Of a DNA stretch of 64,000 bases, positions 1 to 64,000 are shown one piece after another. The notes beneath the pieces are model-generated. The model had not been told where the DNA came from. It saw nothing but the letters and a program-made list of their open reading frames with translations, and did not search any database. Source of the DNA: an uncultured Spirochaetales bacterium. GTDB lineage: Bacteria > Spirochaetota > Spirochaetia > Sphaerochaetales > Sphaerochaetaceae. Every line of letters begins with the position of its first letter. The first letter of the stretch is position 1. Position numbers and translations under genes: made by a program. The DNA lies in NCBI GenBank assembly GCA_944392695.1, contig CALXXN010000011.1, forward strand, positions 1 through 64,000, given 5' to 3'.

Positions 1-1922
1 TAGTTCTTGAAGTTGTCGCCGCTGAAGCGGTTGAAGACTTCAGAGCAGTACTTGGGTGTGAGGTTGAATTCTTCCGAAAGGTCGATGAGCATGATGGGCT
101 CGCTGTAATGCTCGTGGATGTATTCCCTCATCTTCTTGGCAACCTGGTCTCCCTTCTCCTGGCTCTCTGCGCTCTTGAGTGCGATGGTTGAGGCAAGAAG
201 TTCCCTTACGGCCTGTATGCTTTGCTGGGCGCCTGTTGCACTTGGAAGTCTTTCTTCCGGTAGCCTCATCTCCTGACGGATGCGTACGATGGTCGATGTA
301 AGGGCGCTGATGAGGTTCCTCGCTTCGCTCTCTGTCAGCTTCACCTCCTCAGAGAAGTTCGCATCAATGATCGCATCGAAAATCTCGAGAGCGGAAGGGG
401 AAGTGGCCAGGGCCGCGTTGACAAGCTTCCTTTCCTCGCTGACAGGGTAGTACATGCAACCCGAGCGCAATCTCACATCGGCTTCGGTGAGGATGTTCCT
501 GTCCCGTTCGAAATAGCGGCTGTCCATTATGTTCTGAGCTTTGAGGTAGGCGGCCTTTATGTTCTGCCATCCCTGCACAGTGTGGCTGATTGCCGCCTGC
601 ATGCTCGCATCCTCATCCTGAAGCGTGAACTCCCTGAGCATCTTGTAGAGGAAGGCATGGCATTCCTCCTCATCCTGGCTCTTGTAGATCAGTGTGGCAC
701 TGCCGTTGTCCATCATGATGAAGTGCAGATGACTGATGCGCCGTGTCATTGAGTTCGTCCTGAGCAGTAGTGTCTGCTTCTTCTCAGCCCCTGCACCTTC
801 AGCATCAAGGATTGCAACCGTGAAGAATGATGTCTCATCGTCTGCTATCCTGTGTATCGAGTCGGTGCCGTGGATGTAGGAGCGGTATTTCTGTACATCA
901 ATTGCTGCCTGCAGTTCGCGGCTGAGGCTTTCAAGCCGGCTTGAAATATCCTCAGCCTCGCGGCACTTGGTTATGATCATGTCAAACTCATTGCCTTCAG
1001 CAAGCTCCTTGGGTGCCTCTGATCCAGCAACGCTCGCATAGGCCTGCTTGACAGGCTCGTATAGGTTCGTCTTCAGGCGGTATGCGGCAAAGAATGTGGC
1101 CGTGAGGGCGAATGTGACGAAGGCTGCGAGCACAAGAATGCTGGGGAATGCAATGCGGTCTGCATGTGCGAGGACGAATGTGAACGAGAAGTAGGGAAAG
1201 CTTTCGCTCCTCAGGTTATAGCCCTCAATCTGGCTGTGGCCGGATGGGATGAAGGTGTTTTCAAGGCAGTCAGCAAGCTCCGCATCGCTGCTGTATATGG
1301 TGTGCGATGTGTTGTCTATCAGGGCTAATGTGATCCGGCTGTCCTGTGGCGGTGCGAAGATCGAGGCCGGCAGGATGCAGTAGAAGATCAGGGTGGAGTC
1401 ATTCAGGAAACGCTCGAGGGTCAGTATGATCCTGCTACCATCTTCTGTCAGCACGGCTCCCTGGCTTTGGGGAAGTTCGTCAAGTCCCACGATGCTGGAA
1501 AGGAAGCTGGTCTTCGCCAGGGTTCCGTTGGTCGTGATTACGAAGGATGCCTCATCATCCCGCGTCACTGCAAGATTGTAGGTGTTGAAATTCGTTCCCG
1601 GGGCCCAACGGCAGAGGTCCTTGTAGATACGGAGCGAACTGTAGTAGTAGTCGGCGGAGCCGTGGGCCGAGTCCAGCCAGGAGAGTACATCTGCTGAGGT
1701 GGAGAAGTAGTCTACCGTGCGGCTGATTTCGCTCAGCGTCGCACTGAGCGCATTCATCGAGACCTCCTCAAGCGACTCAAGCGCGTGGTTGGCCGAGTCC
1801 GTGATATTGCGTTCTGCAAGAAGGGCTGCAATGACTGCCATCAGTGCGATCACTAGTGCCAGACCTGTGAAGACAAGTGAGAGCTTGTGCTGGTACGAAT
1901 GATTCCTCGAGCTTTTTGCCAT
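1..1922 (-). CDS. Membrane-anchored AraC-family regulator (partial at left edge)
   Basis: This frame is open from an ATG at 1922 to the window edge, about 640 codons, so the C-terminus is missing. The order is a first membrane segment (about residues 11-33), an extracytoplasmic sensor region, a second membrane segment (about 254-280, including ILVLAAFVTFALTATFFAAY), a long cytoplasmic linker, and the first half of an AraC HTH from about residue 595 (MREYIHEHYSEPIML, LSEEFNLTPKYCSEVFNRFS). This is the YesN/two-TM AraC sensor layout often found beside LplABC-type sugar importers. It is divergent from the permease/sulfatase operon starting at 2065, so it probably senses the imported glycan or a derivative and activates that operon. 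The second HTH helix pair lies beyond the window. An upstream ATG at about 1950 is followed at once by a stop, which supports the start chosen. Confidence 0.85.
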   Translation of the reverse strand, partial: MAKSSRNHSYQHKLSLVFTGLALVIALMAVIAALLAERNITDSANHALESLEEVSMNALSATLSEISRTVDYFSTSADVLSWLDSAHGSADYYYSSLRIYKDLCRWAPGTNFNTYNLAVTRDDEASFVITTNGTLAKTSFLSSIVGLDELPQSQGAVLTEDGSRIILTLERFLNDSTLIFYCILPASIFAPPQDSRITLALIDNTSHTIYSSDAELADCLENTFIPSGHSQIEGYNLRSESFPYFSFTFVLAHADRIAFPSILVLAAFVTFALTATFFAAYRLKTNLYEPVKQAYASVAGSEAPKELAEGNEFDMIITKCREAEDISSRLESLSRELQAAIDVQKYRSYIHGTDSIHRIADDETSFFTVAILDAEGAGAEKKQTLLLRTNSMTRRISHLHFIMMDNGSATLIYKSQDEEECHAFLYKMLREFTLQDEDASMQAAISHTVQGWQNIKAAYLKAQNIMDSRYFERDRNILTEADVRLRSGCMYYPVSEERKLVNAALATSPSALEIFDAIIDANFSEEVKLTESEARNLISALTSTIVRIRQEMRLPEERLPSATGAQQSIQAVRELLASTIALKSAESQEKGDQVAKKMREYIHEHYSEPIMLIDLSEEFNLTPKYCSEVFNRFSGDNFKN

Positions 1923-2064
1923 AAGGATGATTTTACCTGTTTTTTTCCATTTCGATAAATTCTTTTCCTGTTTTTCGGAATATTGGCGATGAACGGAAAA
2001 TTGCCGATTTCGTGTTCCATCAAATGGGGTTTAGCCTGAAATCATCACAAAAGGAGGTTGTCTC

Positions 2065-2994
2065 ATGGCAACAAGTAATGGCCTTGGCCGTCAGAGCATG
2101 AGGAAGCGCTTTCTTTCGAGTTGGCAGCTTCTCATCTTGCTCTTACCTGGCCTCATATGGTACCTGCTCTTCTGCTACAAGCCCATGGTCGGTCTTAGAA
2201 TGGCCTTCTACGACTACAATATTTTCCGTGGCTTCGAGGGCAGCGAGTTTGTTGGGCTGGAGAATTTCAAGATATACATGACGGGACCCGACTTCTTCCG
2301 CACAGTGAAGAACACCCTCATGATCGCCCTTTGGCAGCTTCTGATCTGTTTCCCGTTCCCCATCCTGCTTGCAATCATCGTGACGGAGATGAAGAGCAAT
2401 CTGCTGAGAAAGGCGGTGCAGACGGCAACATTCCTTCCGTACTTCATCTCGACAGTCGTTGTCTGCGGTATGGTTGTGAACTTCCTTTCTCCATCAACTG
2501 GAATCATAAACAAGTTCATTGAGCTCTTCGGAGGAGATGCGACCTATTTCATGGTCTACCCGCAGTATTTCCGCCCGATCTACACCATCATGACGCTCTG
2601 GCAGACAGCCGGATTCAACTCAGTTGTCTACATCGCAGCCCTGATGGGCATTGATACGGAACTGTATGAGGCAGCGCTTGTCGACGGCGCAGGACGTTTC
2701 CAGCGCATCTGGCATATCACATTGCCAGGCATCGTGCCCACAATCGTGACAATGCTTGTCATGAACATCGGCAAGATGGTCAAAGTCGGCTACGAATCCA
2801 TCCTCTTGCTCTACCAGCCATCGACTTATTCGACTGCCGATGTCATAAGCACATATTCATTCCGCATGGGAATCCAGAACGGAGACTATGGAATCGCAAC
2901 CGCCGCAGGACTCTTCGAGGCAGTCATCGCACTGATCCTCGTCGTCGCCGCCAACAAGATCTCAAAGAGACTGACAGAGACCGCACTCTGGTAA
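2065..2994 (+). CDS. Carbohydrate ABC transporter permease, LplB/YteP type
   Basis: Inner-membrane permease subunit of a binding-protein-dependent oligosaccharide importer, 309 residues. The first membrane helix follows a short basic N-terminus (LLILLLPGLIWYLLFCYKP), and the family EAA loop is visible as EAALVDGAGRFQRIWHITLP, which docks the ATPase. A strong AAAGGAGG lies just upstream of the ATG. It is the first gene of a seven-gene run with short gaps: two permeases, a binding protein, then sulfatase, GH88, sulfatase, sulfatase. No ATPase gene is present in the operon, so a shared MsmK/UgpC-like ATPase elsewhere is inferred. Substrate is inferred from the downstream enzymes. Confidence 0.93.
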   Translation: MATSNGLGRQSMRKRFLSSWQLLILLLPGLIWYLLFCYKPMVGLRMAFYDYNIFRGFEGSEFVGLENFKIYMTGPDFFRTVKNTLMIALWQLLICFPFPILLAIIVTEMKSNLLRKAVQTATFLPYFISTVVVCGMVVNFLSPSTGIINKFIELFGGDATYFMVYPQYFRPIYTIMTLWQTAGFNSVVYIAALMGIDTELYEAALVDGAGRFQRIWHITLPGIVPTIVTMLVMNIGKMVKVGYESILLLYQPSTYSTADVISTYSFRMGIQNGDYGIATAAGLFEAVIALILVVAANKISKRLTETALW

Positions 2995-3009
2995 TGGGAG
3001 GGAAGGACA

Positions 3010-3918
3010 ATGTCAAAAGAAAGAAACAAAGGCGGTTCCGGAGCCCGTATCGAGGGACGCGGTGAGAAGATCTTCGACATCGCAGTCACGATTGTCGGTA
3101 TCGTACTCGTCATCATCTGCCTTTACCCGCTGTGGTATGTCTTCATCGCCTCTGTCAGCCGTCCGCTCTATGTCGAGAACGGCTCAGTGATGTTCAGGCC
3201 TGCCTACTTCACGCTCGAAAGCTACAAGGAAGCTTTCAAGACACCATTCCTGTGGACAAGTTTCGGCAACTCGCTTTTCTACACATTCTTCGGTGTCCTG
3301 GTGAACATGGTCTTCTCGACTACAATGGCCTATGCGCTCTCTAGAAGCCGCCTGCTCTTCCGCAAGGGCTTTACAATGCTTGCCGTCTTCACGATGTGGT
3401 TCAGTGCCGGCATCATCCCGATGTACATGAACTTCCGTGATTTCAATCTTCTGGACACCAGGACGGCCATCCTCTTCGGCTTTGCGATCAGCACCTACAA
3501 CATGATCATTCTCAAAAGCTTCTTCGAACAGGTCCCATCAGCCCTGGAGGAGGCGGCTTTCATCGACGGGGCAAGCGACTTCCGCATATTCGTGCAGATC
3601 TTCCTGCCTCTTTCGAAGCCGGCCCTGGCCACAGTCGCGCTCTTCTACGGTGTCAACCGCTGGAACGGATACTTCTGGCCTATGAACCTGCTGACAAGCG
3701 ACAGCAAGGTGCCTCTCCAGGTGCTCCTGAAGAAACTGCTTGTCGATAGGACCGCAAATGAGATGGAGAGTGCCATCATCACAAGCGCATCCCTGAGCAA
3801 CCAGACGACTGTGATCTACGCACTGATCCTGCTTGCCATCATCCCGATGGCCGTGATCTATCCTTTCATTCAGAAATACTTCCGCAGCGGTATCACCATC
3901 GGTGCGGTCAAGGGTTAA
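3010..3918 (+). CDS. Carbohydrate ABC transporter permease, LplC/YtcP type
   Basis: Second permease of the importer, 302 residues, 15 bp after the first one, with a GGGAGG ribosome site. It has an N-terminal membrane segment (VTIVGIVLVIICLYPLWYVF), the SR(P/x)LYV periplasmic start typical of YtcP-like proteins, and the ATPase-docking EAA loop EEAAFIDGASDFRIFVQIFL. It should pair with the 2065 product to form the translocation channel. The C-terminus ends in TIGAVKG, which matches the short conserved KGAVKG-like tail usual in this subfamily. Confidence 0.93.
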   Translation: MSKERNKGGSGARIEGRGEKIFDIAVTIVGIVLVIICLYPLWYVFIASVSRPLYVENGSVMFRPAYFTLESYKEAFKTPFLWTSFGNSLFYTFFGVLVNMVFSTTMAYALSRSRLLFRKGFTMLAVFTMWFSAGIIPMYMNFRDFNLLDTRTAILFGFAISTYNMIILKSFFEQVPSALEEAAFIDGASDFRIFVQIFLPLSKPALATVALFYGVNRWNGYFWPMNLLTSDSKVPLQVLLKKLLVDRTANEMESAIITSASLSNQTTVIYALILLAIIPMAVIYPFIQKYFRSGITIGAVKG

Positions 3919-3944
3919 CACACTTCAAAAGGAGATAAAAAAAG

Positions 3945-5564
3945 ATGAAAAAGAGAACATTTGTCCTTTCCATCCTCATCGCTCTCTTCTGCATCCTGCC
4001 GTTGGCAGCTGGCGGTAGCAGCGAGGCCTCATCCGCTTCCTCAGTGGACAGTGGAGTCAGGCCGACGCTCAACGAAGATGGAAGCTTCCACCTTCCTATC
4101 GCAGATGAAAAGACGACTTTCTCAATCTTCCTCAACTTCAATAACATGCCCTTCGACAACAACTGGGCAGTGTGGAAGGAGCTTGAGGAGAGGACGAATA
4201 TCCGCTTCGAGAGCGTGATCAGCCAGACCAACTCCAATGAGACTGAGGCCTACAACCTCATGCTCTCCAGTGGCAACCTGGCCGATGTCATCGGCTATGT
4301 CAGTGCTGCGGATCTTGAGAAGCTGGGCCGCGATGGTGGACTGATCCCACTCAACGATCTCATTGACGAATATGCCCCGAACATCAAGGCCCTGATGGAG
4401 TCGGATCCCGCCTTCAGGCAGTATGCTACAAGTACGGACGGAAACATCTACTTCATCCCCAAGAACCAGGTCATGAACAATGCAGAGTTCTGGTTCATCA
4501 GAGCCGACTGGCTTGATAAGCTCGGCCTCGAAGTCCCGACCACAGTCGACGAGCTGTATGATGTCCTCACCGCTTTCCGTAATGAGGATCCTAACGGCAA
4601 CGGGCTGAAGGATGAGATTCCTCTCTTCGACCGCGCAGGCTGGAAGATGCCGGATGAGTACCTCTATCTGTGGGATACTTCAATCGAGTTCTATGTCAGG
4701 GACGGAAAGATCACCTACGAGCCCCTGGAGGAGAATTTCAAGACAGGTGTCACCAACCTCATCAAGTGGTACTGCGAAGGCCTGATCGATCCTGAAATCT
4801 TCACACGCGGACCGAAGAGCAGGGATACCCTTCTTGCTGCAGACCTCGGCGGATGCACACATGACTGGATCAGCGCCGTCTCCTATAACGGTACGCTGGA
4901 CAAGGACATCCCGGGGTTCAAGATGATTGGAATCGCGCCGCCTGCTGACCAGAACGGCGTTGTCAAGGAGCGCACGATGAGGTATCCCGGTGTCGGATGG
5001 GGAATCTCAAGCCAGTGCGAAGACCCAGTGACAGTCATCAAGTTCATGGACTACCTCTTCACAGAGGAAGGATCCGCACTGATGAACTGGGGTATTGAGG
5101 GTGAAAGCTACTACGTGGATGAGAACGGAGACTTCCAGTTCTACGACCACGTGCTCAACAGCGAGCAGACAACAACTGGTTATCTGCGCTCCATCGGCGC
5201 CATCTACCGCGTCGGCATGAACCAGACAGGCGAGTACGAGCTGGCATCCACCAACGAAGAGGGTGTCGCTGTCATCGAGCTTTATGAGGCACATCCTGAG
5301 TGGTACGACAACAGCCAGCCTCCATACGCTGACGGCAAGCTGGACATGAAGTACTTCTCAGAGGACGAGACTCGTTACGAAAGGATCATGGGCCAGATCG
5401 AACCTTATGTGCAGGAGAAGCTGCAGAGCTGGATCCTTGGCACCAGCGACTTCGAAGCTGACTACGACAGCTTCATCAACGAGCTTCACACCAGAGGCAT
5501 TGATGAGGCCATCGAGATCAATCAGAGGGCTTACGACTTCTACATTGGAAGTGGAAGCAACTGA
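3945..5564 (+). CDS. Extracellular solute-binding protein (LplA type)
   Basis: Periplasmic binding subunit of the importer, 539 residues, close to the usual length for LplA-like family 1 binding proteins. The signal peptide (FVLSILIALFCILPLAA) is followed by GGSSEASS with no Cys at the expected lipobox position, so it is probably a soluble or signal-anchored protein rather than a lipoprotein. Family features include the EDPNGNGLKDEIPL calcium-site-like segment and WFIRADWLDKLGL. Start is fixed by AAAGGAG. A GC-rich UUCG hairpin follows its stop, which may raise the level of this transcript segment over the downstream genes. Ligand is inferred to be an unsaturated, probably sulfated uronide oligosaccharide because of the neighbouring GH88 and sulfatases. 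Confidence 0.92.
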   Translation: MKKRTFVLSILIALFCILPLAAGGSSEASSASSVDSGVRPTLNEDGSFHLPIADEKTTFSIFLNFNNMPFDNNWAVWKELEERTNIRFESVISQTNSNETEAYNLMLSSGNLADVIGYVSAADLEKLGRDGGLIPLNDLIDEYAPNIKALMESDPAFRQYATSTDGNIYFIPKNQVMNNAEFWFIRADWLDKLGLEVPTTVDELYDVLTAFRNEDPNGNGLKDEIPLFDRAGWKMPDEYLYLWDTSIEFYVRDGKITYEPLEENFKTGVTNLIKWYCEGLIDPEIFTRGPKSRDTLLAADLGGCTHDWISAVSYNGTLDKDIPGFKMIGIAPPADQNGVVKERTMRYPGVGWGISSQCEDPVTVIKFMDYLFTEEGSALMNWGIEGESYYVDENGDFQFYDHVLNSEQTTTGYLRSIGAIYRVGMNQTGEYELASTNEEGVAVIELYEAHPEWYDNSQPPYADGKLDMKYFSEDETRYERIMGQIEPYVQEKLQSWILGTSDFEADYDSFINELHTRGIDEAIEINQRAYDFYIGSGSN

Positions 5565-5578
5565 TAGATATCACCTAC

Positions 5579-5596
5579 GGGGCACTTCGGTGCCCC
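5579..5596 (+). terminator. Intercistronic hairpin with UUCG loop
   Basis: GGGGCAC-TTCG-GTGCCCC is a perfect 7-bp stem with a stable tetraloop, 14 bp after the binding-protein stop. It is followed by CTCTTT, a poor U tract, and then by the sulfatase ribosome site. It is best read as a partial terminator or an mRNA-end stabiliser that makes the binding protein more abundant than the enzymes. Confidence 0.6.
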
Positions 5597-5614
5597 CTCT
5601 TTGAGGAGGACATG

Positions 5615-6991
5615 ATGGCAAGGCGGAAGAACCTTATTTATATTTTTGCAGATCAGTGGCGCTACCATGCCTATGGGGCCGCAGGCGAAGACGACATCAG
5701 TACACCGGCATTCGATGCCTTCGCCCAGGATTCCATCTTCTGCACTTCGGCGCTTTCGACCTATCCATTGTGCTCTCCTCACAGAGCATCCCTCCTGACG
5801 GGCAAGGACCCGCTCTCACTCGGTTTCTACACCAACTGCAAGAACGGCATCGCAGACCGTGTCATGCTCTATCCGCAGGAGATCACGATTTCTGATGTGC
5901 TGCATGGGGAAGGATACCAGACAGCCTATATCGGAAAATGGCACCTGGACTCGGCCGAGGTCAATTTCTATTCCAATCCGTCTTCCGGCGCCAGCGTCTG
6001 GGACGCCTTCACGCCGCCTGGAGAGAGGCGCCATCACTTCGACTACTGGTATTCATATGGTGCTATGAACGACCACCTTCATCCTCACTACTGGGGGGAT
6101 GATGAGAAGATGATCAATATCGAAGGCTGGTCAGCGGAGCATGAGACAGATGTCTTCATCTCCTACATGGAGGAGGCGGTGAAGAAGGATGGCCCAATCC
6201 TGTGCTTCCTCTCCTGGAATCCGCCGCACCCGCCATATGACCTGATTGATGAAGAGCGTCTCTCGCTCTACAGTGACAAGGGGGACTTCAGACCGAATGT
6301 GCCTGAAGCGTGGAGGAGTGACCCGTCCTACCTCAAGGCGCGGCAGGATTACTTTGCCGCTGTTGCGGGACTTGATCAGCAGTTCGCCAGGATTGTCAGC
6401 TACCTGAAGGAGACAGGGCTTTATGACGATTCCGTCATCGTCCTTTCAGCAGACCACGGTGACTGCATGGGCTCCCATGGCCTTTACGGCAAGAATGTCT
6501 GGTACGAAGAGTCGATCCGCATTCCGCTTGTGATCCACGATCCGGACCTGGCACCCGGCCGCTGTAGCAGCATGGTCATGAGTGAGGATCAGATGCCGAC
6601 TCTTCTTGAACTTCTCGGTGTACAGATTCCTGAGACTGTCACAGGAGTGAGCCAGGCCGAGGCATTGAAGGGAGGCGCGGACAAGCGTCCTTATGCTTAC
6701 CTCATGAGCGCTCCTGGCCTGCCTGAGCAGCAGGCGCCTTACAGAGAGCATGGACTTGATCCCCGTGCCTATGGTTGGAGATCAATAAGAACAGGGAAGG
6801 AGAAGTATGTTGTCGACAACGGAACCGTGCCTGGCTTTGAGAGGCGCAGGCTGTTGTACGACCTTGTGGATGATCCCTATGAGCTCTCGCCAAAGGTGCT
6901 TTCACCCTCAGACCCCATCTCTAAGAACTATGATGATATGATCAGGGCTTCAATGAGAAAACCTGCAGACTTCTTCTTACTGGAGGACTAG
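5615..6991 (+). CDS. Cytoplasmic sulfatase (Cys type), first of three
   Basis: Sulfatase of the alkaline-phosphatase superfamily that removes sulfate esters from sugars, about 458 residues. The modification motif C-x-P-x-R is present as PLCSPHRASLLTGKDPL; the Cys is converted to formylglycine by an anaerobic sulfatase-maturating enzyme, which is not in the window. Metal-binding features are the N-terminal IFADQWR and the SADHGDCMGSHGLYGK segment. There is no signal peptide, so it acts in the cytoplasm on imported substrate. Two ATGs (5612 and 5615) follow AGGAGGA; the second is better spaced. The gene abuts GH88, which starts one base after its stop. Confidence 0.93.
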   Translation: MARRKNLIYIFADQWRYHAYGAAGEDDISTPAFDAFAQDSIFCTSALSTYPLCSPHRASLLTGKDPLSLGFYTNCKNGIADRVMLYPQEITISDVLHGEGYQTAYIGKWHLDSAEVNFYSNPSSGASVWDAFTPPGERRHHFDYWYSYGAMNDHLHPHYWGDDEKMINIEGWSAEHETDVFISYMEEAVKKDGPILCFLSWNPPHPPYDLIDEERLSLYSDKGDFRPNVPEAWRSDPSYLKARQDYFAAVAGLDQQFARIVSYLKETGLYDDSVIVLSADHGDCMGSHGLYGKNVWYEESIRIPLVIHDPDLAPGRCSSMVMSEDQMPTLLELLGVQIPETVTGVSQAEALKGGADKRPYAYLMSAPGLPEQQAPYREHGLDPRAYGWRSIRTGKEKYVVDNGTVPGFERRRLLYDLVDDPYELSPKVLSPSDPISKNYDDMIRASMRKPADFFLLED

Positions 6992-8158
6992 ATGGACATA
7001 GAGACAAGGCTTGCGCCACTGAGTGATGCATTCGTTGCCAACGCAATAAGGAATGCGGTTGCAATTAATGAATCATGCCTTGATGGCTATACTGCAGAAT
7101 TCAAGTACAGTCACAGCAGGAATGGCTTCTACCCGAAGAGCGGGAACACGGAGTGGACCACCGGTTTCTGGACAGGCCAGCTCTGGCTTTGCTACAGCCT
7201 GACAGGTGATGAGCGCTTCCGCAGGGCTGCGCTGGTCCAGGTTGATTCCTTCCTGGAGCGCATTGAGAAAAAGATTGATGTCGAGCACCATGACATGGGC
7301 TTTCTCTATTCGCCATCTTGTGTCGCAGCATACAAGCACACAGGCAGTGAGACGGGTCGGAAGGCAGCCCTCCTTGCAGCAGACAACCTGATTTCGCGAT
7401 TTCATGAAAAGGGACAGTTCATCCAGGCCTGGGGTAGCCTTGAGAACAGGAATGAATACCGCCTCATCGTCGACTGTCTGCTGAATCTACCGCTTCTCTA
7501 CTGGGCAAGCGGGACGACTGGGGATGGGAAGTACAGTGATATCGCAGGCCGCCACTTCAACACGGCCCTCTCCTGTGTGTTGCGCCCTGACGGTTCGACT
7601 TACCATACCTATTACTTTGACCCCCAGACCGGCGCTCCACTACGCGGTGTGACTGCACAGGGTAACAGGGACGGCTCGCCCTGGGCCCGCGGACAGGCCT
7701 GGGCCGTCTATGGAAGTGCGCTTGGCTACTCGAAGACAGGAAGCAGTCTTGCCCTCAGCGTCTTCCATAAGACCCTGGACTTCTTCCTCTCACATCTTCC
7801 CGATGACATCATTCCCTACTGGGACTTCGATTTTACGAATCCAAGTACTGAACCCCGTGACTCATCAGCTCTTGCAATTGTCATCTGCGGCATGATGGAG
7901 GCAGGGGATGCGATTGGTGGTGAGGAGGGCAGGAAACTTCATGAGCTTGCACTCCGGCTTCTTGCACGGCTCTATGAAGAGTGCGCGGTAAAGGATGCTT
8001 CAATTTCAAACGGACTTCTTCTCCACGGTACCTATGCGCGCAAAAGCGAGTACAACACCTGCCGCAACCGCGGGGTTGATGAGTGCAACATATGGGGAGA
8101 TTACTATTATCTTGAAGCTCTTGCCCGCGTAAAGGGCAAGTGGGAGGCCTACTGGTGA
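6992..8158 (+). CDS. Unsaturated glucuronyl hydrolase (GH88)
   Basis: Family 88 glycosidase that hydrates and removes the 4,5-unsaturated uronic acid left on oligosaccharides by polysaccharide lyases, 388 residues, the normal length. Visible family features are TEWTTGFWTGQLWL, HHDMGFLYSPS with the first candidate catalytic Asp, EYRLIVDCLLNLPLLYWA with the second, and GSPWARGQAWAVYG. No signal peptide is seen, so it is cytoplasmic. Lying between sulfatases, it implies a chondroitin-, heparin- or other sulfated uronide-derived substrate; exact linkage cannot be read from sequence. Its stop overlaps the next sulfatase start. Confidence 0.95.
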   Translation: MDIETRLAPLSDAFVANAIRNAVAINESCLDGYTAEFKYSHSRNGFYPKSGNTEWTTGFWTGQLWLCYSLTGDERFRRAALVQVDSFLERIEKKIDVEHHDMGFLYSPSCVAAYKHTGSETGRKAALLAADNLISRFHEKGQFIQAWGSLENRNEYRLIVDCLLNLPLLYWASGTTGDGKYSDIAGRHFNTALSCVLRPDGSTYHTYYFDPQTGAPLRGVTAQGNRDGSPWARGQAWAVYGSALGYSKTGSSLALSVFHKTLDFFLSHLPDDIIPYWDFDFTNPSTEPRDSSALAIVICGMMEAGDAIGGEEGRKLHELALRLLARLYEECAVKDASISNGLLLHGTYARKSEYNTCRNRGVDECNIWGDYYYLEALARVKGKWEAYW

Positions 8159-9540
8159 ACATCATTGTCTTTGTCATGGACCAGCTTTCCGCCCTGGCCT
8201 TGGATCTTTACGGTGGGCCCTTCCATGCACCGGCCATCTCCTCTCTGGCTGGAAATGGAGTCCTGGTGGAAGATGCTTATTGCAACTATCCGCTCTGCCA
8301 GCCCTCGCGCGCTTCCCTGTGGACAGGCCAGTACCCGCACCGCAACCGGGTCTGGTCAAACGGGCGCAAGTGGCCGATCACGCCGATTGATTCCTCCTTT
8401 CCTGCCCTTGGAGAGGCCTTCGCCTCTGCCGGCTGGGAATGCCGGCATTTTGGGAAAAAGCATGACGGCGGAGCGCTGAGGGGCTTCATCTGTTCCGCAG
8501 AGGAGAAGAGGAAGATAGGAAATGACAACGATGCCTTCCCGTATAATATGGACACCTACGCCGATGCCTATACAGTGGATGAGACACTCTCCTTCATAAA
8601 AAAGCGCAGGGATGAGCGTCCTCTCCTCATGGTTGTCGACCTGATCAATCCGCACAACATCTGCGGCTGGATTGGTGTCAACAAAGGTCCACATGAGGAT
8701 GTGCCATTCGATGGAGAGCTTCCTCAACTTCCTGTCAATTTCCATTTCGATGACATCGCATCGCGCCCGCTGCCCGTACAGTATATCTGTTGCTCGCATG
8801 TCAGACAGGGACAGGTCTCAGCCTGGACCGAAGAGAATTACAGGCACTACCTTGCCGCATACAACTACTACCTCCAGAGGGCAGACAGTGATATGAAGAG
8901 GGTACTTGATGAAGCCGCCTCGGCCGGCCTCATTGATGATGAGACCCTCATTGTCTTCACCAGTGACCATGGCGACAACCTCACTTCGCGCGGTGCCGTG
9001 ACCAAGCAGGTCTCGCTTTACGAGGAAGTGACCCGCGTGCCACTCATCTTCAGCGGTCCTGCTGTGAAGGCCAGGGGCAGTGCTGAAGGCCTGGCTTCCC
9101 TGCTTGACCTGTTCCCGACCCTTCTAGGAGTGGCAGGACTTGAGCCGGATGAGCGGCTGGACGGAATGGACATAAGCGGCATTCTTGACGGCAGTGCTAT
9201 GCCGGAGCATGGATATGTCGCAAGCGAGTGGTTTACGGAATGGGGCTACACGATATCGCCTGGCCGGATGATAAGAATCGGGCACTACAAGTACATGCAC
9301 TACCTTGAAGGTGATGGTGAGGAGCTGTACGACCTTGAAAAGGATCCCCGCGAGATGAAGAATCTTGCAAAAGACCCCTCATACAGTGCTGTTATTGAGG
9401 AGATGCGAACGGCGCTGGAAAGGCATATTGATCGGAGTGCTGATCCCTATCACTCCCTTGAAGTGAAGGTGGACAAGAGATGGAGGAGCCATCCCGTCGG
9501 CTATCACAGGCATGAGGGGCCGACAGCTCCGGAAGTCTGA
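8155..9540 (+). CDS. Cytoplasmic sulfatase (Cys type), second
   Basis: Sulfatase of about 461 residues with the formylglycine motif PLCQPSRASLWTGQYPH, the N-terminal metal-binding IIVFVMDQLS and the FTSDHGDNLTSRG segment. A GTG at 8155, seven bases after GGGAGG, overlaps the GH88 stop (GTGA) and gives MNIIVFVMD, the natural start for this family; an upstream in-frame GTG at 8140 would add five residues and has no ribosome site. No signal peptide. It differs clearly in sequence from the flanking two sulfatases, which suggests different sulfate positions or sugars. Translation is probably coupled to GH88. Confidence 0.92.
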   Translation: MNIIVFVMDQLSALALDLYGGPFHAPAISSLAGNGVLVEDAYCNYPLCQPSRASLWTGQYPHRNRVWSNGRKWPITPIDSSFPALGEAFASAGWECRHFGKKHDGGALRGFICSAEEKRKIGNDNDAFPYNMDTYADAYTVDETLSFIKKRRDERPLLMVVDLINPHNICGWIGVNKGPHEDVPFDGELPQLPVNFHFDDIASRPLPVQYICCSHVRQGQVSAWTEENYRHYLAAYNYYLQRADSDMKRVLDEAASAGLIDDETLIVFTSDHGDNLTSRGAVTKQVSLYEEVTRVPLIFSGPAVKARGSAEGLASLLDLFPTLLGVAGLEPDERLDGMDISGILDGSAMPEHGYVASEWFTEWGYTISPGRMIRIGHYKYMHYLEGDGEELYDLEKDPREMKNLAKDPSYSAVIEEMRTALERHIDRSADPYHSLEVKVDKRWRSHPVGYHRHEGPTAPEV

Positions 9541-9554
9541 TGAGGAGGTGGAAG

Positions 9555-11066
9555 ATGAGACAGGCAATACTCATCATCACAGATACTACAAGACGCGACA
9601 TGCTCTCATGCTATGGGCTGGAAGAGGGCATGAGCACACCGAATCTTGACCGACTGGCATCACAGGGGCTGCGCTATGATGCTGCCTATTCATGTCAGCC
9701 TGTCTGCGGGCCGGCCCGTTCCGCGATCTTCACCGGCACGTTCCCTCATTCCAACGGAATGGTCACCAACTGCGTTCCGCTTGGAGACAATGTGAAGACT
9801 CTGGGGCAAAGGCTGCGTGACAATGGGATACACGCCGCCTATACAGGCAAGTGGCATCTCGATGGCGGTGACTATTTCGGCCTCGGAGTCTGTCCGGATG
9901 GCTGGGATCCGGAATACTGGTATGACATGCATAACTACCTGGAGGAACTTACAGACGAGCAGCGGATGCGTTCAAGGCAGTCCGATACAGCCTTTGCCGA
10001 GGACTGGGGTGAGGAGATGACATATGCCCACCGCTGTGCGGACCGCGGTATCGATTTTGTGAGGAAGCACAGCGATGAGGACTTCTTCTTCACGCTCTCC
10101 CTTGACGAGCCACATGGCCCCTGTATCTGTCCGCCGCCATTCAACACGATGTATAAGGACTTCCGCTTCGCTGACAGGGCCGCCTTCCATGACACTCTTG
10201 AGAGCAAGCCCATGATGCAACGCCTCTGGGCAGGTGATGCTGTCAATGCCGATCCGGAGAGCCTCCGGGGACCAGGTCGCATGCTCTCCCTCTTCCTCGG
10301 TTGCAACAGCTTTGCCGACTATGAGATCGGACGTTTCCTGGATGCGGTGGATGAATCCTGCCCTGATGCCTTGGTGATTTACACATCCGACCATGGCGAC
10401 ATGCTGGGATCTCATCGTCTGCAGACAAAGAACGCGGCATTCTATAAAGAAATCTGCAATATTCCGCTTCTTGTGAGGAATGGACGCTCCAGCGAGAGGG
10501 GAGTGGTGGACTTCCCTGCTTCCCACATCGACATCGCACCGACGGTTCTCGACTTCTTCTCTATCCCAACCCCAAAGCTTTTTGAAGGACGCAGCATGCT
10601 GCCTCAGATCATGGACAAGAGCCTGCGCATCAATGATTACGTCTTTACGGAGTTCACACGTTACGAAGTCGACCATGACGGCTTCGGTGGACTGCAGATG
10701 ATGCGCGCTGTCACCGATGGACGTTACAAGCTTTCCATCAATCTTATTGACAGTGATGAGCTTTACGATCTGGAAAGCGATCCTGAGGAAGTTGAGAACC
10801 TAATCTGGAATCCGGATTATGCAGAAATCCGCAACAGGCTCCATGACAGGCTCATTGCCCATATGGATGAAACCCGCGACCTCTACCGTGGCTACCAGTG
10901 GCTTTGCCGCCCATGGAGGAATGACAAGAGCCCGTCCTGGAACAACTCGGCTTGTACCCGGCAGAGGGAGAACGAGGAGTATGAGCCCCGCCAGTGGGAC
11001 TATGACACCGGACTGCCAATGAAAGAGGCTGTCAGGGGCAAGAAGCTCTATGACGAGAAGAAATAG
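9555..11066 (+). CDS. Cytoplasmic sulfatase (Cys type), third
   Basis: Third sulfatase, about 503 residues, with the motif PVCGPARSAIFTGTFPHSNG and SDHGDMLGSHRLQTKNA. Start ATG at 9555 sits six bases after AGGAGG; the ATG at 9540 that overlaps the previous stop would place the ribosome site inside the coding region. The N-terminus MRQAILIITDTTRRDMLSCY lacks a secretion signal. The long C-terminus (GYQWLCRPWRND) resembles sulfatases that act on host glycans. It is the last gene of the operon; a decayed transposase follows. Confidence 0.92.
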   Translation: MRQAILIITDTTRRDMLSCYGLEEGMSTPNLDRLASQGLRYDAAYSCQPVCGPARSAIFTGTFPHSNGMVTNCVPLGDNVKTLGQRLRDNGIHAAYTGKWHLDGGDYFGLGVCPDGWDPEYWYDMHNYLEELTDEQRMRSRQSDTAFAEDWGEEMTYAHRCADRGIDFVRKHSDEDFFFTLSLDEPHGPCICPPPFNTMYKDFRFADRAAFHDTLESKPMMQRLWAGDAVNADPESLRGPGRMLSLFLGCNSFADYEIGRFLDAVDESCPDALVIYTSDHGDMLGSHRLQTKNAAFYKEICNIPLLVRNGRSSERGVVDFPASHIDIAPTVLDFFSIPTPKLFEGRSMLPQIMDKSLRINDYVFTEFTRYEVDHDGFGGLQMMRAVTDGRYKLSINLIDSDELYDLESDPEEVENLIWNPDYAEIRNRLHDRLIAHMDETRDLYRGYQWLCRPWRNDKSPSWNNSACTRQRENEEYEPRQWDYDTGLPMKEAVRGKKLYDEKK

Positions 11067-11082
11067 GGGAGGCTCCTGATTT

Positions 11083-11790
11083 GTGGATTGCAAACAGAGG
11101 TTGCATCCATACGATGATGAGCTGTGCATCAGGAACAACAATATGCGTGAATGGGATGGAGTGCCCTGCGGTGTGGAATCTCACATTCCTCTACACGAAG
11201 AAGCAGATCAGGGGCGGACGCAATTCATTCAAGGACATCTCATGGCGAGGAGAACGACTTTTTCGACAGGATGCTGAAGAACGTGCAGGAGCCCTCCCTC
11301 GCCTAGTTCGACAAGACGTTGGACCAGTCCGAGCTGATCGTGTTCGAGTCGGACTCTGATACTGGTCCCCTTACGGTCTACCAGCGCTACGAGCATAGAT
11401 GGCTGCTGGAACTGGTTTCAGGCGCTACAGAAGTACGAATGTCTGAATGTCTCAAGGTAACAGGGTGGGGCTTCGCCATTATAGGTGGCGAATCCGTGAA
11501 CTTCGTTGCCATTCTCATTGCAACAAGCGTCATCAACAAGGTGAGAAGACTGATTTTCTGGATAGCTTTTCATATGGAGACCTTATGGATGACCTCACGG
11601 AGGCATGGAGGATGACAGTCTCGCCTTTTGAAGCCAGATACGATGACAAGTACTGATGCAATGTTGGTGAGGGTGTGTTCCCCGGGCTTCAAGCTTTAGG
11701 TTTTTCAATTCCAGCTGTGAAGCCAGTTCCACAGAAGAAAGGACGCCCAAGGAAAAACAAAACCAGACCTGATGGTTGTCTACTGTTTAA
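11083..11790 (+). pseudogene. Decayed IS4/IS1634-type transposase, C-terminal part
   Basis: Three reading frames carry successive pieces of one transposase C-terminus. First comes LTFLYTKKQIRGGRNSFKDI, then LDQSELIVFESDSDTGPLTV with YEHRWLLELV, then (after a frame change) KTDFLDSFSYGDLMDDLTEA and, after a single TGA at about 11654, PVPQKKGRPRKNKTRP. The YxxRWxIE-like segment and the basic KKGRPRKNK tail are characteristic of IS1634-like DDE transposases. At least two frameshifts and one nonsense codon show that it is dead. No terminal inverted repeats were found by eye. Confidence 0.75.
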
Positions 11791-12067
11791 CAAATTGGTA
11801 AAGTCTTATATAATCATACCGAATTAGAGCCTGTTTTACGTATTATCGATTTTCAAATCAGATGATTTCTTTTGTGATGCCTTGCTTGTCACAAGCAAAT
11901 CGCAGTAGTCGGAATCATGCTGATTGCTGGGTTTGCGGCCTGTGAGAAGGGCCTGCAATTTGAACAGTTACCGTGATTCATCTACAGCAACCAATCATGA
12001 TTTACCATTGGATGGCTTTGATGAAAAAAAACAACATCCTGTGTGTAGAGGATGCTAGACTAGGGTG
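11791..12067. other. Gene-free stretch after the transposase remnant
   Basis: About 275 bases that are more A+T-rich than their surroundings. No convincing coding frame, hairpin or promoter was recognised. It must contain the promoter for the AraC gene at 12068. Confidence 0.5.
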
Positions 12068-12949
12068 ATGGACTTCAAGAACACACTCTACACAGCTATG
12101 CGCTTCGACTTCCTCTACGCTGGACGTTACAATTTCCAGCATGGCTGGATTTATCCTGAGAGCCATATACCATATTGCATGGTCCGCCTGATTGAAAAAG
12201 GTGAGGGACTATTCATCATAGATGGAGAAGAGTTCGAGGTGGGTGAGGGACAGGTCGTGTACATCCCGCAGGGGTGCAGGCTTTCCTGCGTGACCAGTTC
12301 TGAAGATTTCCAATTCATCTCGATACGCTTCCGCCTGTGTGCACAGTTGGATGCGGGGGATTTCCTTGCGGACTACTATCATATAAAGAGGGTGACTGAC
12401 TCGGGTGATGATGACATCATAAGCACTTATTTCAGCCAGGTCATCTCGTATGCCAGGAAGGGTGGGCCTTCCAAGATCTTCCGGATCCGCGGGAACCTGG
12501 AACTCATAATCGCCTGGCTTTGTGAACATGGTGATGATGGCGGGGCGGAGATGGAAGAGGCAGGGCAATCCGAGTCGTTCTCGATAGAGGAGAACCTGAG
12601 GCGAGCCACTCTTGTGAGCAAGAGGACGCAGGATCCGAGGATCAATGCGTTGACTGAGTACATCCTCGCACATCTGGATGAGGACTTGAATTGCAGCCAG
12701 TTGGCATCGATGGCAGGAATGAGTGAGTCATCCTTGCGACGGCTTTTCAAGAAACATACGGGAAAGAGCCCCGTTGACTACATCACGGACTCACGTCTGG
12801 CTGTCGCGGCCCGACGCCTCCTGGTCTCTAACGAGCATATCGCGCAGATCGCCTATTCCGTTGGAATAGGGGATGCGAATTATTTCAGCCGGCTCTTCAG
12901 GGAGAACTTCGGAGTATCCCCTCTAGAGTATCGGAGAAGGGCTGAATAG
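12068..12949 (+). CDS. AraC-family regulator of the sialic-acid operon
   Basis: About 293 residues: an N-terminal cupin sensor domain (EKGEGLFIIDGEEFEVGEG, VVYIPQGCRLS) followed by two C-terminal HTH motifs, LNCSQLASMAGMSESSLRRL and IAQIAYSVGIGDANYFSRLF, ending with the standard FGVSPLEYRRR. GTG 12065 and ATG 12068 are both possible; only a weak TAGGG lies upstream. It is co-oriented with and 122 bp upstream of the binding-protein gene, so it is the obvious activator of the nan-like operon, with a sialic acid derivative as the likely inducer. The effector is inferred. Confidence 0.9.
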   Translation: MDFKNTLYTAMRFDFLYAGRYNFQHGWIYPESHIPYCMVRLIEKGEGLFIIDGEEFEVGEGQVVYIPQGCRLSCVTSSEDFQFISIRFRLCAQLDAGDFLADYYHIKRVTDSGDDDIISTYFSQVISYARKGGPSKIFRIRGNLELIIAWLCEHGDDGGAEMEEAGQSESFSIEENLRRATLVSKRTQDPRINALTEYILAHLDEDLNCSQLASMAGMSESSLRRLFKKHTGKSPVDYITDSRLAVAARRLLVSNEHIAQIAYSVGIGDANYFSRLFRENFGVSPLEYRRRAE

Positions 12950-13071
12950 CACTTAAAATACCGTCAGAACATGAGCGTTTCCTCCTATTATTAGGCGAAT
13001 CCTATTCTTGTGTGCTTTGTGATTCAGGGGGTTATCCTGAGAGCACAAAAGGAAAAACGGAGGTAGATTTG

Positions 13072-14400
13072 ATGAAGAAACTCACAATCGCAGCCCTCAT
13101 GCTGTTGTTGTCGCTCTCATTGGTTTTCGCCAACGGCTCAGCCGAATCAGCACAGGCTGCTGATGGTGAGCTGAATGGCACCATCACATTCTGGCACTCA
13201 TTCACACAAGGTAAGAGGATGGAAGCTGTCCAGGCCGCTGCTGACCAATTCATGCAGATGCACCCTGGCGTCACAATCAACATCGAAACCATGGCCTGGG
13301 GCGATTTCAATACCAAGTGGAATGCAGGTCTCACGACAGGAGATCTTCCTGATATGAGCACCGCCCAGAACACAGGCGAGGTCGCTGAGATGCTTAATGT
13401 CGGTGTCCTCCGATCGGTCGATACTGTCATTGATGCGATTGGACGCGACCGCTTCAGCGCCAACGCCCTTGGTGACATGACTGTCGATGGTGAGGTCTAT
13501 GGCATTCCATACTACTCACATGCACAGGTCATGTGGTATCGCGAGGACCTCCTCGATGCTGCTGGACTCGATGTCCCCCAGACCTGGGATGAGTTCTACG
13601 ATGCCGCGGTCGCATTGACCAAGGACGGGGTCTATGGTGCTGCCGTCTCACTCAGCCCGAACGACCTGCTCGGAACCCGCTACTTGAACTATTATGTCCG
13701 TTCAGCCGGTGGCAGCCTCCTCAACGATGACCTCACAGCCAACCTCACAAGCCCTGAGGCCATTGAGGGCATCAAGTTCTGGGTCGACGTCTACAAGAAC
13801 TGCTCACCCGCAGAGACGATCAACTACACGGTCAACGACCATGCGACACTCTACTACCAGGGCATCACGGCCTTCGACTTCAACTCTGGTTTCCAGATCG
13901 ACGGTGTCAGGAACAACCGTCCTGACCTGTTGCCTTATGTCTCCTGCGCCATGCTGCCCAGGATGAATGCGGATGATCCCCTCTATAGTGCTGAAGCCAC
14001 GCACATTCCACTCGTGATCTGGCAGAACAGCGAACATCCTGAAATCTGTGAGGCCTTCATCGAGTTCCTCTATGAGGAGGACAACTACACTGACTTCCTC
14101 AGTGCCGTACCTGTCGGAATGCTTCCATCAATCAGTGGCATCTCGGAGACCGAGGCCTACAGAAGCAATGAGATCGTCCAGGATTTCGCCGAGGAGGAAG
14201 CCATCATCGCTGAGGCCATCGAGCTTGGCAGTGCCATCGGTTTCGAGCATGGACCCAGCGCCCAGGCAGGTCTCCTTGCCAACCAGGGCATCATCGAAGA
14301 GATGTTCCAGGACATCATCATGAATGGAACACCTGTCGAGGAAGCAGCTGCGGCTGCAGAAGCAGAGCTCAACGAGATCTTCGAGGCAATGGTCCAGTAG
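13072..14400 (+). CDS. Sugar-binding protein of the sialic-acid importer
   Basis: Family 1 extracellular solute-binding protein, about 442 residues. The signal peptide (LTIAALMLLLSLSLVFA) is followed by NGSAESAQA without a lipobox Cys. Family features include GTITFWHSFTQGKRMEAVQA and the ligand-pocket region VMWYREDLLDAAGLDVPQTW. The start is ATG 13072, eight bases after GGAGG; an open frame upstream has no ribosome site. Context (NanOx-like oxidoreductase, NanA, epimerase) makes sialic acid or 2,7-anhydro-sialic acid the likely ligand. A strong hairpin follows the stop. Confidence 0.92.
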   Translation: MKKLTIAALMLLLSLSLVFANGSAESAQAADGELNGTITFWHSFTQGKRMEAVQAAADQFMQMHPGVTINIETMAWGDFNTKWNAGLTTGDLPDMSTAQNTGEVAEMLNVGVLRSVDTVIDAIGRDRFSANALGDMTVDGEVYGIPYYSHAQVMWYREDLLDAAGLDVPQTWDEFYDAAVALTKDGVYGAAVSLSPNDLLGTRYLNYYVRSAGGSLLNDDLTANLTSPEAIEGIKFWVDVYKNCSPAETINYTVNDHATLYYQGITAFDFNSGFQIDGVRNNRPDLLPYVSCAMLPRMNADDPLYSAEATHIPLVIWQNSEHPEICEAFIEFLYEEDNYTDFLSAVPVGMLPSISGISETEAYRSNEIVQDFAEEEAIIAEAIELGSAIGFEHGPSAQAGLLANQGIIEEMFQDIIMNGTPVEEAAAAAEAELNEIFEAMVQ

Positions 14401-14422
14401 GTTGTAGCCTGGTCACTTTGAA

Positions 14423-14443
14423 TGCGGGGCCACGAGCCCCGCA
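14423..14443 (+). terminator. Hairpin after the binding-protein gene
   Basis: TGCGGGGC-CACGA-GCCCCGCA, an 8-bp perfect stem 22 bp after the stop and before the permease ribosome site, followed by AGTTTTGG. The weak U tract suggests partial termination or 3-prime-end protection, which would give excess binding protein over permease. Confidence 0.65.
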
Positions 14444-14460
14444 AGTTTTGGAGGTGGAAC

Positions 14461-15378
14461 ATGCCTCATCATTTGAAAGGAAGGACATCGATACAGGGCA
14501 GTTCCCTGACAAGATGGTTCTTTGTTGGTCCTGCGATGCTGGTGGTCATCTGCCTCTTGATCTACCCGCTGTGCACCACGGTCCTGTACAGTTTCACCGA
14601 CAAGACCATGATCCGGGCCGACTTCAATTTCACTGGCTTTGAGAACTACACCCGCATCCTTACGGATCCTGACTTCTGGTCCTCTTTCGCCAATTCGCTC
14701 GTATGGACAATCTTCGGTGTCCTGGGGCAGCTGGCCATCGGTTTCACAGGTGCCCTCTGCCTCAATCGTATCAAGTCTCCAGTGATGAGGAATGTCTTCC
14801 GTATCACTGCGATCATCCCCTGGGCCTTCCCTTCAATCGCCACTGCGATGGTCTGGAAATGGCTGTTGAACGGAATCTATGGTTTCGTCCCCGTGTCGCT
14901 GCGCAACCTTGGTATCACGGAAGGGCTGGCCCAGTTCTTCTCGACACCAGAACTCGTCATGCCGACACTGATCTTCATCAATATCTGGTTCGGCTTCCCT
15001 CTGATCATGGTCAATGTCTATGCAGCACTGCAGACCATACCACAGGATCAATATGAAGCAGCCCAGATTGATGGCGCCTCAGCCTGGCAGTCATTCATAC
15101 ATGTCACCGTCCCTCATATCAGGACTGTTGTCGGACTCTTGGTTGTAATGAGGACTGTCTGGATCTTCAACAACTTCGACCTGATTTACATGATCACCGG
15201 AGGTGGCCCCGCAGGTGCTAGTTCGACAATGCCGATCTACATCTACGACACTGGGTGGACGGGAAGGATGGTTGGACGTGCCTCAACAGCATCAGTCCTC
15301 CTGCTCCTCTTCCTTGTCATACTCTGTGTGCTTTACTTCCGTGTCATCACCCGCTGGGAAAAGGAGGATGACAAATGA
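14461..15378 (+). CDS. ABC permease (UgpA/MalF-like), sialic-acid importer
   Basis: Permease of about 305 residues with a first membrane helix FFVGPAMLVVICLLIYPL and the EAA loop YEAAQIDGASAWQSFIHVT. Start ATG 14461 follows GGAGGTG; the open frame reaching 14422 runs through the hairpin and is not coding. The stop overlaps the start of the next permease by four bases (ATGA), so the two are translationally coupled. Confidence 0.92.
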   Translation: MPHHLKGRTSIQGSSLTRWFFVGPAMLVVICLLIYPLCTTVLYSFTDKTMIRADFNFTGFENYTRILTDPDFWSSFANSLVWTIFGVLGQLAIGFTGALCLNRIKSPVMRNVFRITAIIPWAFPSIATAMVWKWLLNGIYGFVPVSLRNLGITEGLAQFFSTPELVMPTLIFINIWFGFPLIMVNVYAALQTIPQDQYEAAQIDGASAWQSFIHVTVPHIRTVVGLLVVMRTVWIFNNFDLIYMITGGGPAGASSTMPIYIYDTGWTGRMVGRASTASVLLLLFLVILCVLYFRVITRWEKEDDK

Positions 15379-16211
15379 GCTTGAAGAAACGTTTCACAGC
15401 AGGTGGGGCTTTCTCCTATGTGTACCTCACATTGTTATGCATCCTGGCGGTCTTCCCCTTGGTCTGGCTGGTCGTCTCCGCTTTCAAGTCCAGCGGGGAG
15501 ATGCTCGCCAATCCAACGAAGATCCTGCCGATGGATTGGACGCTTGAGAACTTCGAGACGGTCCTCTTCACCCTCCGCTTCACGGTGAACATCAAGAACA
15601 GCTTGATCATCGCACTTGCCACGACCTTGGTCGCGACAGTGATCTCCGCTCTTGCGGCCTACGGGATCATACGGTTTTTCCCAAAGCTTGGAAATGTCAT
15701 GACCAAGATCCTGATCACGAGTTATATGTTCCCGTCAATCATGTTGGTGATTCCTTATGCGGTTGTCATGAGGAACATACATCTGACGAACACAAGGACG
15801 GGCTTGGTCCTGGTCTATATGTCATTCAGCGTACCTTATGCAGTATGGATGCTTGTAGGCTTCTTCAAGACAGTTCCGATTGGAATCGAGGAAGCGGCGA
15901 GGATTGATGGAGCCAACCGCATACAGGTCTTCACCCGGGTTGTCCTGCCTCTTGTGCGTCCAGGCCTGGTGTCGACAGCGATTTATGTGTTCATCAATGC
16001 ATGGAATGAATTCCTGTACGCGATGCTCTTGGTCTCGTCATCAAGCAAGACGACACTTTCAGTCGCAGTACGTACTCTTGAAGGAGCTGATATCCTGAAC
16101 TGGGGGTCGATGATGGCTGCAAGCGCCATCGTCGTCCTACCTTCGATCTTCTTCTTCATCCTCATTCAAAACAAACTGGCAGGCGGCCTCACCGAAGGAT
16201 CTGTCAAGTAA
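15375..16211 (+). CDS. ABC permease (UgpE/MalG-like), sialic-acid importer
   Basis: Partner permease of 278 residues, with first helix YLTLLCILAVFPLVWLVVSA, the KSSGEMLANPTKILP periplasmic segment usual for MalG-like proteins and the EAA loop EEAARIDGANRIQVFTRVVL. It overlaps the preceding gene by four bases. The last residues are GGLTEGSVK, the common KxGA/SVK ending of this family. No ATPase follows, again implying a shared ATPase. Confidence 0.92.
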   Translation: MSLKKRFTAGGAFSYVYLTLLCILAVFPLVWLVVSAFKSSGEMLANPTKILPMDWTLENFETVLFTLRFTVNIKNSLIIALATTLVATVISALAAYGIIRFFPKLGNVMTKILITSYMFPSIMLVIPYAVVMRNIHLTNTRTGLVLVYMSFSVPYAVWMLVGFFKTVPIGIEEAARIDGANRIQVFTRVVLPLVRPGLVSTAIYVFINAWNEFLYAMLLVSSSSKTTLSVAVRTLEGADILNWGSMMAASAIVVLPSIFFFILIQNKLAGGLTEGSVK

Positions 16212-16226
16212 AAAAGGAGTCGGATA

Positions 16227-17339
16227 ATGAAAACAATTGGTTATGGTATTGTCGGAACAGGCTACTTCGGTGCACAGCTGGGTAGGATCCTCAGGACCTT
16301 GGATGGGGCTGAGGTCAGAGCGGTCTATGATCCTGCCAATGGGGAGGCTATAGCGGCTGAATTCGGTTGCGATGCGGCTGAGAGCCTTGAAGCGCTTTGT
16401 TCAAGGGATGACATTGATGCGGTCATCGTTGCAAGTCCGAACTACCTGCACAAGGAACCTGTGATCTGTGCGGCCAGGCACAAGAAGCATGTCTTCTGCG
16501 AGAAACCGATAGCGCTGTGCTACAAGGACTGTGATGAGATGGTCAGGACGGCACAGGAGAATGGCGTGATCTTCATGGCGGGTCATATCATGAACTTCTT
16601 CCATGGTGTGCGCATCGCAAAACAGTACATCCAGCAGGGGAAGATAGGCCGTGTGCTCTATGCCCATTCTGCAAGGAATGGCTGGGAGGAACCCCAGCCG
16701 GAGATCAGCTGGAAGAAGATCCGTGAGAAGTCAGGTGGACATCTCTACCATCATATCCATGAGCTTGACTGCATCCAGTTCATCATGGGCCCAGCGACAA
16801 AGGCTGTCATGGTTGGTGGCAATGTCGCCCACCAGGGTGAGCAGTTCGGTGATGAGGATGACATGCTCCTGATTTCGCTTGAGTTCGGTAATAACACATA
16901 TGCCATGCTGGAGTATGGCTCCGCCTTCCACTATCCAGAGCACTATGTCCTCATCCAGGGCACGGAGGGCTTCATCCGCATCGACATGTGCAACACAGGT
17001 TTCACAATGAAGACAAAGGATGGGACCATCGTCACTGATACGACGCATGATAGCAAGGAACTCGATGATGAGAGGACCCATATCTACCACAGCACGGAGA
17101 TGGATGGCGCCATACAGTATGGTCATCCCGGCAAGCTGCCTCCGATGTGGTTGCAGAGCGTGATGAACAATGAGATGCGCTTCTTCAATGGCATCATGCA
17201 TGGCGATCCTGTCCCAGAGGAGTTCAAGGCCCTCATGACTGGGGAAGCCGCAAGGGCTGTGATCGCGACGGCTGATGCTGCGACGATCTCACGTTATGAA
17301 GACCGCAAGGTCGATGTCAGTGAAGTGATAGGGAAATGA
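16227..17339 (+). CDS. nanOx: Gfo/Idh/MocA oxidoreductase, YjhC/NanOx type
   Basis: NAD-dependent oxidoreductase, 370 residues. The Rossmann motif GIVGTGYFGAQLG opens the protein and the catalytic EKP is in HVFCEKPIAL. Segments such as PNYLHKEPVI, MAGHIMNFFHGV, SGGHLYHHIHELDC and EMDGAIQYGHPGK match what I recall of E. coli YjhC, and the NanOx group converts 2,7-anhydro-Neu5Ac to Neu5Ac by an NAD-dependent redox cycle. The position between sialic-type transporter genes and nanA is the arrangement expected for that role. The reaction is inferred from family plus context. Ribosome site AAAGGAG. Confidence 0.88.
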   Translation: MKTIGYGIVGTGYFGAQLGRILRTLDGAEVRAVYDPANGEAIAAEFGCDAAESLEALCSRDDIDAVIVASPNYLHKEPVICAARHKKHVFCEKPIALCYKDCDEMVRTAQENGVIFMAGHIMNFFHGVRIAKQYIQQGKIGRVLYAHSARNGWEEPQPEISWKKIREKSGGHLYHHIHELDCIQFIMGPATKAVMVGGNVAHQGEQFGDEDDMLLISLEFGNNTYAMLEYGSAFHYPEHYVLIQGTEGFIRIDMCNTGFTMKTKDGTIVTDTTHDSKELDDERTHIYHSTEMDGAIQYGHPGKLPPMWLQSVMNNEMRFFNGIMHGDPVPEEFKALMTGEAARAVIATADAATISRYEDRKVDVSEVIGK

Positions 17340-17345
17340 AGAAAT

Positions 17346-17372
17346 CCAGCCGGCCTTGAAATGGCCGGTTGG
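17346..17372 (+). terminator. Intercistronic hairpin before nanA
   Basis: CCAGCCGGCC-TTGAAAT-GGCCGGTTGG, ten pairs with one G-T wobble, immediately after the oxidoreductase stop and ending about 17 bp before the nanA ATG. It is followed by TTTC only, so partial attenuation or transcript processing is more likely than full termination. Confidence 0.55.
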
Positions 17373-17389
17373 TTTCAAAGGATAAGGGC

Positions 17390-18298
17390 ATGAAGAAATT
17401 CCAAGGAATATATCCAGCCTTCTACGCCTGTTATGACGAAGAGGGGAAGATTAATGTCAAAGCTGTGAAGTCCTTGGCAGGACTCCTGGTTTCGAAGGGC
17501 GTCCAGGGACTCTATGTCGGTGGTTCCTCAGGGGAGTGCATCTACCAAAGTGTCGAAGAGCGCAAGGCTGTGCTCAATGCGGTGATGGATGAGGCACGGG
17601 GAAAGGTGCGTGTCATCGCCCATGTCGCCTGTAACAACACCGCCGACAGCATGGAGCTTGCACGCCACGCTGAGCAGTGTGGTGTCGATGCCATAGCCTC
17701 GATACCTCCTATCTACTTCCACCTACCACCTGATTCAATCGCAGCCTACTGGAACGACATCTCCTCTGCAGCTCCAAATACCGATTTCATCATCTACAAC
17801 ATCCCACAGCTGGCGGGAGTGGCATTGACCATCCCTCTTTTCAAGAAGATGCTTGAAAACCCACGTGTCAGGGGGGTGAAGAACTCCTCGATGCCTGTCC
17901 AGGACATCCAGATGTTCAAGATGTATGGTGGAGAGGACTTCACTGTCTTCAACGGACCAGATGAGCAGTTCGTCGCAGGACGCCTGATTGGTGCCGATGG
18001 AGGCATCGGTGGGACTTACGCTGTCATGCCAGAACTCCTCATCGCCGCTGACGAGGCTGTCACCGAAGGCAGGAACGGGCGTGCACGGGATATCCAGTAC
18101 GCGGTTGATGCGATCATCTACAGGATGTGTGAGGCCAAAGGCAACCTATATTCAGTGTTGAAGGAAGTCATCAGGAAGCGAGATGGCCTCTACCTTGGTT
18201 CAGTACGCCGTCCGCTGCAGGGCTGTGTCAAGGAAGACGGACCGGTGATCGATGATGCATGCCGCATGATTGATGAAGCGCTTAGGAAGTTCCTTTGA
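17390..18298 (+). CDS. nanA: N-acetylneuraminate lyase (DapA superfamily)
   Basis: Class I aldolase of about 302 residues that splits Neu5Ac into ManNAc and pyruvate. It has the carboxylate-binding GGSSGECIYQ loop, the catalytic Tyr in FIIYNIPQLAG and the Schiff-base Lys in GVKNSSMPVQD. The family also contains dihydrodipicolinate synthases; the operon (importer, NanOx, GlcNAc epimerase) makes the lyase assignment the better one. ATG 17390 follows AAAGGAT; a TTG at 17369 lies inside the hairpin and is rejected. Confidence 0.88.
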   Translation: MKKFQGIYPAFYACYDEEGKINVKAVKSLAGLLVSKGVQGLYVGGSSGECIYQSVEERKAVLNAVMDEARGKVRVIAHVACNNTADSMELARHAEQCGVDAIASIPPIYFHLPPDSIAAYWNDISSAAPNTDFIIYNIPQLAGVALTIPLFKKMLENPRVRGVKNSSMPVQDIQMFKMYGGEDFTVFNGPDEQFVAGRLIGADGGIGGTYAVMPELLIAADEAVTEGRNGRARDIQYAVDAIIYRMCEAKGNLYSVLKEVIRKRDGLYLGSVRRPLQGCVKEDGPVIDDACRMIDEALRKFL

Positions 18299-18310
18299 GG
18301 AGGGTTGGAC

Positions 18311-19492
18311 ATGATCTGCTTAGATGAAGTCAGGAAGCGTTACTACGATGAACTCGTTAATGATGTCCTCCCATTCTGGTTGAAGTATGGCATGGACCCC
18401 GTCAATGGTGGTATTTACACTGGTCTTGACCGGGATGGAAGCTTGATCGAGAGCGACAAGTCTGTCTGGTTCCAAGGCCGTGCCTTGTGGACCTTCTGTA
18501 CTGCCTATGAGCAGATAGGTAAGAGACAAGAATACCTTGATGCAGCCACTTCGCTTGTGCACTTCCTTGAAGACTACTGTTTTGACAACGATGGCAGGAT
18601 GTTCTTCCGTGTCACGGCTGATGGGCGTCCTGTCATCAAGCGCCTGCGCTACTTCTTCAGCGAGACCTTCGCAATCATAGGCTTCGCCTCCTATGCGAGG
18701 ATCACAGGCAATGAGGAGTACAAGAAGAAGGCACTTGACCTCTTCGACTTCGTCGAGAAACTGCGTGCCTCCAAGGGCATCTTGATTCCGAAGTTCAATC
18801 CAGAGGTGGAGCCCTCGATCAGCTTCGGTGGTCCTATGATCCTCCTCAATGTCCTTTCAGAGCTCAGGGCCGCCTGCCCTGAGGACAGTGGGAAGATCAA
18901 CAAGAGCATGGCCGGTCTGCTGGAGGAGGTTGAGAAGTACTTCGTACGTGATGACCTCAAGGTCGTACTTGAGCAGTGTGCACCCGATGGACGCTTCATG
19001 AAGGAGCATTACGAGGGCCGCCTGCTGAACCCTGGCCACGCCATCGAGGGTGCCTGGTTCATCATGAACGAGGGACTTGCAGCTTCCAATCAACACCTCA
19101 TCGATCTGGGCCTCAAGATGCTTGAGTGGATGTGGACCGTAGGCTGGGATGAGGAGTGTGGTGGTGGAATCATCCAGTACCGTGATGCCATTGGCCTGCC
19201 TGTCAGCGAATATCATCAGGACATGAAGTTCTGGTGGCCACAGTGCGAGGCTGCGATTGCGACCCTCATGGCCTACAGTATCACCAAGGAGAACAAGTGG
19301 CTTCACCGTTTCGAGATGGTCGATAAGTACATAGAGTCACGCTTCCCTGACAGGGAGTATGGTGAGTGGTTCGGCTACTTCCACAGGGATGGGAGCCTGG
19401 CCACCAGGATAAAGGGCAACCTCTACAAGGGTCCCTTCCATGTACCCCGGATGTATATGAAATGCATTGAAATCCTTGATTCAATGGAGTGA
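18311..19492 (+). CDS. N-acylglucosamine 2-epimerase (AGE/RnBP family)
   Basis: Alpha/alpha-barrel epimerase of about 393 residues that interconverts ManNAc and GlcNAc without phosphorylation. Family marks are WFQGRALWTFC, ISFGGPMILLNVLSEL, HAIEGAWF, the signature KFWWPQCEAA and the C-terminal GPFHVPR with a likely catalytic His. ATG 18311 follows AGGAGGG. Together with NanA this gives the epimerase route (Neu5Ac to ManNAc to GlcNAc) instead of NanK/NanE; a GlcNAc kinase and NagA must be elsewhere, while nagB is at 24743. It is the last operon gene. Confidence 0.92.
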   Translation: MICLDEVRKRYYDELVNDVLPFWLKYGMDPVNGGIYTGLDRDGSLIESDKSVWFQGRALWTFCTAYEQIGKRQEYLDAATSLVHFLEDYCFDNDGRMFFRVTADGRPVIKRLRYFFSETFAIIGFASYARITGNEEYKKKALDLFDFVEKLRASKGILIPKFNPEVEPSISFGGPMILLNVLSELRAACPEDSGKINKSMAGLLEEVEKYFVRDDLKVVLEQCAPDGRFMKEHYEGRLLNPGHAIEGAWFIMNEGLAASNQHLIDLGLKMLEWMWTVGWDEECGGGIIQYRDAIGLPVSEYHQDMKFWWPQCEAAIATLMAYSITKENKWLHRFEMVDKYIESRFPDREYGEWFGYFHRDGSLATRIKGNLYKGPFHVPRMYMKCIEILDSME

Positions 19493-19499
19493 AAGCCTT

Positions 19500-19526
19500 G
19501 GCGGTGGTGCATCAAGTGCCACCGCC
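19500..19526 (+). terminator. Terminator of the sialic-acid operon
   Basis: GGCGGTGG-TGCATCAAGTG-CCACCGCC, an 8-bp stem followed by ATTCTTT. It lies between the epimerase stop and the convergent tag gene stop at 19532, so it may serve both strands. Confidence 0.75.
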
Positions 19527-19531
19527 ATTCT

Positions 19532-20110
19532 TTAATGTGTGTTCACATCTTTCAACTGTTCATACCTGAAGCAATAGGCATAGTGGTCGTTGATCAGTCC
19601 TGCAGCTTGCAGATGGGAATAGATTGTGATCGACCCCAGATATGAGAAACCACGCTTTTTCAGGTCATGGCTTATCTGGTCTGACAGTTCATTGCGGCTG
19701 ACGAGGACTGTTCCATCAGCATGACCTGGGTATTCCACAGGCTTGAAACCGACGTAACTCCATAAGAAATCGGAGAAGGAACCATGTTCCTCCTGGATTT
19801 CGATGAAGTGCTTCGCGTTGTTGATTATTGACCGGATCTTCCTTTCAGAGCGGATCATCCCCTCTGTATTCATGATCCTGGCCACATCTTCATCTGTGTA
19901 TTGAGACACGGTCTTGGGGGAGAAATCATCGAATGACTTCCTCATTATTTCCCTTTTCCTGAGGACTGTCAGCCAGCTCAAACCACATTGCATGACTTCC
20001 ATGGAAAGGAACTCGAATTGTTTGTCATCATCGAAGAGGGGTACTCCCCATTCCTTGTCATGATACTCAATCAACAGAGGGTCATCCCCAGTCCACATAC
20101 ATCTATCCAT
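19532..20110 (-). CDS. tag: DNA-3-methyladenine glycosylase I
   Basis: Base-excision repair enzyme of 192 residues that removes 3-methyladenine. The zinc-binding set is present: Cys and His in RCMWTGDDPLLIEYHDKEWG and His/Cys in NDHYAYCFRY. The substrate-pocket region GLSWLTVLRKRE is also typical. It is convergent with the sialic-acid operon and has no operon partner. The upstream 240 bp are shared with the divergent toxin-antitoxin promoter. Confidence 0.95.
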   Translation of the reverse strand: MDRCMWTGDDPLLIEYHDKEWGVPLFDDDKQFEFLSMEVMQCGLSWLTVLRKREIMRKSFDDFSPKTVSQYTDEDVARIMNTEGMIRSERKIRSIINNAKHFIEIQEEHGSFSDFLWSYVGFKPVEYPGHADGTVLVSRNELSDQISHDLKKRGFSYLGSITIYSHLQAAGLINDHYAYCFRYEQLKDVNTH

Positions 20111-20283
20111 GGCGATAGTCTAGCATGGCATGAGCGGCACGTTGTGTGGTCTTTTCAATTCGACTTCTGTGTGGAGGAACTGGCAGCTCCTGGCGGTTTT
20201 GAGCCACATGTAAGCAGGTCTTGTCAAGCTTTGTGTGCCCCTCTCCTGGTGTTCTCATAAGGGGCCATCCACTGCTGGTATGC

Positions 20284-20312
20284 TTGACAGATGATGTTAT
20301 TACATTCATAGT
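20284..20312 (+). promoter_or_regulatory. Promoter of the toxin-antitoxin pair
   Basis: TTGACA at 20284-20289, a 17-bp spacer, and CATAGT at 20307-20312. It is followed directly by a palindromic operator and, 46 bp from the -10 box, by the toxin start. Confidence 0.7.
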
Positions 20313-20313
20313 G

Positions 20314-20334
20314 AGGTTACCTGGTGGGTAACCT
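20314..20334. promoter_or_regulatory. Palindromic operator for toxin-antitoxin autoregulation
   Basis: AGGTTACC-TGGTG-GGTAACCT has perfect 8-bp arms and sits over the expected transcription start. By analogy with HigA- and RelB-type systems, the HTH antitoxin at 20722 is the likely binder. Confidence 0.65.
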
Positions 20335-20357
20335 GGAGATTTGCGGGAATATGATTA

Positions 20358-20729
20358 TTGGAAGTCTTATATGCAAAGAAGAAAATAGAGCGGATTTGTA
20401 AGAATCTGAATGAAGCTCAGAAGTATTTTGGAGGTGACAGGCTATTGGCCTTGAGCCTTCTTGCAAGGGTGAATGCTCTTGAAAGCGCAGTGAACTTGCA
20501 TGAGATCATCATACAAAAGAACTTCCACTTCCATAACCTCCATGACAAGGGAAGGAGCAAATTTGAAGGCTTTCATTCAGTTGATGTCAAAACAAGGAAA
20601 GAACCATGGCGTGTGATCCTGCAGGCGCTTGATGAGGCTGGTGAGCCCTATGTCAAGTGCAGTATCGATGAGATTGCAGCGCATGTGGTCAAGGTGAGGA
20701 TTACCGAGGTGAGCAAGCATTATGAGTAA
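20358..20729 (+). CDS. RelE/HigB-type toxin
   Basis: Small basic protein of 123 residues with the start MEVLYAKKKIERICKN, typical of the HigB-like plasmid-maintenance killer family, though longer by about 25 residues than most. The C-terminal half (PWRVILQALDEAGEP, VRITEVSKHYE) fits the RelE fold ending in a conserved HY. These toxins cut mRNA on the ribosome. The only usable start is TTG 20358, because a stop lies two codons upstream. It overlaps the antitoxin start by eight bases. Confidence 0.82.
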   Translation: MEVLYAKKKIERICKNLNEAQKYFGGDRLLALSLLARVNALESAVNLHEIIIQKNFHFHNLHDKGRSKFEGFHSVDVKTRKEPWRVILQALDEAGEPYVKCSIDEIAAHVVKVRITEVSKHYE

Positions 20730-21798
20730 TTACTTGGTTTACAATGACAAAGTCGCGTTTCATCCGGGATATTATGTACAGGAGCTGGTAGAGGAAAGTG
20801 GTTTGACCCAGGAGGATTTCGCCAAGCGGCTTGGTACGACTCCGAAAAACCTCAGCCGGTTGATCAATGGACAGCAGCGCTTGTCTCCGGAGATGGCTTT
20901 CCGATTGGCCCGCTTGGTAGGCACTGGTACAGAGTACTGGTTGAATCTTCAATCCAGGTATGATGAGCTTGTCATGGAATTCCAAGCAGACGAGGAGTTG
21001 CAGGAAGAAAAGCGTATCCTGGATTATATCGGGTACGGTTACTTACGTGACAATTTCAACCTGCCTGATTTGAGTCACAAGAAGGCGATGCAGGTGGAGG
21101 AGGCGAGGAAATTCCTCAAGGTGTCATCATTGACAGTGTTCGAAAACAAGGACATGGCTGTGAGTTTTCGGTCGGCATCGTCCAAGATGACAGCAAAGAA
21201 CATAGTCAATGCGAATGTCATGGTGCAGATCGCTGTCAACAAGGCCCTGTCCATTGACTCTCCGACTTTTGACATGGGGAAATTCCAATCTTGTGCTGAG
21301 TATGCTTTGACCCTTACATCAAGACATGAGGATTTCTATCCATTGTTGCGTGATGCTTTCAGGGATGCTGGTGTGGTTTTCGAAGTCTTACCCAATCTCC
21401 CAGGTTCGAAAACAAATGGCGCGACAAAAAAGATAGGGGACAGGATACTGCTCATGGTCAATGACCGTAGGATGTATTCTGATGTCTTCTGGTTCACCTT
21501 GTTCCATGAAATCGGACATATAATGAACAAGGACTATGGTATTTCCTTCGAAGGGGAGCAAGGACAGAAAGAAGAGTTGGCTGACAGGTATGCCCAGGAT
21601 ATGCTGATACCTTCGATTCCGTATTCTGTATTCATCCACAAAGGACTGTTTGGAGATGATGAGATAGTTGGCTTCGCATCATCAATCAAGCGCGATCCTG
21701 GGATTGTCCTTGGTCGTCTGCAACACGACAAGCTTGTTGATTATGATGATGTTGCTTTGAACAAGCTGAGGAAGAAGTATCGGATTGTTACTGGGTGA
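20722..21798 (+). CDS. HigA-like antitoxin fused to ImmA/IrrE protease domain
   Basis: 358 residues. Residues 10-80 form a HigA/XRE HTH (FHPGYYVQELVEESGLTQED, KNLSRLINGQQRLSPEMAFR, GTGTEYWLNLQSRYD). The C-terminal half is a COG2856/ImmA-IrrE zinc protease domain with the HExxH motif in FTLFHEIGHIMNKD and downstream acidic residues (EELADRYAQDML). The domain order gives an antitoxin that may itself be, or be regulated by, a protease. It overlaps the toxin gene, and an operator palindrome lies at 20314. The protease domain could act on the antitoxin part or on another repressor; the sequence does not tell which. Confidence 0.9.
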   Translation: MSNYLVYNDKVAFHPGYYVQELVEESGLTQEDFAKRLGTTPKNLSRLINGQQRLSPEMAFRLARLVGTGTEYWLNLQSRYDELVMEFQADEELQEEKRILDYIGYGYLRDNFNLPDLSHKKAMQVEEARKFLKVSSLTVFENKDMAVSFRSASSKMTAKNIVNANVMVQIAVNKALSIDSPTFDMGKFQSCAEYALTLTSRHEDFYPLLRDAFRDAGVVFEVLPNLPGSKTNGATKKIGDRILLMVNDRRMYSDVFWFTLFHEIGHIMNKDYGISFEGEQGQKEELADRYAQDMLIPSIPYSVFIHKGLFGDDEIVGFASSIKRDPGIVLGRLQHDKLVDYDDVALNKLRKKYRIVTG

Positions 21799-21964
21799 TT
21801 CCTGCTGGGAGGGGCTGTGCTTTGCTGGATCCGTTTTCCTATGAATTGGAATTCAACGGCTCTGTTGACAAGCATGATGAAGCTGACGACCATGGCAGGG
21901 CGGATGGAGGATATGACAATGCAGGCGATCATGGAGACTTCATTCTTTCGACATAGCCTACCTT

Positions 21965-22585
21965 GTGACAGTCATCACGCTTGGCTTCCTGATGGTTGTG
22001 AAGAGTAGGGATGAGAGACAGTTCAGGCTATTCGGGATCATGGCACTCGTACTTGGTTTTGGAGATGCCTTCCACCTTGTGCCAAGGGCCGTGGCGCTGT
22101 GTACGACAGGACTCCAGGACTATACAGTGGCCCTTGGCTTTGGCATGCTCGTCACATCAATCACAATGACAGTCTTCTATGTGATCCTCTACCATGTCTG
22201 GCGCTTGAGATACCACGTTGAGGGCAGGAAGGACCTGGACTATGTCGTATATGTCTTCGCAGCAGTCAGGATGGCCCTCTGCCTCTTCCCTCAGAATCGT
22301 TGGTTCAGCGAGGATTCCCCTCTGTCATGGGGGATCTTGAGGAACATCCCATTCGCCGCGCTAGGACTTGTTGTGATCATCCTCTTCTACAAGAGTGCGC
22401 ATCAGCATGATGACAAGGCTTTCCGCTGGATGTGGCTCACTATTGTATTGAGTTTCGCCTTCTACATCCCTGTCGTCCTTTTCGCAGACAAGATCCCTAT
22501 GATAGGCATGTTGATGATTCCCAAGACCTGTGCCTATGTATGGACTGTTGCGATTGGCTGTTCTGCGATGAGGAGGGTAGCGTAG
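21965..22585 (+). CDS. Integral membrane protein of unknown function
   Basis: At least 206 residues with about six or seven hydrophobic segments, for example FGMLVTSITMTVFYVILYHV and WLTIVLSFAFYIPVVLFA. I do not recognise a characterised family. The GTG at 21965 begins in the middle of the first membrane helix; the frame is open back to 21917 and reads FDIAYLVTVITLGFLMV, but no start codon is available in that frame, whereas ATGs occur one frame over (for example 21931). Either a one-base frameshift lies near 21940-21950 or initiation is at GTG 21965. Confidence 0.65.
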   Translation: MTVITLGFLMVVKSRDERQFRLFGIMALVLGFGDAFHLVPRAVALCTTGLQDYTVALGFGMLVTSITMTVFYVILYHVWRLRYHVEGRKDLDYVVYVFAAVRMALCLFPQNRWFSEDSPLSWGILRNIPFAALGLVVIILFYKSAHQHDDKAFRWMWLTIVLSFAFYIPVVLFADKIPMIGMLMIPKTCAYVWTVAIGCSAMRRVA

Positions 22586-22817
22586 TCGAGGCCTGACAAG
22601 GGTTATTTCTTTGCAACTTCCAGCGAATATGATGGGAACTCTTGCGTGGTAAATGAATTAGTTTGTGTCAAACACGGTCTTGCTACAGATGTGGATTTTG
22701 AAAAACGAAGATACTTCATTGCCCAGGACTTTGATAGCTTTACATAAGTGTAGATAGTAAATGGTCTTGTTCAAAACCAATGATATCTCAAGGCATTATA
22801 GGCTGTGTAGGGATGCC
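22586..22817. other. Gene-free stretch between convergent genes
   Basis: Low-complexity intergenic DNA between the membrane protein and brnQ. No clear hairpin or open frame was recognised. Confidence 0.4.
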
Positions 22818-24059
22818 TCAAAGGCCGGCTTTTATGTTCTTCGCACCATGTTTCCCGTCAATCATGAGCCCTATCAGGGTGCAGATGACGGTCGGGATGA
22901 GCCAGAGGAACTTCATGCCTGTCGCCACTGATGCCAGTGAGGAGATCGAAGCTGAGGCGGTTGCCAGCTTGTAGGTGCGTCCTTGTGCGCTTTTCCTTGG
23001 TATGAAAGCCAACACTATCAGTGTGATCGCCACAGGGTAGATCACTTCAAGCACTGGGGCTGAGATACTTATCATGCGCTCAAGTCCTGTGTTTGCGAGG
23101 ACCAGTGAGACCAGGGCGAAGACCAGGAGCCACATGTCACGTGAGAGGGAGGGGAAGGTCTTCGAGAAGTACTGTGAACATGATGACAGCAACCCTGTGC
23201 AGGTGTTGAAGCAGGCAAGTATGAAGACCACTGCGATCAGCTTGTCTCCAAGCATCGGGAAGAGTGTTGATGCCGTGGCTGACAGGATCTCCGCTCCTGT
23301 TGATGAGGTGCTTATGAAGGCATGGGCTGTGATTCCAATCAAGGCGAGTGCTGAGTAGATGACCAGTAACAGCAGGCCACCTGCGACAGATGCCATCGTA
23401 CATTCCTTCTTCATGTCATCACTGACTCCAAGGGCTTTCACATTCAGTACGATTATCGAAGCGAAGACGAGTCCTGCTATCGCATCCATTGTCTGGTAGC
23501 CTTCGAGGAAACCTGACTGGAATGGGTGGCTTGTGTACCCTTCCTGTCCCAGGCTTGGGCTTGCGGTCATCAGTGAACCGGCCAGCAGTACTGCGATGAG
23601 GACTACAAGGAGGGGCGAAAGTACCTTGCCAAGTCTGTTTGATAGTTTTTCAGGCCTACGGGCAAGCAAGGCGGCAAGGAGGAAGAAGAGCGTACAATAT
23701 ACAAAGGTGACCAGCCTAGAGTCCGTGCCCACAGCCAGCGCCACTATCTCATGACTCGTGCTCGCGGTCCTTGGTATGGCGAGGCAGGGGCCGATTGCCA
23801 GGTAGACCACGACTGTGAACACCTTGCTGAAGAGTGGACTGACCCTTCCTGCAAGTTCTTCGAGGCTTCCTGCCTTCATCGCCGCAAGCAGGGCAAGGAC
23901 GGGCAGGCCTATGGCTGAAAGCACGAAGCCCGGGAAGGCGGCGGGGAAATCCGCATCTGACTGGAAGGCCAGGAAGACTGGGAATATGAGGTTGCCTGCT
24001 CCGAAGAACATGGCGAAGACTGTGAATGCGAGTGTGATGCGTTTGGACGTCGTCAGCAT
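22818..24059 (-). CDS. brnQ: Branched-chain amino acid carrier (LIVCS family)
   Basis: Sodium- or proton-coupled importer of Leu, Ile and Val, 413 residues and about 12 membrane helices. The N-terminus ITLAFTVFAMFFGAGNLIFP is the family signature, and AIGPCLAIPRTASTSHEI and FNTCTGLLSSCSQYF are further conserved loops. Monocistronic. It is divergent from the FMN reductase gene with only about 60 bp between them, so the two promoters overlap. Confidence 0.95.
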   Translation of the reverse strand: MLTTSKRITLAFTVFAMFFGAGNLIFPVFLAFQSDADFPAAFPGFVLSAIGLPVLALLAAMKAGSLEELAGRVSPLFSKVFTVVVYLAIGPCLAIPRTASTSHEIVALAVGTDSRLVTFVYCTLFFLLAALLARRPEKLSNRLGKVLSPLLVVLIAVLLAGSLMTASPSLGQEGYTSHPFQSGFLEGYQTMDAIAGLVFASIIVLNVKALGVSDDMKKECTMASVAGGLLLLVIYSALALIGITAHAFISTSSTGAEILSATASTLFPMLGDKLIAVVFILACFNTCTGLLSSCSQYFSKTFPSLSRDMWLLVFALVSLVLANTGLERMISISAPVLEVIYPVAITLIVLAFIPRKSAQGRTYKLATASASISSLASVATGMKFLWLIPTVICTLIGLMIDGKHGAKNIKAGL

Positions 24060-24121
24060 TGTCCCGCTAATGTAGCATCATTGCATCTTTTTGAGCAGGG
24101 GAGTGGTGCTATGATTTGGAC

Positions 24122-24667
24122 ATGAAGAAAATCCTGTTCATATCTGGAAGCCTCCGCAAGGAGAGTTTGAATACAGACCTCTTGCATCAAGCTGCAAAGA
24201 GCTTTGATGGTTTCGAATGTTCTTTCCTTGATTATGGAGACCTGCCACTCTTGGACCAGGACCTGGAGTTCCCTCCTCCTGCATCGCTTGTGCGTATCCG
24301 GCAGGAGGTGGCTGACAGTGATGCGCTCTTCATCGCCAGTCCCGAATACAACCGGAGCTATAGCGCTGCCTTGAAGAACCTGCTGGACTGGCTCTCACGA
24401 CCAGTGGCCCCTGGAGCCTATTCTTCTGTGGTGATCAAGGGGAAGCTTGTGGCTGTCTGTTCTGTTGCGGGGTCTTCTGGTGGAAGCTACAGCATGGAAA
24501 AGCTTGCCTCGCTTCTTGAGACGCTTTCATGCAAGCTCGTGGCAGAGCGTACCAGCATCGCCCTTGGTGAACGTTTTGGAAAGCCGTCACTCGCGCTCAC
24601 TGATGATGAGGCGTCAGCCCTCGGGTGTGAGTGTGAGGCGGTGAAGTCCATGCTGGCAGACGTGTGA
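24122..24667 (+). CDS. NAD(P)H-dependent FMN reductase
   Basis: Flavodoxin-like reductase of about 181 residues. It has the FMN phosphate loop ISGSLRKESLN and the family motif SPEYNRSYSAALKNLLDWLS. It reduces FMN or quinone-like acceptors with NAD(P)H. The ATG at 24122 fits the family start MKKILFISGS; the upstream TTG adds two residues. No good ribosome site is present, so a short or leaderless 5-prime end is possible. Confidence 0.9.
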   Translation: MKKILFISGSLRKESLNTDLLHQAAKSFDGFECSFLDYGDLPLLDQDLEFPPPASLVRIRQEVADSDALFIASPEYNRSYSAALKNLLDWLSRPVAPGAYSSVVIKGKLVAVCSVAGSSGGSYSMEKLASLLETLSCKLVAERTSIALGERFGKPSLALTDDEASALGCECEAVKSMLADV

Positions 24668-24742
24668 GGAACAGCCTGTACCTGTACTGTTGCACGCCAC
24701 ATGTCCGGGTGCTAGGCTGTTGAAAGCCATCAGGAGGTTCGT

Positions 24743-25558
24743 ATGGAAGTCAGGATCTGCAAGGATGCTTTGTCTCTTGGGCAGTCGGCGGCCCGTTACA
24801 GCGCCCGTGTCATCAACAGTGCGGTAGAGGCTGGTAGGGAAGCCCGCATCATACTCTCCACAGGGCAGAGCCAGTTCGAAACACTCGAGGCCTTGGTGAA
24901 GGAGGATGTCGACTGGTCCCGTGTGACGATGTTCCACCTGGATGAGTATGTGGACCTGCCAGAAGAGCACGTGGCAAGTTTCAGGAAGTACCTCAAGGAG
25001 AGGTTCATCTCCAAGGTGCCTCTCAAAGCCTTCCACCTTGTCGAGGGGAAGGCGGATCAGCTGCCAGCGCTGTCAAAGCTGCTTGGTGAGCGACCTATCG
25101 ACCTTGGGCTGATTGGCATCGGGGAGAATGGGCATATCGCATTCAACGACCCTCCCTGTGACTTTGATACAGACGAGCCTTATATCATCGTGGACTTGAA
25201 TGAGGCATGTAAGAAGCAGCAGGTAGGCGAGGGCTGGTTCTCCTCTGTTGACGATGTACCACGCCAGGCGGTGTCGATGTCATGCCGGCAGATCCTCAAA
25301 TGCAGGACGATAGTCAGCGCCGTACCTCATAAGCAGAAGGCGGTGGCTGTGAGGAACACCCTCTATTCCAAGGTCATCACGAACACAGTCCCAGCCACGC
25401 TCTTGAAGACCCATCCAGACCTCCATCTCTTCCTGGATGTGGAGAGCGCTTCACTCCTTGATGACTTCGACAGGATCACAGCCTTCACAGGCCAGGTGCC
25501 TGTTGTCATCACAGAGAGATCTCAAAAAAGTGCGTATATACGCAGATATTTGAAATAA
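24743..25558 (+). CDS. nagB: Glucosamine-6-phosphate deaminase
   Basis: Converts glucosamine-6-phosphate to fructose-6-phosphate and ammonia, linking GlcNAc released by the sialic-acid route to glycolysis. 271 residues, about 25-30 longer than compact NagB proteins. Active-site segments are MFHLDEYVDL and IGIGENGHIAFNDPP (proton-relay Asp, His, Glu). A strong AGGAGG precedes the ATG. The final residues (SQKSAYIRRYLK) are encoded by the first copy of a 39-bp repeat that also lies after the ATPase gene at 26949, so the C-terminus may have been altered by insertion of that cassette. Confidence 0.94.
   Translation: MEVRICKDALSLGQSAARYSARVINSAVEAGREARIILSTGQSQFETLEALVKEDVDWSRVTMFHLDEYVDLPEEHVASFRKYLKERFISKVPLKAFHLVEGKADQLPALSKLLGERPIDLGLIGIGENGHIAFNDPPCDFDTDEPYIIVDLNEACKKQQVGEGWFSSVDDVPRQAVSMSCRQILKCRTIVSAVPHKQKAVAVRNTLYSKVITNTVPATLLKTHPDLHLFLDVESASLLDDFDRITAFTGQVPVVITERSQKSAYIRRYLK
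25518..25556. repeat. 39-bp direct repeat, copy 1 (inside nagB 3-prime end)
   Basis: Identical over 39 bases to 26949-26987. The core is the perfect 14-bp palindrome TGCGTATATACGCA at 25531-25544, preceded by six A residues. The two copies bracket the ATPase gene at 25634-26935. Confidence 0.95.
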
Positions 25559-25597
25559 CTTGGCTTCTGGCTCATTGCATGGTATCGTTTAATAAAC

Positions 25598-25613
25598 GTG
25601 CGTGCATACGCAG
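25598..25613. repeat. Diverged copy of the palindrome upstream of the ATPase
   Basis: GTGCGTGCATACGCAG matches the repeat core at 14 of 16 positions and is followed by TTTTTTGAAGT, similar to the ATATTTGAAAT after the other copies. It lies about 20 bp before the ATPase ATG, so it is placed as an operator. Confidence 0.8.
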
Positions 25614-25633
25614 TTTTTTGAAGTGGGGTTGCC

Positions 25634-26935
25634 ATGTACATAGAACGCAAGGAATATCTCGACAAGCTGGTGGGGAAGATGTGGAATGGCCGGATCAAGG
25701 TGGTCGCCGGACTGCGACGCTCTGGGAAGTCCTTCCTTCTCTTTGACATCTTCAAAAAGCATCTCCTTGCTTCTGGCGTGCCAGGGGACAACATCATAGA
25801 GCTGAACCTTGAGTCAATCGAGAACGAGGAATTCACTGATCCAAAGAGATTATATGAGCATGTCAAATCGAAGATATGCGACAAGACGCAAGAATACTAT
25901 GTGCTCCTGGATGAGATCCAGTATGCCATCTCTTCCGATGAATTGAAGAACAAGGACAGGCCGCCACGTCTATATGCCGCTCTCAATGGACTTTTGGCCA
26001 TGAAGAATGTCGATGTGTATGTCACAGGGAGCAATTCAAAGCTGCTGTCTGTGGACATCATGACGGAATTCCGGGGGCGGGGTGACGTCATCAACCTGTA
26101 TCCTTTGTCATTCAAGGAGTTCCTTCCTGTCTCAGGTAAAGATAAGGAGGAAGCCTTCAATGATTACATGCTGTTTGGAGGTCTTCCGTTGGTCCTCGGG
26201 TATGACAATTTCGAGGACAAGGCTGCATATCTTGAAGGCCTGTACGATGAGATCTATTTCAAGGATATCGTTGAACGCTATAAGATCAAGCGTCCTGAGG
26301 TCCTCGCTTCATTGACTGACGTGCTTTGTTCTCAGCTTGGATTACTGGTGAACATCAACAAACTTACGGACACTGTGAACAGTGTCATGAACTTGAAGAA
26401 AGGGGAACAGGTTGCTAATGCCACAATTTCATCATATGCAGGACATCTGGAATCGGCTTTCCTCTTCTCGTATTCCAAACGTTATGACATACGTGGCAGG
26501 AAGTATTTTGAGAGCCAGGGGAAGTATTACGCCTCTGATACTGGATTGAGGAACGCCCGCCTCCATTTCCGCCAGGTGGAACAGACTCATCTACTTGAGG
26601 GTGTCATCTACAACTATCTCAAGCAGAGGGGATTCCTTGTCGATGTCGGCATGCTGGAGAAGAACGAGGTTGATGACGGAAAGCATCATGTACGCAGTCA
26701 GTATGAGATTGATTTCGTCGTGAACAAGGGCATGTATCAGTATTATATCCAGTCAGCTTTCATGATGGACTCCCCGGAGAAGAAGAGAAGGGAGCTTTAC
26801 CCATTCAGCATCACAGGCAACTCATTCAAGAAGATCCTTGTGTCAAGATATGAGGCCCTGCCCCACTATGATGAGGATGGGGTCTTCCATGTTGGAGTGA
26901 TTGACTTCCTGCTCAATGATTATCTCTCCGATTGA
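25634..26935 (+). CDS. AAA ATPase with DUF4143 C-terminal domain
   Basis: 433 residues of the AAA_14/DUF4143 family. Walker A is in VVAGLRRSGKSFLLFDIF, Walker B in YYVLLDEIQY, sensor 1 in VYVTGSNSKLLS. The C-terminal domain resembles a PD-(D/E)xK fold (QYEIDFVVNKG, then YYIQSAF), where the usual EVK is replaced by IQS. Start ATG 25634 follows TGGGGTT. The function of this widespread family is not established. The gene is bounded by identical 39-bp repeats and has a related palindrome at its promoter, which suggests a mobile or self-regulated cassette. Confidence 0.9.
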   Translation: MYIERKEYLDKLVGKMWNGRIKVVAGLRRSGKSFLLFDIFKKHLLASGVPGDNIIELNLESIENEEFTDPKRLYEHVKSKICDKTQEYYVLLDEIQYAISSDELKNKDRPPRLYAALNGLLAMKNVDVYVTGSNSKLLSVDIMTEFRGRGDVINLYPLSFKEFLPVSGKDKEEAFNDYMLFGGLPLVLGYDNFEDKAAYLEGLYDEIYFKDIVERYKIKRPEVLASLTDVLCSQLGLLVNINKLTDTVNSVMNLKKGEQVANATISSYAGHLESAFLFSYSKRYDIRGRKYFESQGKYYASDTGLRNARLHFRQVEQTHLLEGVIYNYLKQRGFLVDVGMLEKNEVDDGKHHVRSQYEIDFVVNKGMYQYYIQSAFMMDSPEKKRRELYPFSITGNSFKKILVSRYEALPHYDEDGVFHVGVIDFLLNDYLSD

Positions 26936-26948
26936 CGGACTTGAAATC

Positions 26949-26987
26949 GATCTCAAAAAAGTGCGTATATACGCAGATATTTGAAAT
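26949..26987. repeat. 39-bp direct repeat, copy 2 (after the ATPase)
   Basis: Exact copy of 25518-25556, same orientation, 13 bp after the ATPase stop. The flanking bases differ at once on both sides (a/c before, a/g after), so the identity is confined to the 39 bases. Confidence 0.95.
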
Positions 26988-26997
26988 GTACGCTGAC

Positions 26998-28128
26998 TTA
27001 GGAGATGAGGCTTGCTGTCAGGAGGATGGCCAGGAAGAGGAAGTTGAGGACGAGGAATGTGGTGACGAATCCTCCCTTGTTGGCAGTTTCCTTCTTGAAA
27101 TACAGCTTCATTGAGATCAGCGACGCAAGAGATGCTATCGGGGTTCCAAGTCCTCCGATATTGGTTCCGATGAGGACCTCTGTGAAGTCTTCAGTGAATG
27201 GCGATAGCAGTATTGCCGCAGGGACATTGCTTATGACTTGTGAGACCATCGCTGGAACAGCCACAGGGTGGTTTCCCATCGCTGTTGGAATCAGCGAGGC
27301 AACTGCATCGATGTTCCTGATGTTCCCGCTGAATATGAAGAAACAGATGAAGGTCAGCAACAGGATGTAATCAATCCTCTTGAGGACGGTCCTGTCGAAG
27401 ATGATGAGGATCAGGAACACTACTGTGAACAACACTTTCCAGCTGATCAAAGAGAAGACGGAGAGCATGGCTGTTGCGAGGAGGGCGAGGTAAAGCGCTG
27501 TCCGCCTTTTATCCAGTGCACCAGTTACCCCTTCCTGCCCACCATCCAGTTCCGCGCCTTTCGATAGGAGCAGGCGAGACGCCAACGCCACCATGATTGC
27601 TGATAGCACCGAATAGGGGAGGATTGTTGAGAAGAATCCTCCAGCCTGTACGTTGAAGTGTGAGCAGATGAATATGTTCTGAGGGTTGCCGACTGGTGTC
27701 GTCATCGAACCTAGGTTAGCGCTGATGGTCTCCAGGACTATGACGCGTATCTGATAGCGTTCACTGCATCCTGCCCTGTCCAAGAGCATGATGGTGAAGG
27801 GGACGAACATCAGCAGGGCCACGTCGTTTGTGAAGAACATCGATGAGACGAAGACAATGGCTATCAGCAGGAAGGAGAGTGTTGTAGAAGACGTCGTCCT
27901 TCTGACCATCACCCCTGCGATTGAATCGAAGAAGCCCGAGGCCTTGAGGCCTTCTGAAACCGCCATCAGGGAGAAGAGCATCCCAAGTGTCCTGAAATCG
28001 ATGGCATCAACCCACTGGACTGATGGAGGATTGAAGAAAGCTGATACGACAGCTGCACAGAGCGCTATCGTGAATACCATTTCACGTTTGATGAAGGAAA
28101 TCATACCAGCGGGTGATGATATGCTCAT
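26998..28128 (-). CDS. SLC13/ArsB-NhaD-type ion permease
   Basis: Ion transporter superfamily permease of 376 residues with about ten membrane helices. Conserved features are VSSMFFTNDVALLMFVPF and SANLGSMTTPVGNPQNIFIC, the latter being the helix-hairpin motif of the family, with a second half TNIGGLGTPIASLASLIS. Substrate (dicarboxylate, anion or sodium/proton) cannot be assigned. It is 32 bp downstream of the ATPase gene ending at 28161 on the same strand. Two in-frame ATGs (28128, 28104) flank a long hairpin that includes the first start codon. Confidence 0.85.
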   Translation of the reverse strand: MSISSPAGMISFIKREMVFTIALCAAVVSAFFNPPSVQWVDAIDFRTLGMLFSLMAVSEGLKASGFFDSIAGVMVRRTTSSTTLSFLLIAIVFVSSMFFTNDVALLMFVPFTIMLLDRAGCSERYQIRVIVLETISANLGSMTTPVGNPQNIFICSHFNVQAGGFFSTILPYSVLSAIMVALASRLLLSKGAELDGGQEGVTGALDKRRTALYLALLATAMLSVFSLISWKVLFTVVFLILIIFDRTVLKRIDYILLLTFICFFIFSGNIRNIDAVASLIPTAMGNHPVAVPAMVSQVISNVPAAILLSPFTEDFTEVLIGTNIGGLGTPIASLASLISMKLYFKKETANKGGFVTTFLVLNFLFLAILLTASLIS

Positions 28129-28140
28129 CCCGGCTGGTAT
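28103..28140 (-). promoter_or_regulatory. Hairpin enclosing a start codon
   Basis: ATACCAGC at 28103-28110 pairs with GCTGGTAT at 28133-28140, and GGG(TG)ATGA pairs with TCATCCC inside it. On the minus strand the permease start codon at 28128 lies within the stem. It may hide the start or act as an attenuator between the ATPase gene and the permease. Confidence 0.5.
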
Positions 28141-28160
28141 TCAAGTAATGTCCCGCCATT

Positions 28161-29519
28161 TCACAGCCCTGGATTGTAGAGGTCTTCTCCTGAGATATAT
28201 ACAGCCTTGTCATCTGTGAAGCGGAAACCTGATGCCGAAATGAAACCAATCCTCCTTGGTTTGAATGATGGGATTGCATTCATCTTGCGCCCTTCCTCTT
28301 CAATCATGGAAGGAGTCATGGGGTCTTTGAGATATTTCACTTCGTAGATGTCGTAACCGTCATGGAAGTGGAGGGCGGCATCGAATTCCCCATTCGTCCT
28401 TGTCTTCGCATCATCGTATGAGAAGGTCCCGATATTGAGAATCCCAGGCAACCTGCCGGCCTTTGCCAGCCTGGAGAGGTATTCCCTTGCGATTTCTTCG
28501 AAGCGATAGGAGGTGAAGGTATCCAGGCTTCTTGCGATGTAGGAATCGAAGAACGTACCTTCTCCGAGTATTGATATCGCACTCTTGTTAGGGAAGACGT
28601 ATGCATAGTAAAAGCGTAGGAGGTTGTCGTTTATCTCGTAGCGTGTTTTCTTCTTGTTGCCAGGGTCGTTGATTGTAGCCCTCTTGCTGACAACTCCCAT
28701 GTCTTCAAGTATGGACAACCTTTCAGCCGCATAACCATTAGAGCGGCTACCTAGGTTTGATTGTATCTCTCTGTAGCTTTTCTTTCCGTTTGCCAGTGTT
28801 GCCAGGATTTCATTGATTCCATCCATTTTCTTCAGTTCTTTGAAAAGCAGGTGCTCGACATAGTTTCGAGCCTTGCTGTCCTGGGCAAGTATCAACTTCA
28901 TGATATTCGACCTGAGGCCTGCATCAAGGTCCAGGCTGTCATTGATATATGGACATCCTCCAAAGACTGAATAGTATTCAATTTTCTCCTTTGTCGGGAC
29001 ATCTGGGTAGAAGAGGGCTGAGTCAAGATAGTCCATCGATTCCAGATGGATGACTGGGTCGAAGCGTCCGAAAAGAGGATTTTCCTCTTTGAGCAGCTTC
29101 TTCATGGCGGTGACGTAAGAACCACAAAGTATGATTTTCATTCCAGGAGGGCATTGGTCTATCGCGACCTGCATGAGGGAATCGATGGAGACATCCTCTT
29201 CCTTCAGGTGGAGGTTCTGGTATTCATCTATCACGACTACGACGTCACCTTCCTTTCTTGCCAGCTCGTTGAAAGCATCAAGGAAGGTCGCATAAGGCAT
29301 CACAGGGTTGAAGCCCGCAGAAGAACAGAAAAGCCTCAGATTGGCACCTACTGACGCTTCCACACATTCAAAGTAGATGAAGTTCCTCACCATTTCCTTG
29401 AGTTCTTCTTGGATGAGATAACTCTTGCCTATGCGGCGCAAGCCATAAATCATGCATGCCTTGCTCCTGCCATTGACGAACTCCTTGAGGGCCTGTCTTT
29501 CTTTCAGTCTACCTATCAT
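28161..29519 (-). CDS. AAA ATPase of the archaeal-type family with DUF234 domain
   Basis: About 452 residues. Walker A is in ACMIYGLRRIGKSYLIQ, Walker B in VVVVIDEYQNL, sensor in IILCGSYVTAMKKL. The C-terminal part has a winged-helix region (SYREIQSNLGSRSN), the DUF234 segment NDNLLRFYYAYVFPNK and an intact PD-(D/E)xK-like pair GEFDAALHF and YEVKYLKD. ATG 29519 gives MIGRLKERQALKEF; a TTG at 29555 would start inside the inverted repeat and is rejected. It belongs to the same broad group as the other two ATPases here, but keeps the nuclease-like Lys. Function unknown. Confidence 0.88.
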   Translation of the reverse strand: MIGRLKERQALKEFVNGRSKACMIYGLRRIGKSYLIQEELKEMVRNFIYFECVEASVGANLRLFCSSAGFNPVMPYATFLDAFNELARKEGDVVVVIDEYQNLHLKEEDVSIDSLMQVAIDQCPPGMKIILCGSYVTAMKKLLKEENPLFGRFDPVIHLESMDYLDSALFYPDVPTKEKIEYYSVFGGCPYINDSLDLDAGLRSNIMKLILAQDSKARNYVEHLLFKELKKMDGINEILATLANGKKSYREIQSNLGSRSNGYAAERLSILEDMGVVSKRATINDPGNKKKTRYEINDNLLRFYYAYVFPNKSAISILGEGTFFDSYIARSLDTFTSYRFEEIAREYLSRLAKAGRLPGILNIGTFSYDDAKTRTNGEFDAALHFHDGYDIYEVKYLKDPMTPSMIEEEGRKMNAIPSFKPRRIGFISASGFRFTDDKAVYISGEDLYNPGL

Positions 29520-29531
29520 GCCATGTCCCTT

Positions 29532-29570
29532 TTTACTTAGTTTAGATTGACTCAATATAAACTAAGTAAA
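29532..29570. repeat. 13-bp inverted repeat upstream of the ATPase
   Basis: TTTACTTAGTTTA at 29532-29544 and TAAACTAAGTAAA at 29558-29570 are perfect inverted copies with a 13-bp spacer. They sit 13-51 bp upstream of the ATG at 29519, overlapping the expected promoter. Confidence 0.85.
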
Positions 29571-29746
29571 ATGTAACACGAAACACGTATATATGGAAGG
29601 TTGGAATGGTGTTGTTTTCAGCGTGGATGAGAGACTATTCCGCTGCGGACAGTAGGTGAATGTCTCCAATTTGAGTTGGCATGTGTCCAGTCAACTCTTG
29701 AAGGATGCTGTATGCAGGATTAACCTCATAGGTGAGGAGGCCCGCC

Positions 29747-30769
29747 ATGACTATTCCCGCGTGTTCTGGCTTTTCTTTCAAGAGTGCTGATGGAAAGCAC
29801 TTCCTTGGTCGTACATATGACATGTTCGGCACCTTGGATGCCAACAGGATCACAGTCCTGGCACCTGGCTATGAGCTGGGCTTCTCGCCTTCTGGAAAGG
29901 GTGGATCTGCCCGTCTGTCCAATGGCTTGATCGGCAATGCGATCAAAGGCCCATCGTTCCATATATTCACCGATGCCATGAATGAGCATGGCCTGATGGC
30001 CACCTTGCAGAATTATCCTGGATGCGGCCACTACAACACACAGGTGGGAGAAGGGCGTACTGATCTCCATCCTGCTTTCTTCATCCCTTATATCCTTGGC
30101 TGCTGCAGGTCTGTCAGCGAGGTCGTGGAGGAGGTGCGCCGGATCAACCTGACGGATGAGCCGATCTTCGGAGCCGCGATGTCTGTCCATTATCTTGTGT
30201 CGGATAGGAGCGGGGAGGCCATCATAGTGGAGCCCGACGAGGGTGGTATAAGCGTACATCGAAATACAATTGGAGTGATGACGAACGCTCCTGGATACCA
30301 GTGGCAGCTTACGAACCTGCGCAACTATGTAGGTGTGTCAAATGTGCATACTCCTCCACGAGGACTCCTCGGTGTGACGATAGAGCCCTTTGGCCATGGC
30401 ACAGGTGGAAGCTATGGCCTGCCTGGCAGTTATTCCTCACCAGATCGTTTTGTCCGCCTGGCCTTTGCCAAGGAATTCGCACCAGATGCCACAGGAGAGC
30501 TGGAGGCGGTTTCAAGGATGTTCGACCTCTTCTCGACTGTCCATGTCCCAGCAGGCATGCTGAGGGCGGCGGTTGACAGCCCGGAGTATGAGGTGACGCT
30601 GTGCACCACTGTCATGTGCGCAGAAAGCCTGACCTACTATTTCTCCCCAGCTGCAAACCGTAGGATCAGCGCCTACAGGTTGGACAAGGCCTTGAAGGCC
30701 ATGCCTGACGGTGTCCATGTCTCCTACTACGATATCCCAGGAACAGAGGATATTGATTACGTGGTTTGA
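29747..30769 (+). CDS. Ntn-type C-N hydrolase (choloylglycine hydrolase/penicillin acylase family)
   Basis: About 340 residues. The nucleophile is probably Cys6 in MTIPACSGFSFKS, exposed by removal of a five-residue prepeptide, followed by the conserved Arg/Asp in HFLGRTYDMFG. NAPGYQWQLTNLRNYVGVSN is the conserved Asn/oxyanion region of the family. Bile-salt hydrolase or acyl-amide hydrolase activity is possible; most bile-salt enzymes have Cys at position 2. ATG 29747 lies six bases after GAGGAGG; the GTG at 29732 overlaps that site. No signal peptide. Divergent from the ATPase at 28161. Confidence 0.88.
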   Translation: MTIPACSGFSFKSADGKHFLGRTYDMFGTLDANRITVLAPGYELGFSPSGKGGSARLSNGLIGNAIKGPSFHIFTDAMNEHGLMATLQNYPGCGHYNTQVGEGRTDLHPAFFIPYILGCCRSVSEVVEEVRRINLTDEPIFGAAMSVHYLVSDRSGEAIIVEPDEGGISVHRNTIGVMTNAPGYQWQLTNLRNYVGVSNVHTPPRGLLGVTIEPFGHGTGGSYGLPGSYSSPDRFVRLAFAKEFAPDATGELEAVSRMFDLFSTVHVPAGMLRAAVDSPEYEVTLCTTVMCAESLTYYFSPAANRRISAYRLDKALKAMPDGVHVSYYDIPGTEDIDYVV

Positions 30770-30776
30770 TTGATTC

Positions 30777-30812
30777 AAGCATCTGGATGGAATCCCCCAT
30801 CCGGATGCTTTT
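30777..30812. terminator. Terminator between convergent genes
   Basis: AAGCATCTGGATGG-AATCCC-CCATCCGGATGCTT has 14 pairs with one G-T and is followed by TT on the plus strand. It lies between the Ntn hydrolase and the convergent ATPase gene and can serve both. Confidence 0.8.
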
Positions 30813-30847
30813 GAGGATGCTGTGATCGAGTGTCCTCTTGGACGGGC

Positions 30848-32128
30848 TTAGTGTTTTGCTTTGGTTGTGAGCCACTCGTATGCGGGAATCATTTGTATGG
30901 TTTTCCCTTCGATTTGGAGCTCCTTCTTATCATGGTCGGTTATCAAGAGGAGTTCATTGCAGCCAGTCTTCCTTGATACTTCGATGAGCCCCTTCACCTC
31001 TCGGTTGAATGTTTTTCCTTTTGATATGTCATAGCTTACTTGGACTGCCATTTCCACGGAAAGACCACTACATACCAGGAAGTCGCACTCACAAGTGTTG
31101 TCCTCATAATACGCCAAGTCTTTTGCTTCAGGATTGAAGCGTCTGAGCAGTTCTATGAAGACAATGCACTCCAAACGCCATCCAAGGTTTTCTGGTGCGA
31201 ACGCATCCTTGCGCCTGTTCATCAGGGCGACATCAACTGGATATATCTTGTCTCCAGTAACGCGGACTTTGCTCTTGCTTGAATACTTTGGAAGTCTGCA
31301 CATCAAATACCCTTTTTCCAGATAAGAGACATAATTCTTCAATGTGTGGACTGAATTGAAGTCGAAAAGCTTGCAAAGTCTAGTTGCGTTGAGTTTTGCC
31401 GGGGCGGTGTTCATCAGATGGTGTGCAAGACGTTCGAAAGATTCCTTGTAGAGGATCCGGAAGCGTTTCTCAATATCATTTTCAAGGATTCCTGTCACAA
31501 GTGAATTGATATACTCATCCTTACGCCTGACCTTCAGGAGTTCTGGGAACCCCCCTTCATGCAGGTAATCGGAGAAGGCCCTGCTAAGCAGGCCCCTTTC
31601 CCTTGTTGTACCTGATTCCTGTGTGATCTGCCTGGCCTCACAGTACTCGCTGAAAGAGAAGGGGTAGAGTTCGATTTTCATATGCCTTCCAGTGAGATGT
31701 GTGGCTAATTCACTCGATAGCAGTTTTGCATTGGAACCCGTCATGAGCACATGCATGCCTTTCCTCAACAGCCTGTTCACAAAGTGTTGCCACCCATCAA
31801 CATCTTGTATTTCATCGAGGAAGATGTGGTTGAAGTCCCCGTAGATCTTGTAGAGCCTCTCAAGCATGATGTTCAAATCATCAGAGTTGAAACTAATGAG
31901 CTGTTCATCTTCAAAGTTGACATAGGCGAATAGCAGGTTTGCATTCTTTATGACGTTTATGCAGAGTATTGATTTCCCAGAACGCCTGACTCCAATCACA
32001 CATTGAGCTAGGTCACTTGTCAAATCGACCAGGTCTTCTTCTGGGCGGTGCAGCCAAGTCTTGCGCAGTAATGAGTTGAATTCTTCAGCCTGGTCCAGGA
32101 GGACTTGTTCGAGTTTGATAGGATCCAT
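30848..32128 (-). CDS. AAA ATPase with DUF4143 C-terminal domain
   Basis: 426 residues. Walker A is in CVIGVRRSGKSILCINVI, Walker B in HIFLDEIQDVDGWQHFVNRL, sensor in VLMTGSNAKLLSSELATHLT, and FSFSEYCE is the DUF4143 family loop. The C-terminal nuclease-like fold (NTCECDFLVCSG, MAVQVSYDI) has Gln in place of the usual Lys. The GAT/ATG at 32128 follows no strong ribosome site. Upstream, four copies of AAAA(C/G)TGCA(C/T)TA spaced exactly 32 bp precede the gene. Same family as the genes at 25634 and the remnant at 39314. Confidence 0.9.
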   Translation of the reverse strand: MDPIKLEQVLLDQAEEFNSLLRKTWLHRPEEDLVDLTSDLAQCVIGVRRSGKSILCINVIKNANLLFAYVNFEDEQLISFNSDDLNIMLERLYKIYGDFNHIFLDEIQDVDGWQHFVNRLLRKGMHVLMTGSNAKLLSSELATHLTGRHMKIELYPFSFSEYCEARQITQESGTTRERGLLSRAFSDYLHEGGFPELLKVRRKDEYINSLVTGILENDIEKRFRILYKESFERLAHHLMNTAPAKLNATRLCKLFDFNSVHTLKNYVSYLEKGYLMCRLPKYSSKSKVRVTGDKIYPVDVALMNRRKDAFAPENLGWRLECIVFIELLRRFNPEAKDLAYYEDNTCECDFLVCSGLSVEMAVQVSYDISKGKTFNREVKGLIEVSRKTGCNELLLITDHDKKELQIEGKTIQMIPAYEWLTTKAKH

Positions 32129-32144
32129 GTATCAACTATAAGTA

Positions 32145-32253
32145 AAACTGCACTAATCTGCAAGTTAATGGTATTTAAAAGTGCATTATCTTAGGGTTTG
32201 TTAGCAGAAAAACTGCACTATTTCTTAGGTTTTGGCTCGCAAAAGTGCACTAT
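32145..32253. repeat. Four motif copies with an exact 32-bp period
   Basis: AAAACTGCACTA at 32145, AAAAGTGCATTA at 32177, AAAACTGCACTA at 32209 and AAAAGTGCACTA at 32241. The starts are exactly 32 bp apart, about three helical turns, and position five alternates C,G,C,G. The array occupies the upstream region of the ATPase (start 32128) and probably binds a protein on one DNA face. The 20-bp intervals are unlike each other except for a shared CTTAGG(G/T)TTTG after copies two and three. Confidence 0.9.
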
Positions 32254-32365
32254 TTTGTCAGTTTTCCTTATCCCTGTTTGTAACATGAAGTGCTAATTGG
32301 ATGAAAAATAATGGCTTCTGAATGGGCTTCCTCCTACCTATACTCTCCTTCGGAGGGTGGATTGG

Positions 32366-33715
32366 ATGATTATTGGAGAGAGTGACAAATATCTGTTTGA
32401 ACAGATGAGCGTGCCCAAGGCGGTCATGACACTGGCCATACCGACAATCATCAGCCAGGTTGTCACAATGATTTACAACCTGGCTGATACCTTCTTCATA
32501 GGTCAGCTTGGGAATCCTGGCATGGTCGCGGCCGTGTCTTCTGTCTCGCCATGGTTCAACCTGCTGACCGCTCTTAGCAACCTCTTTGGGCTAGGTGCAA
32601 GCAGCCTGATCTCCCGTTTCATGGGAGCGGGCAGGACCGGGGATATCAAGTATGTGTCCTCGTTCAGCATATGGGCTGGTGTGGTTGTCACAGCCTTGTT
32701 CTCCATCCTGTCATACTTGTTCAGGGAACCACTGCTTGCTTTTCTTGGCGCCAGCGCTGACACTTACGCTTATGCAGAGAGCTATCTCTTCTGGGTTGTC
32801 TGCATTGGTGGTATCCCCACCATGGTTTCGCTTGCGCTTGGGCACCTGCTCAGGAGCGAAGGCCACGCAAGGCAGTCAAGCACAGGCATGATGTTTGGCG
32901 GAATCCTGAATGTGTTGCTCGACCCTGTGTTCATCTTCATCTTCGGCATGGGGGTCGCAGGTGCTGCGATAGCGACAATGTTGTCAAATGCCCTGTCTGT
33001 CGTCTTCTTCGCAGTGACCTACCTCAGGCTTGGTGACAAGACAGCTGTATCTTTCTCTCCACGTGTCTTCACCTTCCGTTTCATGGGGGATGTCTTTTCC
33101 GTAGGTCTCGCATCTGCATTGGCGACAGCACTTGGCAACGCCTCGAACATGACAATGGTCCATCTGGCGTCAGCCTATGGTGACATAACTGTTGCTGCCT
33201 ATGGGATTGTGAAGAGGATCGACCAGCTGCCATTGAACGTGTCGATGGGGCTCTGCCAGGGATTCATGCCGCTTGTGGGCTATAACTATGCGTCGGGGGA
33301 TTACAAGAGGATGCGCAGCATCTCTGTGTTCTCATGGGTCGCCGCGATGATCATGTCCCTTTGTTTCGTCCTCATCTTTGAAGTCTTCTCCCCGATGATC
33401 CTCCGGCTCTTCATAAGAGAAGATGCGACAAGCACACTGGGCGCCATGTTCTTGCGCATCGCCTGCATCGCCGTACCCTTCACCTCGATCAACTTCCTTA
33501 TCAGCTATACGCTGCAAGCAATGGGCAAGGGCCTTCAATCCGCCATCCTCACATCATGCAGGCAGGGTTTGTTGAACATCCCACTGCTGATCATCATGGA
33601 CGTCATCATCGGCCTCTATGGCATGATTTGGACACAGTTGGTGGTGGAGCTTATCATGCTTCCTGTCTCACTTGGAATGTATGTTCATACATTCAAACAG
33701 CTTGGAAGAAAATAA
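32366..33715 (+). CDS. MATE-family efflux transporter
   Basis: About 449 residues with twelve membrane helices in two similar halves. MTLAIPTIISQVVTMIYNLA and DTFFIGQLGNPGMVAAVSSV are the N-terminal MATE signature, and the second half repeats it (GLASALATALGNASNMTMVH). It should export drugs or metabolites by sodium or proton antiport. ATG 32366 is eight bases after GGAGGG; the GTG at 32357 overlaps that site. Confidence 0.93.
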   Translation: MIIGESDKYLFEQMSVPKAVMTLAIPTIISQVVTMIYNLADTFFIGQLGNPGMVAAVSSVSPWFNLLTALSNLFGLGASSLISRFMGAGRTGDIKYVSSFSIWAGVVVTALFSILSYLFREPLLAFLGASADTYAYAESYLFWVVCIGGIPTMVSLALGHLLRSEGHARQSSTGMMFGGILNVLLDPVFIFIFGMGVAGAAIATMLSNALSVVFFAVTYLRLGDKTAVSFSPRVFTFRFMGDVFSVGLASALATALGNASNMTMVHLASAYGDITVAAYGIVKRIDQLPLNVSMGLCQGFMPLVGYNYASGDYKRMRSISVFSWVAAMIMSLCFVLIFEVFSPMILRLFIREDATSTLGAMFLRIACIAVPFTSINFLISYTLQAMGKGLQSAILTSCRQGLLNIPLLIIMDVIIGLYGMIWTQLVVELIMLPVSLGMYVHTFKQLGRK

Positions 33716-33923
33716 TGATGGAGCTGCTGGAAATCAAATCGTCGGTGAACCGCCTGTTTGTGTAGTTCGACGACGTTTTGATCTTGTTCCCTTGTCACTC
33801 GGATGTGCGTATCTCAGCAGTTGCATAGGTGTGGTTCTTCTGACATGGTAGGTGGTACTATCAAGGGTGCACGTTTCATCAAGGCCATTGGATTCTTGAT
33901 GACATGCCCAAGGAGATGTGAGC

Positions 33924-34418
33924 ATGAATGAGGATGTCGTAAGGGTGATAGAAGAGCAAGAAGCCAATTTGCGTTTCAAGGACCTGGACCTTGCTGTCAT
34001 CACAAGGGTCTGTGATGAGGCTGTCTCAATCCTGGAACGTCTCAAAGCCCCTTGTTATATCAGGGCGGCAGTTAATGGCACTGTCGTCTACGCCAGGTGT
34101 CTGAATGGTGCCAGCTTGAACAACCAGGAGTGGGCGAGGCGCAAGGCAGCCCTCTGCGAGCGCTATTGGATCAGCTCACTCCATGTCGTCCATAACATGA
34201 CAGCTGGAGGCAAGACCCTTGAGTCCTGTGGCATGTCAGCCTCTGATTATGGCTTCTCTGGAGGTTCGTTCCCAATCCTCCTGCCCAGCGGGATCTGCGT
34301 TGGTTCGGTCACTGTCTCTGGCTTGAAGGGCGAGGAGGACCACCAGGTGGTCGCTACTGCCATGGCCCATGTGCTTGGACTCCAAATCCCCTCAGTGGTG
34401 CCTTACTTTGAGCTTTGA
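33924..34418 (+). CDS. UPF0303 / GlcG-HbpS-like domain protein
   Basis: About 164 residues. EEQEANLRFKDLDLAVI, APCYIRAAVNGTVVYARCLN and EWARRKAALCERYWISSL are typical of the UPF0303 family (heme-degrading/GlcG-like domain). The C-terminal GSVTVSGLKGEEDHQVV matches the usual IGxVxVSGLP segment. Biochemical role is uncertain. ATG 33924 follows AAGGAG by seven bases. No clear operon partner. Confidence 0.85.
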   Translation: MNEDVVRVIEEQEANLRFKDLDLAVITRVCDEAVSILERLKAPCYIRAAVNGTVVYARCLNGASLNNQEWARRKAALCERYWISSLHVVHNMTAGGKTLESCGMSASDYGFSGGSFPILLPSGICVGSVTVSGLKGEEDHQVVATAMAHVLGLQIPSVVPYFEL

Positions 34419-34621
34419 GGTTGGCAGGTTGCCTTGTGCTTCTTCCCGTGCAATGGGGTTATGGCATCTCTGTGTACATTACTCCATATAGGAATCTGGA
34501 CTTTTGCATTCCTGGATGCGGCTCTGTTGCCGGGATGAAGCAGGTATTATCATAAGCCTGGTTGTTGAAATGGCCCATCTGTAAGCGTTCCTGTGTCAAA
34601 GCAGACATTATGGTTGTCCTG

Positions 34622-34664
34622 TTTGCTCCACCAAGTTGTATGAAACACAGCTTTGTGGAGCAAA
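34622..34664. repeat. 14-bp inverted repeat downstream of merR
   Basis: TTTGCTCCACCAAG and CTTTGTGGAGCAAA pair at 13 of 14 positions across a 15-base loop. It lies just beyond the merR stop; no U tract follows on either strand, so terminator function is uncertain. Confidence 0.55.
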
Positions 34665-34674
34665 TCATGCGGCA

Positions 34675-35445
34675 TCAAGCACTTGGTCCGATATACACCT
34701 GTACCTCATAGTCCCACTGGAGTATGCCTGAGAGTATGACCAGCTGTACGGAGAAGTCCGCTTCAGCTTTGTAATCGGACCTTGCCTCTTCCTTCAGTTC
34801 CCTGACAGTCTCCTCACGTTCCTCCTGCGTGCAATTCGCACACAGGTAACGTCCCGCTGGAAGCTTTCTGATACCTGGGATGTCTGTATAACGTATGCAG
34901 AGGGCGAAGAGCCGTTGCCAGTCATCCTCGGCATAAATGCCTGCAAGATCCTCGAAGTAGAACTGCTCCTTCTGCCCTGGACTCATCTTCCCATAGAAGT
35001 TCGACAAGTAGTTCCAGAGGTTGTCCAATGTCGGACTCTCAAGTGTGTCGGACAATAGGATCACCCGTTCTGGAAGCTCCTTGATGGTGACACCAGCGCT
35101 CTTGGATTCCCTCCATTTCAACTTACGCTCGTAATCCGCCTTCGCCGCCTGGATCTTCTTCTTTCCGAGCCGCAGTGTTTCGATTTTCTTATCGGCTTTC
35201 TTCTCCGTCTCATCAAAGAAGGCGATGAGCTTTTCCAGGTCCTCCCATGAGAGCACTTCCTTGATCTCCTTCAATGAGAGGTCCATCATCTGCAAGGCCC
35301 TTACAGTGTTCAGCCTCACGATATCTTGTTGCGTGTAATAGCGGTAGCCCGTCCACTCATCCTTATGGCCGGGCTTCACCAGGCCAATCCTGTCATAGTG
35401 CCTGAGTGTCTCAGCCGTGGTCCCTGCAAGGGCTGCCGCTTCACC
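34675..35445 (-). pseudogene. MerR-family regulator truncated at its 5-prime end
   Basis: The reading frame gives GEAAALAGTTAETLRHYDRI followed by GLVKPGHKDEWTGYRYYTQQ, a MerR DNA-binding domain lacking only its first few residues, then a coiled coil (EKKADKKIETLRLGKKKI) and a C-terminal effector-like region with CANC. The homology ends at about 35445, exactly where a tnpB remnant starts on the opposite strand. The only internal start (GTG at 35379) would remove the DNA-recognition helix. The native start has been lost, so the gene is probably dead or makes a domain-truncated product. Confidence 0.75.
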
Positions 35446-36600
35446 TGGAACCGCCTCCTGGAATACTCATCCAAGTCATACCAGCGCCGAGGCGAAAGCC
35501 ATTCGGCCTTCGATTTGAACAGCTTCATCGCACATACGCTGAAGCCTGCCTATCCATGGCTCGCGGATGCTCCTGCCCAGACGCTGCAGTGCGTGTCGGC
35601 AGACCTCACATCAGCCTTCAAGGCCTTCTTCCGCAAGGATGCGGCTTATCCCCGGTTCAAGACGAAGCACCGCTCGAAGAAGAGCTTCAGGATCCCGTAG
35701 AAGGGCAAGGTTGATGTTGAGGACAGCCGCATTTATGTACAAGGCATCGGCTGGGTTGAGGCGGTGATACACAGGAAGCCTGTAGGCAGGCTCAGGAACA
35801 TCACGGTGACTGTGGACCCATCAGGAAGCGCATATGCCTCATGCCTCTTCGATGACAGCCTGGAAGCTCCCGTCCATGAACTGTCGGAAAAGCCCAAGGT
35901 AATCGGCATCGACCTCAACCTTGAGCGCCTCGCGGTCTGCTCGGACGGGACTGAGCATGGTAATCCACATGCTCTGAAGCAGCATGAGAAGAAGCTGAAG
36001 CACAAGCAGAAGCTCCTGTCAAAGAAGTGCAAGGGTTCGAAGAACTGGAAGAAACTGAAGACTGAGATAGCGGTGCTCCATGAGAAGATCGCCGACATCA
36101 GGAAGGACAGCATACACAAGATGACGAAGAGGATCGTCTGCGACAGCCAAGCAGATGTCATAGTCATCGAGGATCTTAACGTGTCCGGAATGATGAGGAA
36201 CCATAAGCTCTCAAAGCACGTGCAGGACGCGTTGTTCTATGAGATCAGGAGGCAGATCGAGTACAAGTGCCTCTGGTACGGGAAGACGCTGGTCATGGCA
36301 GACAGGTTCTTCGCATCGTCGAGGACATGTAGCAACTGTGGCTGGCACAACGACGGGCTCACGCTTGGTGACAGACAGTGGGAGTGCCCCGTGTGCCATA
36401 CCCGGCATGATCGTGACCGCAATGCGGACATGAATCTTGCATCATTTGGCCTGAAGGCCCTAGCCGGGGACGCCGGCGAAGCAAAGCCTCTGGAGATGCC
36501 CTCTGTGGACGACCGTGCGGCGACGCACCTGAGAAGCATGGCATCCGTGAAGGAGGAAAAGGACCATGGATACTCCATGGAAGCCTCTAGGTTTGCCTAG
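35431..36600 (+). pseudogene. tnpB: TnpB (IS200/IS605 OrfB), truncated and with an in-frame stop
   Basis: RNA-guided nuclease of the IS605 group, remnant. Homology begins at CRFTWNRLLEYSSKSYQ (about 35434), so roughly the first 30 residues are missing. A TAG at 35698 interrupts the frame after KKSFRIP; the same frame resumes immediately. The RuvC residues are still readable: Asp in IGIDLNLERLAVCSDG, Glu in VIVIEDLNVSGM, Asp in HDRDRNADMNLASFG; the zinc finger is CSNCG and CPVC. Intact catalytic residues with one nonsense codon suggest recent inactivation. No tnpA was found. Confidence 0.88.
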
Positions 36601-37246
36601 ATGGTACTGTCACTTGCTTACCACCTGCCTCGTGATGGGGCTCTGCGTACTCTCTGGCTGCTCGGCCGCCGATGATTTTGTTGCTGGTACTTACGAAGTA
36701 GATGCAGCGGAAGTCAGGAACATCGTGGTCGATGTCACCGACAGGAGCATCACGGTCTCTCCATCGTCTGATGGTCAGGTCCACATCGATTACTTCCACA
36801 GCCCCAAGGAGTTTTACAACATCTCTCTTGAGGATGGTACGCTGACCATGAAGTACGACGAGGACAAGAACTGGACCGACTTCATCAGTGTGAAGCCTGC
36901 TGACAGTGTCCGTCAGATTGACATAAGAGTCCCGGAAAACACCATTTCCTCTCTCACTGCCGATACCAAGAACGAGGGCATCTCTGTCAGCAACCTTGAG
37001 CTTGACGACATCGACCTTTACTCAAATGGCGGTGATATCAATGTGGCAGACATCGATGCGGATGACATCAGGCTTGAAGTGAAGAACGGGAACATCAGCG
37101 CTTCTGTCGCTGGGGCTGTATCAGAGTACAGGATCTCCATCGATATAAAGAAGGGTGATACGAACATCAGTGAGAACCAGGGCGGTCCAAGGGTGATGGA
37201 CCTCAAGGCCAACAACGGGGACATCAACATCCGGTTCAACGGGTGA
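36566..37246 (+). CDS. DUF4097-like lipoprotein
   Basis: 226 residues. The N-terminus ends in a clear lipobox, LCVLSGCSAADD, so it is a lipoprotein. The rest is a repetitive beta-strand region with VVDVTDRSITVSPSSDG, LTADTKNEGISVSNLEL, NGGDINVADIDADDIRLEV and NNGDINIRFNG, the beta-helix pattern of DUF4097. The ATG at 36566 lies inside the end of tnpB and follows an AGGAGG also inside tnpB, so the present start may have been created by the element. A terminator follows. Confidence 0.8.
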   Translation: MDTPWKPLGLPRWYCHLLTTCLVMGLCVLSGCSAADDFVAGTYEVDAAEVRNIVVDVTDRSITVSPSSDGQVHIDYFHSPKEFYNISLEDGTLTMKYDEDKNWTDFISVKPADSVRQIDIRVPENTISSLTADTKNEGISVSNLELDDIDLYSNGGDINVADIDADDIRLEVKNGNISASVAGAVSEYRISIDIKKGDTNISENQGGPRVMDLKANNGDINIRFNG

Positions 37247-37266
37247 AATAAGGCAGAGCTGTTCTT

Positions 37267-37303
37267 GGCGCCATGTGGGGCTCCCATCCCCGTGGCGCCT
37301 TTT
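37267..37303 (+). terminator. Terminator after the lipoprotein gene
   Basis: GGCGCCA at 37267 pairs with TGGCGCC at 37293, with an inner TGGGG/CCCC stem, and is followed by TTTT. Confidence 0.85.
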
Positions 37304-37391
37304 CATTCACCTAGATTTCTCAATCCGCACCATCCATTTTTCACCATCCTCCTTCAACATGCTCCCGATGACATATCAAGGAGGATTGATC

Positions 37392-39056
37392 ATGCGCAGG
37401 ATTATGAAATCAGCATGCGTCCTTGTGCTTGCAGCAGCTGCTGTGTCACCAGCCTTCGCTTCAGAAGGACCGACACTGCACAAGAGCGCATCATACTCAT
37501 CTGGCCAATACAACGTGGATGGCGGTGTCATGGAGATCATCGCCTACAACAAGGCGACAGGCTGGGCCTATTCGGTCAATGGCCAATCAGGTCTGCTCAC
37601 AGCCTTGGACCTCAATGTCCTCACTGGCAATGGAAGTGGTATCGTGCTCACAGGTGACGATTACGACATCAAATCCATGGTGTCGGAAGTGGAACCAGGC
37701 TTCGCATATGGTGACATGACCAGTGTGGCAGTGAGCCCTGATGGCAGCCATCTGGCAATTGCATTGCAGGACGAGGCATATGACAAGACGGGCCGTGTCG
37801 CCATCTTCTCCTGCGCCCCAGATGGCTCGATCTCACTCGAGTCGCTCATTGAATGTGGCGTGCAACCTGACATGGTCACCTTCGTAGACAATGTGACAGT
37901 GCTTACAGCTGATGAGGGTGAACCCCGCATGGGTTATGGTGATGGGATTGTGGACCCTGCTGGTTCTGTGAGCATCATCAATCTTGATGAGGCTTCTTCC
38001 TCGGTTGTTGGATTCGAGGCTTTCGATGTTCCTGAAGCCCGTCAGGCCCTTGTTGATGACGGTGTCATCATCATGAAGGACCGCCTGCCATCTGCAGACT
38101 TCGAACCTGAATACATCGCTGTCAGTGGAGGCAAGGCCTATGTGACACTGCAGGAAGCCAATGCAATCGCAGTCCTCGACATCGCCTCAAAGAGCTTCGA
38201 TGGTATTCACAGCGCAGGCTATGAGGACTATTCGAAGACCCCTGTTGATATCGATAAGAAGGATGAGGCTTATGCTCCACGCACCTATGATGGGCTGATG
38301 GGCATCAGGATGCCTGATGGCATCTCAGCTTTCACCTCGGATGGCAAGACCTACCTGGTGACAGCAAATGAAGGTGATGCCAGGGAGTGGGGTGATGAGG
38401 ATGATGGCAGCTTCTATCTCAGTGAGGATGAGAGGGACTTTGGTGATGGAGACACATCACCCACAGGTCGCATCACAGCTGCATCCTCTGGACTTGATGG
38501 AAAGGTCGTCTTCTTCAAGGCCGCCGATTTCGATGGTCTTGATCCTGATAAGGATTTTCTCTTTGGAGGACGGACCTTCACCATCTATGAGGTGGGAAGT
38601 GATGGGCTTTCAGAAGTCTACTCAAGCCAGGATGATTTTGAGCGCCTGACTGCTGAACGTCATCCAGCCTTCTACAATGCATCAAATGACAATGCGCTCA
38701 TCGATGACCGGTCTGGCAAGAAGGGGCCTGAGCCAGAGAGTGTCACGACAGGTATGATTGATGGACGTACGTACGCCTTCATCGCACTTGAGCGTACAGG
38801 CGGGGTGATGATGTATGATGTCACAGACCCTGCGCAGGCTGTGTGCGTGGATCATCTCAACCCTCGTGATTTCCTTTCCATCATCGAAGGTTCTGAGGAA
38901 TATGACGATGGAGAGCTCGACAAGTGGGTCACTGGCGGTGATGTAGCTCCAGAAGGGCTTTGCTTCATAGCAGCCGGGGACAGTCCGACAGGACGTCCTG
39001 CCCTCCTTGTTGCGAACGAGGTTTCTGGCACAGTGGCTTTCTGCGAAATCTATTGA
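37392..39056 (+). CDS. Secreted choice-of-anchor I family protein
   Basis: About 554 residues with a signal peptide (SACVLVLAAAAVSPAFASEG). Family features are repeated beta-propeller-like segments: DMTSVAVSPDGSHLAIALQD, DADFEPEYIAVSGGKAYVTL, TYLVTANEGDAREWGDEDD, ALERTGGVMMYDVTDPAQAV and GDVAPEGLCFI. The family is associated with secreted esterase- or phosphatase-like proteins; no activity can be assigned. Acidic surface and DxD-rich loops suggest calcium binding. ATG 37392 follows AAGGAGG; the longer open frame upstream crosses the terminator. Confidence 0.85.
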   Translation: MRRIMKSACVLVLAAAAVSPAFASEGPTLHKSASYSSGQYNVDGGVMEIIAYNKATGWAYSVNGQSGLLTALDLNVLTGNGSGIVLTGDDYDIKSMVSEVEPGFAYGDMTSVAVSPDGSHLAIALQDEAYDKTGRVAIFSCAPDGSISLESLIECGVQPDMVTFVDNVTVLTADEGEPRMGYGDGIVDPAGSVSIINLDEASSSVVGFEAFDVPEARQALVDDGVIIMKDRLPSADFEPEYIAVSGGKAYVTLQEANAIAVLDIASKSFDGIHSAGYEDYSKTPVDIDKKDEAYAPRTYDGLMGIRMPDGISAFTSDGKTYLVTANEGDAREWGDEDDGSFYLSEDERDFGDGDTSPTGRITAASSGLDGKVVFFKAADFDGLDPDKDFLFGGRTFTIYEVGSDGLSEVYSSQDDFERLTAERHPAFYNASNDNALIDDRSGKKGPEPESVTTGMIDGRTYAFIALERTGGVMMYDVTDPAQAVCVDHLNPRDFLSIIEGSEEYDDGELDKWVTGGDVAPEGLCFIAAGDSPTGRPALLVANEVSGTVAFCEIY

Positions 39057-39063
39057 TTACTGT

Positions 39064-39093
39064 ATGGCATGTGGTTCTGAGACCACATGCCAT
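39064..39093 (+). terminator. Hairpin after the choice-of-anchor gene
   Basis: ATGGCATGTGGT-TCTGAG-ACCACATGCCAT, a perfect 12-bp stem eight bases after the stop, followed by GCTTATCTTT. Confidence 0.75.
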
Positions 39094-39313
39094 GCTTATC
39101 TTTAGATATTAATATACCGATATAGCCATGATATTTTGAATTCATATTGCTGATTATAATAAATGTTTGTTTCATACACATTAGCCTTTCATCAGCTCTT
39201 GGCTTATCAACAGGAATATATGAAAGTCCATCTCCAGTTATGGCATCAAGCTCAATCATGTAGTAGGAAGTGATATGCACCCATAAAAGGCCGTGGCCTT
39301 CCACTTTCCAACC

Positions 39314-39472
39314 CTACAACAAGCCTGCCATGTAAAGAGGCAGGTGCATGATGCCATCCTTCACCAGCACATCCTTGGTGTAAAGGATGTAGGCATCCCC
39401 TGTCACAGATGAGAAATGTTTCCTGAACTTATCCAAGGACGCATGCGAGCGGTAATTTCCTGACTTGACCTC
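39314..39472 (-). pseudogene. C-terminal remnant of a DUF4143 ATPase
   Basis: On the minus strand the frame reads EVKSGNYRSHASLDKFRKHF then a region ending HLPLYMAGLL and a stop. This is the conserved nuclease-like C-terminus of DUF4143 ATPases (EVKSG ... LPLYM). The rest of the ATPase is absent: immediately upstream is the stop codon of the glycosyltransferase at 39479, in the same frame. It shows that a fourth ATPase of this group once lay here. Confidence 0.8.
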
Positions 39473-39478
39473 ACATGG

Positions 39479-40507
39479 TCAAGTCAAGGTTGCGTGAATC
39501 CCTCTCTGATTGAGGGCTGCACATACAATGTGCACCAATTTGCGTCCTATGACCGCAAGGTCTCTTTCCTTTGCGCGCACAAGGCCTTCCTGTCTTGTGT
39601 CGGAAAGCCTCCCTGCAAGGACAGCATCCACTGTCTCGACGGCTTCATCGACAGAATGCACCTTACGTACATCCCTCCCGTCGATCAGCCATGTGCCGTA
39701 GACTGGGATGTCACGTATGATGACAGGTATCGCTGATGCAAGGGCTTCCAGGACGACTATGCCTTCCGTCTCCTCCTTGCTGAGGAACAGGAAGGCATCG
39801 GCTTCCCTGTAAGCTTCCTGGAGGATGCTTTGTTGAACTGCTCCCATGAGATGCATGTTGCTGGGTTTCTCTTCCAGTGCTTTCTTGACCCGCTTTGTCT
39901 GCAGGATGGATGGTGTATCCCCGAACCAGAGGAAATCATGTCCGGGCATGCGCCTGGCCACTTCCATGAAGTCAAGGATGCCTTTGCGCTCGATCAGGTG
40001 GCCGACGGAAATCACAAGCTTCCGCCCAGGGGGGGGGCCAAGCTCTTCATGCAGCCTTGCAGGTCTTTTGCCTTGAGAAGGGTGGAAGAGCCTTGTATCG
40101 ACACCATTGGAGAGGCTGTAAGCTTCGTGAGCAGGACAAAGCCATTTCAAAAGCTGTTTTGAATATGGTGTTGGTGTGATCAGCACGTCGCCAAGCCGGT
40201 AACAGGCAGCCATCCAACGCTTAAGAAGAGGTGCCAGGAGGTTTGACAGCTTGAATGAGTCCTTGATGTCGAGTGAGGATGAGTGGGCGAAGAAGACGAC
40301 CAGCTGGCCCCTGGCTTTTGCGGTGATGGCTGCAAGTACGGACCCGGGTAGTAGCGTGTTGATGAAGACAGCATCCGCATCTTTTCCAGGTCTTGCCACA
40401 AGTCCCACTCCATTGCGCCTGAGGGCCTCTTCCTGATGATGTATCGCCTGTGCGATTCCGCTATGGGCGAGCATGTGTTCACCTTTCTTCCTGACATGGA
40501 TTTTCAT
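39479..40507 (-). CDS. Family 4 glycosyltransferase, LafB-like glycolipid synthase
   Basis: About 342 residues. Features are the N-terminal SGIAQAIHHQEEALRRNGV, FFAHSSSLDIKDSFKLSN, VLITPTPYSKQLLKWLCP, SLSNGVDTRLFHPS and the nucleotide-binding EETEGIVVLEALASAIPVII. These match the alpha-galactosyl/glucosyl-diacylglycerol synthases of low-GC bacteria, so it probably adds a sugar to a membrane glycolipid. ATG 40507 is six bases after AGGTGG; an ATG at 40513 overlaps the upstream gene stop. Coupled to the TVP38-like gene. The C-terminus abuts an ATPase remnant. Confidence 0.85.
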   Translation of the reverse strand: MKIHVRKKGEHMLAHSGIAQAIHHQEEALRRNGVGLVARPGKDADAVFINTLLPGSVLAAITAKARGQLVVFFAHSSSLDIKDSFKLSNLLAPLLKRWMAACYRLGDVLITPTPYSKQLLKWLCPAHEAYSLSNGVDTRLFHPSQGKRPARLHEELGPPPGRKLVISVGHLIERKGILDFMEVARRMPGHDFLWFGDTPSILQTKRVKKALEEKPSNMHLMGAVQQSILQEAYREADAFLFLSKEETEGIVVLEALASAIPVIIRDIPVYGTWLIDGRDVRKVHSVDEAVETVDAVLAGRLSDTRQEGLVRAKERDLAVIGRKLVHIVCAALNQRGIHATLT

Positions 40508-40509
40508 GT

Positions 40510-41046
40510 TCATCCACCTATCAATGAAAGGGCGTTGGTCCAGATCCCACTGAGGATCAAGCTGTAGGCGAGTATGGCGGGGGGCTTGCACAAGAGGATG
40601 ATTGCAGAGAAACACTTCCATGACAGCTTTGTCGTCCCAGCCAGGTAGCAGAGGAAGTCATCTGGTGCGACTGGCAGGGCGATTGCCAAGGCGAAGAACT
40701 TGGCGAAGCGGTTCCTGCTTCCTGTCCACTTGTCGTATCGGCTGATCCGCTCTGGACCGAAGAGGGTTATCAGCAGCTTGCGCCCAAAAGCCCTGGCCAG
40801 GGCGAAGGCCATCATGGATCCCAGACATATACCTATATAATTGTAGGTGAACCCTTGCACAGGACCGAAGAGCACCACACCTGCAAGACAACCTAGACCT
40901 CCAGGTATGATTGGAATGACGACTTGTACTGCCTGGATGAGTGTGAAAGCGGGGCCTGCAAGTGGACCAAGGGTGGAAACGGCCTGCTTAAGGGCTTCCT
41001 GGGATGTGAAAAAGCCACTCGCGAAGCCCCATATTGAGAACGCCAC
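40510..41046 (-). CDS. TVP38/TMEM64 (VTT) family membrane protein, N-terminus frameshifted
   Basis: Membrane protein of the VTT (SNARE-associated) family. The signature VVIPIIPGGLGCLAGVVLFG and FGRKLLITLFGPERISRYD are present. The open frame begins at a GTG at 41046 without a ribosome site. The expected N-terminus (MDTCVTKDRGTLVRTVVKAV SLAGMC) lies in another frame from an ATG at 41122 up to about 41045, implying a one-base shift. It is translationally coupled to the glycosyltransferase and may support lipid scrambling or glycolipid export; role inferred. Confidence 0.8.
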   Translation of the reverse strand: MAFSIWGFASGFFTSQEALKQAVSTLGPLAGPAFTLIQAVQVVIPIIPGGLGCLAGVVLFGPVQGFTYNYIGICLGSMMAFALARAFGRKLLITLFGPERISRYDKWTGSRNRFAKFFALAIALPVAPDDFLCYLAGTTKLSWKCFSAIILLCKPPAILAYSLILSGIWTNALSLIGG

Positions 41047-41361
41047 ACATGCCAGCTAAGGAGACCGCTTTCACCACGGTCCTCACCAGTGTCCCCCTGT
41101 CTTTTGTCACGCAAGTATCCATTGCATATCCAGTCTTATATGGATGATGACTTGGATTCATGAATTGTGGATGACCTTGTGGTGAACAATTTCTAAACAA
41201 TCATCTGATTGCCCTGTTCCTTGTCTGCCAAGTATTTACCCGTTTAATAAGCCTCGCTTTCAAATTCTTCCGTCCTGTATAGCGCATGTAGTGCGCTTCT
41301 TCAGGACTTGTTGAGGGACAAGTATGAGCTTGTAGGCGGCTGATGAAGCAAGAGGAAACAA

Positions 41362-41628
41362 ATGAAGGACTTGAAAACGAGGCTCATGACATGGAGGCTT
41401 GGTCGTGCGGTCAGGATCCTGGCCATCATCTTTGCGCCACAACCCAGGGGAATGCTGGCAGTGGTCCATGACCTGGCTTGTTCCATGGTCATGGCTGGGG
41501 TGCTTGATGGTGTCATGTCAAGGCCATGTGCTGGTGCCTTGGCTGCCACAGGATTGTCATCTGGGCTTGTCCTGGGACTCTGGATGCCGCTGTCCGCCGT
41601 ACTACGCCCAGTCGTGAGGATCGGGTGA
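41362..41628 (+). CDS. Small hypothetical membrane protein (weak)
   Basis: 88 residues with a basic N-terminus (MKDLKTRLMTWRLGRAVR) and two hydrophobic segments (AVVHDLACSMVMAGVLDG; GLSSGLVLGLWMPLSAVL). AGAGGAAAC precedes the ATG. No family recognised; it could be a chance open frame in an otherwise gene-free 700-bp stretch (41123-41828), which also has a short AGCGCA-TGTAG-TGCGCT hairpin at 41281. Confidence 0.3.
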   Translation: MKDLKTRLMTWRLGRAVRILAIIFAPQPRGMLAVVHDLACSMVMAGVLDGVMSRPCAGALAATGLSSGLVLGLWMPLSAVLRPVVRIG

Positions 41629-41828
41629 CAACTCGTGCCTATAAGATATGGCGCTCATCATTGTGACCACCATGGCGTGTGTGGCAGGTGGAGGAGGCCT
41701 GTACCACTCCCAATCAGGTCCCCGGGTGTGAAATTCCTGCCAAAAGATCGCCCAAGTGATTGACATCATCGCAATAAGGGCTTAAAGCATATGGGCTTGT
41801 GAGTTCATTCTATTAGGAGGAGCGTGCG

Positions 41829-42938
41829 ATGATAGAAATCAAGCACCTCAGGAAGGTCTTCGATGATGACACCGTCCCCCTCAAGGACGTCAACATCACA
41901 ATCAATGATGGTGACATCATCTCTGTCATTGGGCCTTCTGGAACAGGGAAGTCGACCCTCTTGAGATGTATAAACATGCTGACAGAGCCGACTTCGGGAA
42001 GCATCATCGTGGATGGACAGGACATAACCAGGCGTGGCTGTGACCTGAACGCGGTGAGACGCAAGATGGGCATGGTCTTCCAGTCCTTCAACCTATTCGG
42101 GCACCTGACTATCATCGAGAACATCATGAACCCACAGGTGACACTCCTTGGACGCAGTCGGCAGGAGGCCTATGACAAGGCCATGTACCTGTTGAAGCAG
42201 GTCGGTCTTGCCAGCAAGGTCTTCAACTATCCTGATGAGCTTTCTGGTGGTCAGCAGCAGCGTGCCGCCATCGCACGTACGCTTGCGATGGATCCGGACA
42301 TCATCCTCTTCGATGAGCCGACCAGCGCCCTCGATCCTTCGATGATCGGCGAGGTCCAGTCTGTCATCAAGATGCTTGCAAAGACTGGACGCACGATGAT
42401 GATCGTCACCCATGAGATGGACTTCGCGCGCAAGATCAGTTCCCGCATCCTCTTCATGTACGATGGTGTGATTTACGAAGAGGGCACTCCGAAGCAGGTC
42501 TTCGAACATCCTCAGAAGGAAATGACCAAGCGCTTCATACAGCGCCTGAGCTCGTTGACCTATCACATCAAGTCCATGGACTTCGACCTTGAGGCCATGA
42601 ACGATGAGTTGACGACCTATGGTGAGAAGCTCCTGATCGAGGCCGAACGCCTCAGCAAGCTGGCCTTGGCGGTCGAGGAGATTTGTATAAACAACATCGC
42701 CACACGCGACGAGGAGCCCGACATACTCGTCAAGGTCGAGTACTCTGAGAAGCTCGACATCCTGACACTCCTGATTTGCTACAAGGGTGAGCGTTTCGAG
42801 CTCACTGACAGCCAGAGCCGCCTTTTCCTCGGTCTTCTTGCTGAAAGCACGACGGAAAGCCGTCAGGATGACCTTGTTGACGATCCCATGGGATACGACC
42901 ATGCGATCTCGATCCGCTTCCGCTGGGTGGAGGAGTGA
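41829..42938 (+). CDS. Amino-acid ABC ATPase with a GHKL-like C-terminal domain
   Basis: 369 residues, about 125 longer than a GlnQ ATPase. Residues 1-240 are a complete GlnQ-like domain: Walker A GPSGTGKSTLL, signature [12 protein letters not shown], Walker [14 protein letters not shown]-loop VTHEM. The extra C-terminal part contains LSKLALAVEEICINNIATRD followed by ILVKVEYSEKLDILTLLICY, which resembles the N-box of anti-sigma-factor-type GHKL ATPases (RsbW/HATPase_c_2). Only the fusion and the motif are seen; ATP binding by the second domain is inference. GGAGGAG precedes the ATG. It is three bases before the SBP/permease gene. Confidence 0.9.
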   Translation: MIEIKHLRKVFDDDTVPLKDVNITINDGDIISVIGPSGTGKSTLLRCINMLTEPTSGSIIVDGQDITRRGCDLNAVRRKMGMVFQSFNLFGHLTIIENIMNPQVTLLGRSRQEAYDKAMYLLKQVGLASKVFNYPDELSGGQQQRAAIARTLAMDPDIILFDEPTSALDPSMIGEVQSVIKMLAKTGRTMMIVTHEMDFARKISSRILFMYDGVIYEEGTPKQVFEHPQKEMTKRFIQRLSSLTYHIKSMDFDLEAMNDELTTYGEKLLIEAERLSKLALAVEEICINNIATRDEEPDILVKVEYSEKLDILTLLICYKGERFELTDSQSRLFLGLLAESTTESRQDDLVDDPMGYDHAISIRFRWVEE

Positions 42939-42941
42939 GCC

Positions 42942-44453
42942 ATGAAGAGACTTGCCGCGACACTCATCATCTTCTGCATAGCCGTGACGGCCTTTTGTGC
43001 CCAGGAGTTCACGACCATCGAGGACCTCAATGGCCATGACATCGGTGTCCAGACCGCCGTCCTTTATGAGGAGCTGATCCAGGACCGTGTCCCTGACACC
43101 ACGTTCCAGTACTACACGATGCCGAACGACATGATCCTGGCGCTCCAGTCTGGAAAGGTCGATGCCTATCTGATCGAGGAGGTCAGCTATGGTGTCCAGA
43201 AGAAGAACCATCCTGAGCTGACAGTGCTCGAGGAGCCTGCCGGCTACATCAATGCGACCTGTATCATCGGAGAGAACGAACGTCAGGACCGCCTCCTGTC
43301 TGAGCTCAACGCCTTCATCGCGGAAAGCCGTGAAAATGGAGTGCTTGATGAGCTTTATGATTACTGGATCACCGACTTCGACCCTGTCAACGACACTTGC
43401 GACACTACAGGCTTCACAGGGGAGAACGGCACGATCGCAGTTGCTGTCGAGGGAGGTTATGAACCTTTCTCCTTCATCAGCAATGGCCAGATCTCAGGCT
43501 TCGATGTCGACTTCATATGCCGCTTCGCACGCGCCTATGGTTACACACCGGTCTTCTACGAGGTCCCCTTCGAAGCAATCGCCCCTGGGGTTGAGAGCGG
43601 CCGCTATGACATAGGCATGAACATAGTCGTCAGTGCCGAGCGTAATGAGACAGGGACCCTGTCTGATGTCTATTACTCGACACCGATCCGCCTGGTCGTC
43701 ATGGGTGAGGACGAAGGTGGCATGGGCTTCTTCGCTTCTCTTGCGGAGAGCTTCAACAAGACCTTCCTCAGGGAAAACCGCTGGGAGCTCTTCCTCCAGG
43801 GTGCCGGTGTCACCTTGCTGATCACTGTCAGCTCGATCATCTGTGGAACCCTCCTTGGCTTCCTTGTCTTCATGCTGACACGTCATGGGGGGAGGGTGTC
43901 CAATGGAGTGACGAACTTCTTCCTCTGGCTAATCCACGGCATGCCGACGGTCCTGCTGTTGATGATCCTCTACTACATCATCTTCGGCAGCACATCGCTC
44001 AGTGGCACCTGGGTCTCTGTCGTTGGTTTCTCGCTCATGTTCGCCTGTTCGATGATCGACATGCTCCGTGTCGGTTGCAAGGCTGTAGGACGTGGCCAGC
44101 TCGAGGCGAGCCGCGCCATGGGCTACTCTGATGGGCAGAGCTTCTTCCGCATCATACTCCCACAGGCTGCGAACCACTTCCTTCCAATCTATAAGAACGA
44201 GGTCGTCACCCTGATCAAGGAGACATCGGTTGTCGGTTATATCGCCGTACTTGACCTTACAAAAATCAGCGACCTGGTACGTAGCCGCACCTATGAGGCC
44301 TTCTTCCCGCTGATTGCGACCGCCATCATGTACTTCATCCTCACAGCCATCCTCACAAGGATTGTCCGTCTTGTGGCTGACAAGATCGATCCCAAGAGGA
44401 GGAAGAAGGACAAGATCCTGAAGGGCATCGACGTCGGAGACGATGAGGAGTGA
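42942..44453 (+). CDS. Amino-acid binding protein/permease fusion with lobe-swapped SBP
   Basis: 503 residues in one chain. After a signal sequence (LAATLIIFCIAVTAFC), residues 25-135 read as the second half of an SBP_bac_3 domain (TIEDLNGHDIGVQTAV, LQSGKVDAYLIEEVSYG, SRENGVLDELYDYWI). Residues 145-260 are the first half (VAVEGGYEPFSFISNGQISG, YTPVFYEVPFEAIAPGVESG). The His/Glu-type permease follows (FLQGAGVTLLITVSSIICGT; EAA-like loop LEASRAMGYSDGQSFFRII). The order of lobes is therefore reversed relative to free binding proteins. Coupled to the ATPase gene upstream. Substrate is probably a polar amino acid. Confidence 0.88.
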   Translation: MKRLAATLIIFCIAVTAFCAQEFTTIEDLNGHDIGVQTAVLYEELIQDRVPDTTFQYYTMPNDMILALQSGKVDAYLIEEVSYGVQKKNHPELTVLEEPAGYINATCIIGENERQDRLLSELNAFIAESRENGVLDELYDYWITDFDPVNDTCDTTGFTGENGTIAVAVEGGYEPFSFISNGQISGFDVDFICRFARAYGYTPVFYEVPFEAIAPGVESGRYDIGMNIVVSAERNETGTLSDVYYSTPIRLVVMGEDEGGMGFFASLAESFNKTFLRENRWELFLQGAGVTLLITVSSIICGTLLGFLVFMLTRHGGRVSNGVTNFFLWLIHGMPTVLLLMILYYIIFGSTSLSGTWVSVVGFSLMFACSMIDMLRVGCKAVGRGQLEASRAMGYSDGQSFFRIILPQAANHFLPIYKNEVVTLIKETSVVGYIAVLDLTKISDLVRSRTYEAFFPLIATAIMYFILTAILTRIVRLVADKIDPKRRKKDKILKGIDVGDDEE

Positions 44454-44473
44454 ACCTCATCAGTGAGCTGCAT

Positions 44474-44507
44474 AGGGACGTATCCGTGGTGGGTGCGTCC
44501 CTTTTTT
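44474..44507 (+). terminator. Terminator after the amino-acid importer
   Basis: AGGGACG ... CGTCCCT with a 15-base loop and six T residues, 20 bases after the permease stop. Confidence 0.85.
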
Positions 44508-44538
44508 GACATTCTGACTGAAACTGGATAGAATGTCA
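44507..44538. repeat. 9-bp inverted repeat before the carboxyltransferase
   Basis: TGACATTCT at 44507 and AGAATGTCA at 44530, perfect, 14 bases apart. It follows the terminator and contains the ATG of a 46-codon open frame, so it may be an operator or a second hairpin. Confidence 0.6.
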
Positions 44539-44673
44539 GAAAAGAATTGGAAAGTCCGCTCATACAAGGACGTGATCAAGACATTTGGCCTCGACAACTT
44601 GTTGGAGGCAGGAGAAAGACATGCAGGAGAAATGCACAAGGCTCCTGGAGAGCCGCAAGACAAGAAGTGCTGA
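44533..44673 (+). CDS. Possible 46-residue upstream open frame
   Basis: ATG 44533 opens MSEKNWKVRSYKDVIKTFGL followed by DNLLEAGERHAGEM and ends at 44673, overlapping the carboxyltransferase start in another frame. No ribosome site is visible and no family recognised. It could be a leader peptide or a remnant. Confidence 0.25.
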   Translation: MSEKNWKVRSYKDVIKTFGLDNLLEAGERHAGEMHKAPGEPQDKKC

Positions 44674-46087
44674 TGAGGCCGCCCGCCATGCGGCCAAGTA
44701 CCAGGACAGGTTGAGCCCCCGTGCCCGCCTGGAGCATCTTTTCGATGATGGCCGTTACATGGAGTTCGGCACACTTGGCAAGGGACCGACAGGTGGTGAG
44801 GGGGACTGTGTCATCACAGCTGTCGGACGGGTCGCAGGGCGTACCGTTTATGCCTATTGCCAGGACTATACACAGATGGGTGGTTCCCTTGGTGCCATGC
44901 AGGCCCAGAAGATCAGCCAGCTGCAGGAGAAGGCCTTGAAGGCAGGTTGCCCGATCATCGCCCTCCTTGAAAGTGGTGGCGCACGTATCCAGGAGGGTGT
45001 TGGTTCCCTCGATGGTTATGGCAGGATCTTCTCGATGAACGTCAAAAGTTCCGGACGCATACCCCAGCTCGCCATCGTCTTCGGCGCCTGTGCTGGTGGT
45101 GCTTCTTATTCCCCGGCCCTGATGGACTTCATCATCACGGTCCGCGGCCGCTCAAGGATGTTCATCACAGGTCCTGATGTCATCAAGACCGTGGTGGGTG
45201 AGACTGTCCAGGCAGAAGAGCTTGGCGGGGCTTCTGTCCTCGGCTCGAAGAGCGGTGTCTCCCATTTCACTGCGGAGGATGAGGATGGGGCGATCGCCAC
45301 AGCCAAGGCGATCCTCTCATACCTGGGCCAGCCTATGGCTCCTGGCAAGGCCCCTGTCGTCAAGGAAGGTGATTGGGACTTCCTCCCTGAGGTCCCCAAC
45401 CGCGCTTATGACATGCACCAGGTTGTTGAAAAGGTCTTCGACCAGGGTTCGATACTTGAATACCAGAAGGACTGGGGCCGTAACGCCATGACAGCCTTCG
45501 CCCGCCTGAATGGCCGGGCTGTGGCTGTTGTCGCCAACCAGCCTGCCTTCATGGCTGGTTGCATCGACATCGACGCCTCTGACAAGATGAGCCGCTTCAT
45601 CCGGATGGCAGATGCCTTCGGCCTGCCCATCATCACCTTCGTCGACACACCGGGCTACCTGCCTGGGGTCAAGCAGGAGCATGATGGCATCATCCGCCAT
45701 GGCGCCAAGCTGCTTTATGCTTATGCCGAAGCTGTGAATCCAAGGATCACCGTCATCGTCCGCAAGGCCTATGGTGGTGCCTACATCGCAATGGGAAGCA
45801 AGGCAATCGGTGCGGATGCCGTCTTCGCCTATCCCTTCGCAGAGGTCGCGGTCATGGGCGCTGAGGCAGCTGTCAAGATTGTCCGCAAGAAGGACCTGGC
45901 CGCAGGTGCGGATGCCGCGGCACTCGCAGATGAGTACCGCAACGAGGTCATGAATCCTTCGTTCTCCGCCCATATGGACCTGATTGATGAGCTGATCGTC
46001 CCATCTGAGACAAGGGACCGCCTGATCATGTCCCTGTCCACGCTCTGTGCGGCAAAGCCAGGAGAGCACGGCAACATCCCTCTTTGA
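44621..46087 (+). CDS. Biotin-dependent acyl-CoA carboxyltransferase/decarboxylase subunit
   Basis: About 488 residues of the PccB/methylmalonyl-CoA decarboxylase alpha family, transferring CO2 between biotin and an acyl-CoA. Conserved elements are LLESGGARIQEGV, FGACAGGASYSPALMDFI, FITGPDVIKTVVGE, DTPGYLPGVKQEHDGIIRHG, RKAYGGAYIAMGSK and AEVAVMGAEAAVKI. ATG 44621 follows CAGGAG. No biotin carrier, biotin carboxylase or membrane subunits are next to it, so partner genes must be elsewhere. Acyl-CoA specificity is not readable by eye. Confidence 0.92.
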   Translation: MQEKCTRLLESRKTRSADEAARHAAKYQDRLSPRARLEHLFDDGRYMEFGTLGKGPTGGEGDCVITAVGRVAGRTVYAYCQDYTQMGGSLGAMQAQKISQLQEKALKAGCPIIALLESGGARIQEGVGSLDGYGRIFSMNVKSSGRIPQLAIVFGACAGGASYSPALMDFIITVRGRSRMFITGPDVIKTVVGETVQAEELGGASVLGSKSGVSHFTAEDEDGAIATAKAILSYLGQPMAPGKAPVVKEGDWDFLPEVPNRAYDMHQVVEKVFDQGSILEYQKDWGRNAMTAFARLNGRAVAVVANQPAFMAGCIDIDASDKMSRFIRMADAFGLPIITFVDTPGYLPGVKQEHDGIIRHGAKLLYAYAEAVNPRITVIVRKAYGGAYIAMGSKAIGADAVFAYPFAEVAVMGAEAAVKIVRKKDLAAGADAAALADEYRNEVMNPSFSAHMDLIDELIVPSETRDRLIMSLSTLCAAKPGEHGNIPL

Positions 46088-46112
46088 GGAATACTCATCT
46101 CCATATGACATG

Positions 46113-46136
46113 CAGGCCATCCGGAAGGATGGCCTG
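46113..46136 (+). terminator. Terminator after the carboxyltransferase
   Basis: CAGGCCATCC-GGAA-GGATGGCCTG, a perfect ten-bp stem followed by TGTTCTTT. Confidence 0.85.
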
Positions 46137-46207
46137 TGTTCTTTAGCCCATTTCCTCTGGCACACGGTTCACACGGACAGGGGCTTTCGTGCTATCCTCC
46201 TTTCCAG

Positions 46208-46651
46208 ATGGACAAGCACTACAGGATTGGTCAGCTCGCAGCCCTTACAGGGCTGACGCAACGCACTATCCGTTATTATGATGAGCTGGGGCTCTTGAAG
46301 ACACATGACCGCACCCAGGGTGGACAGAGGCTCTATTCAGATGCCGATTTGATTTACATCAAGCGCATCATGGAGCTCAAGGCGCTTTCGTTCTCACTCG
46401 ATGAGATCTCCCATATCATAAGACTTGGTGATGAGGATGAGAGCGGTGAGAAACGCCGGTCTGCGCTTCTTGAAGGCTACAAGGCCAAGCTTGAAGCTGC
46501 CTTGGAGAAGCGACGCCGCCTGGACGAGGAAGTGGAAAGCCTTGAATGGCATGTCAGGCAGCTTGAGGGGAGCGTGGGCTTCAAGGAATGCCCTGGCAGC
46601 CTCTGCCAGAGCTGTTCCTTCAAAGCAGGCTGTTCGTTCAGGGAAGGCTGA
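46208..46651 (+). CDS. MerR-family regulator with a C-terminal cysteine cluster
   Basis: 147 residues. The N-terminal winged helix is YRIGQLAALTGLTQRTIRYY followed by DELGLLKTHDRTQGGQRLYS, then a coiled coil (EGYKAKLEAALEKRRRLDEE). The last residues hold Cys in the pattern CPGSLCQSCSFKAGC, that is C-x4-C-x2-C-x5-C, reminiscent of the SoxR iron-sulfur cluster but with different spacing; redox or metal sensing is therefore inferred. ATG 46208 is preferred; no ribosome site is visible upstream. Its stop overlaps the convergent TIM-barrel gene by 14 bp. Confidence 0.88.
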   Translation: MDKHYRIGQLAALTGLTQRTIRYYDELGLLKTHDRTQGGQRLYSDADLIYIKRIMELKALSFSLDEISHIIRLGDEDESGEKRRSALLEGYKAKLEAALEKRRRLDEEVESLEWHVRQLEGSVGFKECPGSLCQSCSFKAGCSFREG

Positions 46652-47453
46652 CAAGCTTGTCCATCACAGCCAGTGAGAGCTTCACTGCATCCTCCTTCAG
46701 ATCCTCAGGCAGGTGCTGGGTGAAGAACATGCACTCATAACATATCGCACCAGGGTAGGCCACTTCATGGAAGGCCTGCATCACATCCTCCCACCTGATG
46801 CTTCCAAAGAAGGGCAGCAGGTGCTGGTCTTCGATGCCATTGTTGTCAGCGATGTGGGTCGCGATGAGGCGTGGGCCATAGGCTCTTATCTCAGAAGCCA
46901 CATCAAGCCCCCTCATGTGGGCATGTCCTGTGTCGAGGCAGATGCCGAAGCAATCTGGATCCAGCTCGTCGAGTATCGCATTGAGATCGCTTGAAGTTGA
47001 AACCTCCTCCTTGCGCTCCATGTTCTCAATCGCGATCTTCGAACCTGTGCCCTTGACCAGCGGGGTGAGCGCCTCCATGTACCTGATATTGTCATCAACA
47101 GTACCGTCTATTGGATGGACTGTTATGGCTTTGACTCCGAGCCTGACAGAGTAGGAGATGGCACTGGCTATGAGCCTGTCCATCTCCTCCTTCTTTGTCC
47201 CCTGGTGGCATAAGTAGGAAGGGAAGTAGGGGGCATGGGACTGGACATAGTCAAGTCCATGCTCATCCTTCAAGTCCTCCAGCTTCCTGATATAAGCCTC
47301 GTCAACGTTGTGATGAGGATTCATCATCTCGCAGAAGTTCAGGTCCAAGGCCTTCCATCCCCAGGAGGCGAGACGTGGGATGACGCTTGTCATCGGCAGT
47401 TTCGCCCCCTGGCGGGTGAATGAGATCAGGTTGGTGCTAGTCGCCTTGACGTT
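46638..47453 (-). CDS. Sugar phosphate isomerase/epimerase (TIM barrel)
   Basis: AP-endonuclease-2 family TIM-barrel protein of about 271 residues. Metal-binding and catalytic segments are YVQSHAPYFPSYL, KAITVHPIDG, KIAIENMERK, CFGICLDTGHAHM and IATHIADNNG. It probably isomerises an imported sugar or its phosphate. ATG 47453 lies inside the end of the binding-protein gene (17-base overlap), so it is the last gene of the Ugp-like operon. Further upstream in-frame ATGs would extend it through the binding-protein frame and are rejected. Confidence 0.85.
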   Translation of the reverse strand, partial: NVKATSTNLISFTRQGAKLPMTSVIPRLASWGWKALDLNFCEMMNPHHNVDEAYIRKLEDLKDEHGLDYVQSHAPYFPSYLCHQGTKKEEMDRLIASAISYSVRLGVKAITVHPIDGTVDDNIRYMEALTPLVKGTGSKIAIENMERKEEVSTSSDLNAILDELDPDCFGICLDTGHAHMRGLDVASEIRAYGPRLIATHIADNNGIEDQHLLPFFGSIRWEDVMQAFHEVAYPGAICYECMFFTQHLPEDLKEDAVKLSLAVMDKLVSLP

Positions 47454-48768
47454 CATTGTAATCATCCAGGTAGCCATTGATTTCGGAAGCAAGGGAGGCG
47501 ACTGTCTGCCCGACATCACCATTTCCTTCCAGGAGGGACCTGATCGAGCTTTGGAAGGAATAGTAGACCTGGTATGCGTTGGGGATCCAGAGTCCAGTCA
47601 CGGCAGGGTTGGATGCCAGCAGCTGTTCACTTGCGACTGCGAAGAGCGGGTTTTCCTGACAGTGGGCGATGTAATCAGCATTCTCATAAGTGGCCTTGTT
47701 GACTGGCAGGTAGCCTGTCGCGACATGCCACTGGAGCTGGGCCTCCTCGCTTGTCAGGTACTTCATGAAGGTCCATACGGCATCCTCCGTGGCCTGGTCC
47801 TTGTGGAAGGTGAAGAGGGCGCCTCCTCCAAGGTTGACCCCTCCTGTGGCATCCTCATCGACCATTGGTACTGGTGCCACGCCAAGCTCGAAACGCCCAC
47901 CTATGGCTTCAAGCACGCTGGTCAGGTTGCTGGTGCTTGCGAACATCGAGGCTGTGCGTCCAGCCGCGAATTCCGCCGAGATGCCGCTTGTGAGATTGGA
48001 CAGGCCTCCTGTCTCATAAAGCGCCTTCCATTTTCCGAGGAAGGCGGCAAGGGTGCCTTCCTCATCGAAGAGGACCCTTGTGGGCGTGCCTTCATGGCCA
48101 TTGGCCATGTCCGTGAGGTAGCTCAGCCCATGCTGCATGCCTATGAAGGCGCATAGCTCATATGTTGTCGGAACTCCTGCGACCGCATAACGTGTGACAG
48201 TCCCGTTCTCGTTCCTCTGCACGAGATGCGGGGCTGCTGCGATCAGGTCGTCCAAGGTCCGTGGGGCTTCAAGACCTGCCTCGTCGAAGGCGGTCTTGTT
48301 GTAATAGAAGAGCAGGGTGGAGGCGTTGAATGGAAGTCCTATGACCTTGCCCTGGTAGCGCATGCTCTCAAGCGCATGGTCAAGGATGAAGGAGAGGTCC
48401 TCACCATGGTCCGTTGCCAGGTCCTCCACATAGTAGATCCCATCATATGAGGCCATGTCGACGACCCCGGTCGAGTCGAGCTGTACAAGGTCGGGAAGTT
48501 CATCGACATCCCCTGCCTGGGCGACGGTGCGCACCTTTGTCAGGGTGTCGTTCGCACTGCCTTGGTAGATCGCTTCGACCCTGATGCCCTCCTGGGCGCC
48601 GATGGTCTCGTTGAAGTTGGAGACCAGGGCATCAGCCGCCTCCCCGAGGGCCCCACTGTTGCTGTGCCACCAGGTGATCCTGGTGATGCCATCATCCTCT
48701 GCCGTCCCTCCAGCAGCGAGGCTGAAGGCGGTCATGAGTCCAAGTAGCGTGATGAGTATCCTGCGCAT
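47437..48768 (-). CDS. Sugar/glycerol-phosphate binding protein (UgpB-like)
   Basis: 443 residues. Signal peptide ILITLLGLMTAFSLA followed by AGGTAEDDG, no lipobox Cys. Family 1 binding-protein features are ITRITWWHSNSGALGEAADA, VEAIYQGSANDTLTKVRTVA and STLLFYYNKTAFDEAGLEAP. The latter two resemble UgpB, so glycerol-3-phosphate esters are one candidate, but the neighbouring isomerase points to a sugar. It is ten bases after the permease gene. No hairpin follows, unlike the other binding-protein genes. Confidence 0.9.
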   Translation of the reverse strand: MRRILITLLGLMTAFSLAAGGTAEDDGITRITWWHSNSGALGEAADALVSNFNETIGAQEGIRVEAIYQGSANDTLTKVRTVAQAGDVDELPDLVQLDSTGVVDMASYDGIYYVEDLATDHGEDLSFILDHALESMRYQGKVIGLPFNASTLLFYYNKTAFDEAGLEAPRTLDDLIAAAPHLVQRNENGTVTRYAVAGVPTTYELCAFIGMQHGLSYLTDMANGHEGTPTRVLFDEEGTLAAFLGKWKALYETGGLSNLTSGISAEFAAGRTASMFASTSNLTSVLEAIGGRFELGVAPVPMVDEDATGGVNLGGGALFTFHKDQATEDAVWTFMKYLTSEEAQLQWHVATGYLPVNKATYENADYIAHCQENPLFAVASEQLLASNPAVTGLWIPNAYQVYYSFQSSIRSLLEGNGDVGQTVASLASEINGYLDDYNERQGD

Positions 48769-48778
48769 CTTATCCTCC

Positions 48779-49594
48779 TCATGTGTTCATGTAGCCTTGA
48801 CGCAGGGCTTCCATGATCCGCTTCCTCATCGCTATGAAGGTGATGAGGAAGGGGATGAATACGATGATGATCGCGGCGAAGACCGGGCCAAGGTCTAGGC
48901 TTTCCGCGTAACCAAGCATTGTGATTCCAATCTGCACGGTCCTCTTGGCAGGTGAGTTCGTGACAATCAGGGGCCAGAGGTAGCTGTTGAACATGCTGAC
49001 AAAGCCTTGTAGCAGGAAGGTCGAGATCACGGCACGGCTGAGCGGGACCAGTATGTGGACGGAATAGTCCCAATCCCCCGTGCCATCCATCAAGGCGCTT
49101 TCATGAATAGAGGTGGGGATCGAACGCATGAAAGCGGTCAGCATGATGATCTGGCTTGCTCCAAGCAGGCTGGTCGAGATAATGCCTATATAACTGTCCA
49201 GCAGGTGCAGGTCCTGGATCAGCTGGTAGTTGCCTGACAGGAGGAGGTCACCTGGTATGAACAATGTCAGCACGATGGCGAGGTAGGCCGCCTTCGAGAA
49301 GCGGAAACGGAAATGCGAGAAGGCGTAAGCGGCCAGGAAGGCCACGAGTGACCTGATGGTCGTAGACAGCAAGCCTGTCACCAGCGAGTTCATGATATAC
49401 GTCGGGAACCAGCCCTGGGTGAGCACACGGGTGTAATTGCCCCATCTCCACTGTGAGGGGAGGAAGGGGGCCGGGGAGGTCGCGAAATCCGCTGGAGCGA
49501 AGAAGGAGGCCATCAGCGCATAAGCGAAGGGGAAGAGCACGATGAGCGCTAGCATGCCTGCAAGGATGGCCATGATGAACCTACTTGTCCGCAT
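48779..49594 (-). CDS. ABC permease (UgpE-like)
   Basis: 271 residues with first helix FIMAILAGMLALIVLFPFAYAL, periplasmic FFAPADFATSPAPFLPSQW and the EAA loop HESALMDGTGDWDYSVHILV. ATG 49594 overlaps the previous permease gene by 14 bases. It pairs with the gene at 49581. Ends in MRKRIMEALRQGYMNT. Confidence 0.9.
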   Translation of the reverse strand: MRTSRFIMAILAGMLALIVLFPFAYALMASFFAPADFATSPAPFLPSQWRWGNYTRVLTQGWFPTYIMNSLVTGLLSTTIRSLVAFLAAYAFSHFRFRFSKAAYLAIVLTLFIPGDLLLSGNYQLIQDLHLLDSYIGIISTSLLGASQIIMLTAFMRSIPTSIHESALMDGTGDWDYSVHILVPLSRAVISTFLLQGFVSMFNSYLWPLIVTNSPAKRTVQIGITMLGYAESLDLGPVFAAIIIVFIPFLITFIAMRKRIMEALRQGYMNT

Positions 49595-50444
49595 AATGCA
49601 CACTCCTCTTGTCGACAATCATCGAAAGCCCTGTGATGATGGCTGCGACCAGGAATGTCAGCACGGCGACAGCGGAGGCTGTCCCATGGTTCGAGTTCCT
49701 GAACGCTTCGATGTAATAGTAGTAGACCAGTGTCTGGGTCGATCGGAACGGGCCTCCTTCTGTCATGACCATGATGGGGGCTGAGATCAGCAGGGCGTCT
49801 TTGATCGAGATGAACAAGATGAAGAAGATCGTAGGCGAGGCGAGGGGGAGCTTGATTCTTGTCAGGACCTTCCATTCGCCAGCCCCGTCAAGGCGTGCGG
49901 CTTCGATTGGCGCCTTGTCCAGGTTCCTCATGGCTGCCAGGAGCAGCAGGTAGTCCAGCCCGAAATCCAGGAAGATCCCCAGGATCACGACCGATGTCAT
50001 TGCCGCACCTGCATCGTTCGTCCATTGCACGTCGACCCCGATCAGGCGGTTGACGATGCCGATCCCTGGGCGGTACATGTATTTGAAGACCAGGGCCATG
50101 CTGCTCATGCCCATGGCCATTGGCAGCATGAACATGGTCTGGTAGACGCTGTTGAGCTTCGTCTGCCGTTCTGTCAACACGACCGCAAGGAGTATCAGGA
50201 CAAGGTTCAGTGGAACGAAGAAGACCATGAAGCGGAAGGTGTTCCAGAGGCTCTGTATGAAGATCTGGTTGTCCAAGAGGCCTGCATAGTTCCCCAGTCT
50301 GGCGAATGAGCCAAGCGAGCCATCAAGCCTCACGTTGAAGAATGATGAGACTATGGCCTTGATGAAGGGTGCGTATGTGAATACCAGCGCCAGCAAGATG
50401 GCTGGTGCGAGCAGCAAGTAAGGCTTGAACCTGGCTTTGATCAC
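49581..50444 (-). CDS. ABC permease (UgpA-like)
   Basis: About 287 residues. First helix YLLLAPAILLALVFTYAPFI and EAA loop IEAARLDGAGEWKVLTRIKL. The start is uncertain: GTG 50444 gives MIKARFKPYLLLAP, the usual length before helix one; an open frame extends to a TTG at 50480, but that TTG is part of a TTGACA-like sequence that could be a promoter. Leading gene of the Ugp-like operon (permease, permease, binding protein, isomerase), without ATPase. Confidence 0.87.
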   Translation of the reverse strand: MIKARFKPYLLLAPAILLALVFTYAPFIKAIVSSFFNVRLDGSLGSFARLGNYAGLLDNQIFIQSLWNTFRFMVFFVPLNLVLILLAVVLTERQTKLNSVYQTMFMLPMAMGMSSMALVFKYMYRPGIGIVNRLIGVDVQWTNDAGAAMTSVVILGIFLDFGLDYLLLLAAMRNLDKAPIEAARLDGAGEWKVLTRIKLPLASPTIFFILFISIKDALLISAPIMVMTEGGPFRSTQTLVYYYYIEAFRNSNHGTASAVAVLTFLVAAIITGLSMIVDKRSVHYADK

Positions 50445-50484
50445 GCGCCGAAGATAGCGCAAAGGGCGGTGTCTTGTCAAACAA

Positions 50485-50503
50485 TTCTTTCTAAAAGAAA
50501 GAA
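50485..50503. promoter_or_regulatory. Palindrome in the divergent intergenic region
   Basis: TTCTTTCT-AAA-AGAAAGAA, perfect 8-bp arms, between the Ugp-like operon and the nucleotidyltransferase. It sits 40-60 bp upstream of the permease start and is a candidate operator. Confidence 0.5.
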
Positions 50504-50639
50504 ATATTACGAAATATAAGTTTACGTCAACTTTTTCTGCGTGAACTTTTGAGGTAGATGGTGAAATCCTTGTGCGATCCTCTGTCCTTTTGCCTTTTTT
50601 GGCGGTAGAATGGAGGCAGATCCCAAAAGGAGAACAGTT

Positions 50640-51551
50640 ATGAAACCAACTCTTTTAGTCCTCGCCGCCGGCATGGGGAGCCGCTACGGTGGTGTGAAGC
50701 AGATTGATGCTGTCGGTATGCACAATGAGACACTTCTCGATTTCGGTGTCTATGATGCCCTCAAGGCTGGATATGGACGTGTTGTCTTCATCATCCGCCG
50801 CGATATCGAAGCTGACTTCCGTGAGCGCCTCTTCGACCGCATCGCACGCAACATGGATGCTGACTATGTATTCCAGTCCCTCGACTCACTCCTGACACCG
50901 GAGCAGGTCGCTGCCGCTGCTGAGCGCAAGAAGCCCTGGGGCACGATCCACGCACTCCTGTGCGCCAAGGATGCTGTGAAGACACCTTTCACCGTCATCA
51001 ACGCTGATGACTACTATGGACGCACCGCATACCAGGACATGGGCGCCTACCTCTCTGGACTGACCAATGAGTCCACAGAGCACGCAATGGTTGGTTATGT
51101 CCTCGAGAACACGATGAGCAAGTCTGGTTCCGTCTCCCGTGGCATCTGCACCGTCAAGGACGGTTACCTCGCCTCAATGGAGGAGAACACGAAGATCGAG
51201 TACACCGCCGATGGTGGGATCGTATCCCATCTTGACAGGGGTGATGAGACGCTCACAGGCAAGGAAGTCGTCTCGATGAACTTCTTCGGCTTCACTCCAA
51301 GTGTCTTCGATTCCTTCACTGCCTACTGGGAGGACTTCATCAAGACCAACCTGACTTCCCCCAAGGCAGAGTGCCTCCTGCCTAACGCGGCTGGCAAGAT
51401 GGTCCAGGATGGACAGGGCACGATCAAGGTCCTCACTTCCCAGGAGCGCTGGTTCGGAATGACCTATCCAGAGGACAAGCAGATTGTCGTCGATGAGCTC
51501 AGGAAGAAGATCCAGACCCATTATTATCCAGAGAAGCTCTGGGAAAAATAA
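50640..51551 (+). CDS. Sugar nucleotidyltransferase family protein
   Basis: 303 residues of the NTP_transferase superfamily. It starts with LVLAAGMGSRYGGVKQIDAV, the nucleotide-binding signature, and has FTVINADDYYGRTAY with the metal-binding Asp pair. It presumably activates a sugar phosphate with NTP, but the substrate is not known. AAGGAG precedes the ATG. Monocistronic, with a strong terminator downstream. Confidence 0.88.
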   Translation: MKPTLLVLAAGMGSRYGGVKQIDAVGMHNETLLDFGVYDALKAGYGRVVFIIRRDIEADFRERLFDRIARNMDADYVFQSLDSLLTPEQVAAAAERKKPWGTIHALLCAKDAVKTPFTVINADDYYGRTAYQDMGAYLSGLTNESTEHAMVGYVLENTMSKSGSVSRGICTVKDGYLASMEENTKIEYTADGGIVSHLDRGDETLTGKEVVSMNFFGFTPSVFDSFTAYWEDFIKTNLTSPKAECLLPNAAGKMVQDGQGTIKVLTSQERWFGMTYPEDKQIVVDELRKKIQTHYYPEKLWEK

Positions 51552-51574
51552 GGAATCTGCCTTTGAATGCAAAG

Positions 51575-51598
51575 ACAGGGTGCCGAAGGGCACCCTGT
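51575..51598. terminator. Terminator between convergent genes
   Basis: ACAGGGTGCC-GAAG-GGCACCCTGT, a perfect ten-bp stem followed by TCTTGTC. It can also end the helicase transcript from the other side. Confidence 0.85.
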
Positions 51599-51619
51599 TC
51601 TTGTCATCATCAGGATAAT

Positions 51620-54600
51620 TCAGGAGGAAAGGCCTCCGGACAGGGCTTCGAGGATCCTGCGGACGTCTGGCTCGGACCTGGCTTCGCTCAGTTTGGATAT
51701 GAGATATGAAGTGAATGCCGGCTCGTCTTTTTCAAGCCCGGCTTGTTCCGCACGGTTGAAACGTTTTTCAGCGTAGTTCCAGCCGAGGCGGTATGTCTTC
51801 CTGCCATCCAAGGTGAGTTTGAAGTCAATCCAATCTCCTTTCAGCTTGTATTCGGAAGCTGCCCAGCCGGATCCTGCCTTGCCATATTGACTGGTGTCAT
51901 CTTTTCCAAGACCTTCCAGGATCCGACGGACATCATCCTCTAATCCCGCCTTGCCCAGTTTGGCTACAAGCCACGATGCGAATGAAGGTTCTTTTTCTTC
52001 CAAAGCGGCCTGGTCCTTCCGATTGAACCGCTTTTCAACGCAGTTCCAACCAAGACGATAGCTGTCATGCCCGTTTTTGGTGACGACGAAGTTCAACCAG
52101 TCCCCATTGGCCTTGAATCCAGAAGCTTTCCATCCTGGCTTCATGACACCAAGCTGTTTGATCCCTTCAACATCAAGACTTTCCAGGTATTTCCTGATTT
52201 CCTCAGTGCGCCCGATGTCATTGAGTTGTTTGAAACCCTTGTCGTCAAAAGTCCCTCTTCCTGGCATGAAGGAGAATTTGGCATGAGCTCCGCCATCATC
52301 ATAGACAAGATCCAGATATCCCCCGGCACTTGATTCGCCGATATATTTCAAGCGGCCAGGCAGTGGGCTGTTTGTTTTCACATCATGGGCCCCTGTGTTT
52401 GAGGATCCGGCTGTTCCCGCCTTGATCAGATTGGAGGCTTCGGCTTCCAGCCGCTGTGTGACGATAGCGGCGAGGGATGGGTCTATCGCATTCAACCTCT
52501 CCTGTCCTGTCTTTGAGATGCATGCCTTGTCCATATCCCAGACGAATCGGATCGTGGTGCCATCGATGGGGATTTCGAATGTTGGCTTGCCATTGAACTC
52601 GCCCACGTAGGCAAGGCTGTGTCCGCTACTTGCGGATCGTCCCTCCTTGGAAGAGACAGGCTTGCCCGCTTCTTCATTGAAGGCCATGAGTTTCTTCTGG
52701 ACGGCAGCGACACAGCCAATGTTGCGCCACAATTCCTGGTCTCCAATGACAGCGACCTTGTACTTCGCTCTTGAGATGGCGACGTTCATCATGTTTGGCT
52801 TTTCTCCAACCCAGTCAGCTGAGCCTTTCGACTTGTTGTCACATCCAAGGACGATGATCACCTCATCTGCCTGCTTGCCTTGGAATGTGTGCACTGTGCC
52901 AATCATGTCGTGCCTGAGTCCGAACCGGTCTGCTTCGTCGTGAAGGGCTTTCACAACAGAAGTGAAGGGGGAGATGATGAAGAGGCGTGCCTCTCCTGGA
53001 GCATTTCCAGACAACTTGTCCTTGTTCTTGCGTAGCATGGCTTTCACGCATTCAATCTGTGCAGGTACATTCCTGCTGTCTTTCTTGTCCTCCTTGCCTT
53101 GCACATCAATCCAGCAAGATGATTCCAAGATGAAGTCCTTCCTCCCTGGTTCCCTGGTCTTGTTGATCATCGTGTTCTGATAGGCAATGGCATTGGAGAT
53201 GCTGAACATCGGTTCCAGGCATCGTCTGTGTATGATAAGAGGACAGCCAACATCCAGTTCCTTGTCCTTGTACTTCCTCTTTCCAATATACTTTGACATC
53301 CTATCGGCAGCGGTTTGGACGGATTCCCTAGGTCTGCGAGGGTCATCTTGGCTTATTCCGTGGCGCAGTCGGAGGAATTCATCGAGTCCCGCTGGTAGTG
53401 TCTCGATGGGTTCGATCTGGAAAGGATCGCCAACAACCACGGCCATCTTCGCTTTCTCAAGACATTCCAGTGCGTAATAGGGTTGTGCCTGTCCAGCCTC
53501 ATCTATGATCAGGTAGCCAATTGAATCTGGTGGAAGCTTGTCCAGCAACCTGTGCGCCGAGGCGAAAGTCGTCGAGACAACTGGTACGGCGAGGAAGAAA
53601 GTGTTGAGCAAGTGGCAATAGGAAGCAGCATCACGTTTCTTGCCATATTGGAGCTGCTCATAAAAGAGCATCAGGTTTGATTTGACTGCATCGCTGTTGC
53701 ACAAGAAGGCTTTATGAATCTTCAAGGCTTTCCAGAAGAGTTTCTCCCGTAAACGGTTGAAGTCCTTGTAGTCAGGATCCTCAAGCTTGTAGTCGAATCC
53801 ATTCTGGGCTTCCTCCCATCTTTCAATCAAAGCATCATCAGAAGGCTTCCTGTCTCTCTTGAGCAGGCCTTTGATGTTAATCGCCTTTCTTGTTTCAGCA
53901 GCATTTGCATAGAAGGTGTCAAGTCTTCCTTTGTACTTGCTTGCAAGTCCTGCCCTGGCGGCTTCAAGTTCTGCCTTCGCCTTGGCGAACTCATTCCTTG
54001 CACTTTTGAAATCAATCTCCTCGTGTTCCAAAGAGTATCCAAGGGATTTGTAGTCATCATCATCGACAAGTCCATTCAGGGCTTCAATTGCAGCCGCTAT
54101 GTTGTCGGACTTGCCCAAAGGCACGGAAAGCAAGGCCCAGCAGCCTGCATCTCCTTCTTCCTGGTGCCTGCCACCTTTCACCACTGCACATGCAGTCTCA
54201 CTGAAATAATCAACTTCAGAAGGCCCTTGTTCATACAAGCCTGTTGGAGCATGTCCATCGACAAAGAGGGGGAGTTCCTTGGATATGTTCTCAACGGCAG
54301 CGTTGTTTGATGATGCGACCAGGATCCCATAGCCAGTGATCCTGCTGTCAGGGATGTAATAGCTTGTCCCAGTCCTGCTTGATTTCTTTTTTGTGAAAGC
54401 CTTGTCAGGCGCTGTACATAGGGAGCAGATCGCGTCAGCACGTTTGACGATGTTCGCCGCGATCACTTCTTTCAACAGTGTCGTCTTCCCTGTTCCTGGA
54501 GGGCCATTGACAGCGACAACATCCTCAGCCTCCTGGGTTATTATGTTGATGGCTGTCTGTTGCATGAGGGAGGGCATGTATTTTGATGGCCAACGGCCAA

Positions 54601-55336
54601 GTGTCATGTTCTGGAATGCATTGACTGACTGCAATGCAGTGGCATCGGAGTCGATTTCCACTGTGTCTTTCGCAGCGTATTCCTGATTTGTGGCCGCTAT
54701 GAAGGCTTCCACTTTGGGTGAGGGCGTTTCAGCCGCCATCGCTTCAAGGCTTTCTTTGTAGAACGATGCCCAGGGACGCTTGAGTTTCATGAGGGAGGCA
54801 GCAGTCAAGCCACTCCCGGCATCCTTGCCACTGCTCCACACGATCTTGTCATACGTCAGCTTGAGTTGCTTTTCCAGATGATCCTGGATCCTGTCCAGAT
54901 GGTGGAAGACTTCGTCCAAGGTGACGCAGTGATCCTCGTTTCCCTCATCCTCTATGCCGAATACGGCTTTCCGGAGTTCCGCATCTGTTTCTTTCTTGTT
55001 CTCGATTGTGAGTTGCGCGCCACTGTCTTGTATCAACATCTCGAAGGCCCAGAATGCGGGTGAGAAGGAGAATCCGTCCCTGAGGTTGACGTTGCCATCT
55101 TCGTCGGCGCTTACGGAAATCACGGCACATGAACAGCTGTCGAAGGTGTTGTCCATATCGTGGCCGAGCGCACCCAGCAGTGATTGGACGTCTATATGGC
55201 CCAGCAGGTATGTCCCTTCTTTTTCCTTATAGGTTTTTGTCTTGGGGTCTCTCTTTGCGAGGTCCTTGTATGTGAAAAGACCTTGAGAGAACAGCTCTAC
55301 GTCTTGAGCATATGCGATATAGTCTTTGGTTTTCAT
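51620..55336 (-). CDS. Large UPF1-like superfamily 1 helicase with tandem C-terminal repeats
   Basis: About 1238 residues. Walker A (AVNGPPGTGKTTLLKEVI) is near residue 275; motif II is LIIDEAGQAQPYYALECLE near 612; motif III VVVGDPFQIEP near 638; motif V GTVHTFQGKQADEVIIVLG near 818; motif VI NVAISRAKYKVAVIGD near 855. A coiled-coil insertion lies about residues 445-500. The last 180 residues are two copies of one domain: GWKASGFKANGDWLNF with YRLGWNCVEKRFNRKDQ, and GWAASEYKLKGDWIDF with YRLGWNYAEKRFNRAEQ. The N-terminal 250 residues match nothing I recognise, and no nuclease motif is evident. Stand-alone gene; ATG 55336 after GAGAGG. Confidence 0.9.
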   Translation of the reverse strand: MKTKDYIAYAQDVELFSQGLFTYKDLAKRDPKTKTYKEKEGTYLLGHIDVQSLLGALGHDMDNTFDSCSCAVISVSADEDGNVNLRDGFSFSPAFWAFEMLIQDSGAQLTIENKKETDAELRKAVFGIEDEGNEDHCVTLDEVFHHLDRIQDHLEKQLKLTYDKIVWSSGKDAGSGLTAASLMKLKRPWASFYKESLEAMAAETPSPKVEAFIAATNQEYAAKDTVEIDSDATALQSVNAFQNMTLGRWPSKYMPSLMQQTAINIITQEAEDVVAVNGPPGTGKTTLLKEVIAANIVKRADAICSLCTAPDKAFTKKKSSRTGTSYYIPDSRITGYGILVASSNNAAVENISKELPLFVDGHAPTGLYEQGPSEVDYFSETACAVVKGGRHQEEGDAGCWALLSVPLGKSDNIAAAIEALNGLVDDDDYKSLGYSLEHEEIDFKSARNEFAKAKAELEAARAGLASKYKGRLDTFYANAAETRKAINIKGLLKRDRKPSDDALIERWEEAQNGFDYKLEDPDYKDFNRLREKLFWKALKIHKAFLCNSDAVKSNLMLFYEQLQYGKKRDAASYCHLLNTFFLAVPVVSTTFASAHRLLDKLPPDSIGYLIIDEAGQAQPYYALECLEKAKMAVVVGDPFQIEPIETLPAGLDEFLRLRHGISQDDPRRPRESVQTAADRMSKYIGKRKYKDKELDVGCPLIIHRRCLEPMFSISNAIAYQNTMINKTREPGRKDFILESSCWIDVQGKEDKKDSRNVPAQIECVKAMLRKNKDKLSGNAPGEARLFIISPFTSVVKALHDEADRFGLRHDMIGTVHTFQGKQADEVIIVLGCDNKSKGSADWVGEKPNMMNVAISRAKYKVAVIGDQELWRNIGCVAAVQKKLMAFNEEAGKPVSSKEGRSASSGHSLAYVGEFNGKPTFEIPIDGTTIRFVWDMDKACISKTGQERLNAIDPSLAAIVTQRLEAEASNLIKAGTAGSSNTGAHDVKTNSPLPGRLKYIGESSAGGYLDLVYDDGGAHAKFSFMPGRGTFDDKGFKQLNDIGRTEEIRKYLESLDVEGIKQLGVMKPGWKASGFKANGDWLNFVVTKNGHDSYRLGWNCVEKRFNRKDQAALEEKEPSFASWLVAKLGKAGLEDDVRRILEGLGKDDTSQYGKAGSGWAASEYKLKGDWIDFKLTLDGRKTYRLGWNYAEKRFNRAEQAGLEKDEPAFTSYLISKLSEARSEPDVRRILEALSGGLSS

Positions 55337-55396
55337 CCTACCTCTCCACACTATATTGCGATACTCTCATTGGGATGACGCTGTGTCAATCAAAAC

Positions 55397-55423
55397 AGCC
55401 CCTATCGATGTACGACAGGGGCT
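55397..55423 (-). terminator. Terminator of the amino-acid ABC operon
   Basis: AGCCCCT ... AGGGGCT with a 13-base loop; read on the minus strand it ends in GTTTTGATTG. It separates the transporter operon from the helicase gene. A TTGACA follows directly on the minus strand and could be the helicase -35 box. Confidence 0.7.
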
Positions 55424-55443
55424 GATGCTGCTTTTAGCATGTG

Positions 55444-56187
55444 TCAGAGTATGTGGTCGAGGAAACTCTTCGTACGCTCTGACTTCGGATTTGTGAAGAT
55501 CTCGTCAGGAGTGCCTGTCTCGATGATTTCTCCAGCATCCATGAAGATGATCTTGTCTGCCGCTGCTTTGGCGAAACCCATCTCATGTGTGACCAGGAGC
55601 ATCGTCATGCCTTCTTTTGCAAGGTCGAGCATGACATCGAGCACCTCGCTGATCATCTCAGGATCGAGTGCGGAAGTGGGCTCGTCGAAGAGCATGGCCT
55701 TGGGCTTCATCGCAAGGGCGCGGGCGATGGCGACACGCTGCTGTTGCCCACCTGAGAGCTGGGTAGGGTGGTTCTTTGCCTTGTCGGCGAGTCCGACACG
55801 CTCCAACAGCTCCATCGCGAGTTTTTCCGCTGCGGCCTTGTCCATCTTCAGGACCTTGCGTGGGGCGAGTGTTATGTTGTCCAACACGGTGAGGTGGGGG
55901 AAGAGGTTGAAGGACTGGAAGACCATGCCGACTTCCTCGCGGATCTTGCGCAGGTCGGCTTTCGGATTCGTCACCTCGACATCATCAATCCTGATCGACC
56001 CAGATGTGGGCTCTTCAAGCTTGTTGACGCTGCGCAGCAAGGTCGACTTGCCCGATCCGCTTGGCCCTATGATGACGACAACCTCACCATCATTCACCGT
56101 CAAGCTGGCATGTTTGACTGCATGGACGGTTTTGAGCCCGTCAACTGTGAAGTCCTTGCAAAGGTCTTTGATCTCAATCTTAGCCAT
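55444..56187 (-). CDS. Polar amino acid ABC ATPase (GlnQ/HisP type)
   Basis: 247 residues, the usual length. Walker [12 protein letters not shown], signature [12 protein letters not shown], Walker [14 protein letters not shown]-loop VTHEMGF. The start ATG 56187 (MAKIEIKDL) overlaps the end of the permease gene by eight bases. It energises the importer formed with the genes at 56180 and 57137. Confidence 0.95.
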
Positions 56188-57046
56188 TCTTGTGCAACCT
56201 CTCTTCAAGCATACCGACCAGGCGTGAGAGCACCAGTGTCAGGATCAGGTAGATCAGGGCGACTATCAACATCGTCTCGAGGGAGAGGAAGGTGCGTGAG
56301 ATGTACTCGCGTCCCTTGCGGAGTATGTCAGCCAGTGCCAGCTGAGAGACCAGGGTGGAGTCCTTCAACATGGAGATGAACTCGTTTCCGATGGCAGGGA
56401 GGACGACCTTGACTGTCTGAGGGAGTACGACATGGATGAAGACCTGTGTCCTGCTCAGGCCAAGGGCCGTGGCGGCCTCTGTCTGCCCCCTTGGAACGGC
56501 CTGGATGCCTGCCCTGATGATCTCACCCATGTAGGCGCCGAAACAGATTGAAAGGGCGATGACTGCTGCGACCATGCCCTCGATATGGAAGAAACGTCCG
56601 ACTGCGTAGTAGATGAAGATCAACTGGACCAGGAGTGGAATGCCACGGATCAGTTCGACATAGATGCCACTGATCATGTTGATCCAGCGGTGGCGGGATA
56701 CAGAGCCAAGCCCTGTGAATGTGCCGATGATGACGGCTCCGATGATCGCACAGATGGTGACCTGGAATGTCACTGGGGCACCCTGGATACAGACCTTGAA
56801 AATCTGCAGGTAGGGTTCTGGTTTGAACACCAGTAGGGCTGCAAGGAGCAGGATCGCTCCGACAAATGTGATCCTCCAGGAAGAAAGGACATGCTTCTCA
56901 CCCTTTTTGGGGATCAGCGGGCCATCAGTCATCGTTATCGTGGCCGGGCCCTTGTCATTGAGGGCGGCCGAATCGACTGAGACGACCTTCTTCCTGACCA
57001 CTTCGGCCTTCAAGGCGTTTTCAATCCGCTTCTCGTCTTCGTTCAC
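56180..57046 (-). CDS. Polar amino acid ABC permease (His/Glu/Gln/Arg family)
   Basis: 288 residues with a GTG start. A charged N-terminal tail of about 55 residues (including [20 protein letters not shown]) is longer than normal for the family. The core has [40 protein letters not shown] and the docking loop [20 protein letters not shown]. It is 33 bp after the hairpin that follows the binding-protein gene. Confidence 0.93.
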
Positions 57047-57078
57047 TTTCTAAGAATCCTCTGTCTAATCATAGATGA

Positions 57079-57108
57079 GTCCAGCCATCCGGATTAAGAT
57101 GGCTGGAC
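57079..57108 (-). terminator. Hairpin between binding-protein and permease genes
   Basis: GTCCAGCCATC-CGGATTAA-GATGGCTGGAC, a perfect 11-bp stem 29 bases after the binding-protein stop. No long U tract follows on the minus strand (ATGATTAGAC), so partial termination or RNA stabilisation is likely, as at 5579 and 14423. Confidence 0.65.
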
Positions 57109-57136
57109 CTGTTTGTCTTTTCCGTCGTGCCTGTTG

Positions 57137-57892
57137 TCACAGCAGGTTCCACTTGGCCTTCAGCTCATCGAAGCTTCCGTCTTCCTGCATGGCTGCGAGA
57201 CCCTGGTTGATGAGGTCAAGGAGCTCTGTGTTGCCCTTCTGGACAGCGATGGCGATCTCCTCTGTGGTGAAGGGCTCGCCAGCGACGCGGAGCTGGCCCT
57301 TGTATGCCTCATTGGCGAGGACGAAGTCAGAGGCGATGATCGAGTCGCATACACAGGCGTCGATGTTGCCGTTGATCATGTCCTGGATCGCAAGGCCGAT
57401 TTCATCATACTGCCTCCTGTCGACATCGTAGGAATCAAGGGCGAAGTCCCCTGTCGTGCCGATCTGGACACCGACACGCTTGCCAGCGAGGTCGTCCACT
57501 GACTGGATCGGGGAGTCGTTTGTGACGATGACGACCTGGCCCTGGTTGGCGATCGGAGTGGAGAAATCCATTGTCAGCTTGCGCTCTTCAGTGACTGTGA
57601 CGCCGCTGGCCACACCATCGTACTGGCCATTGGCGAGACCTGCGAAAATCGTCTCCCAGGCGATGTTCTCAACCTGCATCTCGACACCGACATGCTCTCC
57701 AATCAGGGGGATGAGCTCGACTTCGAAGCCCGTGAGGTTGCCGTTCTCATCAACGAATTCGAAGGGTGGCCAGGTGGCATCTGTCGCGAAGACATAGACA
57801 CCATCATCCTCACTTGCACCACCAGCGAAGAGGGCGGTTGCGGAAAGAAGGGCGACGCCCAGGATCATTGCAGCTTTCTTTATCATGTTCAT
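57137..57892 (-). CDS. Polar amino acid binding protein
   Basis: SBP_bac_3 protein of about 251 residues. Signal peptide KAAMILGVALLSATALFA followed by GGASEDDG, no lipobox Cys. Ligand-pocket features are ATDATWPPFEFVDENGNLTG, ASGVTVTEERKLTMDFSTPI, VGVQIGTTGDFALDSYD and QEDGSFDELKAKWNLL. ATG 57892 lies after AAAGGTAGG; the open frame further upstream crosses the promoter. First gene of the importer operon. Confidence 0.94.
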   Translation of the reverse strand: MNMIKKAAMILGVALLSATALFAGGASEDDGVYVFATDATWPPFEFVDENGNLTGFEVELIPLIGEHVGVEMQVENIAWETIFAGLANGQYDGVASGVTVTEERKLTMDFSTPIANQGQVVIVTNDSPIQSVDDLAGKRVGVQIGTTGDFALDSYDVDRRQYDEIGLAIQDMINGNIDACVCDSIIASDFVLANEAYKGQLRVAGEPFTTEEIAIAVQKGNTELLDLINQGLAAMQEDGSFDELKAKWNLL

Positions 57893-57931
57893 AGTCGACC
57901 TACCTTTTAGTCTTGTTGTGAATCTGGCAGG

Positions 57932-57960
57932 AGTATGGATAAATATGCAGAAATGGTCAA
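57932..57960 (-). promoter_or_regulatory. Promoter of the amino-acid importer operon
   Basis: On the minus strand TTGACC (57960-57955), 17 bases, CATACT (57937-57932). Upstream of it the TATGCA/TGCAAAT motif occurs several times between 57940 and 58010, a possible regulator site. Confidence 0.6.
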
Positions 57961-58141
57961 TATATTTCTCGGATTTTTGCATGAATTTGCATAGAAAACT
58001 GCATATCAGCTCTTTGTGACACAGGTTGGACTGTAAGAGGACGATGGAGGCTGGAATGTGTTGTTCAAACCGGATCAGTCTGTCTTGATTTCACGCCTGG
58101 ATCCAGGATTCCATTAATGTCCTATGGCAATCGACCAAGTG

Positions 58142-58171
58142 TTTTGTCAATTTTTGAGATTATTGACAAAA
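58142..58171. repeat. 10-bp inverted repeat in intergenic DNA
   Basis: TTTTGTCAAT and ATTGACAAAA, perfect arms with a ten-base spacer. It lies in the 368-bp region between the importer promoter and the MATE gene; role unknown. Confidence 0.6.
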
Positions 58172-58204
58172 GACTAGATGGGATATCAAGCGATGATGAG
58201 GGGG

Positions 58205-58233
58205 AAAAAGAAATGGCCATCGCTGGCCATTTC
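58205..58233 (-). terminator. Terminator of the MATE gene
   Basis: GAAATGGCCA-TCGC-TGGCCATTTC; read on the minus strand the stem is followed by TTTTT (58209-58205). Confidence 0.85.
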
Positions 58234-58261
58234 CTAGGTGTTGCCGTGTATTGGATTGATG

Positions 58262-59602
58262 TCAGGCTGGTTCCCCGATTGGCTTGATCTTCTTCTTGTA
58301 GACGTAGCGGAAGAAGATGAGTGAACCAAGGAGGCCTGCGCCTTCTGCGATTATGAAGCTTGACCAGACTCCATCGATGCCGACAAGGGCGCCTAGCATG
58401 TAGGCACAGGGGCAGAGGACGACAAGCTGCCTGATGATGGAGACGATCATCGATGCGATACCAAAGCCTGTGGCCTGGAATGATGCCGTGATTATGATGG
58501 AGAAGGCTGCTGGTATGAAACAGAAGCTGATGATCCGCAGTGCGGTACGGCCCATCGCATACATCTCATCGCTTGCGTTGAAGAATGAGAGCAGCAGGTC
58601 TGGGAAGAACTGGAAGACCAGTGTCCCGACAGCCATGATCAGCACTGCGATGACAGCCCCGTACTTCAAGGTCGACATCATCCTCTTCTTCTGTCTTGCC
58701 CCATAATTGAAGGCGATGATTGGAATCAAGCCGTTGTTGAGGCCGAAGACCGGCATGAAGACGAAGGACTGGAGTTTGTAATAGATGCCGAAGACGGATA
58801 CCGCGATTGTGGAGAAACGGATCAGGATGCCGTTCAGCACGGACACAAGCACGGTGCTGACGCTGTTCATGACAATGGTCGGGGCACCGACGACGTAGAT
58901 GTCTTTCACCAGTCCTGCATGGGGGCGGATCTGGCGCAGGCGGACTGTGACGTACTTGTTCTTCCTCACATAATAAAGGCCCATGAACATAGCGACCCAC
59001 TGTCCGATGACAGTGGCGATCGCCGCTCCTGCGACGCCCATGTCGAACGTGAAGATGAATATGGGGTCGAGGATGATGTTCGTGACCGCTCCAGCCCCCT
59101 GGATCAGCATGGGATGGAATGAGTCGCCTGTCGCCTGGATGATGCGCTCACAGGTGATGTCGACAAAACAGCCGAGCGAGAAGCACATGCAGATGGCTGC
59201 ATACTGGACAGAGAGGTCCAGCAGCTGGGCATCATCTGTGAATGCGGCGAGGAAGGGGCGGGAGAGGAAGAGCCCTGCGAAGAGGAAGACGACGTAGGTG
59301 ATGAGTGAGAGGAAGAGCCCTGTGCTGGCAGCGGCATCAGCATCCTCGGTGCGTCCTTCTCCAAGACGTCGTGCCAGGATCGAGTTGACACCTACCGCTG
59401 TTCCTACGGCGAAGGCTATGATCAGGTTCTGCAGGGGGAAGGCCAGTGAGACCGCTGTAAGCGCAACCTCGCTGTAGCGTGCGACGAATATAGAGTCGAC
59501 GACATTATACAGTGCCTGGACGAGCATGCTCAGCATCATGGGCAATGACATGCGCATGATCAAACGGGGCACTCTTTCGTGTGCCATGATGTTTTCTTGC
59601 AT
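58262..59602 (-). CDS. MATE-family efflux transporter
   Basis: 446 residues, twelve membrane helices. SLPMMLSMLVQALYNVVDSI and FVARYSEVALTAVSLAFPLQ form the MATE N-terminal signature, with AVGTAVGVNSILARRLGEGR after it. It is a separate lineage from the MATE at 32366. Start at 59602 (MQENIMAHERVPRLI) or ATG 59587; no strong ribosome site. Divergent from aspartokinase. Confidence 0.93.
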   Translation of the reverse strand: MQENIMAHERVPRLIMRMSLPMMLSMLVQALYNVVDSIFVARYSEVALTAVSLAFPLQNLIIAFAVGTAVGVNSILARRLGEGRTEDADAAASTGLFLSLITYVVFLFAGLFLSRPFLAAFTDDAQLLDLSVQYAAICMCFSLGCFVDITCERIIQATGDSFHPMLIQGAGAVTNIILDPIFIFTFDMGVAGAAIATVIGQWVAMFMGLYYVRKNKYVTVRLRQIRPHAGLVKDIYVVGAPTIVMNSVSTVLVSVLNGILIRFSTIAVSVFGIYYKLQSFVFMPVFGLNNGLIPIIAFNYGARQKKRMMSTLKYGAVIAVLIMAVGTLVFQFFPDLLLSFFNASDEMYAMGRTALRIISFCFIPAAFSIIITASFQATGFGIASMIVSIIRQLVVLCPCAYMLGALVGIDGVWSSFIIAEGAGLLGSLIFFRYVYKKKIKPIGEPA

Positions 59603-59666
59603 GCCGTTTGATTACCGTATGCCGTGGCAGACTGTCAAGAAGGCATTGCTAAGAGCAGGATTTACC

Positions 59667-59672
59667 TATAAT
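59667..59672 (+). promoter_or_regulatory. Candidate -10 box of the aspartokinase gene
   Basis: A perfect TATAAT, 42 bp upstream of the ATG. The matching -35 is weak (TTGCTA at 15 bp, or CATTGC at 17 bp). Confidence 0.45.
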
Positions 59673-59713
59673 CTGCCCATTAGGAAAAGAAAAATCCACC
59701 TGGGGGTTTCATC

Positions 59714-61012
59714 ATGATAGTTTGCAAGTTTGGAGGTTCATCACTGGCTGACGCCAAGCAGATGGCCAAGGTAAAGGAGATCCTCTCATCGGATGAAAGG
59801 AGGCGGATCGCCGTCGTCAGCGCACCGGGTAAGCGCACTGCTGATGATGACAAGGTCACAGACATGCTTTACGAATGCAACCGTATGGCACAGCAGAGCC
59901 GTTCCTGCCGTCCTGTCTTTGACAAGATAGCCAAGCGCTTCATTGAGATCGCAAAGGAGCTGAAGTTTGATAGCGTGAAGCTGACAGCCGCCCTTGACGA
60001 GGTCCGTCAGAAGATAGATGCAGGACAGGGGACTGACTACGCCGCAAGCCGTGGTGAGTACCTTTCCGCCCACGTCATGGCCGCTTATCTTGGCTGGGAG
60101 TTCGTCGACAGTGCCGATTACATCGTGATCAACTCAGATGGCACTGTGAACCCATTGAGTTACGAACGCCTGGCCAGCCGTCTCTCCGCAGAGGGGCACT
60201 ATGTCATCCCAGGTTTCTATGGAGCGACACCTGAAGGCGTGATCAAGACCTTCTCCCGTGGTGGCAGCGACATCACTGGTGCCATAGCGGCTAGGGCTGC
60301 CGGCGCGGAGCTTTACGAGAACTGGACAGATGTCAGTGGCATGTATGCGGCCGATCCAAGGATCGTCAAGGATGCCAAGGTCATCAGCGAGCTGACTTAT
60401 GTCCAGGTCCGTGAGTTGAGCGATGTAGGTGCATCAGTCTTCCATGAGGAGGCGATCGCACCACTCGTCGACAAGGAGATCCCCATCAACATCCGCAACA
60501 CGAACGATCCTGATGCGCCTGGTACGATGATCAAGGCGCATTGTGATGCTGGCAAGCTCATAGGAGTCTCCGGCAAGGATGGTTTCAGCAAGCTGAAGCT
60601 GCGCAAGCTGATGATGTTCCGACGCCCTGGCATGCGTCATGCGTTGCTGACAATGCTGCATCTTTATGGCGTGCGCCCCAGCTACTCGCTCTTTGGAATC
60701 GATTCGATTGTCTGGTTCTTCGAGAGCTCACAGGCAAGTGACAGCGTGCTTGAAGCCATGTGCGCCCGTTTGAAGAAGGACTTCGCCTTGGATGACATCA
60801 GCGTTGAGCGGGGCTTCGCCATCCTCGGGCTGGTGGGTGGCTCGATGAATGAGAGCACTGCTTTCATCGACGCACTGACCTCCTTGCGTGATGCTGGTAT
60901 CGCGATCAAGTGTGTGAACCATGGTGCGAGCAACACGACGACCCTGATCGGCGTCGCTGAAGAGGACAAGGCCAAGGCTGTTGGAACCATCTACCACGCG
61001 CTTTTCAACTGA
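59714..61012 (+). CDS. lysC: Aspartate kinase
   Basis: 432 residues, first step of the aspartate amino-acid pathway. The start VCKFGGSSLADAKQMAKV is the kinase signature. Substrate and ATP regions are FSRGGSDITGAIAARAAGAE and YENWTDVSGMYAADPRIV. Two C-terminal ACT regulatory domains begin about residue 280 (LIGVSGKDGFSKLKLRK; FAILGLVGGSMNESTAF). GGGGG precedes the ATG by about eleven bases. No linked biosynthetic genes. Confidence 0.95.
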   Translation: MIVCKFGGSSLADAKQMAKVKEILSSDERRRIAVVSAPGKRTADDDKVTDMLYECNRMAQQSRSCRPVFDKIAKRFIEIAKELKFDSVKLTAALDEVRQKIDAGQGTDYAASRGEYLSAHVMAAYLGWEFVDSADYIVINSDGTVNPLSYERLASRLSAEGHYVIPGFYGATPEGVIKTFSRGGSDITGAIAARAAGAELYENWTDVSGMYAADPRIVKDAKVISELTYVQVRELSDVGASVFHEEAIAPLVDKEIPINIRNTNDPDAPGTMIKAHCDAGKLIGVSGKDGFSKLKLRKLMMFRRPGMRHALLTMLHLYGVRPSYSLFGIDSIVWFFESSQASDSVLEAMCARLKKDFALDDISVERGFAILGLVGGSMNESTAFIDALTSLRDAGIAIKCVNHGASNTTTLIGVAEEDKAKAVGTIYHALFN

Positions 61013-61040
61013 AGCGGCAAGACACTATGAAAACACAGGA

Positions 61041-61064
61041 AAGGAGCAGCGGCGGCTGCTCCTT
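61041..61064 (+). terminator. Terminator after aspartokinase
   Basis: AAGGAGCAGC-GGCG-GCTGCTCCTT, a perfect ten-bp stem followed by CCTTC. Confidence 0.8.
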
Positions 61065-61219
61065 CCTTCATCTTCACCATATGTACCATGTCCAGGAATC
61101 CCATTGACCTTTGCGAGAAACAGGTGGTCCAGGGAACTGATGATGACCCTCTGACCATATCTGTCACACCTCAAGCAAGCCCTGTTGACATTATCCATCA
61201 CCAGGCCTATCTTCCATTT

Positions 61220-61235
61220 AGTACGAAATCGTACT
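61220..61235. promoter_or_regulatory. Operator palindrome of the MarR gene
   Basis: AGTACGA-AA-TCGTACT has perfect 7-bp arms and ends 11 bases before the marR ATG. MarR proteins bind such sites over their own promoter. Confidence 0.7.
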
Positions 61236-61246
61236 GAAAGGAAGAC

Positions 61247-61681
61247 ATGACCACAAAAGAAGCCAACAGCAGCATCATATCGAACACTTCGATGATCGAT
61301 GGTGCTTATTACTATGCGGCCAAGCATAGCGGGGTGAACGAGAACGAGCTCATGATGCTCTACTTCCTCTATGATGGCAATGAACACTCCCAGCACAGCC
61401 TCTCGCAGGAGCTGATGATGCCTAAGACAACTGTCAACACAGTAGTCAAGGCCCTCAAGGGACGTGGCCTTGTCACAGCTGAAGGGAAGGGCAAGGTCAA
61501 GAACCTCCGCCTCACTCCAGAGGGGCATGATCATGCAAAGAGCATACTCGCACCTATCCACGATGCTGAGGACAGGGCCATGAGGCGTGCCCTCGACCGA
61601 TATGGTGAAGGCTTCATCGAGGCCTATGCCTACCTTGCCCAGGAGCTCAGGAGCGAACTCCTGGCACTCGCAAAGTCATGA
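61247..61681 (+). CDS. MarR-family transcriptional regulator
   Basis: 144 residues. The winged helix is in SLSQELMMPKTTVNTVVKAL followed by KGRGLVTAEGKGKVKNLRLT. AAAGGAAG precedes the ATG, and a palindromic operator overlaps the promoter. It is followed by the 5-prime fragment of a MATE gene, the normal target of such regulators, so its regulon in this strain has been damaged. Effector unknown. Confidence 0.9.
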   Translation: MTTKEANSSIISNTSMIDGAYYYAAKHSGVNENELMMLYFLYDGNEHSQHSLSQELMMPKTTVNTVVKALKGRGLVTAEGKGKVKNLRLTPEGHDHAKSILAPIHDAEDRAMRRALDRYGEGFIEAYAYLAQELRSELLALAKS

Positions 61682-61709
61682 ACAAAATGTATTGAAGTAG
61701 AAGGAGGAG

Positions 61710-61796
61710 TATGACCACTTCAGACAGGCTGTTCAGCCAGACACGTCCAGTGAAGCTCTTCTTCCTAGCTGCCATCAACCTATCTCAGCCTCTCTG
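61710..61796 (+). pseudogene. 5-prime fragment of a MATE efflux gene
   Basis: After AAGGAGGAG an ATG opens MTTSDRLFSQTRPVKLFFLA followed by AINLSQPL and a stop. The first 22 or so residues are the N-terminus of a MATE transporter (TRPVKLFFLAAI, normally followed by PGAVSMLAS). Homology stops at about 61778, where response-regulator homology begins in another frame. The rest of the gene is gone. Confidence 0.75.
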
Positions 61797-61798
61797 AT

Positions 61799-62416
61799 AT
61801 GAAGGCTGTGCTCTGTGACAACGTCAAGGAGGTCAGCACGGTGATCCATCAGGAGGTGGTCGACCTCGTCATACTCTGCCTGACCGATAGTGCGGTGAAG
61901 GGCTTCACTGTACTCAAGAGCCTCAGGGAGAAAACCAACATCCCCATCATTGTCCTCTCGGATCATGGAGATGAGAGCGATCGGATCATGGCCTTCGAGC
62001 TTGGTTGCGATGACTATCTTGTCAGTCCTTTTAGTTATAAGGAGATCGTGTTACGTGTCCAGGCGCGGATCAAGCGCAGCTCATCCGTCGGAGTGGGGGA
62101 CAGCCGCATACTTTTTGTCAACGGTTATGAGGAGATGACGCTCGACAAACAGGCCCACAAGGTGACGATTGATGGCAAGGGCATCGAGTTCACAGTCTCG
62201 GAGTGGAAGATACTCTCATTGCTTGTCGATAACATCAACTCCGTGTTGAGCCGGGTGCAGATCCTCGAGCGTTGCTTCGGATACTTCTCCGAAAGCTATG
62301 ACCGTGTCGTCGACACACATATCAAGAACATACGCTCCAAACTGGGACCTGCCGGCAAGGTCTGGATAGAGACAGTGCGTGGTTATGGCTACTGTTTCAC
62401 AGGCAAGAAGATTTGA
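61799..62416 (+). CDS. OmpR-type response regulator lacking its N-terminus and phosphoacceptor
   Basis: 205 residues. The receiver starts late: residues homologous to the paralogue at 62494 extend back to about 61779 (YLSLSDMKAVL), but the first strand and acidic pair are missing. The phosphorylated Asp position reads DLVILCLTDSAVKG against DLIIQDVMLPDGDG in the paralogue, so Asp is Cys. The C-terminal winged helix is complete (SRVQILERCFGYFSESYDRV, RGYGYCF). It may be a pseudogene or a phosphorylation-independent DNA-binding protein. No ribosome site precedes ATG 61799. Confidence 0.7.
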   Translation: MKAVLCDNVKEVSTVIHQEVVDLVILCLTDSAVKGFTVLKSLREKTNIPIIVLSDHGDESDRIMAFELGCDDYLVSPFSYKEIVLRVQARIKRSSSVGVGDSRILFVNGYEEMTLDKQAHKVTIDGKGIEFTVSEWKILSLLVDNINSVLSRVQILERCFGYFSESYDRVVDTHIKNIRSKLGPAGKVWIETVRGYGYCFTGKKI

Positions 62417-62493
62417 TGCTTTTGTGATAATTTGTATTTTCTGTGAACTAAATGGTGGCCTTGTTGCCAAAGTGGGTTGGAGCCTCTATAGAT

Positions 62494-63204
62494 ATGGACA
62501 TGAAGCTGATATACGTTGTTGAGGACCACGATGTCATCCGCGATGGCGTCGTACAGTATTTGGAGATCTCCGGTTACAAGGCAAAGGGCATGGGGACGCT
62601 TGCTGAGACACGTAAGGCGATCAGCGAGAAGCTTCCTGACCTGATCATCCAGGATGTCATGTTGCCTGATGGCGATGGATTCATGTTCATCAAGGACCTC
62701 AAGGTCTCATACCCGGCCCTCCCTGTCATCTTCATGACGGCTCGTACTGATGAGAGTGACCGTATCCTAGGCTTCGAACTTGGTGCTGATGATTATATCT
62801 CAAAGCCCTTCAGCCCGAAGGAGCTCGTGCTCCGTGTCGGTGCGCTTTTCCGCCGGATAGACAACGTATCACCCGCACATGAGCAGTACCTCCGTTTCCA
62901 GGATGGACCGAATGTGCTTGCAATTGATTTCGCCCAGCACCGCCTGACGATCAATGACAATGAGATCGGACTCACCGCCGCAGAGTGGAGGATCGTTACC
63001 TTCCTTGCGGAGAACGAAGGCAACCTGATCTCACGTGCCCGCATCCTTGATGAATGCTTCGATTACTCGTTCGAAAGCTACGAGCGTGTCGTCGACACCC
63101 ATATCAAGAACATCAGGGCGAAGCTCAAGCCCGGAAGCTGGATTGAGACTGTGCGTGGTTATGGCTATCGCTTCAGTGTGAAGGGATCACCTGCGGAGTC
63201 CTGA
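62494..63204 (+). CDS. OmpR-type response regulator
   Basis: About 236 residues. The receiver has the acidic pair in IYVVEDHDVIRDGV, phosphoacceptor Asp in DLIIQDVMLPDGDG, Thr in IFMTARTDESDR and Lys in DYISKPFSPKEL. The effector is a winged helix (RILDECFDYSFESYERVVDT, RGYGYRF). ATG 62494 follows GGAG; ATG 62500 is possible. Paralogue of the truncated regulator at 61799. The stop overlaps the histidine kinase start by one base, so they form a two-component system. Confidence 0.93.
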   Translation: MDMKLIYVVEDHDVIRDGVVQYLEISGYKAKGMGTLAETRKAISEKLPDLIIQDVMLPDGDGFMFIKDLKVSYPALPVIFMTARTDESDRILGFELGADDYISKPFSPKELVLRVGALFRRIDNVSPAHEQYLRFQDGPNVLAIDFAQHRLTINDNEIGLTAAEWRIVTFLAENEGNLISRARILDECFDYSFESYERVVDTHIKNIRAKLKPGSWIETVRGYGYRFSVKGSPAES

Positions 63205-64000
63205 TGAGGAATCCTGTCCGACGGCGTGGCCTGAGCCACATATTCCTTAGGGTCTTCCTCTCCGTTGTCGGAATCTCATTGCTGGTCTTCTGCATTGTCG
63301 CAGCGGTAATAGCCTATTCTGCTTGGAGCATGGGCCAGAACTGGCCCGCCTTCGTTGTCCAGAGTTACATGGAGGATGTCCTTGCACATCTCCAGGAGGT
63401 CGAATCCCCGAGCCCAGAGGATTTCATCAACATATTCCTGTCTACAGCAGATGAACGGATCAGCGCCCTTGTCATGAAGAGCGCCGAGGAGGAACGCCTG
63501 TTCATCTATGACAAGGCATTGCTGGTAGATGCAGGGGAAGCGTCCATAGGACCCAGGGAAGGCGTGGATGTGAGTACGTTCTCCTCCTCTGATGAGGACA
63601 GGCGCGACTTCTCCAAGCGTGTTATGACCTATGGCATAGAAATCCAAAGCCAGGATGATGGCAGTTACAGTTACACGGTTTCCTCTGGGAATTTCGATGA
63701 TGGTACTTCCTATGTGAGCTATGTCTATCCTGAAGCTGTTAAAAAGGAGGATATAGCAGGATCCGTATTCGTCGCTGTCGATGGGCAGGCCGCCTTCAGC
63801 TTCGACATACTTGTCTTCCCCATGGCTGATTACAAGCCGACGCGCTTCATCGTCGATGCCCTGGTCGTCATGGTCGCCTGGATCATCCCCCTTGCGCTCA
63901 TTGTCTCAATCGTCGCCGCCTGGCGCTTCAGCCGCCGCACTTCATCCTCGATTCTTGAGATGCAGAAGGCGCTCTCCCAGATCGAATCCAATGACTTCGA
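63204..64000 (+). CDS. Sensor histidine kinase (partial at right edge)
   Basis: Open from ATG 63204 to the window end, about 265 codons. First membrane helix FLSVVGISLLVFCIVAAVIA, an extracytoplasmic sensor of about 180 residues, second helix VDALVVMVAWIIPLALIVSI followed by the start of a HAMP-like region (AAWRFSRRTSSSILEMQKAL). The DHp and ATPase domains lie outside the window. It pairs with the response regulator upstream by a TGATG overlap. Confidence 0.88.
   Translation, partial: MRNPVRRRGLSHIFLRVFLSVVGISLLVFCIVAAVIAYSAWSMGQNWPAFVVQSYMEDVLAHLQEVESPSPEDFINIFLSTADERISALVMKSAEEERLFIYDKALLVDAGEASIGPREGVDVSTFSSSDEDRRDFSKRVMTYGIEIQSQDDGSYSYTVSSGNFDDGTSYVSYVYPEAVKKEDIAGSVFVAVDGQAAFSFDILVFPMADYKPTRFIVDALVVMVAWIIPLALIVSIVAAWRFSRRTSSSILEMQKALSQIESNDF

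Follow-up and report, generated by a model that had tools for sequence, protein, structure and literature searches.

A stand-alone UPF1-like helicase with a probable array of four small C-terminal units in an uncultured Spirochaetales bacterium

The DNA analysed here (the window) is a 64,000-nt stretch of contig CALXXN010000011.1 from an uncultured Spirochaetales bacterium (assembly GCA_944392695.1). On its minus strand, positions 51620-55336 hold a gene for a helicase of 1238 aa. A first-pass annotation had called this open reading frame and described it as a self-contained gene, and both statements agree with our analysis. Translation is from an ATG with a Shine–Dalgarno-like GGAGAGGTAGG just upstream, a good ribosome-binding site; a GTG further upstream in the same frame (55351) could also be the start but is less probable. 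Two intrinsic terminator-like hairpins on the minus strand flank the gene, one separating the helicase from the ABC operon upstream of it (55396-55424; 12-bp stem, 8 GC pairs) and one directly past its stop codon (51575-51598; 10-bp stem, 7 GC pairs). The terminator scan returned 8 such sites against 4.1 expected by shuffling, and these two have the longest stems. Because of the hairpins on both sides and a convergent downstream neighbour, the helicase gene is most likely a stand-alone, monocistronic transcription unit lying between two strong terminators. Membership of the upstream ABC operon is unlikely, since the terminator at 55396-55424 intervenes. The flanking genes encode an NTP transferase, ABC and sugar/amino-acid transporters, a MATE protein and an aspartokinase.

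Pfam AAA_11 and AAA_12 scored above cut-off on the protein, and the superfamily 1 (SF1) motifs noted in the first-pass annotation are all intact and in order: GPPGTGKT (Walker A) at residue 278, DEAGQ (motif II) at 612, GDPFQIEP (motif III) at 636, GTVHTFQGK (motif V) at 813 and NVAISRAK (motif VI) at 851, the arrangement of a UPF1-like SF1 helicase. On the DNA (minus strand), Pfam, the structural model and the motifs place the first part of RecA domain 1A, with Walker A at residues 278-285, at 54242-54604, its second part (DEAGQ and GDPFQIEP) at 53387-53611 and RecA 2A (GTVHTFQGK and NVAISRAK) at 52682-53386. The two parts of 1A are separated by a long helical, 1C-like insertion (residues about 366-575; 53612-54241), in which the modelled helices 432-564 are a 1C-type insertion. 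The AlphaFold model covered residues 1-1150 with an alignment of 40 sequences (pLDDT 77, pTM 0.74). It matched the IGHMBP2-RNA complex with a VIA Z of 19.2 (449 residues, rmsd 3.4), UPF1 with 18.6 and Sen1/SETX with 16-18, and Foldseek matched it to SETX bound to ssRNA (E 1e-17) and also to UPF1, IGHMBP2 and Sen1. The protein therefore shares with UPF1, IGHMBP2 and SETX all motifs and, in the model, the anatomy of stalk, 1B, 1A, 1C and 2A (Z 16-19), but structural-alignment identity is only about 16-18% and the query adds a C-terminal array. The TIGR00376 model of the IGHMBP2 family gave 56.1 bits against a cut-off of 348.9.

Residues 1-240 (54617-55336, minus strand) had been regarded as an N-terminal domain of unknown kind, which our structural comparison revises. 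In UPF1-like proteins and nsp13, a stalk and a 1B barrel precede 1A. Since VIA aligned the model from its residue 1 with IGHMBP2, UPF1, SETX and nsp13 but from residue 246 with UvrD, this region is most likely a UPF1-like stalk helix and 1B barrel, an assignment from the start points of the alignments that is strong but provisional. Residues conserved across the family in this part are G81, W96 and S191-F192. As had been noted, no nuclease domain is recognisable in the protein by Pfam, PADLOC, NCBIfam or PHROGs, and a search of it for the HxKx4D phospholipase D (PLD) motif found none.

Past the helicase lies a tail that had been described as two tandem repeats. The pair itself is real: unit 3 (residues about 1064-1146; 51899-52147, minus strand), with the pattern GW..GDW..YRLGWN..EKRFNR and seen in the sequence, by HMM and in the model, and unit 4 (residues about 1150-1238; 51623-51889, minus strand) are 58% identical over 76 residues and 64% identical in nucleotides, beginning at residues 1068 and 1157 with a period of 89 aa. 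Third codon positions are just 43% identical between the two and, for that reason, we regard the duplication as old on sequence grounds. The count, however, is more likely four. In the AlphaFold model of residues 1-1150, a beta-beta-beta-alpha order recurs at 909-973, 995-1061 and 1069-1142, with moderate confidence in unit 1 and lower confidence in units 2 and 3; the homologues behind this model were not selected for carrying such a tail. A separate AlphaFold run on unit 4, with an alignment consisting of its three paralogous units, gave a confident beta3-alpha3 fold (core pLDDT about 90; means of 90-92 in blocks of residues 11-80). Unit 1 (residues about 905-975; 52412-52624, minus strand) is degenerate and modelled as beta3-alpha2 at a pLDDT of about 62-82. 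An HMM of units 3 and 4 and two units of a relative (P0002, see below), from which units 1 and 2 were left out, detected it at 11.5 bits, where the best of 1000 shuffles reached 9.1. Unit 2 (residues about 993-1063; 52148-52360, minus strand), likewise degenerate, was missed by this HMM and comes from the AlphaFold model only, as beta3-alpha3 at moderate-to-low confidence. By these models, units 3 and 4 appear well supported and unit 1 fairly so, and the tail as a whole probably comprises four beta3-alpha3 units. No nuclease remnant was seen in residues 880-1060, a stretch that folds as units 1 and 2.

The array matched little in the searches that we made. Pfam (to E 10) and PADLOC gave no match, tblastn to E 10 against plasmids and phages did not find it, and a profile search of the PDB with a unit yielded no match (best E 0.65). 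A PDB fold search reached E 0.11 at best and a VIA Z of at most 4.4, which does not by itself prove a new fold. PUR-repeat and other single-strand-binding folds, candidates for a beta-beta-beta-alpha unit, supplied no chain among the structural matches but may still fit the unit. Units 3 and 4 are only weakly basic (15 K+R versus 12-13 D+E) and acidic residues slightly prevail in units 1 and 2, so that charge, as read from the sequence, gives no pointer to nucleic-acid binding. Residues conserved across the units (W, GDW, GWN and KR) make up no known catalytic motif. Apparently, the beta3-alpha3 unit is a small domain that is so far unclassified.

We searched for the unit in 139 genomes of the family, 393 of the phylum and 395 of the class (overlapping samples). 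Apart from matches of the seven input units to themselves, which arise by construction, convincing matches were confined to the query's own genome and one other (G063), in both cases fused to the same type of helicase; a weak HMM match in G409 (E 0.006) was not accepted as real. The G063 protein, P0002, is 45% identical to the query over residues 1-876 and carries about three units. In a tree made by a quick method and containing some long branches, the two form a clade (support 100) that joins a Firmicutes clade. The helicase itself belongs to an unnamed bacterial stand-alone UPF1-like family, present at E < 1e-40 in 6 of 393 phylum genomes and in at least 80 loci of Bacteroidota, Pseudomonadota, Bacillota, Actinomycetota and others. 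Its members share the N-terminal region and helicase of the query, but in nearly all of the ~80 loci the protein stops within about 40 aa past the helicase, and none of the members fetched has a beta3-alpha3 array. Five Firmicutes proteins (L032, L054, L056, L063 and L090) instead have tails of 250-370 aa that share the motif R-N-x-C-x-H and are HEPN RNase-like in this motif only; the two scanned, from L054 and L032, had no Pfam match. Such tails may be a hitherto undescribed effector joined to a UPF1-like helicase. Among the other tails in the family, one has Sel1-like repeats and one is zinc-ribbon-like.

Two further observations concern related helicases in and near the genus. The query genome has a second, distant UPF1-like helicase (G000:C5:68475-71915; a 777-aa open frame) with a different C-terminal tail. 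Five helicases of the genus and family (L006, L009, L011, L014 and L020) have, by eye, a C-terminal DUF559/PD-(D/E)xK-like stretch, unlike the query.

GC3 of the helicase gene is 0.578, compared with 0.67-0.77 for nine neighbours, and a close homologue is absent from 15 congeners. The flanking NTP-transferase gene, on the other hand, is present in 14 of the 16 genus genomes (the query's own included), and in one congener (G015) the NTP-transferase and ABC ATPase flanks are kept and enclose other content. Because of the low GC3, the absence from congeners and the different content between the G015 flanks, the helicase gene is probably an accessory, horizontally acquired gene, as far as sequence comparison can tell.

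The query locus itself has ordinary neighbours, and neither here nor in G063 was a defence neighbour seen. We surveyed the sister clade for genes within about 5 kb (15 loci, 116 ORFs). Near the helicase lay a DNA methylase (MTase_II; L036), a type I R gene (L049), HamB of Hachiman (L064; E=0), a DpdE/ZorD-like gene (L090), an OLD/AriA-like gene (L045) and a GajB-like UvrD helicase that may be generic (L032). In a Listeria locus (L048), type I R and Mrr genes stand by the helicase, the Mrr ORF ending 60 nt ahead of the helicase ORF. The candidate families HEC-06 and PDC-M39 had two matches each among these neighbours, without assignment to a locus. Beyond this survey, a Priestia plasmid relative adjoins CBASS genes (SAVED, ThiF and nucleotidyltransferase) and a Niallia plasmid relative adjoins a TIR gene. 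A link with defence, which had been proposed earlier, is thus supported by relatives' neighbours; not every homologue lies in an operon for core RNA functions or recombination, and the repeat matched no housekeeping domain. We consider the link plausible as an association of relatives rather than a statistical one.

UPF1-like helicases occur in many bacterial defence loci, where the usual reading is 'helicase + nuclease'. The query is ordinary in being another such helicase from a defence-associated family and unusual in its four-unit tail. It is very probably a helicase or translocase; a role in defence, judged from the neighbours of relatives, seems somewhat more probable than its opposite, and we lean to a similar degree towards the array being a binding part. 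Most probably the protein would act as a motor on ssRNA or ssDNA, with its tail for recognition or docking. The combined reading that we prefer, at a probability of roughly 0.5, is an acquired single-gene UPF1-like helicase of an often defence-adjacent family. The motor would move along ssRNA or ssDNA at the expense of ATP, with a direction of 5′ to 3′ by analogy with UPF1 and IGHMBP2. The array would take the place of the effector in relatives (HEPN-like tails, or PLD in Mokosh II) and be a platform for recognising or docking on nucleic acid of foreign origin, a protein of a phage or a nuclease of the host, and the motor would strip or expose phage RNA or DNA that other enzymes then destroy. 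A bolder version, which we offer tentatively and think unlikely in full, is that the array is a new domain family giving the motor specificity for foreign nucleic acid or a phage protein, making a one-gene defence in which a recognition array replaces the nuclease.

A UPF1-like core is also common to enzymes of RNA surveillance and repair, and the query could be a housekeeping helicase acting on RNA or DNA of the host or a mobile element. Such an enzyme would serve in RNA surveillance, in the transfer of plasmids or in repair, would travel horizontally by chance and would bind a cellular partner by its tail. Its neighbours are metabolic, as is the context of a Parabacteroides relative. Several hundred Klebsiella plasmid records hold a similar gene, annotated merely as ATP-binding protein or DEAD/DEAH helicase, and in the one inspected (p15WZ-82_Vir; L162, 9047-12388) it lies inside the conjugation (tra) region. 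The settings of the Parabacteroides and Klebsiella relatives would equally suit roles in plasmid maintenance or in RNA. The very patchy distribution in the phylum, the absence from congeners and the defence-rich neighbourhoods of the sister clade argue against such a role, which we judge rather unlikely.

Among known defence systems, the closest by PADLOC is Mokosh type II, whose MkoC model was the top match (E 7e-76); both are single large genes with a COG1112 UPF1-like helicase. Mokosh II is defined by a helicase with a C-terminal PLD nuclease (PMC11672841), whereas the query has beta3-alpha3 units in that place, and we rejected membership because the tail has no Pfam match and the protein no HxKx4D motif. 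The E-value is no proof of membership either, since the MkoC match is confined to the helicase part and the model also matches further UPF1-like helicases from the same genus and family (E 1e-36 to 1e-49), nuclease-bearing ones included. The array might nevertheless have replaced the PLD domain of a Mokosh II-type nuclease-helicase and be an enzyme in its own right that went unrecognised, such as a new nuclease. The variable tails of relatives, some HEPN-like, would suit this idea, but the MkoC match is non-specific, the conserved residues of the unit match no known catalytic motif and the majority of relatives have no tail at all, which together make it improbable. A reading of the array as a module akin to immunity or phage proteins, and of the protein as a component of an anti-defence or toxin–antitoxin system, is very improbable: the unit's likeness to toxin-immunity complexes (VIA Z 4.4) and to a pair of small BFVD phage proteins (TM about 0.5 and E 0.02-0.03 in spite of a probability of 1.00, a lead only) is weak and within the range of chance (Z < 5, E > 0.01), and no toxin partner adjoins the gene.

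Other named systems fit less well. According to the part of the CoCoNuT report available to us, CnuH is a UPF1-like helicase that has an OB/stalk and, following Walker A, a large insertion of helices; it belongs to predicted RNA-targeting restriction systems and comes with McrBC (CnuBC) and, as a rule, a CnuE effector as partner (PMC11090510). The query resembles CnuH in its core, OB/stalk and helical insertion, but its locus has neither McrB/McrC (CnuBC) nor CnuE, and that part of the report describes no such array for CnuH. We rejected membership of CoCoNuT type II/III, the neighbours being NTP transferase, ABC transporter and MATE genes and the helicase gene monocistronic. The curated cut-offs of Hhe, ProA and PLuB, defence proteins that contain helicases, lie far above the scores of the query (20.9 versus 2000, 18.3 versus 1500 and 33.3 versus 999 bits).

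A large, mostly tail-less family with optional, swapped tails (HEPN-like, array, PLD) suggests that the motor may act alone or with host enzymes, and the swapped tails are a natural set for testing what sets the targets of UPF1-like motors.

Forty-nine other genes of the window gave generic matches only (AAA proteins, TnpB and a HigBA-like pair), none of them adjoining the helicase. The HigBA-like toxin–antitoxin pair lies at 20358-21798; its second gene, which encodes an HTH together with a part resembling ImmA peptidases, is probably what the PADLOC PD-Lambda-2_B model matched. A TnpB-like protein at 35764-36600, possibly partial but with its zinc-finger motif present, is the likely source of the PADLOC Cas12f matches.
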